64,000 nucleotides of DNA, from assembly GCF_018987265.1 (NCBI RefSeq), contig NZ_CP076854.1, forward strand, positions 992,001 through 1,056,000, written 5' to 3'. A model generated the notes under the pieces. The model ran no database searches. It saw only the letters and a list, made by a program, of their open reading frames with translations, and had not been told where the DNA came from. The translations under genes and the position numbers were made by a program. Shown here in pieces: positions 1 through 64,000 of this stretch; within the stretch, counting starts at the first letter, position 1, and the number at the start of each line of letters is the position of its first letter. The stretch comes from Rhizobium sp. WYJ-E13 (GTDB taxonomy: Bacteria; Pseudomonadota; Alphaproteobacteria; Rhizobiales; Rhizobiaceae).

Positions 1-716
1 CCGCAGAAATCGCAGCCGGCATCGGCCATGCCTGGCGCAAGCCGCCTTCCCTGCCGCTTCTCAATGTGGCGCCAGTCGAAGGCGCAATCGAAACACTAAC
101 GGAGGCTGATGCAAAGACCGAACTCGATCTCGCCGGCCTTCGGATCCCCAAAGGCCGAGTTGCAAGCTCGCCGCTTCAGGCGGCAGATTGTGCCGCGCGG
201 CTCGGCTTTCCTGTTGTCCTGAAAGCTCTTGGCGTCCCGCACAAGACCGAAGCAGGCGCCGTCGCACTCAACCTGAAGGATGCCAAGGCAGTATCGGATG
301 CCGCATCAAAGATGACTGCGACACGCGGTTTTCTGGTCGAGCAGATGATCGACCGGCCCGTCGCCGAGCTGATCGTCGGCGCCTCTCGCGACCCGGTCTT
401 CGGATTATCGCTAACGCTCGGCGCCGGCGGAATTTTCGTCGAATTGCTGGAGGATTCCGTCATTTTGCCGCTGCCGACGACGAGGTCGGAAATTTCCGAG
501 GCAATTTCACGCCTGAAGATCGGAAAATTGATCGAGGGATATCGCGGGCGTCCGAAAGGAGACCTCGAAGCGACCGTAACGGCTGTCGCACGGGCGGCAG
601 ATTATGTCGTAATGAATGCGGCACGGCTGGAGGAACTGGACATTAATCCATTGATGGTTCTTCCTGAAGGTCACGGCGTGGCCGCAGTCGATGCCCTGAT
701 CCGGCGGAGGAGGTAG
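1..716 (+). CDS. NDP-forming acyl-CoA synthetase, C-terminal ATP-grasp part (5'-truncated by window)
   Basis: The reading frame is already open at base 3 and ends with TAG at 714-716, so the start and probably the CoA-binding half lie outside the window. The visible ~237 residues look like the ATP-grasp domain of acetate--CoA ligase (ADP-forming) family enzymes: a lysine-bearing strand VLKALGVPHKTEAG, a glutamate strand GFLVEQM, the block ELIVGASRDPVFG followed by GAGGIFVE, and a final ELDINPLMV. These enzymes join CoA to a carboxylate using ATP or GTP in the cytoplasm. The stop lies 6 bases before the next gene, a CaiD-like hydratase, so the two are probably co-transcribed. I infer that the ligase makes the CoA ester used by that hydratase. 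The exact acid is unknown. Confidence 0.85.
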   Translation, partial: AEIAAGIGHAWRKPPSLPLLNVAPVEGAIETLTEADAKTELDLAGLRIPKGRVASSPLQAADCAARLGFPVVLKALGVPHKTEAGAVALNLKDAKAVSDAASKMTATRGFLVEQMIDRPVAELIVGASRDPVFGLSLTLGAGGIFVELLEDSVILPLPTTRSEISEAISRLKIGKLIEGYRGRPKGDLEATVTAVARAADYVVMNAARLEELDINPLMVLPEGHGVAAVDALIRRRR

Positions 717-722
717 CATAGG

Positions 723-1505
723 TTGAGCGACCCCATTCGCACCCGACAGGTTGGCGCAGTGCTGGAAGTCATCATCGACCGGCCGAAGGCGAACGCAATC
801 GATCTTGCTACCAGCCGCACCATGGGACTGATATTCCGTGATTTCCGCGACGATCCATCGCTGCGCGTGGCAATCATCTCCGGTGCAGGCGAGAAATTCT
901 TCTGTGCCGGATGGGACCTGAAGGCTGCCGCAGCAGGCGACGCGGTCGACGGCGATTATGGTGTTGGCGGTTTCGGCGGGTTGCAGGAGCTGCGCGATCT
1001 CAACAAGCCTGTCATCTGCGCCGTCAACGGCATCTGTTGTGGAGGCGGACTGGAGATCGCGCTAGCGGCCGACCTGATCCTCGCCGCCGAACATGCGACC
1101 TTCGCCCTTCCGGAAATCCGCTCCGGCACGGTTGCCGACGCCGCCTCGGTGAAGCTTCCGAAGCGCATCCCCTATCACATCGCCATGGACATGCTTTTGA
1201 CCGGCCGCTGGCTTGACGTCCAGGAGGCGCATCGCTGGGGTTTCGTCAACGAAATCCTGCCAGCGGACAGGCTGATGGAGCGGGCTTGGGATCTCGCCCG
1301 CCTGCTCGAAAGCGGGCCGCCGCTTGTCTATGCGGCCATCAAGGAAATCGTGCGTGAATCGGAGGGTTCGACCTTCCAGACTGCCATGAACAAGATCACC
1401 AAACGGCAGTTTGCAACGGTTGACCAGCTTTATTCGAGCGAGGACCAATTGGAAGGCGCACGGGCTTTCGCCGAAAAAAGAAGCCCCAACTGGAAAGGAC
1501 GGTAA
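723..1505 (+). CDS. caiD: crotonobetainyl-CoA hydratase / carnitinyl-CoA dehydratase-like (CaiD)
   Basis: This 260-residue crotonase-fold protein resembles E. coli CaiD closely along its whole length, as far as I recall that sequence: DRPKANAID near residue 20, GEKFFCAGWDLKAA near 55-70, VNG followed by GGGLEIALAADLI, FALPE near 135, and the C-terminal block FAEKRSPNWKGR. The two glutamates conserved in CaiD (in GGGLE and FALPE) are present. CaiD interconverts carnitinyl-CoA and crotonobetainyl-CoA and so can racemise carnitine. The start is TTG at 723, six bases after the previous stop, with GGAGG just upstream. Adjacency to an acyl-CoA ligase supports a CoA-linked route for a carnitine-like acid. 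A different trimethylammonium or beta-hydroxy acid substrate is possible. Confidence 0.88.
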   Translation: MSDPIRTRQVGAVLEVIIDRPKANAIDLATSRTMGLIFRDFRDDPSLRVAIISGAGEKFFCAGWDLKAAAAGDAVDGDYGVGGFGGLQELRDLNKPVICAVNGICCGGGLEIALAADLILAAEHATFALPEIRSGTVADAASVKLPKRIPYHIAMDMLLTGRWLDVQEAHRWGFVNEILPADRLMERAWDLARLLESGPPLVYAAIKEIVRESEGSTFQTAMNKITKRQFATVDQLYSSEDQLEGARAFAEKRSPNWKGR

Positions 1506-1624
1506 CAGGCGGCGACAACAGCATCATCTTCCCGCAAGCGTGCGGGCACCTCGAACGGAAGAGGAAACCGTTCGGGACCATGCCCAAAAATCGAAGTCAA
1601 CGCAGCATAAGAAGGAGAAGGGGA

Positions 1625-3214
1625 ATGAACGACTACACGAAATATCTTGCAAGTCGGGTGACAGCCGGCGGCCTCAGCCGCCGCGAATTCCTGGGACGTG
1701 CCATGGCAGCCGGCCTGACGCTTGCCGTTGCCGACAAGCTCTTTACCGAAAGTGCTAGAGCCGCCGAGCCGAAGCGCGGCGGTCATCTGAAGCTTGGCCT
1801 GGAGGGCGGAGCTGCAACCGATTCCAAGGACCCGGCGAAATTTCTGTCGCAATTCATGTTCTGCGTCGGTCGCTGCTGGGGCGACATGCTGGTCGAATCC
1901 GATCCACTGACGGGCGCCGCCGTACCGGCGCTTGCTGAATCCTGGGAACCGTCGAAGGATGCGGCAACCTGGACCTTCAAGATCCGCAAGGGCGTCAAGT
2001 TCCACAATGGCAAGGAACTGACGATCGATGACGTGGTTGCGACCCTTAAGCGTCATACCGACAAGGCGTCGGAATCCGGCGCGCTCGGTGTTCTCGGCTC
2101 GATCAAGGAAATCAAGGCGGACGGCGGCAATCTCGTGCTGACGCTTTCCGAAGGCAATGCCGATATGCCGCTGCTGTTGACCGACTATCATCTGGTCATT
2201 CAGCCAAATGGCGGTAACGACGATCCTCTCGCCTCGATCGGCACGGGTCCCTATAAGTTGACGAACTTCGAGGCGGGCGTGCGCGCCACCTTCGAGAAGA
2301 ACAAGGACGACTGGCGCACCGACCGCGGTTATGTCGATTCCATCGAAATCATCGGCATGAACGACGCCACGGCGCGCATCGCCGCGCTGTCGTCCGGCCA
2401 GGTGCATTACATCAACCGTGTCGATCCGAAGACCGTCAACCTCTTGAAGCGTGCTCCGAATGTCGAGATCCTTTCGACTGCCGGGCGCGGCCACTATGTT
2501 TTCATCATGCATTGCGACAAGGCGCCGTTCGACAACAACGACCTGCGTCTCGCGCTCAAATACGCCATGGACCGCGAGACCATGGTGGAGAAGATCCTCG
2601 GCGGTTACGGCAAGGTCGGCAACGACTTCCCGATCAACAGTACCTATGCGCTTTTCCCCGAAGGCATCGAGCAGCGCGTCTACGATCCCGACAAGGCGGC
2701 CTTCCACTACAAGAAATCGGGCCATAGCGGCTCGGTCCTTCTGCGCACGTCCGAAGTCGCTTTCCCCGGCGGCGTCGACGCGGCCGTCCTCTATCAGGAA
2801 AGCTGCAAGAAGGCCGGCATCGAGATCGAGGTCAAGCGTGAGCCGGGCGACGGTTACTGGACCAACGTCTGGAACGTCCAGCCCTTCTCGACCTCCTACT
2901 GGGGCGGCCGCCCGACGCAGGACCAGATGTATTCCACCGCCTATCTCTCGACGGCCGACTGGAACGACACCCGCTTCAAGCGCCCTGACTTCGACAAGCT
3001 GTTGCTGCAGGCCCGCTCCGAACTTGATGAATCCAAGCGCAAGGAGCTCTATCGCGCCATGGCGATGATGGTCCGCGACGAGGGTGGCGTCATCCTGCCG
3101 ATGTTCAACGACTTCGTGAACGCCTCCACCAAGCAGGTCAAGGGCTATGTCCACGACATCGGCAACGACATGTCGAACGGCTATGTCGCAACCCGCGTCT
3201 GGCTGGAGGCCTGA
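1625..3214 (+). CDS. ABC transporter substrate-binding protein, family 5 (dipeptide/opine type), Tat-exported
   Basis: This 529-residue periplasmic protein would capture the ligand for the importer encoded immediately downstream. The N-terminus has a twin-arginine signal, SRREFLGRAMAAG at about residues 18-30, followed by a hydrophobic stretch and an ARAAE cleavage region. The mature part has SBP_bac_5 hallmarks: ESWEPSKDAATWTFKIRKGV, KFHNGKELTIDDVV, and SIGTGPYKLT. ATG 1625 is preferred over the in-frame ATG at 1580 because GGAGAAGGGG lies just before it and the Tat motif then sits near the N-terminus. The ligand cannot be read from sequence; neighbours suggest a quaternary-amine or small peptide/amide compound. 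Confidence 0.9.
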   Translation: MNDYTKYLASRVTAGGLSRREFLGRAMAAGLTLAVADKLFTESARAAEPKRGGHLKLGLEGGAATDSKDPAKFLSQFMFCVGRCWGDMLVESDPLTGAAVPALAESWEPSKDAATWTFKIRKGVKFHNGKELTIDDVVATLKRHTDKASESGALGVLGSIKEIKADGGNLVLTLSEGNADMPLLLTDYHLVIQPNGGNDDPLASIGTGPYKLTNFEAGVRATFEKNKDDWRTDRGYVDSIEIIGMNDATARIAALSSGQVHYINRVDPKTVNLLKRAPNVEILSTAGRGHYVFIMHCDKAPFDNNDLRLALKYAMDRETMVEKILGGYGKVGNDFPINSTYALFPEGIEQRVYDPDKAAFHYKKSGHSGSVLLRTSEVAFPGGVDAAVLYQESCKKAGIEIEVKREPGDGYWTNVWNVQPFSTSYWGGRPTQDQMYSTAYLSTADWNDTRFKRPDFDKLLLQARSELDESKRKELYRAMAMMVRDEGGVILPMFNDFVNASTKQVKGYVHDIGNDMSNGYVATRVWLEA

Positions 3215-3250
3215 CGCCGGGCGTCTGCCTTCCAATCTCCAGGCAAGCTG

Positions 3251-3276
3251 GGACCGTGGGACAAAACCCGCGGTCC
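3251..3276 (+). promoter_or_regulatory. GC-rich stem-loop between binding-protein and permease genes
   Basis: GGACCGTGGG at 3251-3260 pairs with CCCGCGGTCC at 3267-3276 (ten pairs, one of them G-U) around a six-base A-rich loop. There is no following T-run, so it is not a typical terminator. Such hairpins commonly protect the upstream binding-protein mRNA or attenuate read-through. Four other importer operons in this window have one in the same place. Confidence 0.6.
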
Positions 3277-3305
3277 TCCTGACGTTTCAGCGCGAGGCCA
3301 TCACC

Positions 3306-4313
3306 ATGTCCAGTCCGACCTCAGGCAATATCCTGCCCGGTCTCAGGTTCCGGCAGCGTTTTCCGCTGCTTGCCCTTATTCTCGAGCGCTTCGTGCTCAG
3401 CATCATCCTGCTCTTTGCCGTCTCCATCCTCATTTTCGGCGGCCTGGAAGCCCTTCCCGGCGATTTCGCCACGACTTATCTCGGCCAGTCGGCAACGCCG
3501 CAGGCAGTTGCCAATATCCGCAAGGATCTCGGCCTCGACCGGCCGGTGACGACGCGATACATCGAGTGGCTAGGCAATGCCGTGCAAGGGGATTTCGGCA
3601 CATCCTGGGCCAGCAAGAATTCCGTCAGCGAACAGATCGGCAAGCGGCTCGGCAATTCGCTGTTTCTGGCGGGCTTTGCTGCACTGATTTCCGTGCCGCT
3701 TGCCGTCGGGCTCGGCATGGTTTCGGTACATTTCCGGGGCCGCCTGCCGGACAAGATCATCAACATCATTTCGCTTGCGGCGATTTCATTACCGGAATTC
3801 TTCATCGGCTACCTGCTGATCATGTTTTTCGCGGTGAAGTTCGGCGTCGCCACCTTTCCCGCAACCGTCTACGAAAGCATGGGGTTTGCCGATCGCTTGA
3901 AGGCGATTGCCCTGCCGACGGCGACCCTCGTGCTCGTCGTGCTTGCCCACATGATGCGCATGACGCGGGCCGCAATCCTCTCGGTCATGTCGTCGGCCTA
4001 TATGGAGACGGCAGAGCTGAAGGGCCTTTCGGCGTTTCGCTCGATCGTCAAGCATGCCGCACCGAACGCGCTTGCGCCGATCATCAACGTCGTGGCGCTG
4101 AACCTTGCCTATCTGGTGGTCGGGGTGGTCGTCGTCGAGGTGGTCTTCGTCTATCCCGGCATGGGCCAGTATATGGTCGATGCCGTGACGGTGCGCGACA
4201 TGCCGGTGGTGCAGGCCTGCGGCCTGATCTTTGCCGCCGTCTATATCTTCCTCAACATGCTGGCCGATATTCTCGCCATCATTGCCAACCCCCGGCTGAG
4301 GCATCCAAGATGA
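3306..4313 (+). CDS. ABC transporter permease, DppB family
   Basis: This 335-residue inner-membrane protein is the first permease of the importer. It starts with the usual cytoplasmic lead and a first membrane helix (FVLSIILLFAVSILIF), then the family block LPGDFATTYLGQSATPQ and LGLDRPVTTRY. Five further hydrophobic helices follow. The coupling (EAA-like) loop reads METAELKGLSAFRSIVKHAAPNA. ATG 3306 is chosen because it places the first helix normally; the open frame extends upstream to 3147 over the binding-protein end, which would add an unrelated leader. The gene ends in an ATGA overlap with the next permease. Confidence 0.9.
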   Translation: MSSPTSGNILPGLRFRQRFPLLALILERFVLSIILLFAVSILIFGGLEALPGDFATTYLGQSATPQAVANIRKDLGLDRPVTTRYIEWLGNAVQGDFGTSWASKNSVSEQIGKRLGNSLFLAGFAALISVPLAVGLGMVSVHFRGRLPDKIINIISLAAISLPEFFIGYLLIMFFAVKFGVATFPATVYESMGFADRLKAIALPTATLVLVVLAHMMRMTRAAILSVMSSAYMETAELKGLSAFRSIVKHAAPNALAPIINVVALNLAYLVVGVVVVEVVFVYPGMGQYMVDAVTVRDMPVVQACGLIFAAVYIFLNMLADILAIIANPRLRHPR

Positions 4314-5137
4314 GATTGAGAGACATCCCCATCACCGCCTGGATCGGCATGATCGGCATCGCCGTCGCCTTCATCTTCGCGCTCTTTGCACCTTTGATTG
4401 CTCCCTACGGGGAGACCGAGGTCGTCGGCAGTGTCTGGCAGATGCCCGACGCGCAATATGTCTTCGGCCTCGACAATCTCGGCCGCGACATCCTCTCCCG
4501 GCTGATCCACGGCGCGCGCACGACGCTTTTCGTGGCGCTTGCGGCAACGGTCATCTCCTTTTCGCTCGGCGTCATCCTGAGCTTTACGGCAGCCGTCTCG
4601 CGCGGGCTGATCGACATGGTCTTCTCGCGCTTCAACGACCTGATGATGTCGATCCCGACGCTGATCTTCGCGCTTGTGGTGCTCGCCGTCCTGCCACAGA
4701 ACATCATCGTCCTGATCCTCGTCATGGCGATCCTCGATTCGACACGTGTCTATCGTCTCGGCCGTGCTGTGGCGCTCGATGTCGCTGTCATGGAATTCGT
4801 CGAGGCGGCCAAACTTCGCGGCGAAGGAAAGCTCTGGATCATCTTCCGGGAGATCCTGCCGAATACGCTGACACCGCTGCTGGCCGAGTTTGGCCTGCGT
4901 TTTGCTTTTTCGATTCTGTTTCTCTCGACATTGTCCTTCCTCGGCCTCGGCATCCAGCCGCCATCGGCCGACTGGGGCGGGATGGTCAAGGACAATAAGG
5001 ACGGCATCATCTTCGGCATTTCGGCAGCGCTGGTGCCGGGCAGCGCGATCGCCATCCTCGCCGTCTGCGTCAACCTCGTCGTCGACTGGCTTTTGAAACG
5101 AACCTCGAGCCTCAAGGGAGGGCGTGGCGATGCCTGA
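4310..5137 (+). CDS. ABC transporter permease, DppC family
   Basis: This 275-residue inner-membrane protein is the second permease. It shows the DppC signature: an N-terminal helix, then APLIAPYGETE, the block FGLDNLGRDILSRLIHGAR, and the coupling loop FVEAAKLRGEGKLWIIFREILPN. The C-terminus has FLGLGIQPPSADWGGMV, typical of this subfamily. The start codon ATG at 4310 overlaps the TGA of the previous gene, implying translational coupling. The ATPase gene begins at 5130, before this gene stops. With its partners it forms a type I importer; no residue identifies the ligand. Confidence 0.92.
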   Translation: MRLRDIPITAWIGMIGIAVAFIFALFAPLIAPYGETEVVGSVWQMPDAQYVFGLDNLGRDILSRLIHGARTTLFVALAATVISFSLGVILSFTAAVSRGLIDMVFSRFNDLMMSIPTLIFALVVLAVLPQNIIVLILVMAILDSTRVYRLGRAVALDVAVMEFVEAAKLRGEGKLWIIFREILPNTLTPLLAEFGLRFAFSILFLSTLSFLGLGIQPPSADWGGMVKDNKDGIIFGISAALVPGSAIAILAVCVNLVVDWLLKRTSSLKGGRGDA

Positions 5138-6761
5138 TCTTCTTTCCGTCCGCAATCTCAAGATCGAAGCCACCAGCTATCCGCCGGGTGAAGCGCCGAA
5201 ACGCGTGACCATCGTCGACGGCGTTTCCTTTGATTTGCAGAAAGGCCGGGTGCTCGGACTGATCGGAGAGTCCGGGGCCGGCAAGTCGACAATCGGGCTC
5301 TCGGCACTTGCCTATGGCCGAGGCGGTGCCGAGATCACCGGCGGAGAGGTGAGGCTCGATGGCGACAATATCCTTGCCCTCGACAGGAATGGCATCAGGC
5401 AGATCCGCGGTGCCCGTGTCTGCTACGTCGCACAGTCAGCCGCCGCCGCCTTCAATCCCGCCCACCGGCTCGGCGACCAGGTGATCGAGGCTTCCGTCAA
5501 ACACAGGCTCATGAGCAGACAGGAGGCGAAAAAGCGAGCGCTCTACCTGTTTCAGGTGCTTGGCCTTCCCCATCCCGAAAGTTTTGGCGAACGTTTCCCC
5601 CACCAGGTCTCGGGCGGCCAGCTGCAGCGCGCCATGACGGCCATGGCGCTCTGCTCCAACCCGGAACTGATCGTCTTCGACGAACCGACGACGGCACTTG
5701 ACGTCACCACCCAGATCGATGTGCTGGCGGCAATCAAGCATGCGATCGAGGCAACCCATACGGCGGCCCTCTATATCACTCATGATCTCGCCGTCGTCGC
5801 CCAGATATCCGACGACATCATGGTGCTGCGCCATGGAAAGACAGTGGAATACGGCAGTGTACAGCAGATCATCGAAGCGCCGCGGGAGGACTATACCCGC
5901 GCGCTCGTCAACGTCCGCCAGACGCTGAGGGACGAAGCGGTCGATCAGTCCGATGCGCTGCTGAAGATCGAAAACGTCAGCGCGGAATATTCCAATGGCT
6001 TCAAGGTTCTGAACGATGTCAGTCTGCACGTGCCGATGGGACAGACATTGGCGATCGTCGGTGAATCGGGCTCTGGAAAATCGACGCTCGCCCGCGTCGT
6101 CACCGGGCTCTTGTCACCCACATCAGGGAGGGTCTCTTTTGCCGGCAAGCTATTGACACCCGACGTCCGACACAGGCCGCGCGATGATCTCCGCCGCATC
6201 CAGCTCATCTACCAGATGGCTGACACGGCGATGAACCCGCGTCAGACCGTGCGTGACATCATCGGTCGGCCGCTGACCTTCTACTATGGCCTTAGGGGAG
6301 CTGCGAAGACGGACCGCGTGAAGGAATTGCTCGACCAGATCGAGATGGGCAACGGCTTCCTGAACCGCTACCCGGCAGAGCTCTCGGGCGGCCAGAAGCA
6401 GCGCGTCGCCATCGCACGCGCGCTCGCGGCCAAGCCGGAACTCATCCTCTGCGACGAGCCGACCTCGGCCCTCGACCCGCTGGTTGCCGAAGGCATCCTG
6501 AAGCTGCTGCTGAAGCTGCAGGAAGAGGAAAAGCTCTCCTACATCTTCATCACCCACGACATCGCCATCGTCAGGGCCATTGCCGACAGTGTCGCAGTCA
6601 TGCATCGCGGCAGGCTCGTGCGTTTCGGACCGAAGTCGAAGGCGCTCTCGCCGCCCTTCGACGACTACACCGACCTGCTGCTGAAATCCGTTCCGGAAAT
6701 GGAGATCGGCTGGCTTGAAAAGGTGCTGACCACCCGACGGATGGAAAGTGCCGGCAACTGA
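5130..6761 (+). CDS. fused ABC transporter ATPase with two nucleotide-binding domains (DppD-DppF type)
   Basis: This 543-residue cytoplasmic protein carries two complete NBDs and so supplies both ATPase sites of the importer. NBD1 has Walker [10 protein letters not shown] near residue 50, the signature SGGQLQRAM and Walker [16 protein letters not shown]2 has GESGSGKST near 315, [15 protein letters not shown], and [15 protein letters not shown] 5130 has GGGAGG seven to eight bases upstream; a GTG at 5124 is an alternative but too close to that site. The cysteine-rich oligopeptide-type tail is poorly represented here compared with the other two fused ATPases in the window. Confidence 0.92.
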
Positions 6762-6818
6762 CCCTTCAACGCCGCCGGCCGCTTTCGACCGGCTCTATGA
6801 TTGCCTCCAGGAAAAACC

Positions 6819-8822
6819 ATGAGCCAACGCTCCTTCACGACCGTCGAAAATCAGTGGATCACCTTGAAGGACGGCACGCGGCTCGCCGCACGCATCTGGA
6901 TGCCCGATGGCGCGGAGAAGGATCCCGTGCCGGCCGTCTTCGAATTCCTCCCCTATCGCAAGCGCGACGGGACAAGCCCGCGTGATGAATCCACCTACCC
7001 GGTCTTCGCTGCAGCCGGGATTGCCGGCGTTCGTGTCGACATCAGAGGCTCCGGCGAATCCAGCGGCATCATCGATGGCGAATATACCGAGCTCGAGCTT
7101 GCCAACGCCTGCGAGCTGATCGCCTGGATCGCAGCGCAACCCTGGTCGAACGGCTCGGTCGGCATGATGGGTATTTCCTGGGGCGGCTTCAACTGCCTGC
7201 AGGTCGCAGCCCTGAAGCCCCCGGCGCTAAAGGCGGTGATTTCAATCGCTTCCACGGTCGACCGCTATAATGATGACATCCACTACAAGAACGGCTGCCA
7301 TCTCTCCGCCCAGCTCTCCTGGGCGGCGACCATGCTTGCCTACCAGTCCCGCCCGCCGGATCCGGGCATCGTCGGCGACGACTGGCGCGATATGTGGTGG
7401 CAGCGCCTGGAGCAGGAACCCTTCTTCATGGAAGAATGGCTGGAGCATCAGCGCCGTGATGATTTCTGGCGGCATGGGTCAATCTGCGAAGATTTCGCGG
7501 GCTTCGATATTCCCGCCATCGTCATCGCCGGCTGGGCGGATGGCTATCGCAACACGCCGCTGCTCGCCGTCGAGGGTCTCGGCGAGAAGGCGAAGGCGTT
7601 GATCGGCCCATGGATCCACAAGTATCCGCATTTCGCCTGGCCGAAGCCGCGGGTCGATTTTCATGGCGAGGCCACCGCCTGGTGGAACCGCTGGCTGCGC
7701 GGCGAGCGAAACGGCGCCGAGACCATGCCATCCTTACGCGCCTATATTCTCGATGCCATAAAGCCCGCCATGCGCCGCGAATTCGACCCCGGATTCTGGA
7801 TCGCCAAGCGCAGTTGGCAGCAGCCGGACATGCAGTGCTTCTATGTCGAGCAGTTCGGCTCCTTGATGGAAGGCATGCCGATCCCACATGCGCCGGAACA
7901 TCCCGTTTATCTGCGCTCGCCGCTCGATACGGGCACGGCCTCGGGCGAATGGTTCACTCTGAAGCCGGATGCGGAACTGGCGATCGACCAGCGCCTCGAT
8001 GACGCCGGATCGCTGACCTTCCAGACCGCTCCGCTGGTCGAGGACCATGATTATCTCGGACGCCCGGCCGTCACATTGACGCTCAGATGCGACGCCGAAA
8101 CCGCCAATCTCTGCGCAAGGCTCGTCGATGTCCATCCAGACGGCACGGCAACGCGCGTCTCCTTTGGCGTGCTCAATCTCGCTCATCGCAATGGCAATGC
8201 TGCACCGGAGCCGCTGAACAAGGGGGAACTGACAACCATTACCATCACGCTCGATGCCTGCGGCTATCGTTTCCGCAAGGGGCACCGTATCCGCCTGTCG
8301 CTATCAACGGCCTATTGGCCGATGGTGCTGCCACCGCCGGAAGATCCGGGGCTGACGATCGACATCGCCTCCATCGGTCTAGCTTTGCCCATGCTCGGCG
8401 CGCATGAGATCATCGACATCAAGCAACCCGACAATCCCGATCCCCTGCCGAAATATATCGAACACGCACCCGCCTCCACAAAACGGCAGGTGGTGCGCGA
8501 TCTCCAGGCCGGCGTCACGCGCTATGAAATCCATGAGGATACCGGCCTTTTCGAGCATCCCCGCACCGGTCTTTCCACTCGGCAGTTTCGCGAGGAAACC
8601 TGGTCAATCGCGCCGAACGATCCGCTATCGATGACGGGCCGATCCACCTGGACCTGCGACATGCAGCGTCCTGGCTGGTCCGTCACAACGGTTGCGACAG
8701 CATCAATCCGTTGCACGGCAACACACTGGATCATCGCCGCCTCAGTGATCGCCCATGAAGGCGGGATAAAGATCTTTGAGAAGGATTTTGGCGAGACGGC
8801 AATCGCCCGTGATCTGATGTAG
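6819..8822 (+). CDS. CocE/NonD family hydrolase (X-Pro dipeptidyl-peptidase S15 fold)
   Basis: This 667-residue cytoplasmic serine hydrolase has the S15-type alpha/beta-hydrolase core: an early LKDGTRLAARIWMPDG strand, PAVFEFLPYRKRD, the nucleophile elbow GISWGG near residue 125, and later GWADGYRN and HFAWPKPR regions that should hold the acid and histidine. The C-terminal third is the jelly-roll (galactose-binding-like) domain typical of cocaine esterase and X-Pro peptidases (VSFGVLNLAHRNG, FRKGHRIRLSLS). It follows the importer by about 60 bases, so I infer that it hydrolyses an imported ester or amide. ATG 6819 is taken rather than TTG 6801, because MSQRSF begins the conserved part. The stop is 3 bases from the convergent esterase stop. 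Confidence 0.85.
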   Translation: MSQRSFTTVENQWITLKDGTRLAARIWMPDGAEKDPVPAVFEFLPYRKRDGTSPRDESTYPVFAAAGIAGVRVDIRGSGESSGIIDGEYTELELANACELIAWIAAQPWSNGSVGMMGISWGGFNCLQVAALKPPALKAVISIASTVDRYNDDIHYKNGCHLSAQLSWAATMLAYQSRPPDPGIVGDDWRDMWWQRLEQEPFFMEEWLEHQRRDDFWRHGSICEDFAGFDIPAIVIAGWADGYRNTPLLAVEGLGEKAKALIGPWIHKYPHFAWPKPRVDFHGEATAWWNRWLRGERNGAETMPSLRAYILDAIKPAMRREFDPGFWIAKRSWQQPDMQCFYVEQFGSLMEGMPIPHAPEHPVYLRSPLDTGTASGEWFTLKPDAELAIDQRLDDAGSLTFQTAPLVEDHDYLGRPAVTLTLRCDAETANLCARLVDVHPDGTATRVSFGVLNLAHRNGNAAPEPLNKGELTTITITLDACGYRFRKGHRIRLSLSTAYWPMVLPPPEDPGLTIDIASIGLALPMLGAHEIIDIKQPDNPDPLPKYIEHAPASTKRQVVRDLQAGVTRYEIHEDTGLFEHPRTGLSTRQFREETWSIAPNDPLSMTGRSTWTCDMQRPGWSVTTVATASIRCTATHWIIAASVIAHEGGIKIFEKDFGETAIARDLM

Positions 8823-8825
8823 CCG

Positions 8826-9740
8826 TCAGCGCGATGCGAAGAGCCGCGCCGCCTCGCATACCGCCTTGAAGCCTGCCCGGGCACCTTCGCTCATGTGGCG
8901 CGCGCGCAGCCACGCATGCACCATCTGCGGTTCCTCCCGGAACCAGACCTCTACGCCGGCCTCCGCAAGCCGGGCAGCGTAGGCTCGTCCGTCGTCTCGC
9001 AACGGATCGAACCTCGCCACTGTGATGAAGGCAGGCGCAAGCCCTTCGACCGATACCGCGTGAAGCGGCGCGGCGACAGGATGGCGCAGCGGTGCCTGCA
9101 GAACGCTGCGATAGTAGGCGACGTCAGCCGTGGTCAGGCCCGGCGCATTTGCCATTTCAACATAGGAACCCTTCTGCAGGTCGCCACCCAGCGCCGGATA
9201 GACGAGGATCTGGCCGGCGATACCAGGCAGGGCCTCCTCCAGCGCCCTGATGGCGAGCCCCGCCGCCAGATTGGCGCCAGCGCTATCGCCGATGATGACG
9301 ACCTTGCTACCGGCGGACGACAGCAGATGCTTCAAGACAAGGAAGCAATCCTCGCTCTGCGCCGGCCAGCGAAACTCCGGCGCCAGCCGGTAATCGACGG
9401 AAACGAGTTCGGCGCCGGCAAAATCGGCGATTTCAGCGCAGATCGAGTGATGGCTTTCGAGCGAGCCGACAACAAAGCCGCCGCCATGAAGATAGAGGAG
9501 AACGGTTGAGGTGGTTATTGTCCTTGGCCGATAGCGGCGGATCGGTATCCGCAGCACCATGCCATCGGCATAGACCATCCCCTGCGGCAGCGCATGGTCA
9601 AACCGCGCACAGAGCGCGTCATACCATTGACGTTGCTGCTCGATCGATGCCTCGGCCGCATCCGGCGGATAAAAGCCTTCGCAAATATCAAGGAATTCTA
9701 AAATGCTCTCTTCTGTGGGCATCGGTCGGTCGATCGACAT
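8826..9740 (-). CDS. alpha/beta hydrolase, hormone-sensitive-lipase-like esterase
   Basis: This 304-residue protein has the HSL-family features: an oxyanion-hole motif HGGGF near residue 90, the nucleophile elbow GDSAG near 160, and YRLAPE between them. The candidate acid is in FDPLRDDG and the histidine in MVHAW near the C-terminus. It would hydrolyse short acyl esters. ATG at 9740 is preceded by AAGGA at a good distance; the frame extends further upstream but without family sequence. It converges tail-to-tail with the CocE-like gene, so it is transcribed separately, probably from the 9741-10150 gap. Confidence 0.87.
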   Translation of the reverse strand: MSIDRPMPTEESILEFLDICEGFYPPDAAEASIEQQRQWYDALCARFDHALPQGMVYADGMVLRIPIRRYRPRTITTSTVLLYLHGGGFVVGSLESHHSICAEIADFAGAELVSVDYRLAPEFRWPAQSEDCFLVLKHLLSSAGSKVVIIGDSAGANLAAGLAIRALEEALPGIAGQILVYPALGGDLQKGSYVEMANAPGLTTADVAYYRSVLQAPLRHPVAAPLHAVSVEGLAPAFITVARFDPLRDDGRAYAARLAEAGVEVWFREEPQMVHAWLRARHMSEGARAGFKAVCEAARLFASR

Positions 9741-10150
9741 AAAGATCCTTCCGCGTGCTCGCAAGATGCTGTCGAGGTGCCGACAAGCTCGCCGATACTG
9801 CATCATGCACGCGCTCCGCCACGACGCCTGTCTTGCTGCGACCCCTGGTGTCGCCGGCAAGTCCGCCCCCGAAAAACAGGCCGGCGTGAGCGCCCGGAAC
9901 AACCGATGTCGGCAAGGCGATAGCGTGCAATCATCAAGCTGGTTATCGTGAAGCGATAACCGCGACCCACGCCGCCCGGAGGATCACTCATGCGACGACC
10001 AGTGCCGCTTCTGAAAGGGATAATGGATCTGATCGGCGCTCGCCGAGCCAGACTAGGACCCATCGGTGATAGCCGGTTCTCTCAGGCGAACTGGTGGCGG
10101 ACACATCCGTAGCCTCTTTTCACCCCCCAACGTGAGCAGCATCGAATATC
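9741..10150. other. intergenic control region between divergent esterase and choline sulfatase genes
   Basis: This 410-base gap separates two divergently transcribed genes, so it must carry two promoters. It contains a perfect inverted repeat at 9941-9961. I see no convincing protein: the longer open frames on either strand have no recognisable motif and no good ribosome-binding site. I could not place clear -35/-10 pairs. Confidence 0.6.
9941..9961. promoter_or_regulatory. inverted repeat, candidate operator
   Basis: GGTTATCG at 9941-9948 and CGATAACC at 9954-9961 form a perfect 8-base inverted repeat with a five-base spacer. The site lies in the divergent gap about 190 bases before the choline sulfatase gene and 200 bases before the esterase gene. 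Its size and symmetry fit a dimeric repressor operator; there is no T-run to support a terminator. Confidence 0.5.
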
Positions 10151-11665
10151 ATGGCCCGTCCCAATATTCTCATCATTATGGTCGACCAACTGAACGGTAC
10201 ACTGTTTCCAGACGGGCCGGCCGATTTCCTGCATGCGCCGCATCTCAAGGCACTCGCTGCCCGTTCGGTCCGCTTCGCCAACAGCTACACGGCAAGCCCT
10301 TTGTGCGCGCCGGCGCGCGCCTCCTTCATGTCGGGCCAATTGCCGAGCCGGACGCGGGTCTATGACAATGCGGCCGAATTTGCCTCCGACATTCCGACCT
10401 ATGCGCATCATCTCAGGGCAGCCGGCTATCACACTAGCCTGTCGGGCAAGATGCATTTCGTCGGACCCGACCAACTGCACGGTTTCGAAGAACGTCTGAC
10501 GACGGATATCTACCCGGCCGATTTCGGCTGGACTCCCGATTATCGCAAGCCCGGTGAACGCATCGACTGGTGGTACCATAATCTTGGATCGGTGACCGGC
10601 GCCGGCATTGCGGAAATCACCAACCAGCTCGAATATGACGACGAGGTCGCCTATAACGCAACCCGCAAGCTCTACGACCTGTCGCGGCGACTAGACGAGC
10701 GTCCCTGGTGCCTGACCGTCAGTTTCACCCACCCTCACGATCCCTATGTCGCCAGGCGCAAATTCTGGGATCTCTATGAGGATTGCCCGGCCCTTGACCC
10801 GACCGTTTCGGCCCTGCCGTTCGAGGAGATGGATCCGCATTCGAAGCGCTTGCTGGAAGCCTGCGACTACAAGGCCTTCGACATCACTGCAGAGCAGATC
10901 CGCAAAGCAAGGCGCGGCTATTTCGCCAATATCTCCTACATCGACGAGAAGGTCGGAGAGATCCTTGACGTATTGGAGCGCACACGGATGCGGGAGGACA
11001 CCGCCATCCTGTTCGTCTCCGACCACGGCGACATGCTGGGCGAACGCGGTCTCTGGTTCAAGATGTGCTTCTTCGACGGTTCCGCGCGCGTGCCACTGAT
11101 GATATCGGCGCCGGGCTGGCAGCCTGGCCTAATCGATCAGCCCGTCTCCACGCTTGATGTCACGCCTACGCTTGCCGGGCTTGCCGGGCTTGATATTTCT
11201 ACGATTGCCCAGTGGACGGATGGCGAGGATCTGGCACAGCTCCTGCACGGCAGCAAGGCACATGGTCCGGTCCTGATGGAATATGCCGCTGAAGGATCGA
11301 TTGCACCGCTTGTGGCCATTCGCGCCGACCGTTTCAAACTGACGGTCTGCGAAAAGGACCCGCCTTTGCTCTTTGACCTCCTTGCCGATCCCCACGAACT
11401 CTCCAATCTCGCAGGTGATCCAGACTATGCGGAAACGCTGGACGCCCTGCTTTCTCAAGTCCATCTCCGGTGGAATCTATCAAGCTTTGATGCGCAGATC
11501 CGAGAAAGTCAGGCCCGTCGGTGGGTCGTCTATCCCGCCTTGCGGGAAGGGTCCTACTATCCGTGGGACTATCAACCTCTGCAGAAGGCCGCCGAGCGAT
11601 ACATGCGCAATCATATGGATCTGAACGTCTTGGAGGAGAACCAGCGATTTCCTCGCGGCGAATGA
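10151..11665 (+). CDS. betC: choline-sulfatase (type I sulfatase)
   Basis: This 504-residue sulfatase would hydrolyse choline-O-sulfate to choline and sulfate, feeding glycine betaine synthesis or sulfur supply. It begins PNILIIMVDQL with the metal-binding aspartate. The formylglycine motif is CAPAR at residue 52, with cysteine as the modified residue. GKMHFVGPDQLHG, the second metal site VSDHGDMLGERGLWFK and the C-terminal tail match choline sulfatase rather than aryl sulfatases. The C-terminal NLNVLEENQRFPR-like ending (here DLNVLEENQRFPR) also fits BetC. ATG 10151 gives the family-standard start. The usual betaine genes are not next to it here, and no sulfatase-modifying enzyme is seen in the window. 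Confidence 0.9.
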   Translation: MARPNILIIMVDQLNGTLFPDGPADFLHAPHLKALAARSVRFANSYTASPLCAPARASFMSGQLPSRTRVYDNAAEFASDIPTYAHHLRAAGYHTSLSGKMHFVGPDQLHGFEERLTTDIYPADFGWTPDYRKPGERIDWWYHNLGSVTGAGIAEITNQLEYDDEVAYNATRKLYDLSRRLDERPWCLTVSFTHPHDPYVARRKFWDLYEDCPALDPTVSALPFEEMDPHSKRLLEACDYKAFDITAEQIRKARRGYFANISYIDEKVGEILDVLERTRMREDTAILFVSDHGDMLGERGLWFKMCFFDGSARVPLMISAPGWQPGLIDQPVSTLDVTPTLAGLAGLDISTIAQWTDGEDLAQLLHGSKAHGPVLMEYAAEGSIAPLVAIRADRFKLTVCEKDPPLLFDLLADPHELSNLAGDPDYAETLDALLSQVHLRWNLSSFDAQIRESQARRWVVYPALREGSYYPWDYQPLQKAAERYMRNHMDLNVLEENQRFPRGE

Positions 11666-11763
11666 CGGTCAGGAGGAACAATCGCGACGCCCGGACACTG
11701 CCCCTTCGCTCCGGCTCCTGAGCGGTCGTCGCTTTCAGGCTCCTCCTCCATGGGCCGACGGTC

Positions 11764-11776
11764 CCCACGTCGTGGG
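11764..11776. other. short inverted repeat in convergent gap
   Basis: CCCACG and CGTGGG flank a single T at 11764-11776, inside the 129-base gap between the convergent choline sulfatase and SDR genes. The loop would be very tight and no T-run follows, so terminator function is only a possibility. Nothing else was recognised in this gap. Confidence 0.25.
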
Positions 11777-11794
11777 CGTCACCTAGCTGCCGTC

Positions 11795-12580
11795 TCACAC
11801 GCTGGCGATGAGGCCACCATCGACCCTGATGACAGAGCCTGTCATATAGGAAGCGCGCGCGCTCGCCATGAAGACGACGACATCGGCATATTCTTGAGGA
11901 TCGCCGTAGCGGCCAACGGGGATTGACGCGGTGCTTGCCGCCGAGATTTCTTCGACGGCCTTGCCCTCCCGCTTTGCCTTCTGCTCGTCGAGGAAGGTAA
12001 TGCGTTGCGTGGCCACACGACCAGGCAGCACGACATTGACCGTCACGCCATCGCGGCCGACTTCGCCTGCGAGCGTTTTCGACCAGCCGAGGAGCGACAT
12101 GCGCAAGGCGTTGGAAAGTCCGAGATTCGGAATGGGCGCAACGACGCCCGAGGATGTCGAGGTGATGATGCGGCCCCACTTCTTTTCACGCATCTTCGGA
12201 AGAACGGCATCGCTGATGGCAATGATCGACAGTACCATGCTGTCGAAATATTTGCGCCAGCTGTCAGCACTCTGGCCGGCAACGAGCGTCGGCGGCGGGC
12301 CGCCGGTAATGTTGACGAGGACGTCGACCGAACCGAGTTGCTTTTCGATGGCAGCGAGATTGGGTGCGATCACATCGAGATTGGCGAGATCCCACGCCAG
12401 AGCCATCGCCGAGCCGCCGGCCGTGCGGATGTCGGCAACCGTCTTTTCGGCCGCTTCCGCGTTAATGTCGGCGACCGCAATCTGTGCGCCCTCGGCGGCA
12501 AGCGTTTTCGCTATCGCTCCACCAAGCCCACCGCCTGCCCCCAGAACAAGAGCCGTCTTGCCTTTCAATTCCAAATCCAT
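11795..12580 (-). CDS. SDR-family protein lacking the canonical YxxxK catalytic pair
   Basis: This 261-residue short-chain dehydrogenase/reductase-fold protein has a normal nucleotide-binding start (GAGGGLGG at residues 14-21, AVADIN) and the C-terminal VDGG. The active-site region differs: with Ser143 as the catalytic serine, the expected Tyr and Lys are Ser156 and Arg160 (SNALR in place of YxxxK). A group of such atypical SDRs is known from family databases, but their reaction is not established. It is the last gene of the leftward catabolic operon, 45 bases after another SDR. It may be a reductase with altered chemistry or a non-redox lyase or hydratase. Confidence 0.85.
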   Translation of the reverse strand: MDLELKGKTALVLGAGGGLGGAIAKTLAAEGAQIAVADINAEAAEKTVADIRTAGGSAMALAWDLANLDVIAPNLAAIEKQLGSVDVLVNITGGPPPTLVAGQSADSWRKYFDSMVLSIIAISDAVLPKMREKKWGRIITSTSSGVVAPIPNLGLSNALRMSLLGWSKTLAGEVGRDGVTVNVVLPGRVATQRITFLDEQKAKREGKAVEEISAASTASIPVGRYGDPQEYADVVVFMASARASYMTGSVIRVDGGLIASV

Positions 12581-12625
12581 GGTCTGTTTTTCCTTTCCAT
12601 TATCGTCGATTTTTTCGACGCCCGA

Positions 12626-13399
12626 TCAGCCGGCCATCCAGCCGCCGTCGACCATCAGATTGACACCGGTGATGTAGCTCGCCATGTCGCTGGCGAGAAA
12701 AACTGCCGCGTCTGCAACGTCGCGCGGCTCGCCGAGCCGCGGCCAGGGGGTGCGCCGGCGCGAATAGTCGAGGGCGTCACGATCGTTGGCGACACCCGGC
12801 TTGCCGGTGATGATCTTGCCGGGGGCGATCGCATTGCAGACGATACCTGAGTGAGCGTGATCGACGGCAATCTGCCGGGTCATCTGGACGATCGCCCCCT
12901 TACTGACGCCATAGGGAAAATCACCGGGGCAGGCGACCATGCCGTGTTGCGACGAGATGTTGATGATGCGGCCACGTGCTTCCGCGACCGGTTCCTGCGT
13001 CAAGAATTGCTGGACCGCCCGCTTGCAGCAGTAGAAAAATCCGGTGACGTTGACCGCGATTACCCGTTCCCATTGCTGCGCCGTCGTCTCCAAAAGGTTC
13101 GTCGAGGTGTAGATCGCAGCATTATTGACCAGGATATCGAGACGGCCGAAATTGGTGACTGTATCGGCAACCAGTCTATCGACCTCAGTCCAAAGGGAGA
13201 TATCGGTCTTGACGAAGATCCCCTTGCCGCCGGCTGCGCGGATAAGGGAGAGCGTCGGCTCGCCGCCTTCGACCGGCATCTCGGTGATATCGGCAAGCAC
13301 GACCGCTGCACCTTCCGCGGCGTAGCGAAGTGCGATCGCGCGCCCGAGACCGGAACTCGCACCCGATACGATGGCAACCTTTTCGTTCAACATGGGCAT
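12626..13399 (-). CDS. SDR-family oxidoreductase, paralogue of 34398-35168
   Basis: This 257-residue classical SDR has the cofactor motif GASSGLG, NNAA, the catalytic NISS serine and YGVSK (Tyr and Lys), and ends VDGGWMAG. It shares long identical-looking blocks with the SDR at 34398-35168, including GRIINISSQHGM, CNA-APGKI-TGK and LDYS-RRTP, so the two are close paralogues on opposite arms of the catabolic block. Several in-frame ATGs exist; 13399 is chosen because GAAGGA lies six bases before it. The gene begins just after the amidohydrolase stop at 13410. The substrate is probably a hydroxy or keto intermediate of the operon's pathway. Confidence 0.88.
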   Translation of the reverse strand: MPMLNEKVAIVSGASSGLGRAIALRYAAEGAAVVLADITEMPVEGGEPTLSLIRAAGGKGIFVKTDISLWTEVDRLVADTVTNFGRLDILVNNAAIYTSTNLLETTAQQWERVIAVNVTGFFYCCKRAVQQFLTQEPVAEARGRIINISSQHGMVACPGDFPYGVSKGAIVQMTRQIAVDHAHSGIVCNAIAPGKIITGKPGVANDRDALDYSRRRTPWPRLGEPRDVADAAVFLASDMASYITGVNLMVDGGWMAG

Positions 13400-13409
13400 G
13401 GACATTCCT

Positions 13410-14744
13410 TCAGGCGGCATGACGGACGATTTGGCCGCGGTTGGGCAAAAGAAGGGCACCGTCGCGCACGATGCGTTCGCCGCGCAGGAAGACGTCCGTC
13501 AGGTATCCGACGGTGCGCCGGCCTTTGAAGGGCGTATAGCCGGCACGGGTCGCCTGATCGGCATTGGAGATCGAAGTCGAGCGATTGAGGTCGACGACGA
13601 GAATGTCGGCATCGCAACCGACGGCAATCGATCCTTTCGAGCCGCCGAGCCCGAAGCGCCGGGCCGGATTGTAGGCGCAAAGGCGTACAAGCGCCGAAAG
13701 ATCGATCAGCTTCTCGGCCACCAGATCGAGCATGACGAAGAGCAGCGTCTGCAGGCCCGGCATTCCGCCCGGAATATCGGCAAAGGCTGGATAGGTAGCG
13801 GACTTCTCGGCCCTGGCATGCGGGGCATGATCGGTCGCCATGATGGTGATCAATCCTTCCGAAAGCGCATGCCGCAGCGCCTCGACATCTCCTCGGTCGC
13901 GAAAGGGCGGCGATCCCTTGAGGTCTGCACCAGCCTGACCCGCATAGTCATCGGCCGTGAAGTAGAGGTTCTGCGGGGTCGTTTCGACGGAAACGTCAGC
14001 GAGATCGCGAAGCCGGCGCCAGACTTCGATCCCGCGTTTCGAATTGATCTGGCGCACGTGCACAGGGGCACCGGTTTCTGCTGCAGCCAGAACCGCACGG
14101 GCAATGCCGCCGGCTTCCGCGAGCGGCGGCCTGCTATCGAGAAAGGCCGAAATGCCCTTTCCGCCCCGCCCTGCACTTGCCTCCAGAATTGACTGATCAC
14201 CCGGGGAAATGCCGATTACCGGACCGGCTTTCGCCAGCCGGCGCAGCATTTCAGTCACGGCGTGGAGACTATCGAAGCGAAACTCCTTCGGCACGTCGGC
14301 CGTGAATAGCTCCAGCGAGACGGGCGAAAGCGGCAACAGTTCCTCCAGCGCCTGATTGCTCTTCGAGACGACGGCCTGAAATCCGACATCGACGTTCAGC
14401 CGTCCGGCAGCGCTCGCCATCTTCTGCGACAGTTGCGCGGCAGTTGCCGTCCATGGATCGTCGGTCGGCATGTCGAGGATGGTGGTGACGCCACCAAGCG
14501 CTGCCGCACGCGTACCGCTCTCAAAATCCTCCTTCTGCGTCAGGCCGGGTTCGCGCAGATGCGCATGGGCATCGATCAGCCCCGGCAGAAGCTGCATTCC
14601 GCTCGCATCGACAAAGGAGCGCGCCATCGCGGTGTCGCCGGGAGCAAGCAGGGCAGCAATCCTGCCGTTGCGGATGCCGATATCAGCGCATATTTGCCCG
14701 TTGGCATTGATCAGCGTCCCGCCGGTGATCAGTAGGTCGAACAT
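13410..14744 (-). CDS. dihydroorotase/allantoinase-like amidohydrolase with missing metal ligands
   Basis: This 444-residue amidohydrolase-superfamily protein starts LLITGGTLIN, has the first metal motif DAHAHLREPG (His60, His62) and the last one ATDHAPH, and ends in the usual beta-sandwich strands. Three intermediate ligands look absent. The carboxylated-lysine position reads LELFT instead of a K-x-F segment, the next histidine site reads GISPGDQ instead of HAE/HCE, and the next reads VRQINS instead of HxS. It may bind one metal or use a different mechanism. ATG 14744 has GGGAGG upstream. It sits between a ThDP enzyme and an SDR in a tight operon. Cyclic amide hydrolysis is the default guess; the exact substrate is unknown. 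Confidence 0.82.
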   Translation of the reverse strand: MFDLLITGGTLINANGQICADIGIRNGRIAALLAPGDTAMARSFVDASGMQLLPGLIDAHAHLREPGLTQKEDFESGTRAAALGGVTTILDMPTDDPWTATAAQLSQKMASAAGRLNVDVGFQAVVSKSNQALEELLPLSPVSLELFTADVPKEFRFDSLHAVTEMLRRLAKAGPVIGISPGDQSILEASAGRGGKGISAFLDSRPPLAEAGGIARAVLAAAETGAPVHVRQINSKRGIEVWRRLRDLADVSVETTPQNLYFTADDYAGQAGADLKGSPPFRDRGDVEALRHALSEGLITIMATDHAPHARAEKSATYPAFADIPGGMPGLQTLLFVMLDLVAEKLIDLSALVRLCAYNPARRFGLGGSKGSIAVGCDADILVVDLNRSTSISNADQATRAGYTPFKGRRTVGYLTDVFLRGERIVRDGALLLPNRGQIVRHAA

Positions 14745-14758
14745 GCCGGCCTCCCGCT

Positions 14759-16450
14759 CTACCACAAGCCCGCAAGACGCGGCTCTTCATGGGTGATGAC
14801 TTCCAGAAGGGATGCCTGTCCGCCTTTGACCCGGTCGAGGGCGTCAAGCAGCGCCGGGCGCAGGTCTTCGGGTTCGCTGACGCAAGCCCCGTAGCCGCCG
14901 AGCGCCTCGGCGATCGGTGCATAACTGCCGGTTATCCGGTTGGCGCCATATTTTTCCGTCGCGACCGGCATGCTTTTCGCGTAGCCCCCGAGCACATTGT
15001 TGCGCAGGACGATCGTCAGCACCGGCAGGTCGCAGCGCACAGCCGTCTCGAAATCGATGCCGACCATGCCGAACGCGGATTCCCCCATCAGATTGACGAC
15101 CGTGGCCTCGGGCCGCGCGAGCTTGGCGCCGATCGCAAAGCCGAGGCCGCTGCCGAGCTGGGTCGTCTTGCCCCAGCCGATATAACTGCCGGGCACGCTC
15201 GCCACATAAAAAGGGCAGAACTGGTCACGCGGATTGCCGGCGTCATGAGTGACGATCGAGGTTACCGGATCGAGCGCCTGCATCAACTCCCAGACCACCC
15301 GATAGGGCGAAATCGGCCGGCTCTCCGACGTCAACAGGGGCATCCATCTCGCCATGAAGGCCGCACGCACCTCAGCAATTTCCGCTGTCGGGTCGGGACG
15401 TTTGCCAAGCTCCAGGCCTTCCTGCCGGATATGGGCGATCATCTGTTTGAGGACCGAGCCGACGTCGCCGATCACCCCTTGCGCGACTGCGTAGTCCTTG
15501 CCGAGGTCGGCCTCGTCGAGCGTTACCTGCAGGATGATTTTATCGTCCGGGACGGGCAGGATGTAATAGGAGCGCGTCAGGCTGCTGCCGAGCGCAAGCA
15601 CCACGTCGGCCTTGTCGAGAAAATGATCGACGGGGGCCGGGCGTGCCCGACCGGCTGTCCCTAGCGCCAGCGGGTGGTCCTCCGGAAAACCACTCTTGCC
15701 GTTTGGCGTCGTCATGACGGGGATGCGGAGAAGTTCGGCAAACTCGACCAAATCTCTTGTCGCCGACGCCGACAGGATCCCCTGCCCTGCCAAGATGATC
15801 GGGTTTTCCGCCGCAAGCAGGGTTTCGACGAGAGCGGCCACTTCACCATCATTGGCCTGTGGCACGCTGCGGCGCGGGCGCCGGTGATCGGAGGGCTGCG
15901 CGTCGAGGCTTTCGGCCAGAAGATCGACCGGCAGCTCGAGCAGGACAGGTGCCGGCGGCCCATTTCTGACACGTGATATCGCCGCGTGCATCAGCTTCGG
16001 CAAGTGGGTGACCTGTGTTGCCGCCTCGCACCATTTGGTGATGTGACGAAAATTGCGGCGGGATTCGAAATTTGGAGAGACCGCCTCCGAGCCGCGCGGA
16101 TAGCCGGTCGGCAGGAACAGCATCGGCACGCGGTCGTTAAAGGCCTGGGCAATGCCAGCAAATGCGCTTTCCGCGCCAGGACCATACTGGACGGTCACGA
16201 CCGCGAGCTCCTTGCCGGCGGTGGCGCGCGCATATCCTTCGGCGATATTGACGGCAACGCGCTGGGTGCGGGCAATCAGCGGCGGAATGTCGAGTGCTGC
16301 CGAGGCATCGAAAAGCTCGCTTGCCGGAAAACCGATGATCTGCTTGACGCCTTCTTCCTTAAGGACCCCTGCGACATAGTCGGCGCCGCTCATCCTTGTC
16401 GTCTTCGCCAGAAGGTCGTCATTGGCCATTGCATGCGTGCCGTCAGCCAT
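14759..16450 (-). CDS. ThDP-dependent enzyme, acetolactate synthase/glyoxylate carboligase-like, with Gln for the catalytic Glu
   Basis: This 563-residue protein has the three-domain layout of the acetohydroxyacid synthase family: an N-terminal PYR domain with GFPASELFD and VQYGPGAESAFAGIA, a central domain with GQGIL and LALGSSL, and a C-terminal PP domain. The usual RHE motif that places the ThDP-activating glutamate reads RTQ, so Gln63 occupies that site. The ThDP-metal motif reads GES...NN instead of GDG...NN. Glyoxylate carboligase also lacks this glutamate (it has Val), so activity is still possible. Start ATG 16450 overlaps the upstream deacetylase stop. A carboligation or decarboxylation of a 2-oxo acid is the likely role. 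Confidence 0.84.
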   Translation of the reverse strand: MADGTHAMANDDLLAKTTRMSGADYVAGVLKEEGVKQIIGFPASELFDASAALDIPPLIARTQRVAVNIAEGYARATAGKELAVVTVQYGPGAESAFAGIAQAFNDRVPMLFLPTGYPRGSEAVSPNFESRRNFRHITKWCEAATQVTHLPKLMHAAISRVRNGPPAPVLLELPVDLLAESLDAQPSDHRRPRRSVPQANDGEVAALVETLLAAENPIILAGQGILSASATRDLVEFAELLRIPVMTTPNGKSGFPEDHPLALGTAGRARPAPVDHFLDKADVVLALGSSLTRSYYILPVPDDKIILQVTLDEADLGKDYAVAQGVIGDVGSVLKQMIAHIRQEGLELGKRPDPTAEIAEVRAAFMARWMPLLTSESRPISPYRVVWELMQALDPVTSIVTHDAGNPRDQFCPFYVASVPGSYIGWGKTTQLGSGLGFAIGAKLARPEATVVNLMGESAFGMVGIDFETAVRCDLPVLTIVLRNNVLGGYAKSMPVATEKYGANRITGSYAPIAEALGGYGACVSEPEDLRPALLDALDRVKGGQASLLEVITHEEPRLAGLW

Positions 16451-17351
16451 GATGTTCGATCCAGTAGCGGGCAATGTCCTCGCGCCGCATGAAGGCAGCA
16501 CCGGGCGTTTTCCTGACGTGTTCGATGACGTCACGCAGGCCGGACGCGCGATTGGGTTGTCCCATCCAGCGGGCATGCACCCCAATCGTCAGCATACGCC
16601 CGCCCGTCTCCTCGGCCTCGCCAATCATGTAGTCGATGGCCGAGCGGCAATCCTCGGCAAAGTCGCGCGGATTGCTGTAGCCCGGTGCGATCAGATAGCG
16701 GCTATCGTTCAAGGTCTTCGAATAGGGCACGACAAGAAGGCGCGTTCCCTGATGATCGAGAAAATAGGGAAGATCGTCGTTGCAAGGATCTGAATAATAG
16801 AGGAACCCGCCCTCCTCGACGATCAGGTCGCGCGTATTGACGCTCGGAAACGAGCGGCAGTTCCAGCCGAGCGGCCGTTTGCCGGTAAGCTCCTTGTAAA
16901 GCGCGATCGCCTCGTGGAGCTGACGCTCCTCCTCATCCCGCGGCATGGTGGAATATTCGCTCCAGCGCAGGCCGTGTCCGAGGAGGTCGTGGCCGCGCGC
17001 TGCCATCCATTCAACGACTGCTGGGTTTTTCTGGAGCGCCACAGCACAGGCCGAGACCGTCACGGGGATCTCGTAGCGGTCAAAGAGACGCGCCAGGCGC
17101 CAGACGCCCGCGCGGCTGCCATATTCGAAATGGGTCTCTGTCCCGAGATCGCGGACCGGTGGGCTGTTGGGGATATTGTATTCGCCCCAATTGTCGTTAC
17201 GACCGTCGTCCAGCCAGGAATATTCCGCGCCTTCCTCATAGTTCAGGACGAGGTTGATCGCGAGCCTGACGCCACCAGGCCAGGTGATGGATGGTGGCAT
17301 CGGTCCATAGCCGACGAAATCGCGCGTCTGGTCGTTGGCGGAAACGCTCAT
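16443..17351 (-). CDS. polysaccharide deacetylase-like protein, PuuE allantoinase type (copy A)
   Basis: This 302-residue protein has a NodB-fold core of the metal-independent allantoinase (PuuE) type: RDFVGYGPMPP at the N-terminus, NLVLNYEEGAEYS, FEYGSRAGVWRL, GHDLLGHGLRW and GWNCRSFPSVNTRDLI, ending in GVHARWMGQPNRA. PuuE opens the allantoin ring; this subfamily probably cleaves a cyclic or linear amide. A homologue of identical length (302 residues) lies at 30195-31103 on the other arm of the locus. The start ATG 17351 overlaps the stop of the epimerase-like gene (ATGA), and its stop overlaps the ThDP enzyme start. Confidence 0.87.
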   Translation of the reverse strand: MSVSANDQTRDFVGYGPMPPSITWPGGVRLAINLVLNYEEGAEYSWLDDGRNDNWGEYNIPNSPPVRDLGTETHFEYGSRAGVWRLARLFDRYEIPVTVSACAVALQKNPAVVEWMAARGHDLLGHGLRWSEYSTMPRDEEERQLHEAIALYKELTGKRPLGWNCRSFPSVNTRDLIVEEGGFLYYSDPCNDDLPYFLDHQGTRLLVVPYSKTLNDSRYLIAPGYSNPRDFAEDCRSAIDYMIGEAEETGGRMLTIGVHARWMGQPNRASGLRDVIEHVRKTPGAAFMRREDIARYWIEHHG

Positions 17352-18388
17352 TGTCTTTCCTCCCCCTGCATCTCGTTGTCCTTGATCCAGTCCATGTAGT
17401 CGTGGAATGCCTGCCTGGCGGGCCGTGGTCGCCAGGCGGTATCGCGGACGATGCGGGCGATGTCGTAGGCGCCCCACATACCGTCCTTCAAAGCGACGTC
17501 CTGGATGATATTCGCCGTCTCGACGGGGCTGATCTCAACCTGAAGTCCAGGCGAGCGTTCGCTTGCCCAGTTGATCACGTCGCCGATCGTCGCGGTTTCC
17601 CCGCTGCCGATATTGTAATGGCGATAGTGCAGGCGCTCGGCCGAGAGCAGCGCCATGATCGCGTCGGCGACATCGGCCGAATGGACATAGTCGCCGACCG
17701 GCTCCAGGCTATTAGGCCTTATAACCTCGCCGGTGAGCGCCATATGGGCGACGCGGTTCGGCACATGGCGGAAGTTGCGACTGCCGGTTGCGCGGTCCAT
17801 CGGCCCGTAGACCGAGGCAAGCCTGACGGAGACTGCCGACAACCCGAAAAGATCGGCATAGCGGTTGACGACCATCTCGGCGGCGAATTTGGAAATGCCG
17901 TAAAGCGTCAGCGGCGCGACATAACCGTCCTCCGGCAGCGGTTCGCCGCTCCAGTCGGGTCCGTGATGGCGGTAGACCGAACCGGAGCTGACATAGACGA
18001 AACGCTTCAGCCCCTTGTGCGTGCGAGCCCATTCCAGGATGCGCACCGAGCCCATGAAATTGACGTCGATGATGCGTGCGGGATCTTCCGCTTCCGGCTG
18101 GAGCCTGGCTTCCGCCGCACTGCCGCGCGAGATCGGTGTGACGGTCGCGCCATGCACGACATGGGTTATATCATACATGTCAAGGGCAGCCTGCCACTCT
18201 GCCGGATCGCAGATATCGGCGGTAATCACGCCGAGCCGGTCTCGCACCGGTGCAAAATAGCGTTCCGCCATGGCATCAAGACCGGCCCGGTCGAGAATGA
18301 CGACACGCGCCGTCGGGTCACGCTCCAGCCACGTTCTTGCAAGCACGCTCATGACAAATCCGGTTCCGCCGGTCACCAGTAGGGTCAT
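17348..18388 (-). CDS. NAD-dependent epimerase/dehydratase-family protein (copy A)
   Basis: This 346-residue extended-SDR protein has VTGGTGFV at the N-terminus, VVHGATVTP where nucleotide-sugar enzymes have HLAA, the catalytic SSGSVY serine and the YGISK Tyr/Lys pair, and RLASVYGP. It lacks obvious sugar-nucleotide neighbours and sits inside a catabolic operon, so it probably oxidises, reduces or epimerises a pathway intermediate rather than making a nucleotide sugar. A related protein is at 33407-34381 in the opposite arm, again next to an SDR and in the same transcription unit as a PuuE-type gene. ATG 18388 is 35 bases after the previous stop. Confidence 0.87.
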   Translation of the reverse strand: MTLLVTGGTGFVMSVLARTWLERDPTARVVILDRAGLDAMAERYFAPVRDRLGVITADICDPAEWQAALDMYDITHVVHGATVTPISRGSAAEARLQPEAEDPARIIDVNFMGSVRILEWARTHKGLKRFVYVSSGSVYRHHGPDWSGEPLPEDGYVAPLTLYGISKFAAEMVVNRYADLFGLSAVSVRLASVYGPMDRATGSRNFRHVPNRVAHMALTGEVIRPNSLEPVGDYVHSADVADAIMALLSAERLHYRHYNIGSGETATIGDVINWASERSPGLQVEISPVETANIIQDVALKDGMWGAYDIARIVRDTAWRPRPARQAFHDYMDWIKDNEMQGEERQ

Positions 18389-18423
18389 TTCAAGATCCGT
18401 TCGAAGGTCTCAACAACAGCATG

Positions 18424-19185
18424 TCAGCGCGTCGCATAGCCGCCGTCCACGAGTAGATCGGTGCCGGTGACGAAGGAAGCATCCGCCGAAAGGAGAAAGG
18501 CAGCAGACGCGGCAATCTCATCCGGCTGAGCGATGCGGCCGAGAAGATGGGCCGGGCCGAGCGCAGCACCGGCGGCGTCGAGGTCGGGAAAGCGCTGCAA
18601 CAGCCGCGGCGTGGCGACCGCACCGGGCGACAGGGAATTGACGCGAATACCGTCGGCCGCGTGATCGACCGCCATCGCTTTGGCAAAATGCACGAGCCCG
18701 GCCTTGGCCGCGCAATAGGCAACCGCCTTGCCGACGGCGACATGGGCAAATTGCGAGGCGATGAAGACGACCGAACCCCCGCCTGCCGCAATCATCGCCG
18801 GCAGCGCGTATTTGCTGACGAGAAAAGCGCCCGTCAGGCTGACGCCGATTTCCAGCTGCCACTGTTGCTCGGCAAGGTCGATCACGGTGCCGTCGCGCGA
18901 GGGTGCTGCCGCGTTGTGCACCAACCCGTCGAGGCGGCCGAAGCGCGCCAACCCGATCTCGACGGCTGCCTTGACGGACCGGGCGTCGGTCACGTCGCAT
19001 GCGGCGCCGATCGCCGATCGGCCGAGCGCCTCGGCGAGCGCCAGAACATCTGCGCTCGCTTGGTCGAGGCAGATCACCGAAGCGCCTTCGGCGACACAGC
19101 GCCGGGCGATTGCCGTGCCGATACCGCTTGCCGCTCCGGTGATGAGCATGACCTTGCCGCCAAGGCGGGCTGCGGAGCCGCTCAT
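18424..19185 (-). CDS. SDR-family oxidoreductase
   Basis: This 253-residue classical SDR has GAASGIG at residues 17-23, CDVTD, HNAAA, the catalytic serine in IASQ, the pair YCAAK and the C-terminal LLVDGGYATR. It would oxidise or reduce a hydroxy/keto compound with NAD(P). It is not a close copy of the other SDRs in the operon, which suggests a separate step. Its ATG at 19185 overlaps the stop of the hydantoinase gene (ATGA), so translation is coupled. The next gene, epimerase-like, begins 36 bases further on. Confidence 0.88.
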   Translation of the reverse strand: MSGSAARLGGKVMLITGAASGIGTAIARRCVAEGASVICLDQASADVLALAEALGRSAIGAACDVTDARSVKAAVEIGLARFGRLDGLVHNAAAPSRDGTVIDLAEQQWQLEIGVSLTGAFLVSKYALPAMIAAGGGSVVFIASQFAHVAVGKAVAYCAAKAGLVHFAKAMAVDHAADGIRVNSLSPGAVATPRLLQRFPDLDAAGAALGPAHLLGRIAQPDEIAASAAFLLSADASFVTGTDLLVDGGYATR

Positions 19186-20615
19186 GACGCGAGAACCTTC
19201 GAAAGCGCCTGCTGCGGCGGGAAGGGACGTTCGCGCGCGATGAATTGCCCGCGGCCCGGCTCGGCGAGCACCTTGCCGTCGTCCCAGACGATATCGCCGC
19301 GCGAGATCGTCATGATCGGCCAGCCCTTGATGGTCTGCCCTTCATAGGGTGTGTAATCGGTATTGTGGTGCAGGGCCGAATTGGTGATCGTCACCGAGCG
19401 GGCCGCATCCCAAATCGCGAGGTCGGCATCGGCGCCGAGAGCAATGCGGCCCTTGCGGGGATGAAGGCCGAAAAGCCTGGCCGGTGCGCCGGCCGTCAGA
19501 TCCGCAAATTTCTGAAGCGACATCCGGCCACCGTTGACACCGGCCGAAAACAGCAGCGGCAGGCGCGTCTCGATGCCCGGAATGCCGTTCGGGATCCGGT
19601 GAAAAGGCGTATTGGGGCCGCCGGCAATCTTGTCCGCATAGTGCCAGGGCGAGTGGTCGGAGGTGAAAACCTCAAGCGTCCCGTCCAGGATGCCGGTCCA
19701 GATGGCGGGCTGGTTGGATTTATCGCGCGGTGGCGGTGTGCAGACGCATTTGGCGCCCGACAGGTCATGCGTGTCGATATCGTCTGCCGACAGGAAAAGA
19801 TATTGCGGGCAGGTCTCCGCATAGATCGGCAGGCCACGTGCCTTGGCCCGGCGGATTTCCTCGACGGCCCCGCCGGCCGCGACGTGGCTGACGAGAATGG
19901 GCGTCTCGATCAGCTCGGAAAGGCTGATCGCCCGGAAGGTCGCCTCCCGGTCGCCGATTTCCGAATGCGCCTTTTCATGATAGCGAAGCTGCGTCTTGCG
20001 TGCTGCGATGAATTTTTCCGTCAGCCAGCGGATGCAGGCATCGTTTTCGGCATGCACCATCACCATCGCGCCTTGAGCGCGGGCAAGATCGAGAACGTTC
20101 AGTACCTCGTAGTCGTCGAGCTTTAGGCCGTCATAGGTCAGATAGATCTTGATCGACGTGCATCCCTTGGCGATCAGGCCGGGGATCTCTTCTCGTAGGA
20201 CCTCGGCGGACGGGTCGCCGACAATCAGGTGAAAGCCATAATCGATACGGGCCTTCGGGCCGGCGCGCTCATGGTAGTCCTCGACGATCGCGCGCAGCGA
20301 CTGGCCGCGCATCTGCATGGCGAAGGGCACGACGGTGGTCGTGCCGCCGCAAAGGGCCGAGAGCGTGCCTGTATTGAAATCGTCGGCCGTCGACTTCCCC
20401 TCCCATGGCTGCTGGTCCATGTGGCAATGTGTGTCGACGCCGCCGGGCAGGACGAGGCGGCCTTCGGCCCGGACCTCGCGATTGGCTTCTCCAAGATCCT
20501 CATCGAGAGCAACGATCAGCCCGTCGCGAATGCCGATGTCGATCTGCTTCGTCGCATCAGGCAGCACGACACGACCGCCTCGGATAACGAGATCAAAGGG
20601 GTGTTCGGACATCAT
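19182..20615 (-). CDS. hydA: dihydropyrimidinase / D-hydantoinase-type amidohydrolase
   Basis: This 477-residue cytoplasmic enzyme has all ligands of the binuclear hydantoinase site: VDTHCHMD (two His), the carboxylated lysine in SIKIYLTYDG, HAEND, LVSHVAAGG and the aspartate in FTSDHSP. It would open a cyclic imide such as a hydantoin or dihydropyrimidine to an N-carbamoyl amino acid. No carbamoylase was seen in the window. ATG 20615 is preferred over ATG 20621, because the GGGAGG upstream is six bases from 20615 but touches 20621. The start overlaps the end of the MFS gene and the end overlaps the SDR start, showing a tightly coupled operon. Confidence 0.9.
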   Translation of the reverse strand: MMSEHPFDLVIRGGRVVLPDATKQIDIGIRDGLIVALDEDLGEANREVRAEGRLVLPGGVDTHCHMDQQPWEGKSTADDFNTGTLSALCGGTTTVVPFAMQMRGQSLRAIVEDYHERAGPKARIDYGFHLIVGDPSAEVLREEIPGLIAKGCTSIKIYLTYDGLKLDDYEVLNVLDLARAQGAMVMVHAENDACIRWLTEKFIAARKTQLRYHEKAHSEIGDREATFRAISLSELIETPILVSHVAAGGAVEEIRRAKARGLPIYAETCPQYLFLSADDIDTHDLSGAKCVCTPPPRDKSNQPAIWTGILDGTLEVFTSDHSPWHYADKIAGGPNTPFHRIPNGIPGIETRLPLLFSAGVNGGRMSLQKFADLTAGAPARLFGLHPRKGRIALGADADLAIWDAARSVTITNSALHHNTDYTPYEGQTIKGWPIMTISRGDIVWDDGKVLAEPGRGQFIARERPFPPQQALSKVLAS

Positions 20616-21874
20616 TCGCATCCTCCCGGTTCGAGGCAGAGTTTGGTGCCGCCCGATCGCTGGCGCGACAGGTTGAGGCAGGCGGCGACGGCGACAAGAA
20701 ATGCGCCGCCGCCGAGTAGCAGGAAGAGCGCCTGCGGGGCAAACCGGTCCATCAGCCCTGCAGCAGCCCCGGGTGTCATGATGTTACCGATCGAATAAAG
20801 GAGCAGCAGCCCTCCGGACGCCGAGACCATGTGGCGGCTGTCGAGCTGCGAATTGGCATAGGCGATGGCGACCGGGTAGATTGTCAGCGCGACGGACCCG
20901 TAGGCGAAGAACAGTCCGAGAAGCAGGATCTGCGGATGCGAGCCGGGCCAGGCGATCGCGGCGCAGAGCCCGGCTGCGACCAGGCCTTGAACGAGCAGCA
21001 GGATGCGCCGGTCGATGCGGTCCGAAAGCCATCCGACGGGCGCTTGCGCGAGCATGCCGCCGAGGCTGAAGGCCGTCACCAGCGTGACGGCCGAAGCCGC
21101 ATCGATCCCGACGCGTTCGGCATAGATCGGTGTCATCGTGTAGACATTCATGTTCGTCATGCCGGCCTGAAACACGCCGACGACGGTGACCGGCGCGAGG
21201 GCTGCCAGCTGCCAGACGCCGAAGCAATGCCTCAACTGGACGCTTCCCGTCCCCTCTGTTTCTGCAGCCGCCGACACGCGCAAGGCTGGCCAGGGTGCGC
21301 CGACAAGGCGGGCGTAGGCTAGCCCGCATAGGATGACGCCGAGCACGATCTCAAACAGATGCGGAGAACCCGGTCCGGTGGCCTCGACGAGTAATTGCGC
21401 AGACAGGGTCGCAAGCGAGGTCATCAGCATGTAGAGGGAGAAATAGGCTCCGCGGTTCTTCTGGTCAGCATAGAGGTTGATCCAGCTCTCGGCGACGACG
21501 AAGAGCGTGGCGATGGCAAAGCCGTTGATCAGACGCAGGCAGAACCAGACAGCTGGTGCCTGCGTCAGCATGTAGCCGCAGGCACCGAATGCTGCGAGTG
21601 CGGCGACAGCCAGAAAGGCGCGCTCGTGGCCGTAGCGGCCGACCAGCAGGCGCGCAGACAGGCATCCGGCGAGAAAGCCTATGGGGAACGCCGTCAGCAA
21701 GAGCTGCACGACCTGGGGATCGATCGCCGGGTCGCTCAGATGCAACGAGACGGTCGTCGTTAGAAGCGAGTTGCCGGTTGCGACGATTAGGATGCTCGCC
21801 ATGACATGCAGGATCGCACGAAACCTTGCCGTCTTCGGCTGGAGGCCGGCAACCGCATTATCGGGAGGGACCAT
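20612..21874 (-). CDS. major facilitator superfamily transporter (YcaD-like group)
   Basis: This 420-residue inner-membrane protein has about twelve hydrophobic helices in two halves. The loop between helices 2 and 3 reads ARLLVGRYGHER, a version of the MFS signature, and GWLSDRIDRR is the matching loop in the second half. NGFAIATLFVVAESWIN resembles the YcaD group. It could import the same class of compound as the ABC importer or export a product. ATG 21874 follows the ATPase stop by 3 bases, and its stop overlaps the hydantoinase start, so it belongs to the same operon. Confidence 0.88.
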   Translation of the reverse strand: MVPPDNAVAGLQPKTARFRAILHVMASILIVATGNSLLTTTVSLHLSDPAIDPQVVQLLLTAFPIGFLAGCLSARLLVGRYGHERAFLAVAALAAFGACGYMLTQAPAVWFCLRLINGFAIATLFVVAESWINLYADQKNRGAYFSLYMLMTSLATLSAQLLVEATGPGSPHLFEIVLGVILCGLAYARLVGAPWPALRVSAAAETEGTGSVQLRHCFGVWQLAALAPVTVVGVFQAGMTNMNVYTMTPIYAERVGIDAASAVTLVTAFSLGGMLAQAPVGWLSDRIDRRILLLVQGLVAAGLCAAIAWPGSHPQILLLGLFFAYGSVALTIYPVAIAYANSQLDSRHMVSASGGLLLLYSIGNIMTPGAAAGLMDRFAPQALFLLLGGGAFLVAVAACLNLSRQRSGGTKLCLEPGGCE

Positions 21875-21877
21875 TGC

Positions 21878-23932
21878 TCACGCCTTTCCCGGGCGCACCA
21901 GCACCGAGGGACGGGCTGCAAGCTCGTCCTCGTCGATGTGGCAGGCAATTTCGTGCGTATCAGACATCCTGCGCAACGGTGGGGCAACGGTATCGCAGAT
22001 CGAGCCGACCTTGCGGTGGCAGCGCGTTGCAAAGCGGCAGCCAGCCGGCACGTTGATCGGGCTCGGCGTTTCACCTGAAAGCCGGATCCGCTCGCGCGGC
22101 GCCTCGTCCGGATGGGGGCTGCGGATCGCCGACAGCAACGCTTCCGTATAGGGATGCGCGCCTTCACCAAAGACTTCCTCGACCCTCCCCTGCTCCATGA
22201 TCTTGCCGAGATACATGACCACGACCTTGTCGGCGACGTGGCGCACAAGTGACAAGTCATGGCTGATGAACAGCATCGTCGCGTGTTTTTCCCGCTGGAT
22301 GTCGAGGAGCAGCGTGACGATGGCGGCCTGGACCGAGACGTCGAGCGCGGAAACCGGTTCGTCGGCGACGATCAGGCTGGGATCGGCCGCGAATGCACGC
22401 GCAATCGCGATACGCTGCTTCTGGCCGCCCGACAGCTGGCTCGGCTTGCGATCGGCGACGGCAGGTGACAGACGCACCATTTCCAGAAGCTCCTGCACCC
22501 TCTTCTCGATCTCGGCCTTGCCTTTGCGGATGCCGAATTTCTTGATCGAGCGGCGGATCGAAAATGCCGCCGGATGCGACGGGTTGAGCGTGCTGTCCGG
22601 GTTTTGGAAGATCATCTGGATCTGCTGCAGCATCTTGCGGGGCCGCTCACGAGCCTGCAGCTCGGCGATATTGTCACCCGCCATGCGGATCTCACCAGAC
22701 GTTGCCTTGTCGAGCCCGGTGACGATGCGTGCGAGCGTCGACTTGCCGCAACCCGATTCGCCGACAAGCGCGACGATCTCGGCCCTGGCCGCATCGAAGG
22801 AGATCGCTTCATTGGCCTTGACTGTCTTCTGATAGCCGATTGCGTAGAGCCGGCTGACCTCGGACAGCGCAATCGCGGTCTCAGGCTCGCCACGTTCATT
22901 GTGCCGGGGCGCCGGCGCCTGCGACACATCGGGGATCTCCTGCCAGCGCGGGCAGCGCACCAGATGACCCTCATCCGCCTCCTCGAGCCTCAATCCTAGC
23001 TGATCGCACTGCCCGGCAGAAAAACTGGCGCAGCGCGGAGCGAAGAGACAGCCGACGGGCCGCTCCGAGGGGAGCGGGATATGGCCGGGAATGGCGGCGA
23101 GCGCGCGGCTGCGCTTGTCGCTGGCAATGTCGGGAATGCAATCGATCAGGCCACGAGTATAGGGGTGTCGGGGCCGACGGAATACCTCGCCCGTCGTCCC
23201 CTCCTCGACCATCTCGCCGGAATACATGATGCCGAGGCGATCACAGCTTTCGGCAATCAGGCCGAGATTGTGGGAGATGAAGAGCAGGCTTGTGGAATAG
23301 CGCTGGCGAAGCTCCGCTATGAGATCGATGACCGCTGCTTCGACGGTCACGTCGAGGCCGGTGGTGGGCTCGTCGAGAAGCAGGAGCGAAGGTTTGGCAA
23401 GCAGCGCCATGGCGATGACGACGCGCTGCTGTTGACCACCCGACAGCTGGTGCGGGTAGCGCTTGAGCATGTCGCCTGGATCGGGAAGGCGCACATCGGC
23501 GAGCATCGCCTCGGCCATGGCGATCGCCTCGGCCTTCGTAGCGCCGAGATGCAGGAGCGGCACTTCGGCAAGCTGGGCTCCGATCGTCTTGACCGGGTTC
23601 AGCGCGCTCATCGGGTCCTGGTAGACCATGGCGACCTGACGCCCCCGGATCGAGCGCAGATCCCTGGCCGAGGCGCCGACGAGTTCCTTGCCATTGAAGC
23701 GGATGCTGCCATTGGCGATCACGCCGGTATTGCCGAGGTACCCCATGATCGCCATGGCCGTCGTGCTCTTGCCGCAGCCCGATTCACCGACAAGGCCATA
23801 ACTTTCGCCCGGCTTGACGCAAAAGGACAGGTCGGGAATGGCGACCACCGTCTCGGACTTGCCGCGAAACTCGATGCGCAGGTTCCTGATATCGAGGACG
23901 GGTGCCTGATCGGTCATGGGCGTGATGGACAT
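21878..23932 (-). CDS. fused double-NBD ABC transporter ATPase (DppD-DppF type)
   Basis: This 684-residue cytoplasmic ATPase has two full NBDs. NBD1 has Walker [22 protein letters not shown] and LLLDEPTTGLD, followed by the oligopeptide-type cysteine tail (CLFAPRCASFSAGQC). NBD2 has a second [34 protein letters not shown] and a second cysteine tail (CRFATRCHRKVGSIC). Those tails are known to hold an iron-sulfur cluster in some Dpp/Opp ATPases. ATG 23932 has AAGGAG five bases upstream; ATG 23968, overlapping the permease stop, is an alternative that adds twelve residues. The open frame extending far upstream is the shadow of the permease gene. Confidence 0.9.
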   Translation of the reverse strand: MSITPMTDQAPVLDIRNLRIEFRGKSETVVAIPDLSFCVKPGESYGLVGESGCGKSTTAMAIMGYLGNTGVIANGSIRFNGKELVGASARDLRSIRGRQVAMVYQDPMSALNPVKTIGAQLAEVPLLHLGATKAEAIAMAEAMLADVRLPDPGDMLKRYPHQLSGGQQQRVVIAMALLAKPSLLLLDEPTTGLDVTVEAAVIDLIAELRQRYSTSLLFISHNLGLIAESCDRLGIMYSGEMVEEGTTGEVFRRPRHPYTRGLIDCIPDIASDKRSRALAAIPGHIPLPSERPVGCLFAPRCASFSAGQCDQLGLRLEEADEGHLVRCPRWQEIPDVSQAPAPRHNERGEPETAIALSEVSRLYAIGYQKTVKANEAISFDAARAEIVALVGESGCGKSTLARIVTGLDKATSGEIRMAGDNIAELQARERPRKMLQQIQMIFQNPDSTLNPSHPAAFSIRRSIKKFGIRKGKAEIEKRVQELLEMVRLSPAVADRKPSQLSGGQKQRIAIARAFAADPSLIVADEPVSALDVSVQAAIVTLLLDIQREKHATMLFISHDLSLVRHVADKVVVMYLGKIMEQGRVEEVFGEGAHPYTEALLSAIRSPHPDEAPRERIRLSGETPSPINVPAGCRFATRCHRKVGSICDTVAPPLRRMSDTHEIACHIDEDELAARPSVLVRPGKA

Positions 23933-23964
23933 GGCCGCTCCTTGAAGATGGGAGGCGAGAATGT

Positions 23965-24837
23965 TCATGGCTTCCAGGCCTCCCGCATACCGTCGGCCAG
24001 GAGATTGAAGCCGAGGACCAGGGTGACGAGAGCAAAGGAGGGAATAAGCGACATGTGCGGCCAGACGTTGAGAACGGTGACGCTCTCCTTGACCATGCCG
24101 CCCCAATCCGGGTTCGGCGGCGGCAGGCCGAGCCCGAGGAAACCGAGGATGCCGATGGTGATGATCGTGTAACCGATGCGCAGACAGGCATCGACGATGA
24201 GCAGGCTGCGGCAGTTCGGCAGAAGCTCGACGAGCATGATGTAGATCGTGCTCTCGCCGCGCAATTTCGCCGCCGAGATATATTCCTGTTCCTTCAGGCC
24301 GAGCACGAGGCCGCGGGTGATGCGGCCAATGCCGGGTGCCGAAGCGATCGTCGTCGCGATGACGATATTGAACACCGACGGCCCGATATTGGCGATCAGG
24401 ATGACGTAGATGACGAGGACCGGGAAGGCCAGGATGATGTCCGAGAAACGGCTGATCAGGGCATCGATCCAGCCGCCGCAATAGCCGGCGATCATGCCGA
24501 TCGTGATGCCGACGACCATCGCCACGGCAACCGACAGCGGCGCAACGGAGAGCACGGTGCGGGCACCGAAGATCAGCCGCGCCAGCACATCGCGCCCGAG
24601 AATGTCCGTTCCAAGCCAGTGGGCGGCCGACGGATAGGGGTTGGCCATGGCCATGACGTCGGAATCCGTCGGCGACGGCAAGGGCAAAATTGGCGCCAGA
24701 AGTGCCGCCAAAACCCAGAAGAGCACGAGTGCGAGACCGACAAGTGCCGTGCGCGAATGGAGAATACGCATCCAGCTCGGACGGGCGGTGCGTTTGGCGG
24801 GTGCTGTAACTTGAGCAATAACGTCCTGTAAGGCCAT
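23965..24837 (-). CDS. ABC transporter permease, DppC family
   Basis: This 290-residue membrane protein has the DppC layout: an N-terminal helix (ALVGLALVLFWVLAALL), the block WLGTDILGRDVLARLIFGAR, the coupling loop YISAAKLRGESTIYIMLVELLPN and the C-terminal FLGLGLPPPNPDWGGMV. It pairs with the DppB-type permease that ends 2 bases upstream. ATG 24837 gives the normal N-terminus; its ribosome-binding site is weak, so translation may depend on coupling to the upstream gene. It forms the membrane channel of the left-arm importer. Confidence 0.9.
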   Translation of the reverse strand: MALQDVIAQVTAPAKRTARPSWMRILHSRTALVGLALVLFWVLAALLAPILPLPSPTDSDVMAMANPYPSAAHWLGTDILGRDVLARLIFGARTVLSVAPLSVAVAMVVGITIGMIAGYCGGWIDALISRFSDIILAFPVLVIYVILIANIGPSVFNIVIATTIASAPGIGRITRGLVLGLKEQEYISAAKLRGESTIYIMLVELLPNCRSLLIVDACLRIGYTIITIGILGFLGLGLPPPNPDWGGMVKESVTVLNVWPHMSLIPSFALVTLVLGFNLLADGMREAWKP

Positions 24838-24839
24838 GA

Positions 24840-25853
24840 TTATCTCACCCGGATGCGAGGATCGAGCAGCATGTAGCCAAGGTCGCCGAGCAGCTGCGTG
24901 ACGACGGCGACGGCGACGGTGATGAGCGTGGCGGCCTCGAGCGTGGCCATGTCGCCAAAGAGGCTCGCTTCGAGGATGAGGCGTCCGAAACCCGGATAGG
25001 CAAAGACGAGTTCGGTGACCACGACGCCGCTGATCAGAAAGTTGATCTGCAGGAGAAGCACGGTGAACGGCGCGATCATCGCATTGCGCAGCGCATGGGA
25101 AAGCACCATGCGGCGGGTGCTCATGCCTTTGAGGATGGCCGTGCGGATATAGGGCCGTTCCATGACGCCGATCATCGAGACCCGGATCATGCGGGCGACA
25201 TAGCCGAAATCGTAGATGACAAGGACAGCGACCGGCAGGACGAACTGGTAGGGAACCGCCCATCCACCATCGCTGTTGAGCGGGCTCGTTCCGGGCAGGA
25301 TCGGCCAGAGGATGACGAAAAGTGTCACCAGGAAAACGCCTGAAGCAAATTCCGGGATGGAGGTGAAGGTGATGCAGATAACCGAGAGCGTGCGGTCGAG
25401 CACGCCGCCTTCCCTGAGCCCCGACAGGACGCCGAAGACGATCGACAGCGGAACGATCAGCAGGAAAGCAAGACCTGCGAGGATCGCCGTGTTGCCAAGC
25501 CGATCCCAGATGACGTCGTTGACCGGAAGCTTGTTCAAGGTCGAATAGCCGAAATTGCCAAAATACTGGGCACCGCGCGGATCCTTGAAGTTCAGGCCGG
25601 TGGCAGGATCCTGAAGCGGATCGGGAATGGCGCCGACAAGCACGCCGAGCCAGCGGCCATAGCGCACGAGAAGCGGATCGTTTGCCTTGAGCTTCTCGGT
25701 GAGCAGATCGACCTGCTGCTGGGTTGCGAAGGGACCGAGCGATTTGCGTGCCACGCTGCCCGGCGTAAATTCGCAGACGGCAAAGACGAGAAACGAGGCG
25801 CACAGCATCGTCAGGATCATCATCGCCAGTCGTCGGAGGAGAAAATTCGCCAT
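24840..25853 (-). CDS. ABC transporter permease, DppB family
   Basis: This 337-residue membrane protein starts MANFLLRRLAMMILTM with the first helix. It carries a long periplasmic segment that includes GNFGYSTLNKLPV, then RLGNTAILAGLAFLLIVPLS, the coupling loop YIRTAILKGMSTRRMVLSHALRN and the C-terminal YPGFGRLIL. The N-terminal periplasmic loop is longer than in the other DppB proteins here (LVGAIPDPLQDPATG...), which may reflect a specific binding-protein interface. ATG 25853 begins at the family start; the frame upstream to 26045 has no family sequence. Confidence 0.9.
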   Translation of the reverse strand: MANFLLRRLAMMILTMLCASFLVFAVCEFTPGSVARKSLGPFATQQQVDLLTEKLKANDPLLVRYGRWLGVLVGAIPDPLQDPATGLNFKDPRGAQYFGNFGYSTLNKLPVNDVIWDRLGNTAILAGLAFLLIVPLSIVFGVLSGLREGGVLDRTLSVICITFTSIPEFASGVFLVTLFVILWPILPGTSPLNSDGGWAVPYQFVLPVAVLVIYDFGYVARMIRVSMIGVMERPYIRTAILKGMSTRRMVLSHALRNAMIAPFTVLLLQINFLISGVVVTELVFAYPGFGRLILEASLFGDMATLEAATLITVAVAVVTQLLGDLGYMLLDPRIRVR

Positions 25854-25884
25854 AGCCCAAGGTATCCGAGGTCTGCGCCGGCAC

Positions 25885-25906
25885 CCGACCGCGCAAGCGC
25901 GGCCGG
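25885..25906 (-). promoter_or_regulatory. GC-rich stem-loop between binding-protein and permease genes
   Basis: CCGACCGCGC at 25885-25894 and GCGCGGCCGG at 25897-25906 are complementary apart from one G-U pair (minus-strand RNA), with a very short AA centre, so two or so inner pairs will open to form the loop. It lies in the 67-base gap after the binding-protein gene. No T-run follows. Confidence 0.55.
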
Positions 25907-25920
25907 ATTCCGGCTTAAGA

Positions 25921-27603
25921 TTAGGCCGAGATCGCGTATTGATGCGCGAAGATATATTGCGAAGGATGGAGTTCGAAGCCCTTGACCTTCTTGTCCATGA
26001 CGGTCGAGAAGACTCGCCAGAACGGCTGAACGATCGGACCGTCATCCTGCATGATCGCCTCGATCTTGGCCATGACCTTGCTGCGCTCCTTCGGATCGAG
26101 GATGCCCTCGGCCTCGGTCAGGAGCTTATCGAAATCCGGATTGGAATAGTTCGATTCGTTCCATGCAGCATTCGACCGGTAGGCAAGAGACAGCGTCATG
26201 ATCGCCAGCGGGCGGTGGCCCCAGGCGGTCAGGCTGAAAGGCGCCGTCGTCCAGACTTCCCAATATTGGGCGCTCGGCAGCGCCTTGATGTTGATCTTGA
26301 CGCCGATGTCGGCGAACTGCTGGGCAAGCACCTGGGCGGTGTTGAGTTCCCAGATCGGATCGGGGCGCGTCACCATGTCGAATTCGAAGCCGTCGGGATA
26401 ACCGGCATCGGCAAGCAGTTTCTTGGCCTTTTCGATATCGCGCGGATATTTGGGAAGGGCGGCGTATTCGGGATGTGACGGCGCCACGTGATGGTCTTCG
26501 GCTGGCGCGCCGGCACCGAGAAGGGCGGTCTGGATCACCTTGTCGCGATCGATGGCATAACGCATGGCCTGGCGCACGCGCTTGTCCTTGAACTGCTCGA
26601 TATCCGGGTGCATGCGCGCGACCACGGTCTGGGTCGTCTCGACCTGGTAGACGGCGACATGCGGGAAATTCTTCATCGAATTGATCTGTACGGCGTCGGC
26701 TTCCGACAGACCATCGACCTGTTTGGAGGCCATCGCCGCGATACCGGCGCCCGGATTGTCGCCGAGGTCGACATATTCGAAGGTGTCGAGATAGGGACCC
26801 GTGCCCCAATAATCGGTTCGCGCCTTGTATTTGGCACCCTTGCCGACCGTATATTCGGTCATTTCGAACGGACCGGTGCCGTTGGCGTCGGGGCCGAAGG
26901 CGCCGTTATCGGCCGGATCGAGAATGAACATCGGATAGTGGTAGAGATGCTCGGGTACGGCGATCTGCGGCGCGAAGCAGTTCAGGCGCACAGTGTAGTC
27001 GTCGACCTTCTCGATCGCGTTGTCGGCCCAGAGCTTGCTCGACTTCTTCGCATTGCCCTTTTCGTCCTTCTCGCCTGTCTCGTATTCCTGCACGAGATAG
27101 CCGGTGAAGAGACCGAGCACCGAGGAGCCGACGTTCGGATCACTGACGCGCTTCAGGTTCCAGACGACGTCGTCAGCCGTCAGCGGCTTGCCGCCCTTGC
27201 GCCACTTGACGTCCTTGCGGATGTGGAGAGTCCAGGTTTTCAGGTCGTCGCTCGCCTCCCACTTTTCCAGAAGATAGGGATGGGTGATGTTGTTACGGTC
27301 GGTAAAGGTCAGATATTCGCAGACCTGGCGGATAACGTTGGATTTTTCCGCGAAATCTGCCAGATGCGGATCCTTGATTTCCATGCAGCGCATGCCGATG
27401 CGCAGGTTTCCGCCCTTGGGCATGTCCTCGGCCTGCGCACCGGCGCCAGGCATGGCAACACCGGCCATGGAATAGGCGGCTGCCGCTGACAGGCCAAGCA
27501 ACGTCGCCTTGCGCAGGAAGTCGCGTCGGCCGATCGTGCCGGATGACATTTCTTCGACTAGTGTCGGGATATAGGAATGCTGTGTCTTGTCCACGGTAGT
27601 CAT
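25921..27603 (-). CDS. ABC transporter substrate-binding protein, family 5, Tat-exported
   Basis: This 560-residue periplasmic binding protein has a twin-arginine signal GRRDFLRKATLLG at residues 24-36 and a hydrophobic stretch ending near GAGAQAED. The mature part shows SBP_bac_5 motifs: EKWEASDDLKTWTLHIRKDVKW, LTADDVVWNLKR, ANGTGPFEMTEYTVG and FKDKRVRQAMRYAIDRD. It is the first transport gene of the left arm and lies downstream of two 12-base direct repeats at 27752-27784. ATG 27603 is used, although its GGAG is immediately adjacent; ATG 27549 with GAAGAA upstream is an alternative that still keeps the Tat motif. Confidence 0.9.
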   Translation of the reverse strand: MTTVDKTQHSYIPTLVEEMSSGTIGRRDFLRKATLLGLSAAAAYSMAGVAMPGAGAQAEDMPKGGNLRIGMRCMEIKDPHLADFAEKSNVIRQVCEYLTFTDRNNITHPYLLEKWEASDDLKTWTLHIRKDVKWRKGGKPLTADDVVWNLKRVSDPNVGSSVLGLFTGYLVQEYETGEKDEKGNAKKSSKLWADNAIEKVDDYTVRLNCFAPQIAVPEHLYHYPMFILDPADNGAFGPDANGTGPFEMTEYTVGKGAKYKARTDYWGTGPYLDTFEYVDLGDNPGAGIAAMASKQVDGLSEADAVQINSMKNFPHVAVYQVETTQTVVARMHPDIEQFKDKRVRQAMRYAIDRDKVIQTALLGAGAPAEDHHVAPSHPEYAALPKYPRDIEKAKKLLADAGYPDGFEFDMVTRPDPIWELNTAQVLAQQFADIGVKINIKALPSAQYWEVWTTAPFSLTAWGHRPLAIMTLSLAYRSNAAWNESNYSNPDFDKLLTEAEGILDPKERSKVMAKIEAIMQDDGPIVQPFWRVFSTVMDKKVKGFELHPSQYIFAHQYAISA

Positions 27604-27751
27604 CTCCAGGTTCGCGCTTTAACTGTTCCCAATTCTTGTTGGTCGGGCCGCCTGGCAAGCTTTGCTCCCAGAACCAGCCGCAGCGGGCTTTTTGCCCGTC
27701 ATCCATCCGTCTCCCTAAAAATTAGAACGGGATGAATGTCTGTGACATGCA

Positions 27752-27784
27752 GTGAACCGACATGTTTTCTGCGTGAACCGACAT
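27752..27784 (-). promoter_or_regulatory. tandem 12-base direct repeats, candidate AraC/ArgR-type activator site
   Basis: The minus strand reads ATGTCGGTTCAC twice, at 27763-27752 and 27784-27773. The repeats are perfect and start exactly 21 bases apart, two helical turns. They lie 150-180 bases before the binding-protein start and just after the stop of a GATase-1/AraC regulator gene. From memory, Pseudomonas ArgR and related regulators bind TGTCG-type half-sites with the same 21-base period. I infer that the adjacent regulator binds here. Confidence 0.65.
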
Positions 27785-27787
27785 TGT

Positions 27788-28792
27788 TCAGGTGATGGTT
27801 ACCTCCCTGCCCGCCTTTCGGGCTGCTGCCGGGCTCTCGCCAAAGCGTGTCCGGTATGAGCGGCCGAAATGCGAGGCCGACTGATAGCCGCAGATCTCGG
27901 CGATCTCGCCGACCGAAAGCTCCGTATAGGTCAAGAGCTCACGGGCGCGGGTCATGCGAAGCTCGATATAGAAACTGCTCGGGCTCTTGCCGAGATTGGC
28001 ATGAAAAAGCCGTTCGAGCTGCCGCAGCGACAATGCCACGCTGTCGGCGAGATCGGAAATGTCGAGCGGATCGCCGAGACTTGCCTCCATGCGGCGGACC
28101 GCAAAGGCAAGCTTGGCGTTCCTGATGCCGAACCGGTCTTCCGGCGACATGCGCTGGACGTCGTCTTGGCGTCTGATGCGTGCGTGATTGAACTGGTCCG
28201 AAATCAGCGATGCGAGTTCCCGGCCTTCGACGGCGGCAATGAGGTAGAGCATCATGTCGAGCGTGACGGTGCCGCCCGATGAGGTCAGAAAACGGCCGTC
28301 GATCGCGAAAATGTCGTCCGTGGCAAGACAGTTTGGAAACTCGCTGCGGAAGCTTGCAAGCGACTCCCAGTGAACAGCGCAACGCCGTCCCTCCAACAGG
28401 CCGGCCTTGGCAAGGAAAAAGACCGCGGTACTCACGGCTCCAAGTACACAGCCCTCGGAATGAAGGCGCCTCAGCCAGGCAAAGACATTGGCATCATAGG
28501 CATCGGCATAATTGATGCCGGCGCAGAGGATGACGACGTCGCAGCGTGGCGCCCTGGCAATCGGCGCATCGGCGTCGAAGCCGAGACCACTGCTCGAATT
28601 GACGCGGTTTCCATCGGCCGACAGGATCATCCACTCGAACGCCTTTCGCTTCACCAGACGATTGCCCTGTCTGAGCGAATCGAGCGCCGCGGCAAAGGTC
28701 ATGAGCGGGAAGTCCGGCACAAGGTAAAAGCCGATCCGGATCGGGCGTTGGCCCTGCGCCAGCTGTTTCAGTGAATAGCTTTGCTCCGTCAT
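27788..28792 (-). CDS. GlxA/ArgR-like transcriptional regulator (GATase-1-like domain + AraC HTH)
   Basis: This 334-residue protein has an N-terminal DJ-1/PfpI-like ligand domain (IGFYLVPDFPLMTFAAALDS, VILCAGINY, GAVSTAVFFLAKAGLL) and a C-terminal AraC double helix-turn-helix (DISDLADSVALSLRQLERLF, then IAEICGYQSASHFGRSYR). The family includes ArgR, GbdR and CdhR of pseudomonads, which sense arginine, glycine betaine or carnitine and usually activate catabolic operons. ATG 28792 has GGAG seven bases upstream, better than ATG 28810. The gene lies between the GntR gene and the importer operon on the same strand. It probably controls the left arm through the repeats right after its stop. Confidence 0.92.
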   Translation of the reverse strand: MTEQSYSLKQLAQGQRPIRIGFYLVPDFPLMTFAAALDSLRQGNRLVKRKAFEWMILSADGNRVNSSSGLGFDADAPIARAPRCDVVILCAGINYADAYDANVFAWLRRLHSEGCVLGAVSTAVFFLAKAGLLEGRRCAVHWESLASFRSEFPNCLATDDIFAIDGRFLTSSGGTVTLDMMLYLIAAVEGRELASLISDQFNHARIRRQDDVQRMSPEDRFGIRNAKLAFAVRRMEASLGDPLDISDLADSVALSLRQLERLFHANLGKSPSSFYIELRMTRARELLTYTELSVGEIAEICGYQSASHFGRSYRTRFGESPAAARKAGREVTIT

Positions 28793-28857
28793 CGACAAGC
28801 TCCATCGCATCGCTCGATCGGTGCCGGTCGGATCTCCCGATGCTTCCCAGCGAGCGG

Positions 28858-29523
28858 CTAATCGGTAAACAGCCAGCGCATGAAGCGCTCGCGCACGCGG
28901 TCGATATGGATCGCCATGGCCTGACGCGCCTCTTCGGGCTTCTTGTCGGCAACCGCCTCCAGGACAGCAATGTGTTCAAGCGCCTGCTGCTCGAAATTCT
29001 TTTCCATGCGAACGACGTGGGCCATCCGGGCTTTGTCGCGAAGGTTGCGGATATGTTGCGCCAGCAGCGGCTTGCCGCTGGCATCCGCGATGAACAGATG
29101 GAATTCGTCGTCATATTCCCAGAACGGATCGAAGTCCAAGCTCGGATCAGCGGCGATCGCCCGGCTCTTTTCCAATATGGCATCGACACTGCCGGGCGTG
29201 CTGCGATGAGCAGCTTGTGCAGCAGCCTCGCCTTCGAGAAGGCGGCGGATTACGAGGATCTCCATCAACTCTTCGATCGCCACCTGCCTGATGACGATGC
29301 TGCCATTCGACAGACGCGATACCAGCCCTTCACCGACAAGGCGGTTGATCGCCGCTCTCAACGGCGTGCGTGACGCATTGATTTGTTCGGCAAGTTTTCG
29401 CTCGGTGAACACATCGCCGGGACCGAGCTCACGGGCGAGGATCAGGCTTCTCAGGTATTGATAGGCCTGCTCGGAGATTTTTGTCTGATCACGTCCCGCA
29501 GGGAGGTTTGTTTCGTCCGCCAC
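28858..29523 (-). CDS. GntR-family transcriptional regulator, FCD (FadR-type) effector domain
   Basis: This 221-residue protein has a winged-helix domain (ISEQAYQYLRSLILARELGPGD, FTERKLAEQINASRTPLRAAINRL) and an all-helical FCD domain with the metal-site residues FDPFWEYDDEFH and later EHIAVLEAVADK. FCD regulators are usually repressors released by a small organic acid. GTG 29523 is chosen for AAGGA seven bases upstream. It is divergent from the AllA-like operon, with two related palindromes between them (29584-29604 and 29676-29697), so it probably represses both itself and the right arm. The AraC-type regulator gene follows on the same strand. Confidence 0.92.
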   Translation of the reverse strand: MADETNLPAGRDQTKISEQAYQYLRSLILARELGPGDVFTERKLAEQINASRTPLRAAINRLVGEGLVSRLSNGSIVIRQVAIEELMEILVIRRLLEGEAAAQAAHRSTPGSVDAILEKSRAIAADPSLDFDPFWEYDDEFHLFIADASGKPLLAQHIRNLRDKARMAHVVRMEKNFEQQALEHIAVLEAVADKKPEEARQAMAIHIDRVRERFMRWLFTD

Positions 29524-29583
29524 TTTCCGTCCTTGAGAATTTCCTCGCCCATCTTCTCATAGACGATGAAACCACGCCATGCA

Positions 29584-29604
29584 ATCCCAGCGGGATCCCG
29601 CTGG
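29584..29604. promoter_or_regulatory. palindromic operator 1, candidate GntR-regulator site
   Basis: The 18-base perfect palindrome CCAGCGGGATCCCGCTGG spans 29587-29604 and overlaps the 13-base motif ATCCCAGCGGGAT at 29584-29596. It lies 60-80 bases before the GntR gene start. A second copy of the 13-base motif, differing in one base, lies 101 bases away at 29685-29697. Confidence 0.65.
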
Positions 29605-29635
29605 TTTATTCATCGCTCGTCTCCGGGATTTGCGC

Positions 29636-29664
29636 TTTACAAAGATATTTTTTTGTCGCTAACT
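29636..29664 (+). promoter_or_regulatory. candidate sigma-70-type promoter for the right arm
   Basis: TTTACA at 29636-29641 and CTAACT at 29659-29664 are separated by 17 bases. The predicted start would fall just before the second palindromic operator, an arrangement typical of repression. The -10 element is weak, so this is tentative. Confidence 0.35.
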
Positions 29665-29675
29665 TCACGCCGTGC

Positions 29676-29697
29676 CCCAGTGGTATCCCAGTGGGAT
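29676..29697. promoter_or_regulatory. palindromic operator 2 with a repeated half-site
   Basis: ATCCCAGTGGGAT at 29685-29697 is an almost perfect palindrome and matches operator 1 except at one base. CCCAGTGG is also repeated directly at 29676-29684, giving a doubled site. It ends 15 bases before the GTG start of the AllA-like gene, so binding would block transcription initiation or early elongation. Confidence 0.65.
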
Positions 29698-29712
29698 TTA
29701 TATGGAGTTGAT

Positions 29713-30192
29713 GTGAGCAGGATTGTCCAATTGCTTAATCAGGCCGATTTCTCGGATTTCGGCGATGTCATCGAGCATCGAGGCGATCAGCGCAGGCGAG
29801 CCCTTTCGATCGACTTCACACATGATCATGGCGATATGCGCCGGGCTTTCTGGGTGTCGAAGGTGGTCGAGGCGACAGACCTTCCGGCGCAGGTCAGGTT
29901 CCTGGAACGGCATCCCTTTTCCGATCAGGCGTTCGTTCCGCTGCGCGATACTCGCTTCCTCGTCGTCATTTGCCCGAGTAATTCCGACGGAAGCCCCAAC
30001 CTCGATCAAATCCATGCCTATGAGGCAGGTCCCGGTCAGGGCGTGATCTACAGGCGTAACGTCTGGCACGCCCCGCTTTCCGCCCTCACCGCGCCTGCAG
30101 AGTTTTTCGTGACGATGGGGATCACCGACAAGGCAGCGAACGACGAGTTCTACGAATTGCCGACCCCTATCGCGATCAAGCGGGAGGCCTAG
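29713..30192 (+). CDS. allA: ureidoglycolate lyase-like protein (AllA family)
   Basis: This 159-residue cupin-type protein matches AllA as I recall it: FGDVIEHRGD near residue 18, FLERHPFSDQAFVPL near 80, and the conserved GQGVIYRRNVWHAPL near 125. AllA splits ureidoglycolate into glyoxylate and urea in allantoin catabolism. No allantoate hydrolase or urease lies in the window, so a related ureido acid may be the true substrate. The GTG at 29713 is preceded by GGAG with five bases between them; no in-frame ATG fits. It is the first gene of the right arm and its stop is 2 bases before the PuuE-type gene. Confidence 0.87.
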   Translation: MSRIVQLLNQADFSDFGDVIEHRGDQRRRALSIDFTHDHGDMRRAFWVSKVVEATDLPAQVRFLERHPFSDQAFVPLRDTRFLVVICPSNSDGSPNLDQIHAYEAGPGQGVIYRRNVWHAPLSALTAPAEFFVTMGITDKAANDEFYELPTPIAIKREA

Positions 30193-30194
30193 GG

Positions 30195-31103
30195 ATGGAA
30201 CCTGTGAGGCACCTGACGCGGGATTTTGTCGGCTACGGCGCAAAAGGCTACGATCCCAAATGGCCGAACGGTGCCCGTCTGGCGCTGAACATCGTCCTAA
30301 ACGTCGAGGAAGGCTCCGAGCCTTCCATCCCAGACGGCGATGCATCCAGCGAGGCTGCGCTGACCGAAGGCGGTTCAGGCTCGTTTGCGGGCCGTGATCT
30401 CGCCGCAGAATCGATGTTCGAATATGGAAGCCGCGTCGGATTCTGGCGGCTGGCGGGATTGCTGGAAGAGCGCAGTCTGCCGGCGACCGTCATGGCATGC
30501 GCCTTGGCGCTCGAACGAAATCCCGAGATCGCCGGTTATCTGCGCGCGAGCCGGTTCGACGTCTGCGCGCATGGCTGGCGCTGGGAGCACCATCGCGGCC
30601 TTTCGCTGGACGAGGAGCGCGCGCGTATTGCCAGAACCGCGCAAAGCATCAGGAGCTCGATCGGCACGGCGCCGGAAGGCTGGTATTGCCGATACGGTCC
30701 AAGCGTCAATACGCGCGAGCTGCTGGTCGAACATGGTGGATTCTCCTACGACAGCGACGCTTACAACGAGGAGCTGCCTTATTGGGTCAGGGTCGGCGAC
30801 CGTAACCACCTAATCGTTCCCTACAGTCTTACAAACAACGACGCCAAGTTTATGCGCGGTGCAATGGCGACCGCCGACCAGTTCTTCCAGTTCCTGCGCG
30901 ACGCATTCGACTTCCTGTATGCCGAGGGCCGACACGCGCCGAAAATGATGTCGGTCGGCCTGCACTTGCGCATCGCCGGGCATCCCGGTCGGGCCGCCGG
31001 GCTGCAGCGCTTTCTCGATCATGTCTCTCGCCACGACGGCGTCTGGATCTGCCGCCGCGCCGACATTGCCAGGCACTGGCACCGCTACCACCAGCCGTCA
31101 TAA
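30195..31103 (+). CDS. polysaccharide deacetylase-like protein, PuuE allantoinase type (copy B)
   Basis: This 302-residue protein has the same layout and length as the copy at 16443-17351: RDFVGYGAKGYDP, NIVLNVEEGSEPS, FEYGSRVGFWRL, VCAHGWRWEHH, GWYCRYGPSVNTRELL, and VGLHLRIAGHPGRA. The PuuE group cleaves allantoin without a metal. Pairing with an AllA-like gene two bases upstream strongly suggests a ureide substrate (allantoin-like ring opening, then ureidoglycolate-type cleavage), but the intermediate amidohydrolase is missing here. ATG 30195 has AGGG directly upstream and is probably translated by coupling. Confidence 0.88.
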   Translation: MEPVRHLTRDFVGYGAKGYDPKWPNGARLALNIVLNVEEGSEPSIPDGDASSEAALTEGGSGSFAGRDLAAESMFEYGSRVGFWRLAGLLEERSLPATVMACALALERNPEIAGYLRASRFDVCAHGWRWEHHRGLSLDEERARIARTAQSIRSSIGTAPEGWYCRYGPSVNTRELLVEHGGFSYDSDAYNEELPYWVRVGDRNHLIVPYSLTNNDAKFMRGAMATADQFFQFLRDAFDFLYAEGRHAPKMMSVGLHLRIAGHPGRAAGLQRFLDHVSRHDGVWICRRADIARHWHRYHQPS

Positions 31104-31133
31104 TCAACACCAACGGAAGAAAAGGGGAATGCA

Positions 31134-31997
31134 ATGACAATAAGAACAATCAGCTCAATCGCACTTCTGACCGCGCTTGCAACCATCGGGTTTTCCGGCG
31201 CACCCGCTCTTGCCGACGATCACCCGCAGGACCAGCCTCTGGTCGTCGGTTCGGATTTCGGCGTCGCACCCTGGATGGTGCGCGGCGCCAACGGCCCCGA
31301 AGGTTTCGGTGTCGATCTCATCAACGCGATCTCGAAAAAGATCGACCGGCCTTCGGTCGACATCCAGGACATCAATTTTTCCGGCTTGTTTGCAGCGCTG
31401 TTTTCGAAGCGGATCGAGTTCACCGTCAACCCGCTCAATATCACCCAGGAGCGGTCGGAAAAAATGCTCTACACCGAGCCCTTCTTTGCGACGGGCAATG
31501 GTTTCATCGTCGCCAAGGGCACGAAGCTCGATGGCTTCGACGGGCTGAAAGGCAAGACGGTCGCCGTCAACCGCGGCACGATCTCCGATACTTGGGCGAC
31601 CGAGAATGCCGGAAAATACGGCTTCGAAGTGCAGCGCTACGAGACTTTCCCAGACTCGGTGCAGGCCGTCATCACCCGCCGGGCCTTCACCGCCTTGAAC
31701 GAGATTCCGACGACCGTCTACGCCGCAAGCAAGAACCCGGCGATCGAAGTCGGCTTCAAGGACTTCAACGGGCGCAACTTCGGCTATGCCTTCCGCTATG
31801 GTGACGAAGCCTATCGCGACAAGGTCGAGGCAGCCATCGAGTGCCTCAAGAAAGACGGTACGATGGCTCAGCTCTACGAAAAATGGTACGGCGAAAAGCC
31901 GGCAGACGGAACGTCGCTGACGACGATCTATCCCGGATACGGCGCTCCGGGCTTCAAGGGCTATGATGAAAAGCCCCATGATCTGACTTGCAATTGA
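31134..31997 (+). CDS. amino-acid-type ABC substrate-binding protein (family 3)
   Basis: This 287-residue periplasmic protein has a Sec signal (about residues 1-27, ending APALADD) and the SBP_bac_3 pattern: GVDLINAISKKI, QDINFSGLFAALFSKRIEFTVNPLNIT, YTEPFFATGNGFIVAKG, GLKGKTVAVNRGTISDTWA, and KDGTMAQLYEKWYGEKP. The ligand is likely a small polar amino acid or related ureido or carbamoyl acid, given the AllA/PuuE neighbours. ATG 31134 has AAAGGGGAA upstream. Two permeases follow, but no ATPase gene for this importer is present nearby. Confidence 0.92.
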   Translation: MTIRTISSIALLTALATIGFSGAPALADDHPQDQPLVVGSDFGVAPWMVRGANGPEGFGVDLINAISKKIDRPSVDIQDINFSGLFAALFSKRIEFTVNPLNITQERSEKMLYTEPFFATGNGFIVAKGTKLDGFDGLKGKTVAVNRGTISDTWATENAGKYGFEVQRYETFPDSVQAVITRRAFTALNEIPTTVYAASKNPAIEVGFKDFNGRNFGYAFRYGDEAYRDKVEAAIECLKKDGTMAQLYEKWYGEKPADGTSLTTIYPGYGAPGFKGYDEKPHDLTCN

Positions 31998-32005
31998 CCT
32001 GAATA

Positions 32006-32029
32006 CCGGCGCGGCGGCTGCCGCGTCGG
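32006..32029 (+). promoter_or_regulatory. GC-rich stem-loop between binding-protein and permease genes
   Basis: CCGGCGCGGC at 32006-32015 pairs with GCCGCGTCGG at 32020-32029 (ten pairs, one G-U) around a GGCT loop. It fills the 51-base gap between the binding-protein and first permease genes. Only three T bases follow, so a weak attenuator or 3'-end protector is more likely than a full terminator. Confidence 0.6.
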
Positions 32030-32048
32030 GTTTCCTTGCGAGGAGTAG

Positions 32049-32720
32049 ATGGATCAGATCCTTGAGAACTACTTCAACCGCGCGATCATGGCGCAGGCGC
32101 TGCCTGACGTCTTCAGCGGTTTTCTGGTTACGGTCGAAGTTGCGGTCTGCGTCATCGTCATCGGCGTGACGACTGGGCTGTTTTTCGCGCTTCTTCGCTC
32201 CACCCATAATCGCATCCTCAACGCGCTGGTCACGATCTATGTCGAGGTCTTCCGGACGCTGCCGCAGTTGGTCATCATCATATTCATCTATTTCGGCCTG
32301 CCTTATATGGGCGTGGTTCTCTCCCCCTTTCTCGCCACTGCGCTCGCACTTGCAGCAGTGCTTGCCGCCTTTTCGGCCGAGATCTTCTGGGCGACCATCA
32401 TGGCGGTGCCGAAGGGGCAATGGGAGGCAGCGCAGGCCCTGGGCATCTCCCGTTTCGTCACCATGCGGCTGGTGATCCTCCCGCAGGCGATCCGTCTTGC
32501 CATTCCGCTCGTCACCAACAGGGCCATCGCCATCACCAAGGGCACGGCGCTCGGCGCTGCCGTTTCGCTTCCCGAAGCGCTGGGAAGCGCACAAAGCGCC
32601 ATGTCGATCCACGCCAATCCCTCGCCTTTGACGCTTGCCGCCGGCTTCTATCTTGCGTTCTTCATTCCGCTGGTCTGGCTGAGCCGGGTCCTGGAAAAGC
32701 GTTTTTCCCGATCGCAGTGA
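32049..32720 (+). CDS. amino-acid ABC transporter permease (HisM/GlnP family)
   Basis: This 223-residue membrane protein has the family's N-terminal segment (LPDVFSGFLVTVEVAVCVIVIGV), FRTLPQLVIIIFIYFGLPYMG and the coupling loop KGQWEAAQALGISRFVTMRLVILPQAIR. About five membrane helices are visible. It would form half of the channel with the next gene. ATG 32049 follows AGGAG closely. The family normally works with a GlnQ-type ATPase, which is not encoded in this operon, so an ATPase from elsewhere must be shared. Confidence 0.92.
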   Translation: MDQILENYFNRAIMAQALPDVFSGFLVTVEVAVCVIVIGVTTGLFFALLRSTHNRILNALVTIYVEVFRTLPQLVIIIFIYFGLPYMGVVLSPFLATALALAAVLAAFSAEIFWATIMAVPKGQWEAAQALGISRFVTMRLVILPQAIRLAIPLVTNRAIAITKGTALGAAVSLPEALGSAQSAMSIHANPSPLTLAAGFYLAFFIPLVWLSRVLEKRFSRSQ

Positions 32721-32729
32721 GGCGCAGCC

Positions 32730-33410
32730 ATGGATCTCTTTCTTCAGAATTTTGCAAGCCCCGCCTCCTTCCTGCAGATCTATCCTCTGCTTCTGCAAGG
32801 CCTTGAGCTGACCGTCCTTCTGGCGCTCGTCACCCTGCCCCTGTCGATCATGACCGGCCTTGCCGTTGCGATCCTCTACAGCTTCGGCGGCTCGCTCACC
32901 CGTCGCGTCGTGATCGTATTGATCGATCTGCTGCGATCCTTCCCTGTCATCGTCCTGCTGATCCTCATCTTCTACAGCCTACCTTTCTTCGGGATCACGC
33001 TCGGAAATTTCACCGCCGTCGTCGTGGCGCTCGTGATCAACAATACCGGCTATTTCGGCGAGATCTTTCGTGCCGGGCTGCAGTCGATAAATAGAGGGCA
33101 GCATGAGGCGGCGGCCGCCCTCGGCCTGCATCGTGGCCATACGATGATGCTGATCATCCTTCCCCAGGTGCTTCGAAAGGTGCTTGCGCCACTCGCCAGC
33201 AATTCACTCGAACTCGTCAAGACGACGTCGATCGCCTCCATGGTCGCACTTCCGGAGCTTCTGCGTTCAGCGCGCGTCGCTCAGGAGCAGACCTATAATC
33301 CGACGCCGCTGACGGCCGCAGCAGTGATCTTCTTCATCATGCTGTGGCCATTCTCTCATTGGGTTTCCCGCATGGAGCGGCGCGCCATCATCGGGAGAAA
33401 CCATCGATGA
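32730..33410 (+). CDS. amino-acid ABC transporter permease (HisQ/GlnP family)
   Basis: This 226-residue membrane protein is the partner of the previous permease: LLLQGLELTVLLALVTLPLS at the N-terminus, LRSFPVIVLLILIFYSLPFFG, and the coupling loop RGQHEAAAALGLHRGHTMMLIILPQVLR. Its start is 10 bases after the previous stop, and its TGA overlaps the ATG of the epimerase-like gene, so transport and catabolism genes are translationally coupled. Where a GlnQ-like ATPase gene would be expected, an oxidoreductase gene follows instead. Confidence 0.92.
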   Translation: MDLFLQNFASPASFLQIYPLLLQGLELTVLLALVTLPLSIMTGLAVAILYSFGGSLTRRVVIVLIDLLRSFPVIVLLILIFYSLPFFGITLGNFTAVVVALVINNTGYFGEIFRAGLQSINRGQHEAAAALGLHRGHTMMLIILPQVLRKVLAPLASNSLELVKTTSIASMVALPELLRSARVAQEQTYNPTPLTAAAVIFFIMLWPFSHWVSRMERRAIIGRNHR

Positions 33411-34381
33411 GCGTCATTATCACCGGCGGTACAGGCTTCGTCGGACTTGCCCTTGCCGAGACATTGCAAGCAGCCGGCCGAGAGGTCGTGCTGTTCGGAC
33501 GGGATCCGATGCCGGAAGCCTTTGCTGGCGTCCTGGGTTGGCCACCGTTCCACCGCGGCGACATTACCGACGGCAAGGCGCTGGAAGCGCTGCTCGCCGC
33601 GACGGAGCCAGAAGCGGTCGTTCATCTCGCCGCCGTGACGCCGGATCAGGCTGCCGAAATGGACGATCCATCATCCATCGTTGCCGTGAACATCGGCGGC
33701 ACGACCAACTTGATGCGTGCACTATCGCGACTGAAGCGGCGTCCGAAGGTGTTGCTCGCCAGCAGCGTCGCGGTCTACGGCGAGATCCCGCCCGCAAGCG
33801 CCACGTATCGGGAAAACGAGGCCGTACCGGCGCCGCAGAGCCTTTACGGCATCACCAAGCTTGCCGCCGAAGATGCAGCACGCCGCCTTGCCGGCCTCTA
33901 TGACATCGATCTGACGATCGCCCGGCTCGGACCAGTCTATGGTCCCTGGGAATACAAGACGGGCCTGCGGCCGCTTCTGAGCCCGCACGCCCAGGTCGTT
34001 GACCTTTGGCGGCGAGGCGAGCATGTCGTGCTTCCACGCCGGCTCACCGGCGACTGGCTCTACAGTCGCGATGCCGGACTGGGTCTTGTGGCCCTGCTGC
34101 TCGCCGATCATCTGGGCAACGGCCTCTATAATCTGGGCGGAGGATCGATGACGGATGTCGCCGACTGGTGCGAACAGCTGGAAACGGCGCCCTGGGCGCA
34201 TGGATGGCACATCGCCAGCGGGGCCGAAAAGCCCAATGTGGTATTCGGATTGGCGAAGGATCGCGCGGCACTCGATATTGCCCGCATTGGCAGGGATGTC
34301 GGTTTCCATCCGCGTTTTTCGGGTCGTACTGCCGCTGATGACTATCGGTCCTGGCTTGCGGCAATCGGTATCCCTCTATGA
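33407..34381 (+). CDS. NAD-dependent epimerase/dehydratase-family protein (copy B)
   Basis: This 324-residue extended SDR has ITGGTGFVG at the N-terminus, VVHLAAVTPDQ, the catalytic SSVAVYG serine, the YGITK Tyr/Lys pair and ARLGPVYGPWEYKTG. It is related to the protein at 17348-18388, and like it lies next to an SDR within a unit containing a PuuE-type gene. A lactone- or uronate-like dehydrogenase activity is possible in this family, but nothing fixes it here. ATG 33407 overlaps the permease stop (ATGA); 16 bases separate it from the next SDR. Confidence 0.88.
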   Translation: MSVIITGGTGFVGLALAETLQAAGREVVLFGRDPMPEAFAGVLGWPPFHRGDITDGKALEALLAATEPEAVVHLAAVTPDQAAEMDDPSSIVAVNIGGTTNLMRALSRLKRRPKVLLASSVAVYGEIPPASATYRENEAVPAPQSLYGITKLAAEDAARRLAGLYDIDLTIARLGPVYGPWEYKTGLRPLLSPHAQVVDLWRRGEHVVLPRRLTGDWLYSRDAGLGLVALLLADHLGNGLYNLGGGSMTDVADWCEQLETAPWAHGWHIASGAEKPNVVFGLAKDRAALDIARIGRDVGFHPRFSGRTAADDYRSWLAAIGIPL

Positions 34382-34397
34382 GAAGCGAGGCTAGGCC

Positions 34398-35168
34398 ATG
34401 CGGCTGAACAACAAGACCGTCGTCATCACCGGCGCATCCTCGGGTATCGGGCGTTCGATCGCCCGCAGATTTTGCGAGGAAGGGGCCAACATCGTTGCCG
34501 TCGACATCACCTCGGATGTCGTCGAGGGCGGCCCGCCGGTGCTCGACGCTCTTCTTGCCATCAGCTCGAATGCGATGTTCATCAGGGCCGACATCGCCAG
34601 GACGGACGAGGTGGAACACGTATTTGCACAAAGTGCGGCCCGTTTCGGCCGGCTCGACATCCTTGTCAACAATGCCGCGATCCATGCGCCAGCGCCGCTT
34701 GCCGAAACCGAGGAAGCCGATTGGGACCGCGTCATGGATGTCAACCTGAAAGGCGCCTTCCTCTGCAGCCGGGCAGCGGTCCGCATCATGCTCAAGCAGG
34801 ATGTCGTCAACGAGGCCCGCGGACGCATCATCAATATCTCATCGCAGCACGGTATGATTTCGGCGCCCGGCGATTTCGCTTATGGCGTCAGCAAGGCAGG
34901 CCTCGTTTATATGACAAAGCAGATTGCCGCCGACTACGCCAAGGACAACATCATCTGCAACGCGGTCGCCCCTGGAAAGATCCTGACGGGCAAGTCGGGA
35001 CGCGCTGTAGCCCCTGACATGCTGGACTACTCGCACAGGCGAACGCCGATGACCCGTCTGGGACGGCCTTCCGACGTCGCCAATGCGGCATTGTTCCTGG
35101 CCAGTGACGAGGCGAGGTACATTACCGGGCACAATTTGCTCGTCGATGGCGGCTGGATGGCAGCCTGA
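34398..35168 (+). CDS. SDR-family oxidoreductase, paralogue of 12626-13399
   Basis: This 256-residue classical SDR has GASSGIG at residues 12-18, NNAA, NISSQHGM with the catalytic serine, YGVSK and VDGGWMAA at the end. Blocks shared with the left-arm SDR include GRIINISSQHGM, CNAVAPGKILTGK and LDYSHRRTP, so both probably act on similar intermediates. It is the last gene of the right arm. ATG 34398 is in the family position. A hairpin without a T-run follows at 35206-35229. Confidence 0.9.
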   Translation: MRLNNKTVVITGASSGIGRSIARRFCEEGANIVAVDITSDVVEGGPPVLDALLAISSNAMFIRADIARTDEVEHVFAQSAARFGRLDILVNNAAIHAPAPLAETEEADWDRVMDVNLKGAFLCSRAAVRIMLKQDVVNEARGRIINISSQHGMISAPGDFAYGVSKAGLVYMTKQIAADYAKDNIICNAVAPGKILTGKSGRAVAPDMLDYSHRRTPMTRLGRPSDVANAALFLASDEARYITGHNLLVDGGWMAA

Positions 35169-35205
35169 ACGCGTGCCTGCGCTGAAGGACCTATCAATTT
35201 TGCAC

Positions 35206-35229
35206 TCCTCGCGCTCATAAACGCGAGGA
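35206..35229. terminator. stem-loop after the right-arm operon
   Basis: TCCTCGCG at 35206-35213 and CGCGAGGA at 35222-35229 form a perfect eight-pair stem with an eight-base loop. It lies between the SDR stop (35168) and the end of a convergent small gene (35275), so it could end either transcript. There is no T-run, which lowers confidence in intrinsic termination. Confidence 0.4.
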
Positions 35230-35274
35230 CTGCCCGTTACACACGACGGGGATTACGTCCCGAAGACGAAGTCA

Positions 35275-35493
35275 TTACGCTGGCAGCTGGAAGATCCAGT
35301 TGGCGATCAGCACGATGGCGAGGCCGCCGGCGAGGGCGAGGTCTTCTATAGTGCCGGCGGGGAACTTGCCGCCGTCGCGCGCATAGAGGCGGTAAGCGAA
35401 AACCGGCAGGATGAGGGCTGCGAAGATGAAGCCGACCCAGAGCGCATTGGCATCGCCCCAGACCTTGGCGCCGGCGCCGAGGGTGCCGGCCAA
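35275..35493 (-). CDS. small two-helix membrane protein, hypothetical
   Basis: I do not recognise this protein. From a TTG at 35493 it would be 72 residues, beginning with a glycine-rich segment (GTLGAGAKVWGDA), then a membrane helix (ALWVGFIFAALILPVFAYRLY), a charged loop (ARDGGKFPAGT) and a second helix (EDLALAGGLAIVLIANWIF). The pattern looks like a real membrane protein rather than a shadow frame, because the hydrophobic and charged blocks are cleanly separated. The start is uncertain: no good ribosome-binding site is seen and the frame runs further upstream over the cold-shock gene. It could be a fragment of a longer gene. Confidence 0.5.
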   Translation of the reverse strand: MAGTLGAGAKVWGDANALWVGFIFAALILPVFAYRLYARDGGKFPAGTIEDLALAGGLAIVLIANWIFQLPA

Positions 35494-35590
35494 AGAGGCT
35501 CTTCTGCATCGCTGGTAGATCGGGTTGATCGCGCGACAGCTAATCGCTAGATTGCAGGCGCGATTGAACCGCAAGCACACGAGGATTCTC

Positions 35591-35794
35591 ATGCCGACTG
35601 GCAAAGTAAAGTTTTTCAACAACGACAAGGGTTTCGGCTTCATCACACCTGACGACGGTGGAGCTGACGTTTTCGTGCACGTGTCCGCATTGCAATACGG
35701 CGATGCACTGAAGGAAGGCCAGAACGTGTCCTTCGATATCGGCCAGGATCGGAAGACTGGCAAGTCGAAGGCCGAAAACGTCAGACCGCTCTAA
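35591..35794 (+). CDS. cspA: cold-shock protein, CspA family
   Basis: This 67-residue protein is a single OB-fold cold-shock domain that binds single-stranded RNA and DNA. The two RNA-binding motifs are KGFGFI (residues 13-18) and VFVHVSAL (residues 27-34). The C-terminus [10 protein letters not shown] is as in alphaproteobacterial CspA proteins. ATG 35591 is preceded by GAGGA seven to eight bases upstream and gives the standard length. A terminator follows at 35836-35863. The roughly 100-base leader may carry thermosensing structure, but I could not identify it. It has no functional link to the neighbouring catabolic genes. Confidence 0.95.
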
Positions 35795-35835
35795 ACTGCG
35801 CGGAATCTCCTTTTCGACAATCAGAACTCATCGCA

Positions 35836-35863
35836 GGGCGCTCATCGACGCGCCCCGCTTTTT
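35836..35863 (+). terminator. rho-independent terminator of the cold-shock gene
   Basis: GGGCGC at 35836-35841 pairs with GCGCCC at 35850-35855, followed by CGC and five T bases at 35859-35863. It lies 42 bases after the cold-shock stop. Confidence 0.7.
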
Positions 35864-35908
35864 CAACCCATCCAACCAGGTTGCATGGACCGCCAGGAAG
35901 CAGCCCGG

Positions 35909-36202
35909 TTAGTGCTTGGTAACGCCTGTGGCAATCTTAGTTGACTTCGGCGGCGGAGCCGTCGTCGGAACGCTCTGGGCACCGCCTTTGGACTTGCTTG
36001 CGGCTTTTACCTTAGGAGCGACCTCCGCCTTACCAGCCTTCTTCGACCGGGGTTTCTTGACCGGCTGACCATTGGCTTCGGTGCTCGCGGCGATTTCTTG
36101 AAATGCCTGCAGCCAGTGCTTCATGTCCTCCCCGTGGGGCCGGCCCTCCTGCTCCCAGATCTCATAGGCGCGTTGTCTGAGACGGTCTTCGTTCACTGCC
36201 AT
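35909..36202 (-). CDS. DUF2934-type small basic protein
   Basis: This 97-residue protein begins with a motif typical of DUF2934, RQRAYEIWEQEGRPHGEDMKHW at about residues 9-30 (shortened here to its key residues: RAYEIWE, GRPHG, HW). The second half is a low-complexity lysine/alanine/proline tail (PRSKKAGKAE, PPPKSTK) that may bind nucleic acid or simply be disordered. The function of the family is unknown to me; such proteins are common in rhizobia. ATG 36202 has GGGAGGAACGG directly upstream. The gene is alone, convergent with the cold-shock gene. Confidence 0.85.
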   Translation of the reverse strand: MAVNEDRLRQRAYEIWEQEGRPHGEDMKHWLQAFQEIAASTEANGQPVKKPRSKKAGKAEVAPKVKAASKSKGGAQSVPTTAPPPKSTKIATGVTKH

Positions 36203-36516
36203 CCGTTCCTCCCTGAGCTAGACCTTAAGACCACTCACATGGTGCGGCTCATATCAGAGGCAAGTGCCACCGCGCATTTCCGGCAGCGAATAGTTGGCAG
36301 CGCGGTCATGCCTTCGTTCTCCGGCTCGCTGACCGCGCCGGCGATCAGTTGGTGATGGCTACTCTCCGGGCCGGCGTCGCAATTTGCAGATTGCGAATGC
36401 CGTTGTTCACCATCTCTTGAGAAGTCAAAGCCGATTGGCGCGCCGTTGGATGATCTAGCAAGCAATTTCAGATAATAGCAGAGGCATCGGTAGCTGAATC
36501 GCCTCGGAGTAACGTC
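36203..36516. other. intergenic region without a supported gene
   Basis: These 314 bases separate two small divergent genes. An open frame on the minus strand (36235-36465, 76 codons) includes a short CRKC segment but has no clear ribosome-binding site or family match. I see no strong repeat or terminator; promoters for both neighbours should lie here. Confidence 0.5.
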
Positions 36517-36834
36517 GTGAAATCTCGATTGTCGTCCAAATTTTTGCTTTCAGCATCTGCGTTACTCATCAGTTCCACGCTGGCTTCAGCTCAGGGATGG
36601 CAAACCGACACGCAAGGTACGTCCAATTGGCATGTGTCACCGCCGATCGGGCAGTGCAACGTCAGTCGAGCCAGAAACAGAGCGATACGCGCGGGCATTT
36701 ACCGAAGCGAGATCGTCTATCGTGACGAGAATGTGCTGACCTTCAGGGGGCTGACGATTAACGGAGATCGCAAGGAGATCACCTTCGGAAACGAGCCAAG
36801 CTGCCCGGAACTGGAGTCGAGAGATATCCCATAG
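36517..36834 (+). CDS. small secreted protein, hypothetical
   Basis: I do not recognise this 105-residue protein. It starts with a clear Sec signal peptide: MKSRLSSKF, a hydrophobic core (LLSASALLISSTLA) and a likely cleavage after ASA near residue 25. The mature part is about 80 residues with two cysteines (GQCNVSR and PSCPE) that could form a disulfide, and beta-rich segments (YRSEIVYRDENVLTFRG). GTG 36517 is chosen for GGAG seven bases upstream. It stands alone between a DUF2934 gene and the guanidine operon and has no evident link to either. Confidence 0.7.
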   Translation: MKSRLSSKFLLSASALLISSTLASAQGWQTDTQGTSNWHVSPPIGQCNVSRARNRAIRAGIYRSEIVYRDENVLTFRGLTINGDRKEITFGNEPSCPELESRDIP

Positions 36835-36935
36835 ATCGCCAAACGAATGAATTATCTCCTAGCTCAATTTTTTCATAGCCGCCAACTTTCTAGGAATGTT
36901 AATTTTTACGCATATCGCTGACGCACCCAGCACAT

Positions 36936-36952
36936 TGCCTATTTTATAGGCA
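36936..36952. promoter_or_regulatory. 17-base inverted repeat upstream of the guanidine operon
   Basis: TGCCTAT at 36936-36942 and ATAGGCA at 36946-36952 form a perfect 7-base inverted repeat with a TTT centre. It is about 100 bases before the predicted sigma-54 transcription start and could bind an activator or repressor. Confidence 0.4.
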
Positions 36953-36970
36953 TTAGTATGCACTTTTTCG

Positions 36971-36984
36971 GCACTTGCCAGTGC
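36971..36984. promoter_or_regulatory. GCAC-N6-GTGC palindrome, possible NtrC-type enhancer site
   Basis: GCACTTGCCAGTGC is a near palindrome centred about 75 bases before the predicted start. It resembles the NtrC consensus (GCAC and GTGC arms) but its spacer is six rather than the usual seven bases, so the match is imperfect. Confidence 0.35.
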
Positions 36985-37026
36985 GCAACATACGTCAGCT
37001 CTATAAAATCAAATAGATACACCACC

Positions 37027-37042
37027 TGGCATGGTGTTTGCT
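37027..37042 (+). promoter_or_regulatory. sigma-54 (RpoN) -24/-12 promoter
   Basis: TGGCATGGTGTTTGCT at 37027-37042 matches the consensus TGGCACG-N4-TTGCW: GG at 37028-37029 and GC at 37040-37041 with exactly ten bases between. The predicted transcription start, about 12 bases after the -12 element, is near 37052, directly before the riboswitch. This would place guanidine use under nitrogen control. Confidence 0.72.
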
Positions 37043-37058
37043 TTGAGAAAGGCAGAGT

Positions 37059-37165
37059 TGGTGGCTAGGGTTCCGGCGCTCTTAGAGAGCGCGGCTGGTC
37101 CGAGAGCCACCACCGGCGGGGGAGAAATCCCGCCGGGTGCACGGCGGGACAAAAGCCCGGGAGAC
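37059..37165 (+). ncRNA. guanidine-I riboswitch (ykkC class)
   Basis: The leader holds the conserved ykkC blocks in order: GCTAGGGTTCCGG near 37064-37076, GGTCCGAGAGCCACC near 37097-37111, a hairpin at 37111-37139 and GGCGGGACAAAAGCCCGGG ending near 37162. GGTGGC (37060-37065) pairs with GCCACC (37106-37111). This class binds free guanidinium and normally turns expression on by preventing a terminator. The downstream operon encodes guanidine import and degradation, which fits exactly. Boundaries are approximate by a few bases. Confidence 0.93.
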
Positions 37166-37175
37166 CTCGTAAGCC

Positions 37176-37214
37176 AAGGGATTGGCGGCACGATGGTCAT
37201 TGCCGATCCCTTTT
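37176..37214 (+). terminator. riboswitch-controlled terminator hairpin
   Basis: AAGGGATTGGC at 37176-37186 pairs with GCCGATCCCTT at 37202-37212 (eleven pairs, one G-U) and is followed by the rest of a four-base T-run ending at 37214. It lies between the aptamer and the first start codon at 37240. Ligand binding should disfavour it. Confidence 0.7.
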
Positions 37215-37239
37215 GAAGAAAAGCAAAAGGGGAATTTCA

Positions 37240-38313
37240 ATGCAGACTTTTTCGAAAATCCTTTCCGTAACCGCGCTCTCTGTGTCGCTGGCGCTCGGGT
37301 TCGGCTCCATCGCCGAGGCCGAGCAGAAGACCGAATTCAAGGTCGCATGGTCGATCTATGTCGGCTGGATGCCCTGGGGCTATGCAGCTGACCACGGCAT
37401 CGTCAAGAAATGGGCCGACAAATACGGCATCAAGATCGATGTCACGCAGTTCAACGATTATGTGGAGTCAATGAACCAGTACACGGCCGGCGCCTTCGAT
37501 GCCGTGACCCTGACAAATATGGACGGCCTGTCGATCCCCGCCGCCGGCGGCGTCGATACGACAGCGGTCATTGTCGGCGACTTCTCGAACGGCAATGATG
37601 CCGTCATTCTGAAAGACAAGGCGAACCTCACCGATATCAAGGGCCAAAACGTCAACCTCGTCGAATTCTCCGTCTCGCACTACCTGCTGGCCCGTGCGCT
37701 CGAAAGCATCAAACTGACGGAGCGGGACGTGAAGGTGGTCAATACCTCAGACGCCGACATGGTCGCCGCCTACAAGACGCCCGATGTCACCGCCGTCGTC
37801 ACCTGGAACCCGCTGGTCTCCTCCATCCTTGAAGATCCCACCGCCAAGAAGGTTTTCGACAGCTCGCAGGTGCCGGGCGAGATCATCGACCTGATGGTCG
37901 CCAATACCGGCGTACTGAAAGACAATCCGAATTTCGGCAAGGCGCTTGCCGGCATCTGGTATGAGACGGCCGCTCTGCTGAGGGCCGACACCGCTGAGGG
38001 CAAGGCAGCCCGCGAGGCCATGGGTTCGGCATCCGGCACCGATCTTGCCGGCTACGAAGCCCAGCTCGCCGCCACCAAGCTCTTCGACAAGCCGGCTGAT
38101 GCAGTTGCATTCACCGCCTCGCCGAGCCTGCCGAAGACCATGGACCTCGTCCGCGCCTTCCTCTTCGAAAAGGGTCTGCTCGGCAACGGCGCCCCGTCTG
38201 CCGATGTCATCGGCATTGAAATGCCCGACGGCAAGGTGCTGGGTGACACGGGCAACGTGAAGCTGCGTTTCACCGAAACCTACATGAAGGCCGCAGCCGA
38301 CGGTTCGCTCTGA
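37240..38313 (+). CDS. guanidine-operon ABC substrate-binding protein (NitT/TauT type)
   Basis: This 357-residue periplasmic protein has a Sec signal (MQTFSKILSVTALSVSLALGFGSIAEAE) and the nitrate/taurine-type binding fold: FKVAWSIYVGWMPWGYA, FNDYVESMNQYTAGAFDAVTL, DTTAVIVGDFSNGNDAVI and TWNPLVSSIL. The ligand is inferred to be guanidine (or a guanidinium compound), because the gene is the first one behind the guanidine-I riboswitch and shares the operon with the degradation enzymes. ATG 37240 has AAAGGGGAA upstream. A 61-base gap with a stem-loop separates it from the permease gene. Confidence 0.88.
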   Translation: MQTFSKILSVTALSVSLALGFGSIAEAEQKTEFKVAWSIYVGWMPWGYAADHGIVKKWADKYGIKIDVTQFNDYVESMNQYTAGAFDAVTLTNMDGLSIPAAGGVDTTAVIVGDFSNGNDAVILKDKANLTDIKGQNVNLVEFSVSHYLLARALESIKLTERDVKVVNTSDADMVAAYKTPDVTAVVTWNPLVSSILEDPTAKKVFDSSQVPGEIIDLMVANTGVLKDNPNFGKALAGIWYETAALLRADTAEGKAAREAMGSASGTDLAGYEAQLAATKLFDKPADAVAFTASPSLPKTMDLVRAFLFEKGLLGNGAPSADVIGIEMPDGKVLGDTGNVKLRFTETYMKAAADGSL

Positions 38314-38321
38314 TTGCAGCA

Positions 38322-38346
38322 GGCGGCGCGGCCCACACGCGCCGTC
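38322..38346 (+). promoter_or_regulatory. GC-rich stem-loop between binding-protein and permease genes
   Basis: GGCGGCGCG at 38322-38330 can pair with CGCGCCGTC at 38338-38346 through at least seven consecutive pairs around a seven-base loop. It is the counterpart of the hairpins in the other importer operons and is not followed by a clear T-run. Confidence 0.5.
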
Positions 38347-38374
38347 CCTTTCCTTCACCAGCGGAGCATTTCCC

Positions 38375-39193
38375 ATGCGTTGGATCAACACGAGGCCGAG
38401 CCGGGGCGCACAGTTTGCCTTGATGACGTTGCCATTCGTGCTGCTCGTCGTCGCCTATGCGTTCGGTTCGGCCGCGCGACTGGCGGATAACGCCAATGAC
38501 AAGCTTCTGCCAAGCCTTGCTGGCTTTGCCGATGCGATCAACCGCCTGGCCTTCGTTGCCGACCAGCGCACAGGCGAATATCTGCTCTGGTCGGATACGG
38601 GAGCAAGCCTGATCCGGCTGCTCTCCGGCCTCGGGATCTCCACCGCAATTGCGCTCGTCGTCGGCATGCTGATCGGCATGCTGCCTTATCTGAGAGCGCT
38701 GCTTTCCCCTTTCGTTGCCGTCATCTCCATGGTGCCGCCGCTGGCACTCCTGCCTATCCTCTTCATCGTCATGGGGCTCGGCGAAACCTCGAAGATTGCC
38801 CTCATCGTGATCGGCGTCGCGCCGACGATGATCCGCGACCTGGCACTGAAGGCGCTGGAGCTGCCCCGCGAACAGATCGTCAAGGCCGAGACGCTCGGCG
38901 GCTCCTCATGGCAGATCGGCCTGCGTGTCGTGCTGCCGCAGATTCTGCCGCGGCTGATAACCTGCCTCAGATTGCAGCTCGGCCCGGCATGGCTGTTTCT
39001 GATCGCGGCGGAGGCGATCTCCTCGGATTCCGGCCTCGGTTACCGCATCTTCCTCGTCCGCCGCTATCTCTCGATGGATATCATCTTTCCCTATGTGGTC
39101 TGGATCACCCTGCTTGCCGTCGTGATGAATTATCTACTCGACCGCCTGCGCATCGCCGTCTTCCCCTGGTCGGAACTGGAGAGGCAGGCATGA
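38375..39193 (+). CDS. guanidine-operon ABC permease (SsuC/TauC type)
   Basis: This 272-residue inner-membrane protein has about six helices and the family coupling loop EQIVKAETLGGSSWQIGLRVVLPQILP, with SMVPPLALLPILFIVMGLGETSKI before it and LQLGPAWLFLIAAEAISSDSGLGYRI after it. It would form the homodimeric channel of the NitT/TauT-type importer. ATG 38375 has GCGGAG upstream. Its TGA overlaps the ATG of the ATPase gene (ATGA), so the two are translated together. Confidence 0.9.
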   Translation: MRWINTRPSRGAQFALMTLPFVLLVVAYAFGSAARLADNANDKLLPSLAGFADAINRLAFVADQRTGEYLLWSDTGASLIRLLSGLGISTAIALVVGMLIGMLPYLRALLSPFVAVISMVPPLALLPILFIVMGLGETSKIALIVIGVAPTMIRDLALKALELPREQIVKAETLGGSSWQIGLRVVLPQILPRLITCLRLQLGPAWLFLIAAEAISSDSGLGYRIFLVRRYLSMDIIFPYVVWITLLAVVMNYLLDRLRIAVFPWSELERQA

Positions 39194-40014
39194 GCGAGCT
39201 GAAGATCGAAAAGGTCTGGAAGGAATATGGAGACCAGATCGTGCTCGAGGACGTGTCGCTGACCGTCGCCTCGCGGGCCTTCGTCGCTCTGGTCGGCCCT
39301 TCCGGCTGCGGCAAGTCCACATTTCTGCGCATGCTGCTTGGTCAGGAACGGCCGACGAAGGGCAAGATCCTGCTCGACGGTGAGCCGCTGCCACCGGAAC
39401 CTGGGCCAGATCGTGGAGTCGTCTTCCAGCGCTATTCCGTCTTCCCGCACCTGACCGTGCTCGGCAATGTGCTGCTCGGCAAGGAATTGACCGCCGCACG
39501 CTACAGGGCGAGGCTCTTCGGTGCAGCCCGCCGCAACGCGTTGGAAGACGCGCGCCGGCTGATTGCCGAGGTCGGTCTCGCCGGTTCCGAAGGCAAATAT
39601 CCGGCCCAGCTTTCCGGAGGCATGCAGCAGCGCCTTGCGCTGGCCCAGGCGCTGATCATGAAGCCGAAGGTGCTGCTGCTCGACGAGCCTTTCGGCGCGC
39701 TCGATCCCGGCATCCGCGCCGAGATCCACATGTTGATGAAACGGCTCTGGCACGAGACGCAGATGACCGTCGTCATCGTCACGCACGACATGCGCGAAGC
39801 CTTCACCCTTGCGAGCCGAGTCGTCGCCTTCGAACGCCGCCGCGACCGGCCGGAGGAGAAGGAGCGTTACGGCGCCACCATCACCAAGGACATTTCCATC
39901 TGGCCACCGCGCCTTGCCGGCCAGTCATCGATTTTCAGCCCCGACCGGGACGGCCCGGTCGCTTCCCTGGGGCACGGCCGGGACGACCTGGCACCGTCAG
40001 GAGAGATGCTATGA
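39190..40014 (+). CDS. guanidine-operon ABC ATPase (SsuB/TauB type)
   Basis: This 274-residue cytoplasmic ATPase has Walker A GPSGCGKST near residue 40, the Q-loop VVFQRYSVFPHLTV, the signature LSGGMQQRLALAQAL, Walker B VLLLDEPFGALD and the H-loop VIVTHDM. It would power the guanidine importer. After the NBD there is a tail of about 40 residues rich in charged residues, as in homologues tied to urea-amidolyase operons. ATG 39190 overlaps the permease stop, and its own TGA overlaps the next ATG, continuing the coupled chain. Confidence 0.92.
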   Translation: MSELKIEKVWKEYGDQIVLEDVSLTVASRAFVALVGPSGCGKSTFLRMLLGQERPTKGKILLDGEPLPPEPGPDRGVVFQRYSVFPHLTVLGNVLLGKELTAARYRARLFGAARRNALEDARRLIAEVGLAGSEGKYPAQLSGGMQQRLALAQALIMKPKVLLLDEPFGALDPGIRAEIHMLMKRLWHETQMTVVIVTHDMREAFTLASRVVAFERRRDRPEEKERYGATITKDISIWPPRLAGQSSIFSPDRDGPVASLGHGRDDLAPSGEML

Positions 40015-40832
40015 TGCATATGAGACGTTCGCCCGAAGAGATCGCCGCCAACCGCGCGCGCTACGATGAACATCAGAAGAAGGGGCTGGAATTTGCCCCC
40101 AAGGCACTGCCCGGCCCAAGCCCGCTGCCGGCGCCGGCCATCGATGCCGCCGCCATCGTTCATCAGGAGACCATTCCGGGCGGTTGGTACTGGTCCACGA
40201 AGCTCCTACGCGGTGAAGCAATCCGCATCGATCAGGCAGAGGGCAATTCCACGGTAGCGCTCGTCGCCTGGAACGCGGCCGATACCAGCGAGCGCATTAA
40301 TCTGGTCGATACCGCCAAGGTCCAGTGGACGACGGCGCTCGGCAAGGGGCGTGTGATCTTCTCCGACATGGGCCGCGTCATGTTCTCGATGATCGAGGAC
40401 AGTTCCGGTGCCCATGACTGCCTGATGGGTGGCTCGACGGCCGTCTCGAATGCAGACAAATATCCCGGCGAGAAGACGCGCAATACTCGTGACAACCTCG
40501 TCCTCGTCGCCGGCAAGCTCGGCCTTGACCGCCGCGACATACCCGGCATCCTCAATCTCTTCGCACCCGTTCGCCTTACCGAGGACGGTGGCTTCGGCTG
40601 GCAGAAGAAGCTCTCCAACAGCGGTGACTATGTGGAGCTGCGAGCAGAAATGGACATGCTGGTCGGCTTTTCCAATTGCCCGCATCCGCTTGATCCCGAA
40701 CCGGCCTATCAGCCGAAGCCGGTCGTCGTTACGCGCTACAAGGCCGCGGTTCCGGCCACGGATGATCTTTGCCGGACGGCAACCGCTGAAGCCGTGCGCG
40801 GCTTCGAAAACAACGCCTTGATGCAGGCCTGA
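40011..40832 (+). CDS. DUF1989 protein UAAP1 (subunit of carboxyguanidine deiminase)
   Basis: This 273-residue protein belongs to the urea-amidolyase-associated DUF1989 group: WSTKLLRGEAIRIDQAEGNSTV, GRVIFSDMGRVMFSMIEDS, the cysteine motif HDCLMGG, TRDNLVLVAGKLGL and GFSNCPHPLDP. Published work on guanidine degradation identified the two DUF1989 proteins as the CgdA/CgdB complex, which converts carboxyguanidine to allophanate with release of ammonia. I do not assign which subunit is A or B. ATG 40011 overlaps the ATPase stop; GGAG lies upstream. The next DUF1989 gene starts 11 bases after its stop. Confidence 0.9.
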   Translation: MMHMRRSPEEIAANRARYDEHQKKGLEFAPKALPGPSPLPAPAIDAAAIVHQETIPGGWYWSTKLLRGEAIRIDQAEGNSTVALVAWNAADTSERINLVDTAKVQWTTALGKGRVIFSDMGRVMFSMIEDSSGAHDCLMGGSTAVSNADKYPGEKTRNTRDNLVLVAGKLGLDRRDIPGILNLFAPVRLTEDGGFGWQKKLSNSGDYVELRAEMDMLVGFSNCPHPLDPEPAYQPKPVVVTRYKAAVPATDDLCRTATAEAVRGFENNALMQA

Positions 40833-40842
40833 GGAGAAGACG

Positions 40843-41493
40843 ATGTCCGATTTCATCCAGACCTCCCCAGCCCGCGCCATAGAAAATGCCGCGCAGGATC
40901 ACTTCATTCCAGCAGAAGCCCCATGGTCCGGCATCGTGCGCAAGGGCCAGACGATCCGCATCGAGGACAGTTACGGCCAACAGGCTATCGACACGCTCTT
41001 CTATCGTGCCGGTGATTTTTCCGAGCGCTATTCCAACCAGGATACGATGCGCATGCAAGGTGCCGCCTATGTCGGCATCGGCACGAAGATCATGTCGAAC
41101 GAAGGCAATGTCATGCTCACCATGACGGCAGACAGCTGCGGCCGTCATGACACGTCGGCCGGCGCCTGCTCCTGCGAGAGCAATACGGTGCGCTTCGGCC
41201 ATGGCACGAAATACCTGCACGCCTGCCGCGACAACTTCGTCCTCGAAGTTTCGAAACACGGCATGGGCAAGCGCGACATCGTCCCGAACATCAATTTCTT
41301 CATGAACGTGCCGATCAAGCCGAATGGCGAGATGACGATCGTCGACGGCATCTCCGCGCCGGGCGATTATGTCGAACTCGTCGCCGAGATGGACGTGCTC
41401 TGTGTCATCTCCAACTGCCCGCAAATCAACAACCCGTGCAACGGCTTCGATCCGACGCCGATCCGCGTGCTGATCTGGGATGGCGAGGACTGA
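40843..41493 (+). CDS. DUF1989 protein UAAP2 (subunit of carboxyguanidine deiminase)
   Basis: This 216-residue DUF1989 protein is the partner of the previous gene. It has WSGIVRKGQTIRIEDSYGQQAID, the cysteine-rich block DSCGRHDTSAGACSCESN near residue 100, ACRDNFVLEVSKHGM and MDVLCVISNCPQINNP. The cysteines and histidine look suited to binding zinc. Together the two proteins would deiminate carboxyguanidine to allophanate. The start ATG 40843 has GAGGAG just upstream, and its stop is two bases before the carboxylase ATG. Confidence 0.9.
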   Translation: MSDFIQTSPARAIENAAQDHFIPAEAPWSGIVRKGQTIRIEDSYGQQAIDTLFYRAGDFSERYSNQDTMRMQGAAYVGIGTKIMSNEGNVMLTMTADSCGRHDTSAGACSCESNTVRFGHGTKYLHACRDNFVLEVSKHGMGKRDIVPNINFFMNVPIKPNGEMTIVDGISAPGDYVELVAEMDVLCVISNCPQINNPCNGFDPTPIRVLIWDGED

Positions 41494-41495
41494 GG

Positions 41496-44400
41496 ATGTT
41501 CAAGAAAGTCCTGATCGCAAACCGGGGCGAAATCGCCATCCGGGTCATCAAGACCCTGAGGCGCATGGGAATTGCTTCCGTCGCCGTCTATTCCGATGCC
41601 GACCGTTTCGCAAAGCCTGCCGTGATGGCCGATGAAGCTGTTCGCCTCGGCCCGGCGCCGGCCAGCGAAAGCTATCTCAACGTCGATGCCGTGATTGCCG
41701 CCTGCAAGGCGACCGGTGCCGAGGCGGTGCATCCCGGCTATGGCTTCCTGTCGGAAAATATCGGCTTTGCCGAGCGTCTGGCCGCTGAAGGCATCGCCTT
41801 CATCGGCCCGCGACCCGAGCATCTCTCAGCCTTCGGACTCAAGCACACGGCCCGCGAACTCGCCAAGGCGAGCGGTGTGCCGCTCCTGCCCGGTACCGGC
41901 TTGCTATCGAGCACCGACGAAGCACTCTCTGCTGCAGAAGCGATCGGCTATCCTGTCATGCTGAAAAGCACGGCAGGCGGCGGCGGCATCGGCATGCAGC
42001 TCTGTGGTGATCCGGAAAGCCTCAAGGCCTCGTTCGAAAGCGTGCAGCGAACCGCGCGGGCGAGCTTCGGTGATGCGCGTGTCTATATCGAACGTTTTGT
42101 AGCCGAAGCCCGCCATGTTGAAGTGCAGATCTTCGGCGACGGGAAAGGCACGGTCATCGCGCTCGGCGAGCGCGACTGCTCGCTGCAGCGGCGGAATCAA
42201 AAGGTGGTCGAGGAGACCCCTGCCCCCGGTCTTTCCGCAGCAATCCGCGCTCGCCTGCACAAGGCAGCCGTCGATCTCGGTTCGTCGGTCTCCTACGAAT
42301 CCGCCGGCACCGTCGAATTCATTTACGACCCCGTGCGTGAGGAGTTCTTTTTCCTTGAGGTCAACACTCGCCTGCAGGTCGAGCATCCGGTAACGGAAGC
42401 CGTCTTCGGCATAGATCTCGTTGAATGGATGATCCGCCAAGCGGCGGGCGAAGACGTACTCTCCGGCACAGAGACCCTGCAGCCGAAGGGTGCAGCGATC
42501 GAGGTGCGCGTCTATGCGGAGATGCCGCATGCAGATTTCCGCCCAAGCGCCGGGCTGCTGACGGAGGTGTCATTCCCTGATGATGCACGTATCGACGGTT
42601 GGGTCGAGACGGGCACGGAGGTGACGCCTTTCTACGATCCAATGCTCGCCAAGATCATCGTCTCTGCTCAGGATCGCCCAGCAGCGATCGAGAAGCTGAA
42701 GGCCGCGCTTTCGAGCACATCGATATCGGGCATCGAGACCAACCTGGATTACCTTCGCGCCATCGCCGGTTCGGATCTACTCGCCAGCGGCAAGGTGGCA
42801 ACAACGGCGTTGCGTGACTTTTCCTTCGTACCCGAGGTCATCGAGGTGCTTACGCCGGGCGCGCAGTCGAGTATCCAGGAACTGCCGGGTCGCCTCGGCC
42901 TGTGGCATGTCGGCGTGCCGCCGAGCGGTCCGATGGACGAGCGCTCGTTCCGCCATGCCAACCGCCTCGTCGGCAACGGTGATATGGTTGCGGCGCTGGA
43001 ACTGACGGTTTCCGGTCCGGTGCTGAAATTCCATACCGATACGGTGGTGGCGCTCGCCGGTGCCAGAATGGCAATAAGCGTTGATGGCGCGAAATTGCCG
43101 CATGGCGAAGCCGTGATTATCCGCGCCGGCCAGATCCTCTCAATCGGCAGCATCGATGGGCCGGGGCAGCGGGCCTATCTGGCTGTGGCAGGCGGTTTTG
43201 CCGCTCCCGCCGTGCTCGGTTCACGCGCCACCTTCGGCCTCGGCCAGTTCGGGGGCAACGCTACAGGTACGCTGAAGACTGGCCATGTACTGCATCTTGC
43301 CAGAGAGGTTGCTGTCGGGCCGCCGAAACCGGCGACGGAGCCGGCAGAATTGACCCGTGAATGGGATGTCGGCGTTGTCTATGGCCCGCATGGTGCCCCC
43401 GATTTCTTTGAGGACGGCGATATCGAGACGCTGTTTTCGACGAGCTACGAGGTGCATTTCAACAGCGCCCGCACCGGCGTGCGCCTGATCGGCCCGGCGC
43501 CGAAATGGGCACGTAGCGACGGTGGAGAGGCAGGCCTTCATCCCTCAAATCTGCATGACAACGCCTATGCCATCGGCGCGATCGATTTTACCGGCGACAT
43601 GCCGATCATCCTGGGTCCGGACGGACCGAGCCTCGGTGGATTCGTCTGCCCTGCGGTGATCGCCCGCGACGAGCAGTGGAAGATGGGGCAGTTCAAACCG
43701 GGCGACCGCATCCGCTTCCATCCCGTTTCACGTTCTGAGGATCCGATTGCCGGCCCGGCGGTGCATCGGGCCAAGGAGGAGGCGGGCACACCGATCGTCG
43801 GCCACCGTGACGATGGACCCGTCTCCGTCGTCTACCGCCGGCAGGGTGACGACAACCTGCTGGTCGAGTATGGGCCGATGACGCTCGATATCGCTCTGCG
43901 GCTCAGGGTTCATCTCCTGATGCAGGCCGTATCGAAAGCGCGTCTGCCAGGGATTATCGATCTCACGCCAGGCATCCGCTCGCTGCAGATTCACTATGAC
44001 GGTACGAATTTGACCCGCAAGCGCCTGCTTGGCTTGCTCGCCGAGATCGAGGCGGGCCTGCCGGCAGCCCAGGACGTCAAAGTGCCGAGCCGCATCGTGC
44101 ATCTGCCGCTATCCTGGAACGATCCGGACGCGGAACTTGCCATGCGCAAGTATCAGGAGCTCGTGCGGCCGAACGCGCCATGGTGCCCGTCCAATATCGA
44201 GTTCATCCGCCGCATCAATGGTCTTGCGGATGAACAGGCGGTGCGCGATGTCGTCTTCGATGCCAGCTACCTGGTGCTCGGCCTCGGCGACGTCTATCTC
44301 GGCGCGCCGGTCGCCACTCCGATCGATCCGCGCCATCGGCTCGTAACGACCAAATATAATCCGGCCCGCACATGGACACCGGAAAATGCCGTCGGTATCG

Positions 44401-45035
44401 GCGGCGCCTATATGTGCATCTATGGCATGGAAGGCCCTGGCGGTTACCAGCTCTTCGGCCGCACCATCCAGATGTGGAATACGTGGCGGCAGACGCCGGT
44501 CTTTGCCAAGGACAAGCCGTGGCTGCTCGATTACTTCGATCAGATCCGCTTCTTCCCGGTCAGCCACCAGGAGCTGGCGGAAGCCCGCGGCGCCTTCCCG
44601 CATGGCGGCTACCCCGTCACGATCGAGGAAACGGAATTCTCCTATGCGGCCTATGAGAGCGAACTGCTGGCGAATACCGCCTCGATCGGCAGCTTCAAGA
44701 CGAGACAGCAGGCGGCCTTCGATGCCGAGCGCCAACGCTGGAAGGAGGCGGGCCTCGACAGCTTCGTCGCTGACGAAGGCTCAGTCGAAAGCCTGGACGG
44801 GGATATTCCCGAGGGATGCTTCGGCGTGGCCAGCGCCGTACCCGGCAATATCTGGAAACTGCTGGTCGAGCCGGGCGTACCGGTCGCGGCCGGCGACACG
44901 CTTGCCATCATCGAATCCATGAAAATGGAAATCAACGTCACCGCACATGCGCCGGGCCGTGTCCGCGACCTGCGCGCCGGGCCCGGACGAAACGTCAAAG
45001 CGGGCGATATCATTGTTGTTCTGGAGGAATGCTGA
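41496..45035 (+). CDS. biotin-dependent guanidine carboxylase (urea carboxylase family)
   Basis: This 1179-residue protein contains, in order: biotin carboxylase (KVLIANRGEIAIRVI, HPGYGFLSEN, the ATP-grasp loop STAGGGGIGMQL, EVNTRLQVEHPVTE), the allophanate-hydrolase-type carboxyltransferase halves (LGLWHVGVPPSGPMD, ending GGAYMCIYGMEGPGGYQLFGR) and a biotin carrier domain with ESMKMEINV, lysine near residue 1143. It would carboxylate guanidine to carboxyguanidine using ATP and bicarbonate. Guanidine rather than urea is inferred from the riboswitch and the DUF1989 pair; an Asp/Asn difference reported in the carboxyltransferase domain would settle it, but I could not align it. ATG 41496 has GAGG upstream. 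Confidence 0.93.
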   Translation: MFKKVLIANRGEIAIRVIKTLRRMGIASVAVYSDADRFAKPAVMADEAVRLGPAPASESYLNVDAVIAACKATGAEAVHPGYGFLSENIGFAERLAAEGIAFIGPRPEHLSAFGLKHTARELAKASGVPLLPGTGLLSSTDEALSAAEAIGYPVMLKSTAGGGGIGMQLCGDPESLKASFESVQRTARASFGDARVYIERFVAEARHVEVQIFGDGKGTVIALGERDCSLQRRNQKVVEETPAPGLSAAIRARLHKAAVDLGSSVSYESAGTVEFIYDPVREEFFFLEVNTRLQVEHPVTEAVFGIDLVEWMIRQAAGEDVLSGTETLQPKGAAIEVRVYAEMPHADFRPSAGLLTEVSFPDDARIDGWVETGTEVTPFYDPMLAKIIVSAQDRPAAIEKLKAALSSTSISGIETNLDYLRAIAGSDLLASGKVATTALRDFSFVPEVIEVLTPGAQSSIQELPGRLGLWHVGVPPSGPMDERSFRHANRLVGNGDMVAALELTVSGPVLKFHTDTVVALAGARMAISVDGAKLPHGEAVIIRAGQILSIGSIDGPGQRAYLAVAGGFAAPAVLGSRATFGLGQFGGNATGTLKTGHVLHLAREVAVGPPKPATEPAELTREWDVGVVYGPHGAPDFFEDGDIETLFSTSYEVHFNSARTGVRLIGPAPKWARSDGGEAGLHPSNLHDNAYAIGAIDFTGDMPIILGPDGPSLGGFVCPAVIARDEQWKMGQFKPGDRIRFHPVSRSEDPIAGPAVHRAKEEAGTPIVGHRDDGPVSVVYRRQGDDNLLVEYGPMTLDIALRLRVHLLMQAVSKARLPGIIDLTPGIRSLQIHYDGTNLTRKRLLGLLAEIEAGLPAAQDVKVPSRIVHLPLSWNDPDAELAMRKYQELVRPNAPWCPSNIEFIRRINGLADEQAVRDVVFDASYLVLGLGDVYLGAPVATPIDPRHRLVTTKYNPARTWTPENAVGIGGAYMCIYGMEGPGGYQLFGRTIQMWNTWRQTPVFAKDKPWLLDYFDQIRFFPVSHQELAEARGAFPHGGYPVTIEETEFSYAAYESELLANTASIGSFKTRQQAAFDAERQRWKEAGLDSFVADEGSVESLDGDIPEGCFGVASAVPGNIWKLLVEPGVPVAAGDTLAIIESMKMEINVTAHAPGRVRDLRAGPGRNVKAGDIIVVLEEC

Positions 45036-45038
45036 CCT

Positions 45039-46844
45039 ATGCTGCCGACCATTCTTGATCTGACAAGCCTTCGCGCAGCCTATGAGGCGGGCACAACCCC
45101 GCTCGATGTCATCGAGACCGTGATTGCCCGTCGTGCCGCCTCGAAGGATCCGGCAATCTTCATCACGCCGACGCCTGATGACACGTTGCGGGCCGAGGCT
45201 CGCGCCCTGATGGAGCGAGCGCCAACGCCAAATAGCCTGCCGCTCTGGGGCATGCCCTTCGCGGTGAAGGACAACATCGACGTGGCGGGGCTGCCGACCA
45301 CCGCTGCCTGCCCGGCTTTCGCCTATCATCCCGAGAAGGACGCAACTGTCGTTGCACGACTGCGGGCGGCAGGTGCGATCGTGATCGGCAAGACCAATCT
45401 CGATCAGTTCGCGACCGGCCTCAATGGTACGCGCTCACCCCATGGAGCGCCACGATCGGTCTTTGACTCCGACTATATCTCCGGCGGTTCGAGCTCCGGT
45501 TCGGCGGTGACGGTGGCATCTGGCCTCGCCACCTTCGCACTCGGCACGGATACGGCAGGTTCAGGTCGTGTGCCGGCCGCTTTCAACAATCTCGTCGGCA
45601 TCAAGCCGACTCCGGGCCTGCTGTCGAATACCGGCGCGGTGCCGGCCTGCAAGAGCGTCGATTGCATCACCATCTTTGCCGCTGTTGTCGGCGACGGCGT
45701 CGCAATCCGCAAGATTGCCGAGGGCTTCGATGCCGCCGACGCGTTCTCCAGGCGTGCCAAGCCGGCTTCGCTTCCGGCCGCCGCCCCGCGCGTCGGCGTT
45801 CTCGACGGCGCAGAGCGCGAATTCTTCGGCGATGCCAATGTCGAGGCGCTCTACGATCAGGCAATCGACCGGGCCAGAGCGCTCGGCGCGACGATCGTTC
45901 CCTTCGATTACGCGCCATTCCGTGAGGCGGCTTCTCTCCTCTATGATGGCCCTTGGGTTGCCGAGCGCCTGGCTGCCGTCGAAGATTTCCTGGCGAGCAA
46001 TGCCGCCGATTTCGATCCCACGGTCCGCAAGATTATCGAAGGCGCGAAAGGCAAAACCGCTGTCGATGCCTTCAATGGCCGTTACAAGCTCGAAGAGTTG
46101 CGGCGCAAGACGGAGGACGAATGGGCAAAGGCCGATCTGCTGCTGCTGCCGACAGCACCGACGACCTATAAAGTCGCCGACATGCAGGCCGACCCGATCG
46201 TGCTCAACGGTCGGCTTGGCCGCTACACGAACTTTGTCAATCTGCTCGATTGCGCTGCAATCGCTGTTCCGGCCGGCTTCGGCGACAACGGCCTGCCGGG
46301 CGGCGTGACACTGGTTGCGCCAGCCTTCACCGACGATGCGCTGGCTCCCCTTGCCGATGCGCTGCATCGCGCAGCCGCAGCCGGCATGGGTGTCGACCGC
46401 ACTGCGGCGATGCCTGAGCAGAGCCGTGTCGCCTCGCTGACAGACGACACCATCGCCATCGCCGTAGTCGGCGCGCATCTGACGGGTATGCCGCTCAATC
46501 ATGAGCTGACAACATTGGGTGGCACATTGGTAAGGGCTTGCCGCACCGCAGGCGATTATCGTCTCTTCGTGCTTCCGAATACTATGCCGCAAAAGCCCGG
46601 CCTCGTCCGCGAGCCGGGGTATGACGGGCATGGACTGGAGATCGAGGTCTGGGCGTTGCCGCCGGAGGGCTTCGGCCGTTTCGTTGCAAATATCCCTGCC
46701 CCGCTTGGTATCGGCAAGGTGACGCTGGAGGACGGTTCGGGCGTATCGTGCTTTCTCTGTGAATCCCACGCTGTCGACGGAGCCGAGGAGATCACGGCTC
46801 TCGGCGGCTGGCGGAACTATATGCGCAGCAAATCGGCCGCTTGA
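45039..46844 (+). CDS. atzF: allophanate hydrolase
   Basis: This 601-residue enzyme hydrolyses allophanate and ends the pathway with ammonia and CO2. The N-terminal amidase domain has the Ser-Ser-Lys catalytic set: PFAVKDNIDVAG (Lys near 75), ISGGSSSGSAVTVA (cis-Ser) and GTDTAGSGRVPAAFN (nucleophile). The C-terminal domain (AVVGAHLTGMPLNHEL, KPGLVRE) is the second half known from AtzF and urea amidolyase that handles the N-carboxyurea intermediate. ATG 45039 is three bases after the carboxylase stop. It is separate from the carboxylase, unlike the fused fungal enzyme. No terminator is clear after it. Confidence 0.94.
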   Translation: MLPTILDLTSLRAAYEAGTTPLDVIETVIARRAASKDPAIFITPTPDDTLRAEARALMERAPTPNSLPLWGMPFAVKDNIDVAGLPTTAACPAFAYHPEKDATVVARLRAAGAIVIGKTNLDQFATGLNGTRSPHGAPRSVFDSDYISGGSSSGSAVTVASGLATFALGTDTAGSGRVPAAFNNLVGIKPTPGLLSNTGAVPACKSVDCITIFAAVVGDGVAIRKIAEGFDAADAFSRRAKPASLPAAAPRVGVLDGAEREFFGDANVEALYDQAIDRARALGATIVPFDYAPFREAASLLYDGPWVAERLAAVEDFLASNAADFDPTVRKIIEGAKGKTAVDAFNGRYKLEELRRKTEDEWAKADLLLLPTAPTTYKVADMQADPIVLNGRLGRYTNFVNLLDCAAIAVPAGFGDNGLPGGVTLVAPAFTDDALAPLADALHRAAAAGMGVDRTAAMPEQSRVASLTDDTIAIAVVGAHLTGMPLNHELTTLGGTLVRACRTAGDYRLFVLPNTMPQKPGLVREPGYDGHGLEIEVWALPPEGFGRFVANIPAPLGIGKVTLEDGSGVSCFLCESHAVDGAEEITALGGWRNYMRSKSAA

Positions 46845-47051
46845 ATCGGAGGGGTACGGCAGTGAAATTCATCGTTCGACTGCTGATCAATGGCCTGGCG
46901 GCGCGTGCGGGCGCGCTACGAGGTCGACCTGTCATCTTTGTCCGCAGACCGCTCCATGGCCGAGACGGGGCGAAATGATGGCCACCGTGCGAGCAGCGGC
47001 GGTACAAGCTTTTCTATGGCTCCGAGCGAGAGCCGCAGCGACGGCCGAGCT

Positions 47052-48227
47052 TCAATCCGGCCAGGCGTAAATCACCGCAGGACGAGCGACGCCTTTGAGT
47101 GGAAAAATGCCGGCTTTCTCGAAACGGCCCGGCGCCTGCAAAACGAAATCGGCGGATGCCAGCAGACTGTGGCCGATTTCGTCGGCGACTTTCTCCATGC
47201 GCGCCGCCTCATTGACCGCTCTACCAATGGCGGTGAAGTCAAGGCGGCGGGCCGCGCCGACATTCCCATAAAAGACTTCGCCGACGTGAAGCACGATATC
47301 GACAAGCAGCTCCGGCTCCCCCGCTTCCACCCGCCTGCGATTGACGTCGGCATTGGCATCCATTGCAGCACGCGCCGCCGATAGAGCGCGGCCGCATGCC
47401 TCAGCCGGGTTGTCGATATCGGCAGGGAAGATGGCAAGCAGACTGTCGCCCATGAATTTCAGGATCTCGCCGCCCTCCTGCTCGACCGGAGCGCCGATCG
47501 CCTCGAAGTGTTCGTTGAGCCAGGCAACGATACGTTCGGGCGCATGTTTTTCATTGAGCGAAGTGAAACTCTTGAGATCGGCGAGAAGGATCGCTGCGTA
47601 AACCGCCGTACCGTCGCCACGACGGATATGACCGCTCAGGATACGATTGCTGGTCCTGGTGCCCGTATAAACGGCCAGCACATCCGCCGCGACACGCGTG
47701 GTGGCGATGCGGCAACAGGCAAGCGACAGCGCCGGCACCAACCTCTCCAGATCGGCTATAAGCCTGTCCGAAAAGCCCCCGGGGACATCAACGGCGATCG
47801 AGAAGCTGACGCCCGCCAGCGCAGTATCGCCGGGGAATGCAACGAGCTTCGTCAGATAATCGGTCGCTCCGAGCTCCGCCAGCTCAGTCAGGAGAGGAAT
47901 CGGCGGAGCATCCGGTCCCGGCGGCAATCGCCAGCGGGCAAATTGCAGGTTATTCTCCAAGAGATAGGAGATGGGAGAGCGCCGGAACAATTCCTGACCC
48001 GCCTCATCATACCCTTGAACCTCGGTCGAGAAGCCGGAAGAGCGATACCAGGCAACCGAAAATCCCCGTTGCAGGGGGTCGATCGACGGCATCGCGATCG
48101 AGGCACGGAGGATCGGATATCCGAGATCCGTCAGCCGTTCCGCAACACCTTGCAAAATGGTCTCGATCGTATCCGTCGATAGTCCTTCGGCGATGATCCA
48201 ATCGATCAGGTCCTGCAAGCGAGGCAT
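47052..48227 (-). CDS. class III nucleotidyl (adenylate/guanylate) cyclase
   Basis: This 391-residue protein has an unassigned N-terminal sensory region of about 190 residues and a class III cyclase domain: AILLADLKSFTSLNEK (first metal aspartate), GGEILKFMGDSLLAIFP (second metal aspartate and substrate lysine), and LHVGEVFYGNVGAARRLDFTAIGRAVNEAARME (aspartate specifying adenine, and Asn/Arg catalytic residues). The key residues favour adenylate cyclase. No transmembrane segment is evident. ATG 48227 is seven bases after AAAGGA and preferred to GTG 48233. Rhizobia carry many such cyclases; this one has no obvious partner nearby. Confidence 0.9.
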   Translation of the reverse strand: MPRLQDLIDWIIAEGLSTDTIETILQGVAERLTDLGYPILRASIAMPSIDPLQRGFSVAWYRSSGFSTEVQGYDEAGQELFRRSPISYLLENNLQFARWRLPPGPDAPPIPLLTELAELGATDYLTKLVAFPGDTALAGVSFSIAVDVPGGFSDRLIADLERLVPALSLACCRIATTRVAADVLAVYTGTRTSNRILSGHIRRGDGTAVYAAILLADLKSFTSLNEKHAPERIVAWLNEHFEAIGAPVEQEGGEILKFMGDSLLAIFPADIDNPAEACGRALSAARAAMDANADVNRRRVEAGEPELLVDIVLHVGEVFYGNVGAARRLDFTAIGRAVNEAARMEKVADEIGHSLLASADFVLQAPGRFEKAGIFPLKGVARPAVIYAWPD

Positions 48228-48478
48228 GGTCACATCCTTTGGTCCCCGAATTTGTGGAGGTTTGTCCTTCTACTCCAATTTCGTCGTTGGTCCATTGGCC
48301 GTGTCATTCCCAGGCAAGGATGGCGCCGTTGCAAAAAATTCGACACTCACGTCGATTGAGGTAAGATGCATGGAACAAAATTGCCGCAGCCGCGTCATAC
48401 TTCTCTTGGACACCCAAGAGCCTGTTATCGCCCTAACAAGAAGCACAACCCACTTCGAGGAAGGAAAGGAATCTGTCT

Positions 48479-48676
48479 ATGACCGTACGGACTGTTGATG
48501 TTGTGCCGCATGACGATCACGTGGTTACGGCCAAAGAGGCCCTGGAGGGACTTTATCTCAGGCTCGAAATGGAGGCAGAGGTTCGGCTCGTCGCCGCGGC
48601 GTTGCGTGCCGGCTGGACGGCAGACGAAGCGCTTGACGCAATCGACCAGCTCCGTGCCGACGATACGAAGCATTGA
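48479..48676 (+). CDS. small acidic/helical protein, hypothetical
   Basis: I do not recognise this 65-residue protein. It is soluble-looking and mostly helical: VVTAKEALEGLYLRLEMEAE, LVAAALRAGWTADEALDAIDQL. ATG 48479 has AGGAAAGGAA upstream, a strong ribosome-binding site, and codon use looks normal for the window, which argues for a real gene. It is convergent with the ABC ATPase gene at 48743-50578. The amphipathic helices suggest a small regulator or an antitoxin-like partner, but this is a guess. Confidence 0.55.
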   Translation: MTVRTVDVVPHDDHVVTAKEALEGLYLRLEMEAEVRLVAAALRAGWTADEALDAIDQLRADDTKH

Positions 48677-48742
48677 GGCTTGCTGCGCAGAACATCGCTG
48701 GCCGCGGCCGCGAAAATCGGCAGCCGCGGCTTATCGGCGTGC

Positions 48743-50578
48743 CTAGACGGCCACCAGATGCCCCGGTGATATCTCACGGTATTCAAGCGGCTTGATCTTG
48801 TAATCGACAGGCCGGATTGGGCTCTTGATCTCGTCATTGGCGACAATCCGCTTTTCGCGGCGGCGATCGGGATCGGGAACCGGGACGGCCGACATCAGCT
48901 TCTTGGTGTAGTCATGCTGCGGGTTGCCGAAGACGGCCGCCCGTGGGCCGATTTCGACGATTTCGCCGAGATACATGACGGCAACGCGATGGCTGACGCG
49001 CTCGACGACCGCCATATCGTGCGAAATGAACAGGAAGGCGAGGTTCAGGCTCTGCTGCAGATCGAGCATCAGGTTGATGACCTGCGCCTTGATCGACACG
49101 TCGAGTGCGGAAACGCTTTCATCTGCCACGATGACTTTCGGTTCCAATGCAAGCGCACGTGCAATGCAGATACGCTGACGCTGGCCGCCGGAGAATTCAT
49201 GCGGGAAGCGCGAGGCCATGTCGGGCGTCAGGCCGACCTTGGTAAGGAGGTCCGCGACGCGCTCCTTCGCCTGCTTGCCGGTCCCCATCCTGTGCTCCAG
49301 ATAGGGCTCGGCAATGGCATCGCCGACGCGGATGCGCGGATTGAGGCTGGCGAAGGGATCCTGGAAGATCATTTGCACGGTCTTACGCATCTCGCGCATA
49401 CCCGCCTTGTCGAGCGCCAGCACATCCTTGCCATCGGCAATGACGGAACCGCTCTGCGCCTCGATCAACCGCATGATCGCACGCCCGGTTGTCGATTTGC
49501 CGCAGCCGGACTCACCGACGAGCGACAGCGTCTCGCCAGCATGGAGATCAAAGGACACGTTCTCGACCGCATGGACACGACCGGTCAACTTGCCGAACAG
49601 GCCGGAATGAATGTCGAAGCGCTTGGTGAGGTTCTTGACCTCCAACACGGGACGGGATGCCGCGGCAACCGTGTCGGCCGTCTCGACCGGACTGTTCGAT
49701 TCCCCGGTCGCCGTATTGACCACGGGAAAGCGCAATGGCCGCTCGTAACCCTGCATGGAACCGAGAACCGGCACGGCCGACAGCAGGGCGCGGGTGTAGG
49801 GATGCTTGCCGCGATGGAAGATATCCGCCGTTGCTCCCGTCTCTACCTGCTCGCCGCGATACATGACGACGGTGCGGTCGGCGATCTCGGCCACGACGCC
49901 CATGTCATGGGTGATGAACAGGACCGACGTGCCCTCTTCCTCCTGCAGCATCTTGATCAGATCGAGGATCTGGCCCTGGATCGTTACGTCGAGCGCCGTC
50001 GTCGGCTCGTCCGCTATCAAAAGCTTCGGCCGTGAGGCGAGCGCCATGGCAATCATAACGCGCTGGCGCATGCCGCCGGAGAAGCGATGAGGATATTCAT
50101 CAAAGCGGGAGGCGGCCGAGGGGATCCGCACCTTTTCGAGCAGGCGGATCGTCTCGGCCCGGGCTTCGGTCTTCGACATCGACCTGTGGCAGAGCAAGGC
50201 CTCGGAAATCTGGTCGCCGATCGTGAAGAGCGGATTGAGGCTCGTCATCGGCTCCTGGAAGATCATCGCGACGTCGTTGCCACGGACCTTGCGCATCTGA
50301 TCTTCGGCCAAGCCGAGAAGATCACGGCCGCCGAGCATGATCTTGCCTTCGATGCGGCTCGAATCCGCCTGCAACAGACGCATGATCGACAGCGAGGTTA
50401 CACTCTTGCCGGAGCCGCTTTCACCGACGATGGCGACCGTCTCGCCCGGTGCTACGTCGAAGGAGACATTGCAAACGACAGGCTTCCAGGCGCCATCGAC
50501 CAGAAACGATGTCGTCAGATTCCGGACGGCGAGAACCGGCTCCGCCGTTGTGATGGATTGTGCCTGGATGCCTGTCAT
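48743..50578 (-). CDS. fused double-NBD ABC transporter ATPase (DppD-DppF/GsiA type)
   Basis: This 611-residue cytoplasmic ATPase has two NBDs. NBD1 has GESGSGKS (Walker A), [15 protein letters not shown] and [15 protein letters not shown]2 has [24 protein letters not shown] and [12 protein letters not shown], where the usual Pro after DE is Ser. It powers the importer whose binding protein and permeases lie at the other end of the same operon (53605-57021). ATG 50578 has GAGGAA upstream. It is the last gene of that operon, 33 bases after the PLP enzyme. Confidence 0.92.
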
Positions 50579-50611
50579 GATCGCTTCCTCAACTTTCCCG
50601 GAACGTCCAGA

Positions 50612-51808
50612 TCAATCCGGCCACTTCAGCACACCGTCGAAGCGGCGCTTGCTGCGGTTTTCAAACGGCGTTGCGATGATCTCGTTGGAGGCGCGCGCCT
50701 TGTCGAGTTCTTCGGCCAGACGGCTTGCGACGATCTTCTCTTGACCCGGATGCAGGTTGCAGGGATCGAGATAGAAGTAGCGGTGCTCGACTTCATGGTC
50801 GCGCACGATGATCGGCGGAGAACCGCGGCCGAGCGCATCGGCGAGATCCCAGGCGGTGATGTGCGCTTCATCGGTGTCGATGATCACGCGCATGCGATCG
50901 AGTGGGTTGTTGGTCGGGTCCGGCTCGATCAAAGCGGTCACGCCGGGGCGCCCGTCCAGCGTCTGTTTCCACAGATTGAGATAGTTCGTCTCACGCTCGC
51001 GAATGCCGGCATGGTCGCGCTTTTCCCAGGCCTCCAGCGCCGCCATGACGCCGAAGATGCTTTCCTTGCCGACTTTCATGCCGCGGCCGATGCCCATGTT
51101 TTGCAGGAAGGCATTGCGCACCAGTTCCTTCTTGCCGGCGACGATGCCCGAGGTCGGACCGCCCAGGAACTTGTGTCCGGAATAGAGCGCCACATCGGCG
51201 CCCTGCTCCAAGAAGATCTTCAGATCATATTCCGAAGCAGCATCGACGATGACGGGGACGCCCCTGGCATGGGCGATCTCGACAAATTCCTTGAGGTTCA
51301 GAAGGCCGTAATCGACGACATGGTGCGATACGACATAGATGGCCGCGGCCGTCTTTTCGGTAATCGCATGCTCCATGTGGAAGCGGTGCGTAGAGGTCGC
51401 CTGACCGACCAGCACCACCTTGCCGCCAGCAAGGCGGATCGCCTGATCGACCGGCGCACCGTAGCTGACGACGTGGCCCATCTGGACGAGAACCTCGTTC
51501 TTTTCCGGGACGATATCCGGCAGCTTTTCGATGGCGAGGAGATTGTTTCCGGTGATCGCGCCGGCCACAGCAAGCGAAATCCCAGCGGAACAGGATGCAG
51601 TCACAAAGCCGGCTTCGCCGCCCGTCAGCCGCGCGATGATGGCGCTCGCCTTGCGCTGCAGATCGTTGATCTCGACAAACTGCGGCAGGATCGACGACAT
51701 GGCAGCAACGGCTTCGGGAACGACGATCGATGCGCCGAGGCTCGTCATGGTGCCGGAAACGTTGATGACCGGGCGAAGACCGATCGATGTGCGGATGTCC
51801 TCAGACAT
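50612..51808 (-). CDS. SelA-like PLP-dependent enzyme (aminotransferase fold, likely lyase)
   Basis: This 398-residue fold-type I PLP enzyme resembles the SelA/DgaE-like group: [48 protein letters not shown] (cofactor aspartate) and the Schiff-base lysine in [13 protein letters not shown]. Members of this group usually eliminate ammonia or exchange a group on an amino acid or amino sugar rather than make selenocysteine, and no tRNA-Sec machinery is seen. ATG 51808 follows GGAG by six bases. A RidA-family gene and a cog3964-type metallohydrolase lie next to it, so it probably makes an enamine/imine from an imported amino compound. Confidence 0.85.
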
Positions 51809-51858
51809 GGGTGTCTCCAATTTCAATCTGTTGGGCCGAAACGATCACCGCATCCTCA

Positions 51859-52359
51859 TTAATCCCTGAGCGCGACAATGGCTTCGATCTCGACGGTGAT
51901 GTTTCCTGGTAGTGAACCGAAGCCGACGGCCGAGCGGGCATGAGGTCCGACCTCTTCGCCGAACACGTCGATCAAGAGATCCGAGCAGCCGTTGATGACG
52001 GCGGGATGATCGAGGAAATCCGGCACGGCATTGACCATGCCGAGCAGCTTGACGACACGCTTGACGCGGGAAAGATCGCCGATCGCCTCATGCATGACGG
52101 AAAGTAGATTGATGCCGGTCATCCGGGCGTGGCGGTAGGCGGCCTCGACGTCGACCTCGGCACCAACCTTGCCGACATGCATGAATCCATCAGCCTCGCG
52201 CGGCCCCTGCCCCGACAGGTAGAGCATGTTACCCTCCTGCACATGGGTGACGAAATTGGCAATCGGCGGCGGCGAGGCCGGAAGCGTAATGCCAAGCGCA
52301 GCAAGCCGCTCATAGGGCGACATGCTGATGGTGCCGGCGGTAGCGGGAGACTGGTTCAC
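51859..52359 (-). CDS. RidA (YjgF/YER057c/UK114) family protein
   Basis: This 166-residue protein has RidA features: NMLYLSGQGPRE, ARMTGINLLSVMHEAIGDLSRVKRVVKLLGMVNAVPDF and the C-terminal active-site arginine in HARSAVGFGSLPGNITVEIEAIVAL. It is longer than the ~130-residue RidA itself and resembles the YjgF-like group with an N-terminal extension. RidA proteins hydrolyse reactive enamines and imines to keto acids and ammonia. GTG 52359 is chosen because ACAGGAG lies five bases upstream, unlike ATG 52374. Next to a PLP lyase, it may process that enzyme's product. Confidence 0.88.
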   Translation of the reverse strand: MNQSPATAGTISMSPYERLAALGITLPASPPPIANFVTHVQEGNMLYLSGQGPREADGFMHVGKVGAEVDVEAAYRHARMTGINLLSVMHEAIGDLSRVKRVVKLLGMVNAVPDFLDHPAVINGCSDLLIDVFGEEVGPHARSAVGFGSLPGNITVEIEAIVALRD

Positions 52360-52395
52360 GCAAACTCCTGTCATGCGATTTCTTTTATGCTCTGC

Positions 52396-53604
52396 TTATC
52401 GGTAAGAATAACCGTGGCTGTGGCGCACCAGCTTGCGGGCGCGTGGCACATAACGGCTGGAGGTGAAGGCCTCGTTGCCGATCACCGCATGACGCGGCTC
52501 GAAGAGCTTCTTCAGCACCGAGACGTCGCCATTGGAATCGGTCGCCTCCAGATCGGAATCGACGAGATCGAAGACCGTGAACTCAGCCTGTGCGCCGACG
52601 GATAGACGGTCGTCCATCGACAGCTTGATGACCGAGGCCGGTGCATGGGTGACGGCATCGATCACCTTGTCGAAGGGCATGCCGACCGAGAGCAGCTTCG
52701 ACATGGTCGTTGCCAGATCCCAGACCGGGAAGTTCATCGAATGGCCATGCAGGTCGGTGGAAATCGAGAAGGGCAGCAGGCCGCGGGCGATTGCCGCTTC
52801 CGCCACCTTGAAGGAAAAGGAGGCGCCGCCATGGCCGATGTCGAGACGGATGCCTTCGGATGCACAGCGTTCGGCGAGATTGAAGAGATCTTCGTCCTCC
52901 ATGATGCTCGAACCCGCCTTGCCGTTGAAGCAATGGGTGACGACATCGCCGGGACCGAGGATTTCCAGCACCTCGTCATAAAGTGCCGGCGGTTCGCCGA
53001 CATGCACCATCATCGGCACTTTGAGGATCTTGGCGATCTTCTTGCCGAGCTTGACGGGGGTGACGCCCCAGGAGCCGGTGATCACGTGGCTGGCGCGCAC
53101 CTTGATGCCGACGATATGCTCGCTGTTTTCTGCATAACATTCGAGGATGCGGTCGAGGTCGATATCCCTGATGTCACGCAGTTCGGCGACACGGTTGCAG
53201 GCCACCAGGCCGATGGAACCGAGATTGAGGAAAGCTTTGATGCGCTCCTTCGACGGCTCGATGATATATTCACGGAAGCCGTGGAAGTTGGCTTCACCGG
53301 CAGAGCCGGCATCGACCAGCGTCGTCACGCCCCGTTGAAGACCACATTCTGACGGGCGGATCGAGATATCGGTGCCGCCATGCCAGATATGCACATGCAG
53401 GTCGATCCAGCCGGGCGAGACGAAGGCGCCATTGCCGTCTATTCGGGCTACGTCGTCAGCAACCGAAAGCTGCGGACCGAGCCTGGCGATCTTGCCATCG
53501 GCACCCACAAGGATATCAATCGCCCCATCAGGCGTGCCAGCACCGAAGCCGACAGGCTTCACATTGGTGAGGAGGAGCGGCTTGCCCGCCGTTTCACCGG
53601 TCAT
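52396..53604 (-). CDS. amidohydrolase/deacetylase, cog3964 type
   Basis: This 402-residue amidohydrolase-superfamily enzyme has the first metal motif WIDLHVHIWHGGTD, the bridging lysine probably in VGIKVRASHVITGSWG, MVHVGEPP, THCFNG, DIGHGG and the terminal aspartate in STDLHGH. This matches the cog3964 group often mislabelled dihydroorotase; one member from Agrobacterium was reported to hydrolyse an acetylated hydroxy acid. ATG 53604 has AAGGACC upstream and adjoins the permease stop. The group is often found beside SelA-like PLP enzymes, as here, so it probably removes an acyl group before the PLP step. Confidence 0.87.
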   Translation of the reverse strand: MTGETAGKPLLLTNVKPVGFGAGTPDGAIDILVGADGKIARLGPQLSVADDVARIDGNGAFVSPGWIDLHVHIWHGGTDISIRPSECGLQRGVTTLVDAGSAGEANFHGFREYIIEPSKERIKAFLNLGSIGLVACNRVAELRDIRDIDLDRILECYAENSEHIVGIKVRASHVITGSWGVTPVKLGKKIAKILKVPMMVHVGEPPALYDEVLEILGPGDVVTHCFNGKAGSSIMEDEDLFNLAERCASEGIRLDIGHGGASFSFKVAEAAIARGLLPFSISTDLHGHSMNFPVWDLATTMSKLLSVGMPFDKVIDAVTHAPASVIKLSMDDRLSVGAQAEFTVFDLVDSDLEATDSNGDVSVLKKLFEPRHAVIGNEAFTSSRYVPRARKLVRHSHGYSYR

Positions 53605-54474
53605 TCAAAGGTCCTTTCGAAGTTTGGGATCGAGCATGTCACGCAGACCGTCACCGACCATCTGCAGCGAAAGCACGGAAAGAATGATAGCGACACCTGG
53701 AAACAGCGTCATCCAGTCGGCCTGGCCGATATATTGGCGACCGGCGGCAATCATAGTGCCCCAGGTCGGGATTTCCGGGCTGACGCCGAGGCCGAGGAAA
53801 GACAGGCCGGCCTCGGCGAGCATCGCGCTCGCAAAGAGGAACGTCGCCTGCACCAGGATCGGCGAGAGCAGGTTCCTCAGCACATGACGCGTCATGATAT
53901 GGAAGGTCGAAATGCCAAGCGCTTGAGCCGCCTCGACATAGGGCAGTTCACGGATCACGAGAGTCGAGGCCCGAACGATGCGGGCAAGACGTGGCGCATA
54001 GACGATCGACAGCGCAATGATGACTGTCGTCAGCGACGGGCCAAGAGCCGCGACAAGTGCGATCGCCAGCAGAATGTCGGGGAAAGCCATCATTGCGTCG
54101 ATCAGCCGGGCAATCGGCGTATCGAGGTTCTTGAAAAAGCCGGCAAGCAGGCCGAGCGTGATACCGATCACAGCCGACAGTGCCACGACCGCAGCTCCGA
54201 CCAGCAGTGACAGGCGACCGGCAAAGATGGTGCGCGACAGCACGTCCCGGCCAAACTCATCCGTACCGAAGAAGTAGGTTCCGCTCGGCGGCTTCAGCCG
54301 GTTGACGATCGAAAGCTTCGACGGCGAATAGGGAGCAACCCATGGCGCGAGGACCGCCAGCAGCACGAAAATCACAAGGACGAGGACGCCGATAGCGACG
54401 GTCTTGCGCTTCAGGAAGCGGCTCAGGAATTTGCGGCCTTCGCTTTCGGCCGGTTTGATCGCGATATCCGTCAT
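53605..54474 (-). CDS. ABC transporter permease, DppC family
   Basis: This 289-residue membrane protein has the DppC layout: TVAIGVLVLVIFVLLAVLAP, the block YFFGTDEFGRDVLSRTIFAGR, the coupling loop YVEAAQALGISTFHIMTRHVLRN and GLSFLGLGVSPEIPTWGTMI. It starts with ATG 54474, overlapping the TGA of the DppB-type gene by one base, and its own stop touches the metallohydrolase start. The coupling of transport and enzyme genes indicates that the enzymes act on the imported compound. Confidence 0.92.
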   Translation of the reverse strand: MTDIAIKPAESEGRKFLSRFLKRKTVAIGVLVLVIFVLLAVLAPWVAPYSPSKLSIVNRLKPPSGTYFFGTDEFGRDVLSRTIFAGRLSLLVGAAVVALSAVIGITLGLLAGFFKNLDTPIARLIDAMMAFPDILLAIALVAALGPSLTTVIIALSIVYAPRLARIVRASTLVIRELPYVEAAQALGISTFHIMTRHVLRNLLSPILVQATFLFASAMLAEAGLSFLGLGVSPEIPTWGTMIAAGRQYIGQADWMTLFPGVAIILSVLSLQMVGDGLRDMLDPKLRKDL

Positions 54475-55415
54475 CAGTAGCGCACCCTCGGATCAACGAG
54501 CAGATAGAGCATGTCGATCGCAAAATTGATCAGCACGTAGAGCGCTGCAATCACCAGAAGCGCCCCTTGAATGACCGGGTAGTCGCGGCGCAGAACGGCT
54601 GATACGACGAGATTGCCGACGCCCGGCAGACCGAAGACAGTCTCGGTAACGACTGCACCTGGGATCAGCACGGCAGCAGTCAGACCGAGAACCGTGAGGA
54701 TCGGTATCAGTGCATTTTTCAGGGCATGTTTGAGGATTACCCGGCGCTCGATCAGGCCCTTGGCCCGAGCGGTCCGGATATAATCGTCGCCGAGAACATC
54801 GAGCATCGAGGCGCGCGTAAAGCGCAGGATGAGCGCTGAGGAGACGATGCCGAGCGCGAAGGCAGGCAGCGTCAGGTGGTACATGCGCTCGAGAAAGGTC
54901 GAACCCGGTCCGCCATATCCTGACACCGGGAAAAGGCCAAAGCGCACGGCAAAGACCTGCATGAGAATGAGACCGAGCCAGAAACTCGGAATGCTTGCTG
55001 CAAACATCGCAAGCGTCGTTGCCGCCTGGTCGACGAAGGAGCCACGACGGTAGGCGGCATAGATGCCGATCGGCAGCGCGATGAGGCTGGCGATGACCAG
55101 CGAGAAAATCGTCAGGAAGAAAGTCGGTTCGGCGCGATCGAGCAATGCCGAGGTCACCGGCATGTTCAGGAAGATCGACTGTCCGAGATCACCCTTCAGC
55201 AACTGGCTGATATAATAGAGATATTGCACGCCGATGGACCGGTCGAGACCAAGGCTGGCGCGCAGATCGGCAATATCCTGCGGCGTCGCATCTGGGCCGA
55301 GCATGACGGCTGCCGGATCGCCGGGTGTGACGCGCACGATGACGAAGACGATCGTGACGACGAGGAACATCACGACGATCATGCCAAGCAGGCGCTGGAG
55401 AATGTAACGTATCAT
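54474..55415 (-). CDS. ABC transporter permease, DppB family
   Basis: This 313-residue membrane protein starts MIRYILQRLLGMIVVMFLVV and has RVTPGDPAAVMLGPDATPQ, LGLDRSIGVQYLYY, the coupling loop YIRTARAKGLIERRVILKHALKNA and GLPGVGNLVVSAVLRRDYP. It is a standard member of the dipeptide/glutathione permease group. ATG 55415 is chosen at the first helix; the frame runs upstream without family sequence. It follows a 79-base gap with a strong stem-loop. Confidence 0.92.
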   Translation of the reverse strand: MIRYILQRLLGMIVVMFLVVTIVFVIVRVTPGDPAAVMLGPDATPQDIADLRASLGLDRSIGVQYLYYISQLLKGDLGQSIFLNMPVTSALLDRAEPTFFLTIFSLVIASLIALPIGIYAAYRRGSFVDQAATTLAMFAASIPSFWLGLILMQVFAVRFGLFPVSGYGGPGSTFLERMYHLTLPAFALGIVSSALILRFTRASMLDVLGDDYIRTARAKGLIERRVILKHALKNALIPILTVLGLTAAVLIPGAVVTETVFGLPGVGNLVVSAVLRRDYPVIQGALLVIAALYVLINFAIDMLYLLVDPRVRY

Positions 55416-55454
55416 GAAGTCTATCCCGGTACCGGGGCGGGCACAATGGAAGAA

Positions 55455-55482
55455 GGATACCGATGCGGGCGCACCGGTATCC
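55455..55482 (-). promoter_or_regulatory. stem-loop between binding-protein and permease genes
   Basis: GGATACCGATGC at 55455-55466 and GCACCGGTATCC at 55471-55482 form a twelve-pair stem with a four-base loop; the single mismatch becomes a G-U pair in the minus-strand RNA. No T-run follows. It is the longest of the five such hairpins in the window. Confidence 0.65.
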
Positions 55483-55494
55483 CGCAATGGAGCG

Positions 55495-57021
55495 TTACTT
55501 CTTGATGGACGCGTTCCAGAAGTACGGCCACGGAGCCGGATCGACGCCTTCAAGCTTGGTCGACTTGGCCGAGACGGCATTGAAATCGCCGATCTTCATG
55601 TAGGGCAACTCGTCATACATGGCCTTTTGAACGTCGGCCCACAGTGCAATGCGCTTCTGTGGATCGACCTCGGACGTGAAGGCATCGACGACGGTCTTGC
55701 GTGCCGGTGTATCCCACCAGCCGGGCGAGCTCGGAGACAGAGAACCGATCAACGCCGGTTCTGGCAGGAAGGGGCTGTGGGTGATGTAGATATCCCAGAG
55801 CTTCGGATCGGTGCGGCGCTGCGTCAGCGTTGCCCAGTCGACGACCTGCAGGTCGACGGCAAAGCCGGCTGTCTTCAGGTATTCGGCGGCGACCTGCGCC
55901 ATCTTGTAGTGGAATTCGTACTGGCGGCTGGTCAGAATGCGGATCGGCTCGCCATTGTAGCCGGCCTTCTTGGCCGCTTCGGCGGCGCCTTCGGGGTCCG
56001 CGACATTATAATTGCCTTCGACACCTGCGTTGGTATTCCAGACGTACGGCTTGGGATAGATGTCGCCGTCGAGCGTGTAGAAATCCGTGCTGCCGAAAGC
56101 GGCGGCGAGCATGTCTTCCATGCTGAGTGCCTGGCGGATGGCCTTGCGGACCTCGACGTTCTTGGCAAGGCCTTCCTTCGTATTGAAGACAAAGACCGGA
56201 TAGCCGAAAGGCTTCAGGATAACCGGCTGCGATGCGCTCGAAGCTTTCAGCTTGTCGAAGGATTCAACCGGGATCGAGTCGACGTAATCATACTGGCCGG
56301 AAACGGCAGCCTCGACGCGCGTGTTCGGATCTGGAACCGGCACGAAGCGGATTTCGTCGAGATATTGGTGGCGGGCACCGCCATAACCGTCGCTCTCACC
56401 TTCGCGCGACTTGTAGCCGTCGAAACGGACGAGCTGGATGTATTGGTCCGCCTTGCGTTCCTTCAGCATATAAGGGCCGGTGCCGATGAATTCCTTCATC
56501 GGTTCATCCTGCTTCTCGGACGGGATGATGATGGCGGCGGAGTTGTTGAAGGCGAGCAACGAGGTCAGCGGCGCATAGGGCTGCTTCAGCGCGATCTTCA
56601 CCGTTGCCGGATCGACTGATGTAATGGAGTCGATAAAGCCTGCAACCTGCTTGCCGCGCGAGGCGATCTTCATCCAGCGGTTCAGCGAGGCAACGACGTC
56701 TTCCGAGGTCATGTCGGAGTTGTCGTGGAACTTGATGCCGGTGCGAAGCTTGATCGTATAGGTCTTACCATCCGCGCTGATCTCCGGCAGGCTTTCAGCC
56801 AGAAGCGGCGTGACGTTCCAGTTTTTGTCGAACGTGTAGAGCGTTTCGAAAATGTGCTGCGTGACGATACCGACGAGGTCGGCGGTAGAGGACATCGGAT
56901 CAAGCGTCGGCGGCTCGCCGATCGTCGCGACGTTGATCACGCCGCCCTTTTCCTGAGCCATCAGGGTTGTCGGCAAAGCGACCAGCGCAGTGCCGAGAAG
57001 GAATGCGACAAAAGTCTTCAT
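55495..57021 (-). CDS. ABC transporter substrate-binding protein, family 5 (Sec-exported)
   Basis: This 508-residue periplasmic protein has a Sec signal (MKTFVAFLLGTALVALPTTLMAQE), unlike the Tat signals on the other two family-5 proteins here. Mature motifs: GEPPTLDPMSSTADLVG, HIFETLYTFDKNWNVTPLLAESL, TYTIKLRTGIKFHDNSDMTSEDVVASLNRW and FIGTGPYMLKE. It is the first gene of the operon, so it should be the most abundant product. ATG 57021 has GGGAG upstream, and a promoter is visible at 57074-57101. The ligand is unknown; downstream enzymes suggest an N-acyl or amino compound. Confidence 0.93.
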   Translation of the reverse strand: MKTFVAFLLGTALVALPTTLMAQEKGGVINVATIGEPPTLDPMSSTADLVGIVTQHIFETLYTFDKNWNVTPLLAESLPEISADGKTYTIKLRTGIKFHDNSDMTSEDVVASLNRWMKIASRGKQVAGFIDSITSVDPATVKIALKQPYAPLTSLLAFNNSAAIIIPSEKQDEPMKEFIGTGPYMLKERKADQYIQLVRFDGYKSREGESDGYGGARHQYLDEIRFVPVPDPNTRVEAAVSGQYDYVDSIPVESFDKLKASSASQPVILKPFGYPVFVFNTKEGLAKNVEVRKAIRQALSMEDMLAAAFGSTDFYTLDGDIYPKPYVWNTNAGVEGNYNVADPEGAAEAAKKAGYNGEPIRILTSRQYEFHYKMAQVAAEYLKTAGFAVDLQVVDWATLTQRRTDPKLWDIYITHSPFLPEPALIGSLSPSSPGWWDTPARKTVVDAFTSEVDPQKRIALWADVQKAMYDELPYMKIGDFNAVSAKSTKLEGVDPAPWPYFWNASIKK

Positions 57022-57073
57022 TTCATGCTCCCGGTTTAATGTTCCGCAATTATGTTATATCGATTTTTATAAT

Positions 57074-57101
57074 AGAATATCGACGGGAGTGACCTTGTCA
57101 A
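57074..57101 (-). promoter_or_regulatory. sigma-70-type promoter of the binding-protein operon
   Basis: On the minus strand TTGACA (57101-57096) is followed after 16 bases by TATTCT (57079-57074). The -35 element matches the consensus fully. The predicted start is about 45 bases before the ATG at 57021. This is the best housekeeping-type promoter I found in the window. Confidence 0.65.
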
Positions 57102-57470
57102 TCGAGAAAGTCGCTTCGTCGGCGGAAAGGAGTAGACCGCGTCCCGTTGAGACGACTTCACATTTATCATTGAAAGAGGAGCCAACATCTTTGATCCAAA
57201 ATCAAAGCGCGCTACTAACGGAATAGGTGGCCAATGAAGTGACAAAACGATGCGCGCCGTCTGCCAGTGTTGTCACCCTCGGAATTACTTGCCCCTGCTG
57301 CAGCGACATGAATAAGGCAAAAGTTGTGGCTCACGTCGAACATCGCTCCCCGAAAGATTCAACCATGAATTACGAGCGGCGCGGAAAGCACATCTTGGGT
57401 TTTTAATTACTCCGGCCTACTTCGGATGAGGTATATCACATCAGACTAAAGTCCGTGTTCCGCAGCGCAC

Positions 57471-57489
57471 AAAAAGGCTAAACAGCCTT
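57471..57489 (-). terminator. orphan minus-strand terminator-like hairpin
   Basis: AAGGCT at 57474-57479 and AGCCTT at 57484-57489 form a six-pair stem with an AAAC loop. Read on the minus strand, the stem ends in a run of five T bases (complement of 57471-57475), a small rho-independent terminator. No gene on that strand lies upstream of it before 57828. Confidence 0.45.
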
Positions 57490-57757
57490 GTTGCTTGTAA
57501 TCGAGGACATTGTAGGTGCGTTGAAAGCGATCCTCTAACACGGCTGACTAGATGGAGTTTCACCTCGCTAGCGCTCCGATTGCAGATCAAAGCGCGGCAA
57601 CATCGAAGGCAACTTTCCTCGTTTAAGCCGTTGATCGTCGCGCCCGGCGCGGTGAAGGGCCGGAAATACCGACTGGGTAATTCTAATACAAATTTACTAC
57701 AATTATTGCCATTAACGACAGATCTTAAGCCTGAATTCTTGAAAAACGCCGCAGTTA

Positions 57758-57787
57758 TTGACGAGTTTACTTAATTACAACTACCCT
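57758..57787 (+). promoter_or_regulatory. candidate promoter of the polysaccharide locus
   Basis: TTGACG at 57758-57763 and TACCCT at 57782-57787 are 18 bases apart, ending about 40 bases before ATG 57828. The -10 element is poor, so this is tentative. Confidence 0.35.
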
Positions 57788-57827
57788 AATATGAGCAAGA
57801 TAAAACATGCGATCCGCAGGAGAAGTC

Positions 57828-58826
57828 ATGAAGAAAGTGCTTGTAGCAGGCGGTGCCGGTTTTCTCGGATCACATCTGTGCGATAGACTTTTAAATCGCA
57901 CGGACGTCGAAAAGCTTGTCGTCGTCGACAATCTTTGGACTGGGCTTGAGGCGAATATTTCCCATATCCGAGACCCCCGCTTCCAGTTTGTGCAATCCGA
58001 TGTTGAAAACCTTCAGACGTCGGACAAATTTGACGAAGTATACCACCTTGCCTCTCCGGCCTCGCCGCCGTGGTACATGAAGGAACCCAAGAGAACCATT
58101 TCGGCAAACCTTATCGGAGCGTTCCGTCTTCTAGACCTTCTGAAAAAAGGAGGACGCTTCTGTTTCACCTCGTCCTCGGAAGTCTATGGCGACCCCCTCG
58201 TCTCGCCGCAGCCGGAGTCCTATAAGGGCCAGGTCGATTGCACCGGGCCACGCTCATCTTACGATGAAAGTAAACGCTGCACGGAGTCCTTGCTGTTCGA
58301 GATGCAGCGCACACAAGGCCTGGACGTTAAAATCGTTCGACCCTTCAACGTATACGGACCGAGGACCCGACCAGACGACGGCCGGGCCGTCTCCAATTTC
58401 GTCGCACAGGCCCTGACCGGCCGCCCCATTACGGTGTTCGGGGATGGTCTCCAATCCCGAAGCTGGGGCTATGTCGATGACATCATTGACGGCTTCGCAC
58501 GTTATTTCTGGATGAACGAAACGGACTATAGAGGGCCGCTTAACGTCGGGAACGATCGGGAGATCGCAGTCCTGGAAGTGGCTCAGTATGTTTCGCGCCT
58601 GATGGGCGGCATTCCGATCGTCTTCGAGCCGTCACCGCCGCACGATCCAACAAACAGACGGCCAGATCTGGCGAATGCAAACTACGTGATGCCCGAATGG
58701 TCGTGCACGATTAGCTATGAGGAAGGCGTTGCAAAGACTCTCGACTGGTTCAGGCAGGACATGAAAGTCACTGCGGCGGAGGTGGCCGAGGCGGGCTCCC
58801 GCCGGTTGGCCAAGGCAGGACGCTAA
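57828..58826 (+). CDS. UDP-glucuronate decarboxylase-like NAD-dependent epimerase
   Basis: This 332-residue extended SDR matches UDP-glucuronic acid decarboxylase (UXS): GGAGFLGSHLCDRLL, YHLASPASPPWYMKEP, the catalytic serine in TSSSEVYGDP, CTGPRSSYDESKR with the Tyr/Lys pair, RPFNVYGPRTRPDDGRAV and FGDGLQSRSWGYVDD. The enzyme would make UDP-xylose from UDP-glucuronate in the cytoplasm. It heads a cluster of GT2 glycosyltransferases, consistent with supplying a pentose for a surface glycan. ATG 57828 has AGGAG five bases upstream and is preferred to ATG 57807. Confidence 0.88.
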   Translation: MKKVLVAGGAGFLGSHLCDRLLNRTDVEKLVVVDNLWTGLEANISHIRDPRFQFVQSDVENLQTSDKFDEVYHLASPASPPWYMKEPKRTISANLIGAFRLLDLLKKGGRFCFTSSSEVYGDPLVSPQPESYKGQVDCTGPRSSYDESKRCTESLLFEMQRTQGLDVKIVRPFNVYGPRTRPDDGRAVSNFVAQALTGRPITVFGDGLQSRSWGYVDDIIDGFARYFWMNETDYRGPLNVGNDREIAVLEVAQYVSRLMGGIPIVFEPSPPHDPTNRRPDLANANYVMPEWSCTISYEEGVAKTLDWFRQDMKVTAAEVAEAGSRRLAKAGR

Positions 58827-58857
58827 ACAGTCCCGGCATCTGGTGCAGAGTGTAACA

Positions 58858-60033
58858 ATGAGCGACGTCATCCCGCGTGACATGAAAGACAATGTCTTTC
58901 CTGTGCCTATCCGATATCTGGATCTTTCGGATGACGTCGGTGCCAATGCCCCGGCCATTGACACCGGGCTCGTCGTCTTCGTATCCGAAGGCCTTCCCGT
59001 CGGTCAGGTCTATATCGAGGGGTCAGAAAACCCGGCCGCGTTGGCGGCGCGCGCCGTGTTGCCAGAAACCGTTGAACACGCTCGGAATGTGATGCAGGTG
59101 CCGATCAGGAACCGCGACGTCACCCTCCTGATCTGCACCAAGGATCGGCCGGACGAACTGGCCAGATGTCTGGCATCGATCCCCAAGCAGTCTCTATCAC
59201 CGGCTGCGGTCATCGTCGTCGACAACGCCTCAACCGGCGATAGCACGCGCCGCGTCGTGGAGGCGGCCGGCGCGACCTATGTGCGCGAGAACAGGATCGG
59301 GCTGGATTACGCCCGCAATGCCGCCGTGCGCGCGGCAAAGACCGAGTTCGTGGCGTTCACCGATGACGACGTGGTCCTGCATGAACGCTGGTTGGAAAAC
59401 CTGATGAAGGCCTTCGATCGACCCGAAATCGGATGCGTCACCGGCCTTGTCCTTCCCGGCGAGCTTTCCACGCCCGCGCAGTTGATATTCGAAACCCATT
59501 GGGGATTTGGCAGGGGGTATATGCGCCAGGATTTCGGCCAGGACTTCTATCGCCAAAGCGCACCATACGGGGCGCCTGCCTGGTTGATTGGCGCGGGCGC
59601 AAGCCAGGCATTCCGCCGCCAGGTATTCGACGATATCGGATTGTTCGACGTGCGGCTGGATATGGGTGCGGCCGGGTGTTCAGGCGATTCCGAATTCTGG
59701 AATCGCCTTCTCCACCACGGTGGTACCTGTCGCTACGAGCCGACGGCAGTTTCCTGGCATTTCCATCGCAAGGAGATGAAGGGGCTCGCCAAGCAGATCC
59801 GCCAATATATGAGCGGTCATGTGGCAGCCCTGCTGGTCCAGTACCAGAACACCGGAAACCGGGGCAATCTGCGGCGCATCCTGGTCGCGTTGCCGCGATA
59901 TTATCTCCAGAGGTTGAAGAAACGGCTGCCCAAGGGAGCGACCTCTGACACCTTCTTTCTCAAGGAGGAAATACTGGGGTGCCTGAACGGCGCCTGGTAT
60001 CTCCTTCGCCGCTGGAAGAAGCCAGCATGGTAA
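58858..60033 (+). CDS. GT2 family glycosyltransferase
   Basis: This 391-residue protein has an N-terminal stretch of about 80 residues before a GT2 domain: VTLLICTKDRPDELARCLASIPKQ, VIVVDNASTGDSTR (first aspartate), GLDYARNAAVRAAKTEFVAFTDDDV (the DxD-like metal site) and a C-terminal acceptor region with CSGDSEFWNRLL (catalytic acid candidate). It has no clear transmembrane helix, so it acts at the cytoplasmic membrane face. ATG 58858 is used; GTG 58843 is an alternative. Its stop overlaps the next start. The GT2 acceptor and sugar donor are unknown. Confidence 0.88.
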   Translation: MSDVIPRDMKDNVFPVPIRYLDLSDDVGANAPAIDTGLVVFVSEGLPVGQVYIEGSENPAALAARAVLPETVEHARNVMQVPIRNRDVTLLICTKDRPDELARCLASIPKQSLSPAAVIVVDNASTGDSTRRVVEAAGATYVRENRIGLDYARNAAVRAAKTEFVAFTDDDVVLHERWLENLMKAFDRPEIGCVTGLVLPGELSTPAQLIFETHWGFGRGYMRQDFGQDFYRQSAPYGAPAWLIGAGASQAFRRQVFDDIGLFDVRLDMGAAGCSGDSEFWNRLLHHGGTCRYEPTAVSWHFHRKEMKGLAKQIRQYMSGHVAALLVQYQNTGNRGNLRRILVALPRYYLQRLKKRLPKGATSDTFFLKEEILGCLNGAWYLLRRWKKPAW

Positions 60034-63000
60034 CCGCATCGAAGCCGGACATATCGTTCCTCATCCCCGCCTATAACGCGGCAGAAACTCTGGCCGATTG
60101 CCTGCGCAGCCTGCAAAAACAGTCGGCGTCGAACTGGCAGGCGGTAGTCGTCGATGACGGTTCGAAAGACGATACCTGGAATGTGCTCGAAGGTTTTGCG
60201 AAAGCGGACAGCCGGATTCTGATCCATCGCCAGGCGAATGCCGGCGCATCCGCAGCGCGTAACACAGCCGCGGGGTTTGCGACCGCCCCTTTTCTTTGCA
60301 TGCTCGATGCGGATGACTGGCTGGACCCTGTTTTTATCGAAAGCATGCTGCCGGTCGCCGCTAATGGTGCTCAGCCGGTGATTGCCTGCTGCAGCTATCG
60401 CCGCGTCACGCCGGATGGGCGGATGCTGGAGATTGAAACGCCCCCCAATCTGGCCGGCGATCGAGCAAAGCGGGAATTCTCGTCATTTTGCGCCCTGGCC
60501 ATTCATACGGTGGTTTTTCCCAAGGACCTTTTCGTCCGGCTTGGCGGCATGGATGCCGAGTTGCAGACCTGCGAGGACTGGGATCTCTGGCTTCGCATGG
60601 CGTTTGCAGGGGCTGCATTCCGGAAGATCGACCAGTGCCTTGCCTTCTATCGCATGAAGGCCGGCTCTCTCTCGGGAGATCCGCAAAAAATGGTAAGGGA
60701 CGCGGTCCGTGTTACCACCAGGGCGCAAGCCCTGGGCATGGAAGGGAAACAGTCGGCGGACGATAAGGATGCGCGGTGGACGGCGCCGGCTCTCGGGCAA
60801 TTGCGGATGCTTGCCTGGGCCGCTTCGGCCAACCTGTGCGTGGGGGCCGATCTGGCCGCGCTTGCAGAGCTTCTTCCGGAATTGCCCGACGCCTCGGGTT
60901 ATGAAGGCTTCCTCGCCTCGGTGATACTGCATGGATTGCAAACAGGTCTGGCAGTTGCGAATGCCGCCGATCTCGTCGATCTGCAGGAACGCTGGAAACC
61001 AGCATTCCTCGACATTGTTCAATTGCTCGAACAGCACTCGCTGCCCGGGACCGGGCGTCGGCTGGAAGAGCTCATTATCTGGTCAATCTCCGCGGCCGAC
61101 ATGTCCCGCTCCTTCGTGCTTGGCCATCTGCAGGTGGCTGCCGTCGATGTCAGCAAACTGATCTCTATTGCCAAGGCAGACGGGGCCGATACGCTGTTGC
61201 TGCACGTCTTTTCCGGAGGGCGACATGTCGGATCCTATGTCGGCCCCCTGTGGGGGAACCTCTCCGTCCGCGCTCAACTCAGGCTCATCATCGATGAACT
61301 GGGGGCAGGAAAGTGCTTGCCCACGCCTTTGACCTTTTCCTATGCCCGCTTCTGGGCAGCCGAAGCCATTCGCAACACCAGGATTTTAGGCAAAATCGTC
61401 CGTCAGCGGCGGGGGCGACGGCGGCAGCTCGGACAGCTTTCCTACGCGATACGTCGGAATGCGTTCGTCAAGTCCGCGACGAAGGGAGTTGGGGACAATG
61501 ACGCGCGCTTGTTGGAGGTGGAATCCCGTTCCGAGCGGCGATTCACCGGACCGGTTGGTGAGACGAGCGACGCCTCTCCCGAAACGGAAGGCAAGCAAAC
61601 GGCTCTGCCGGAAGCAGCGACGAAAGAGGAATATTGGGAACGTGTTTTCGAACGCCCGGATCCGTGGAATTACCTCTCTGTCTACGAACAGGTCAAATAC
61701 GAGCAGACGCTGAGCCTTATTCCCAACGGTATAGAAAGAGCGCTCGAGCTCGCCTGTGCGGAAGGAATTTTCACGGCAAAGCTTGCACAGAGGGTCGGCT
61801 TCCTGACGGCCACGGATATTTCCCGCCGCGCCATTGAAAGGGCATCCGAGAGATGTCGGGACTGCCCGAACGCGGAGTTTCGCGTCCTGGATTTCGTCGG
61901 GAGCGAACTTCCGCCCGAGCAGGATCTGATCGTCTGTTCGGAGGTCCTGTACTACATGGACGACGAGAAGATCCTGGAACAGGTATGCCGGAAGATCGCG
62001 ACGGCCTTGAAACCGGACGGTTGCCTTGTCACGGCGCATGCCCATATCCGTCGCGACGAACCCGACAGAACCGGTTTCGACTGGAATAATCCGTTTGGCG
62101 TGGGCACGATCAAGAAGGTTCTGTCGAACCTGCCTGATCTTGTGCTGGAAGAAACGATCGAGACCGAGCTTTACGCGGTCCATCGGTTCGCAAAGCGCAA
62201 GACGCCAACACCGGCCGTGCGCGTCGAACCTCACGGCGTCCCTCTCGATGCCGATGTGGCCAAGCACATCATCTGGGGGCCGGCCGGCGTCGATCGCGGA
62301 GCGGCATGGACGAACGAGATTACGACTTCGGTTCCTGTGCTCATGTATCACAGAATTGCGATCGACGGGCCGGACGCACTCAGTCGATTTCGAGTCGCGC
62401 CGGAGGTCTTTCGCAAGCAGATGCAGTTCCTCCGGCGGCAGGGCTATTATACGCTGACAGCCCAGAACCTGGCCGCGCTGCTGCGTGAGGGAAAACCCAT
62501 CCAGGGACGTCCCGTCGTCCTGACCTTTGACGACGCCTATCTCGACTTTCTCACCGACGCCTTCCCCATTCTGGCTGAGAACGGGTTCGGCGCAGACGTC
62601 TTCGTGGTAACGGACAAGGTCGGCGGCCGGTCGGATTGGGATGCCGCCTACGGGGAGCCGGCCCCGCTGATGTCCTGGGCCGACATCAGGATCCTGCAGC
62701 AGCAGGGGATCTGCTTCGGATCCCATTTGGCGTCTCACAGGCCGGCAAGTTCACTCGACAACGCTACATTGCTGGGCGAAGCGGCTCTGTCGCGCGATGT
62801 GCTCGAAAGCCGGCTGGGCGAAGCTGTGACGTCCATCGCCCTTCCCTTCGGCTCTAGCGATTTCCGCGTCCCTGGCATTCTTGCTCACGTCGGTTACGAG
62901 ATCGGCTTTTCGACAAGGCCCTCAAGGGCGAGCTCTGCCGACCATGCGCTTTCCCTGCCACGCCTTGAAGTTCGCGGCGACCTACCGCTCAAGGCCTTTG

Positions 63001-63038
63001 CCGAGCTGATGGGCCGGCCCGATGCGTTCATTGGATAG
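60027..63038 (+). CDS. trifunctional glycosyltransferase / SAM methyltransferase / polysaccharide deacetylase
   Basis: This 1003-residue protein fuses three enzymes. Residues 1-230 form a GT2 domain (SFLIPAYNAAETL, VVDDGS at 41-46, DADDWLD at 94-100, and an EDWDLWLRM block). A helical linker follows. Residues 535-735 form a NodS-like SAM-dependent methyltransferase (ERALELACAEGIFTAKLAQ, DLIVCSEVLYYM). Residues 766-990 form a NodB-like deacetylase (PVLMYHRI, LTFDDAYLDF, SHLASHR). It could add, methylate and trim an amino sugar in one complex. ATG 60027 overlaps the previous gene by seven bases, with GGAAGAA upstream. A named family with this layout exists in databases as far as I recall; its product is not known to me. 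Confidence 0.88.
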   Translation: MVTASKPDISFLIPAYNAAETLADCLRSLQKQSASNWQAVVVDDGSKDDTWNVLEGFAKADSRILIHRQANAGASAARNTAAGFATAPFLCMLDADDWLDPVFIESMLPVAANGAQPVIACCSYRRVTPDGRMLEIETPPNLAGDRAKREFSSFCALAIHTVVFPKDLFVRLGGMDAELQTCEDWDLWLRMAFAGAAFRKIDQCLAFYRMKAGSLSGDPQKMVRDAVRVTTRAQALGMEGKQSADDKDARWTAPALGQLRMLAWAASANLCVGADLAALAELLPELPDASGYEGFLASVILHGLQTGLAVANAADLVDLQERWKPAFLDIVQLLEQHSLPGTGRRLEELIIWSISAADMSRSFVLGHLQVAAVDVSKLISIAKADGADTLLLHVFSGGRHVGSYVGPLWGNLSVRAQLRLIIDELGAGKCLPTPLTFSYARFWAAEAIRNTRILGKIVRQRRGRRRQLGQLSYAIRRNAFVKSATKGVGDNDARLLEVESRSERRFTGPVGETSDASPETEGKQTALPEAATKEEYWERVFERPDPWNYLSVYEQVKYEQTLSLIPNGIERALELACAEGIFTAKLAQRVGFLTATDISRRAIERASERCRDCPNAEFRVLDFVGSELPPEQDLIVCSEVLYYMDDEKILEQVCRKIATALKPDGCLVTAHAHIRRDEPDRTGFDWNNPFGVGTIKKVLSNLPDLVLEETIETELYAVHRFAKRKTPTPAVRVEPHGVPLDADVAKHIIWGPAGVDRGAAWTNEITTSVPVLMYHRIAIDGPDALSRFRVAPEVFRKQMQFLRRQGYYTLTAQNLAALLREGKPIQGRPVVLTFDDAYLDFLTDAFPILAENGFGADVFVVTDKVGGRSDWDAAYGEPAPLMSWADIRILQQQGICFGSHLASHRPASSLDNATLLGEAALSRDVLESRLGEAVTSIALPFGSSDFRVPGILAHVGYEIGFSTRPSRASSADHALSLPRLEVRGDLPLKAFAELMGRPDAFIG

Positions 63039-63044
63039 CAAGCA

Positions 63045-64000
63045 ATGAGCGCCGATTTCCTCCCTTTAGTCACGGTCGTCATTCCGGCCTACAATGCCGA
63101 GAAAACCCTTATTGAAACGCTTCTGAGCGTATCGAACCAGACCTATGAATGCCTCGAGATCCTCGTGGTGGACGATGGTGCACAGGACAAAACCTACGAA
63201 CTGGCAAGCGAATATCGCCTCAAAGATCCGCGTGTCAAAATCCTGCGACAGGAAAATGGCGGCGTGGCACGTGCCCGCAACCACGGAATCCACGAAGCGA
63301 CCGGAAGCTACATCGCGCCGATCGATGCCGATGATCTCTGGCACCCACGCAAGATCGAATTGCAAGTCCAAGCTTTGGCAAACTTACCCGAAGGACGAGG
63401 GGTCGCCTACAACTGGTATGCGGCAATCGACGTTGATGATGTGATTTTCAGCCATTCGAGACCTGTGCTGTACAAAGGCAACGTCTTTGAAATCATGGCT
63501 CGGGAAAACTTTATCGGCAACGGCAGCACGCCGCTCATGCCTCGCGCGGATGTTCTGGCATGCGGTGGCTATGATCCGGCGTTGCGTGATCAAAAGGCCG
63601 AGGGATGCGAAGATCTGAAGCTTTATCTCGCACTTGCCGAAAGGCTGCCTTTTGCTGTGGTTCCTGGTTTTCTGACCGGATACCGGTTCACGCAGGGAAA
63701 CATGTCGAGCAACGCCTACCGCATGCTGAAATCTCATACCCTGGTGATGGCAGAGGTCAGGAAACGCTATCCGCGCCTTGCCGCCGCTGCCACCACGGCG
63801 GAATTCGATACGGCACGGTGGTATCTCAACAAAGCGATTTCCAGCGCAGACCAAGATCAGATCAGGAAACTGGCGCCGATGATTGCCGGACGGTTCCCTA
63901 TGAGACTCGCCGTCCATGGCGCTCGCCTCGTCTGGCATGCGGCCAAAAGTCGAGCGCGGCGACTGGCAAATCGATCGCCAAGGCGTCCAATACCATCTGC
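63045..64000 (+). CDS. GT2 family glycosyltransferase (3'-truncated by window)
   Basis: From ATG 63045 the frame stays open to the last base, so the gene continues past the window. The 318 visible codons give a GT2 domain: VTVVIPAYNAEKTLIETLLSV, ILVVDDGAQDKTYELA (first aspartate), GGVARARNHGIHEATG and APIDADDLWHP (DxD metal site), then GGYDPALRDQKAEGCEDLKLYLAL with the candidate catalytic acid. It begins six bases after the trifunctional protein's stop and belongs to the same operon. It would add another sugar to the same glycan. Confidence 0.88.
   Translation, partial: MSADFLPLVTVVIPAYNAEKTLIETLLSVSNQTYECLEILVVDDGAQDKTYELASEYRLKDPRVKILRQENGGVARARNHGIHEATGSYIAPIDADDLWHPRKIELQVQALANLPEGRGVAYNWYAAIDVDDVIFSHSRPVLYKGNVFEIMARENFIGNGSTPLMPRADVLACGGYDPALRDQKAEGCEDLKLYLALAERLPFAVVPGFLTGYRFTQGNMSSNAYRMLKSHTLVMAEVRKRYPRLAAAATTAEFDTARWYLNKAISSADQDQIRKLAPMIAGRFPMRLAVHGARLVWHAAKSRARRLANRSPRRPIPS

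Follow-up and report, generated by a model that had tools for sequence, protein, structure and literature searches.

Operons in which a guanidine-I riboswitch in the 5' leader and an internal guanidine-II riboswitch accompany genes for an ABC importer, a carboxylase and an allophanate hydrolase have been described for Vreelandella boliviensis, Raoultella, Erwinia and Klebsiella; the combination of both riboswitch classes in one operon is an already published arrangement (PMC12508155, PMC12186494). The sections of these accounts considered here name neither a promoter class nor a nitrogen regulator. In V. boliviensis most of the operon proteins are made on guanidine, not on ammonium (PMC12508155), a pattern which would fit control by guanidine alone as well as an AND gate. 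According to a review of 2025 it is an open question whether bacteria meet free guanidine chiefly as a nitrogen source or as a poison; the terms "sigma", "NtrC" and "NtcA" do not occur in that review (PMC12186494).

A link to nitrogen control comes from other reports. In an ntrC mutant of Burkholderia cenocepacia H111 under nitrogen limitation the urea carboxylase I35_7286 is down by log2 6.0, and no reads are obtained for the neighbouring importer and aminomethyltransferase-type genes (PMC5491218). Judged by gene descriptions, I35_7283-7286 is like the operon presented below: a urea-carboxylase-related importer, an aminomethyltransferase-type protein and a carboxylase, all ntrC-dependent. The authors read it as urea use, and the parts of the paper considered mention no riboswitch (PMC5491218). 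Elsewhere 102 COG3665 genes were predicted to be sigma-54-dependent, 59% of them named urea carboxylase; the main text lacks the word "guanidine", has "riboswitch" solely in a reference and, as far as covered here, contains no analysis of spacing or activator for this operon (PMC12316311). In Sinorhizobium meliloti, TGC-N11-GCA is the NtrC motif, with a footprint from -121 to -95 of nfeR1; there, according to the sections considered, NtrC represses, and it does so on a sigma-70 promoter (PMC10746234). Our literature search returned no paper that connects sigma-54 with guanidine riboswitches; some key subscription articles lay beyond it, and an earlier description is possible. The papers which combined guanidine, riboswitch and NtrC dealt, by title, with c-di-GMP.

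The locus presented here lies in the window, i.e., the whole 64-kb stretch of Rhizobium DNA that was analysed, on a contig of 2.15 Mb in a genome of 6.9 Mb. It carries a sigma-54 box, a guanidine-I aptamer and an NtrC-type upstream site which are conserved among related loci and are linked to guanidine-assimilation genes. We propose, with a probability of roughly 0.84, that this guanidine-assimilation operon is under a two-signal switch, nitrogen limitation acting through NtrC and sigma-54, and guanidine acting through the riboswitch. The features are, in order:

36936..36952, + strand: NtrC-type upstream site TGCCTATTTTATAGGCA, TGC-N11-GCA, at about -117 to -101, a perfect palindrome in its 7 outer pairs
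37027-37042, + strand: sigma-54 -24/-12 box TGGCATGGTGTTTGCT, 11/12 scored positions of TGGCACGNNNNTTGCW, GG-N10-GC exact
37053, + strand: predicted transcription start, 12 nt past C37041 of the -12 GC (originally predicted near 37052)
37054-37165, + strand: guanidine-I riboswitch aptamer (RF00442), 97.4 bits against a gathering score of 63
37163..37198, + strand: leader hairpin A (GACC/GGUC, UCGU/ACGA, GCCAA-GGGA-UUGGC), its 5' strand overlapping the aptamer 3' end
37176..37212, + strand: leader hairpin B, 11 pairs, 37176-37186 with 37202-37212, initially called a terminator
37207..37232, + strand: leader hairpin C, UCCCUUUUG (37207-37215) with CAAAAGGGG (37224-37232), covering the Shine-Dalgarno sequence
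37240..38313, + strand: substrate-binding protein of an ABC importer (NMT1-like)
38375..39193, + strand: ABC permease (BPD_transp_1)
39190..40014, + strand: ABC ATPase
39942..39991, + strand: guanidine-II riboswitch (RF01068), 40.4 bits against a cut-off of 32
40011..40832, + strand: DUF1989 protein (UAAP1 type)
40843..41493, + strand: DUF1989 protein (UAAP2 type)
41493..45035, + strand: biotin-dependent urea/guanidine carboxylase
45039..46844, + strand: allophanate hydrolase; the operon ends at 46844

We take COG3665 to be the DUF1989 family. In the proposed sequence of events, phosphorylated NtrC would bind TGCCTATTTTATAGGCA about 110 bp upstream under nitrogen limitation and loop to the sigma-54 RNA polymerase on TGGCATGGTGTTTGCT. 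The RNA would start at about 37053, its first bases being the guanidine-I aptamer. The leader would then decide on guanidine, and the importer, carboxylase and allophanate hydrolase would be expressed only if guanidine is bound. The internal guanidine-II riboswitch may serve as a second guanidine check ahead of the DUF1989 genes. Since the start site, guanidine binding and the dependence of the operon on NtrC and sigma-54 in Rhizobium are all predictions, the AND logic is likewise a predicted one; we consider it likely.

The RF00442 match is full length (model 1-107 of 107), with a covariance-model score above the curated cut-off, and downstream the importer, the DUF1989 pair, the carboxylase and the allophanate hydrolase form a guanidine transport and degradation context. 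The element at 37054-37165 is a guanidine-I riboswitch, as had been claimed, with predicted guanidine binding. The gene order in Rhizobium etli CFN 42 is identical; this strain also carries the aptamer, the sigma-54 box and the NtrC-type site, and rpoN1 and ntrC mutants of it have been described (PMC3188799). The guanidine-II riboswitch sits within the ABC ATPase frame (ORF to 40014), shortly 5' of the next start codon, and RF01068 is present in 16/20 selected downstream regions. In V. boliviensis guanidine-II is intergenic and precedes gca, whereas in the window the ATPase frame contains it, ahead of the first DUF1989 gene (PMC12508155).

For comparison, genomes were searched with RF00442. 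Matches were present in 108/148 genomes of the genus, 66/394 of the family, 31/385 of the class and 43/398 of the phylum sample. The resulting set of 180 guanidine-I-like loci takes in every match from the samples of family, class and phylum apart from a single match at a contig edge (G779:C347), and the best 30 of 110 genus matches. For L085 the centre was moved manually to the core of the locus.

For the way in which the leader responds to guanidine two readings compete. In the first the switch is translational. Without guanidine hairpin A would form and CCCUUUU would cover the Shine-Dalgarno sequence as hairpin C; guanidine would lock the aptamer 3' end, B would form and the Shine-Dalgarno sequence would be freed. 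In the second, hairpin B is an intrinsic terminator at which polymerase stops near 37214 without guanidine, binding preventing the stop. The free leader folds with A and C at a minimum of -30.1, compared with -24.8 when B is forced. A and B share bases, and the 5' strand of A overlaps the aptamer end. A pattern for the leader comparison matched 124 loci. Over 36 unique sequences the share of cells that can pair is 100% for A, 99% for B and 95% for C. In two loci (L058, L060) the 3' strand of B, CCAAUCC, is, by eye, once more the complement of the Shine-Dalgarno region, GGAUUGG. Against the translational switch, the folding model still favours C (-24.4) over B (-20.9) when the aptamer end is held single-stranded, and C slid by one position pairs equally well (96%). 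Covariation was discarded as support for any of the leader helices because double changes number 0-1 per helix in the 36 sequences, i.e., there is no real covariation.

As to termination, B is the best fold of a leader cut before the Shine-Dalgarno sequence (-19.8 kcal/mol), it pairs in 99% of cells, 5-6 U follow the CCC in some relatives, and the guanidine-I switch of V. boliviensis is called "presumably acting on transcription" by its authors (PMC12508155). In the window only four U follow the CCC, two of them within the stem. An intrinsic terminator combines a G+C-rich stem with an immediate U-rich run; here the stem is present and the U-run is too short, and hairpin B is missing from the output of a terminator pattern scan over 36800-37300. 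The U after CCC number three in L043 and L046 and none in L058 and L060. The eleven-pair hairpin which had been announced as a terminator is real in its exact eleven pairs, while its terminator role is weak in view of the short U-run, the silent scan and the competition with the Shine-Dalgarno hairpin. Termination is the weaker of the two readings and a doubtful, if possible, one. Translational control is tentatively favoured, at somewhat short of even odds.

As to the activator, TGC-N11-GCA occurs in 56/123 non-redundant upstream regions, compared with 15.3 in shuffles (maximum 27); these 123 loci remain related to each other. Spacings of N5-N10 and N12-N17 reach 9-20 each among the same regions (N8 19). 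The sites are also helically phased. For 54 sites located 50-135 nt from the box R is 0.54 at 10.5 bp, and 0/5000 jittered sets were as high. The phasing persists without the cluster at 78-84 (32 sites, P 0.006), outside the family (20 sites, P 0.029) and in named genomes (34 sites, R 0.72, 0/3000), a set which partly overlaps the class sample. Other spacings served as controls and gave R 0.12-0.19, except N9 (0.56, 8 sites) and N12 (0.70, 6 sites), which have too few sites to judge.

The same form of site is shared with P-II genes. Among alphaproteobacterial P-II loci, leaving out three at contig edges, the box is present in 20/28, and 12 of those 20 have the N11 site; other spacings from N6 to N16 occur 0-3 times each, except N14 with 7/20. 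The sigma-54/NtrC promoters of P-II genes (glnB/glnK) thus share the box and, in these 12 of 20 loci, TGC-N11-GCA with the window; the difference is that the predicted RNA of the window starts at an aptamer, which would add a second input. A direct link to glnB and glnK of the window's own genome was dropped: both promoters have the box, and at both the exact TGC-N11-GCA is absent. A different picture emerges at dctA-type family loci (L306-L335). The box is present in 23/30, N8 in 18/23 and N11 in 3/23. TGC-N8-GCA at these promoters is likely a DctD site and distinct from the N11 form. DctD was rejected as activator of the guanidine operon on this comparison, given that the guanidine loci have N11 in 56 and N8 in 19 of 123.

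In form and position the site at 36936-36952 agrees with the nfeR1 site of S. meliloti at which NtrC was footprinted (PMC10746234). The enrichment of N11 only, the phasing, the sharing with P-II promoters, the contrast with dctA and the form of the S. meliloti footprint make NtrC a well-supported activator, which would act through the predicted upstream site. The genome encodes NtrC (TIGR01818, 698.8 bits against a cut-off of 558.6) and a single copy of rpoN (PF04552, 232 bits). The original prediction had named NtrC from general knowledge of RpoN promoters; the upstream site, the presence of rpoN and ntrC and the footprint form now support it, and on these grounds we infer NtrC dependence in Rhizobium. 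A sigma-54 promoter which obeys another activator, and hence responds to another signal, is improbable. The NtrC model has five strong matches in the genome, one alone above the cut-off, and about half of the box loci do without the exact NtrC-type site (absent from 67/123), both of which leave some room for it; against it stand the N11 spacing, as at P-II promoters and unlike the N8 of dctA, an NtrC footprint of the same form (PMC10746234) and the ntrC dependence in B. cenocepacia (PMC5491218).

Two further sequences near the promoter were considered. The IHF-type site WATCAANNNNTTR was rejected as a promoter part. It occurs in 10/66 family loci and in 0/57 others, and 9 of the 10 are at one position, for which shared descent is the likely reason. 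The window itself has a near-match to the IHF site, AATCAAATAGATA at 37007-37019; the exact matches in 9 family loci are at the same place. An inverted repeat, ACACCACCTGGCATGGTGT at 37019-37037, spans the -24 element and is probably incidental.

The box was scored against TGGCACGNNNNTTGCW, taken as the sigma-54 consensus. In print it is given as GGcacg-N4-ttGC (PMC5491218). From the -12 C (C37041) to the aptamer start there are 12 bases, and the predicted +1 at 37053 is one base 5' of the start of the Rfam model. On both strands of the 64-kb window other sigma-54-like sites comprise one at 11/12 and eight at 10/12. The sole further 11/12 site is TGGCACGCAAATCGCT at 25753 on the minus strand.

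A box was counted when it scored 10/12 or better and was positioned at most 150 nt upstream of the aptamer. It is present in 148/180 guanidine-I-like loci, in 118 with at least 11/12 and in 29 with 12/12; the controls give 2.4% of dinucleotide shuffles and 12/1223 same-strand flanking windows. GG is kept in 148/148 boxes and GC in 141/148. Six of the seven GC exceptions read TTGA or TTGG at -12 in an otherwise good box with a good -24 half (L031, L033, L038, L042, L068, L071). The glnK box of the window's own genome likewise reads TTTGAA. Absence of the box from close homologues would have spoken against the original prediction; 84/88 same-family loci with a downstream guanidine-operon gene have it. 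With its 11/12 match, exact GG-N10-GC spacing and position conserved among relatives, the -24/-12 element stands as first described. These data support a sigma-54 promoter immediately 5' of the aptamer and a predicted sigma-54 dependence in Rhizobium. It is very improbable that the box resembles a promoter by chance and that the operon is driven by an upstream sigma-70 promoter: the riboswitch does persist in loci without a box (15/160), yet the box is found in 148/180 loci compared with about 1% of flanking windows, and sigma-70 in place of sigma-54 was rejected after a pattern scan of 36800-37300 reported no site of that type.

The pairing of box and aptamer occurs across Pseudomonadota: 85/99 loci in the family, 27/41 in other Alphaproteobacteria and 36/40 elsewhere. 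How far the aptamer lies from the -12 C differs between these groups. The gap is 11-17 nt (median 12) in 85 family loci, 5-15 nt (median 10) in 27 loci of other Alphaproteobacteria and 13-84 nt (median 56.5) outside Alphaproteobacteria. Thus tight stacking is an alphaproteobacterial trait and the pairing itself is wider. The initial statement had spoken of rhizobia, which is too narrow a frame for the pairing. When named genomes were scanned for a box lying 14-21 nt ahead of CTAGGGTTCCG, 62 stretches matched. They include Azospirillum, Skermanella, Parvibaculum, Acidiphilium, Methyloligella and one MAG of Magnetospirillum (L265); as the scan requires a box it gives no frequency. Magnetospirillum gryphiswaldense is not among the matches of this box-plus-CTAGGGTTCCG pattern. 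Its guanidine-I match is listed at 119,571-119,680 on the minus strand (PMC9549626, Table 1), and in one of two conditions a start was mapped at 119,678, 2 nt inside the match (PMC9549626). By analogy this start within guanidine-I may be taken as supportive, and as no more than that, for a start at the position set by a sigma-54 box.

Does the box follow the function of the downstream genes? A locus was called an assimilation locus when a homologue of any window operon gene lies within 900 nt. The box is present in 145/160 such loci and in 3/20 others (Fisher p 1.7e-12, calculated on loci which are not independent). In 14 of the 20 non-operon loci the first gene encodes an EamA transporter, and the box is found in 0/14. 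All 14 guanidine-I-like RNAs (L086, L152-L156, L158-L161, L163, L184-L186) are below the Rfam cut-off and may therefore be a variant aptamer, so that this comparison does not separate the aptamer variant from the promoter type. Of the remaining six loci, two precede TonB-receptor genes and have the box (L064, L069), and two are unclear in their genes, one with a 10/12 box (L157) and one without (L149). In the last two, guanidine-I elements above the cut-off and without box precede an arginase-family gene (L111) or a gene for an amino-acid permease (L176). These two cases may represent guanidinase-type assimilation without sigma-54, and they count against a simple rule of box and function.

From these comparisons a wider reading suggests itself, which we hold to be probable, less firmly so than the proposal for the window. 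An AND gate of NtrC/sigma-54 and guanidine-I would extend through much of Pseudomonadota, the alphaproteobacterial aptamer would begin within a few bases of +1, and promoter class would separate guanidine as food from guanidine as stress, the latter since the EamA-linked RNAs are without a sigma-54 box. If the regulator of nitrogen starvation governs the assimilation operons, the cells treat such guanidine as food. The promoter in each genome could then be read as a statement of guanidine use, and a widespread natural two-signal gate would join a DNA-bound activator with an RNA sensor. Its parts are testable in model rhizobia, e.g., Rhizobium etli CFN 42 and R. tropici CIAT 899. A prediction is that riboswitch assays in ammonium-rich medium would miss most of the response.

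Loss of rpoN was rejected as the general cause of missing boxes. An rpoN match (PF04552) is present in 25/25 tested box genomes and in 13/15 box-less genomes; i.e., among the 15/160 assimilation loci without box, 13 genomes have rpoN and only two (G1120, G1210) are without a match. In G1251 rpoN is represented by two low-scoring copies. It is split over two frames in G956 and likewise in G497, which has the box. In one family (f25; L177, L182 and L183 in G1120, G1251 and G1210) riboswitch and importer are kept, the box is absent, and 2/3 genomes have no rpoN match. In one genus (g155; L067, L073, L078) a TTTGCT -12 half is at the usual distance, the -24 half is degenerate and rpoN is present.
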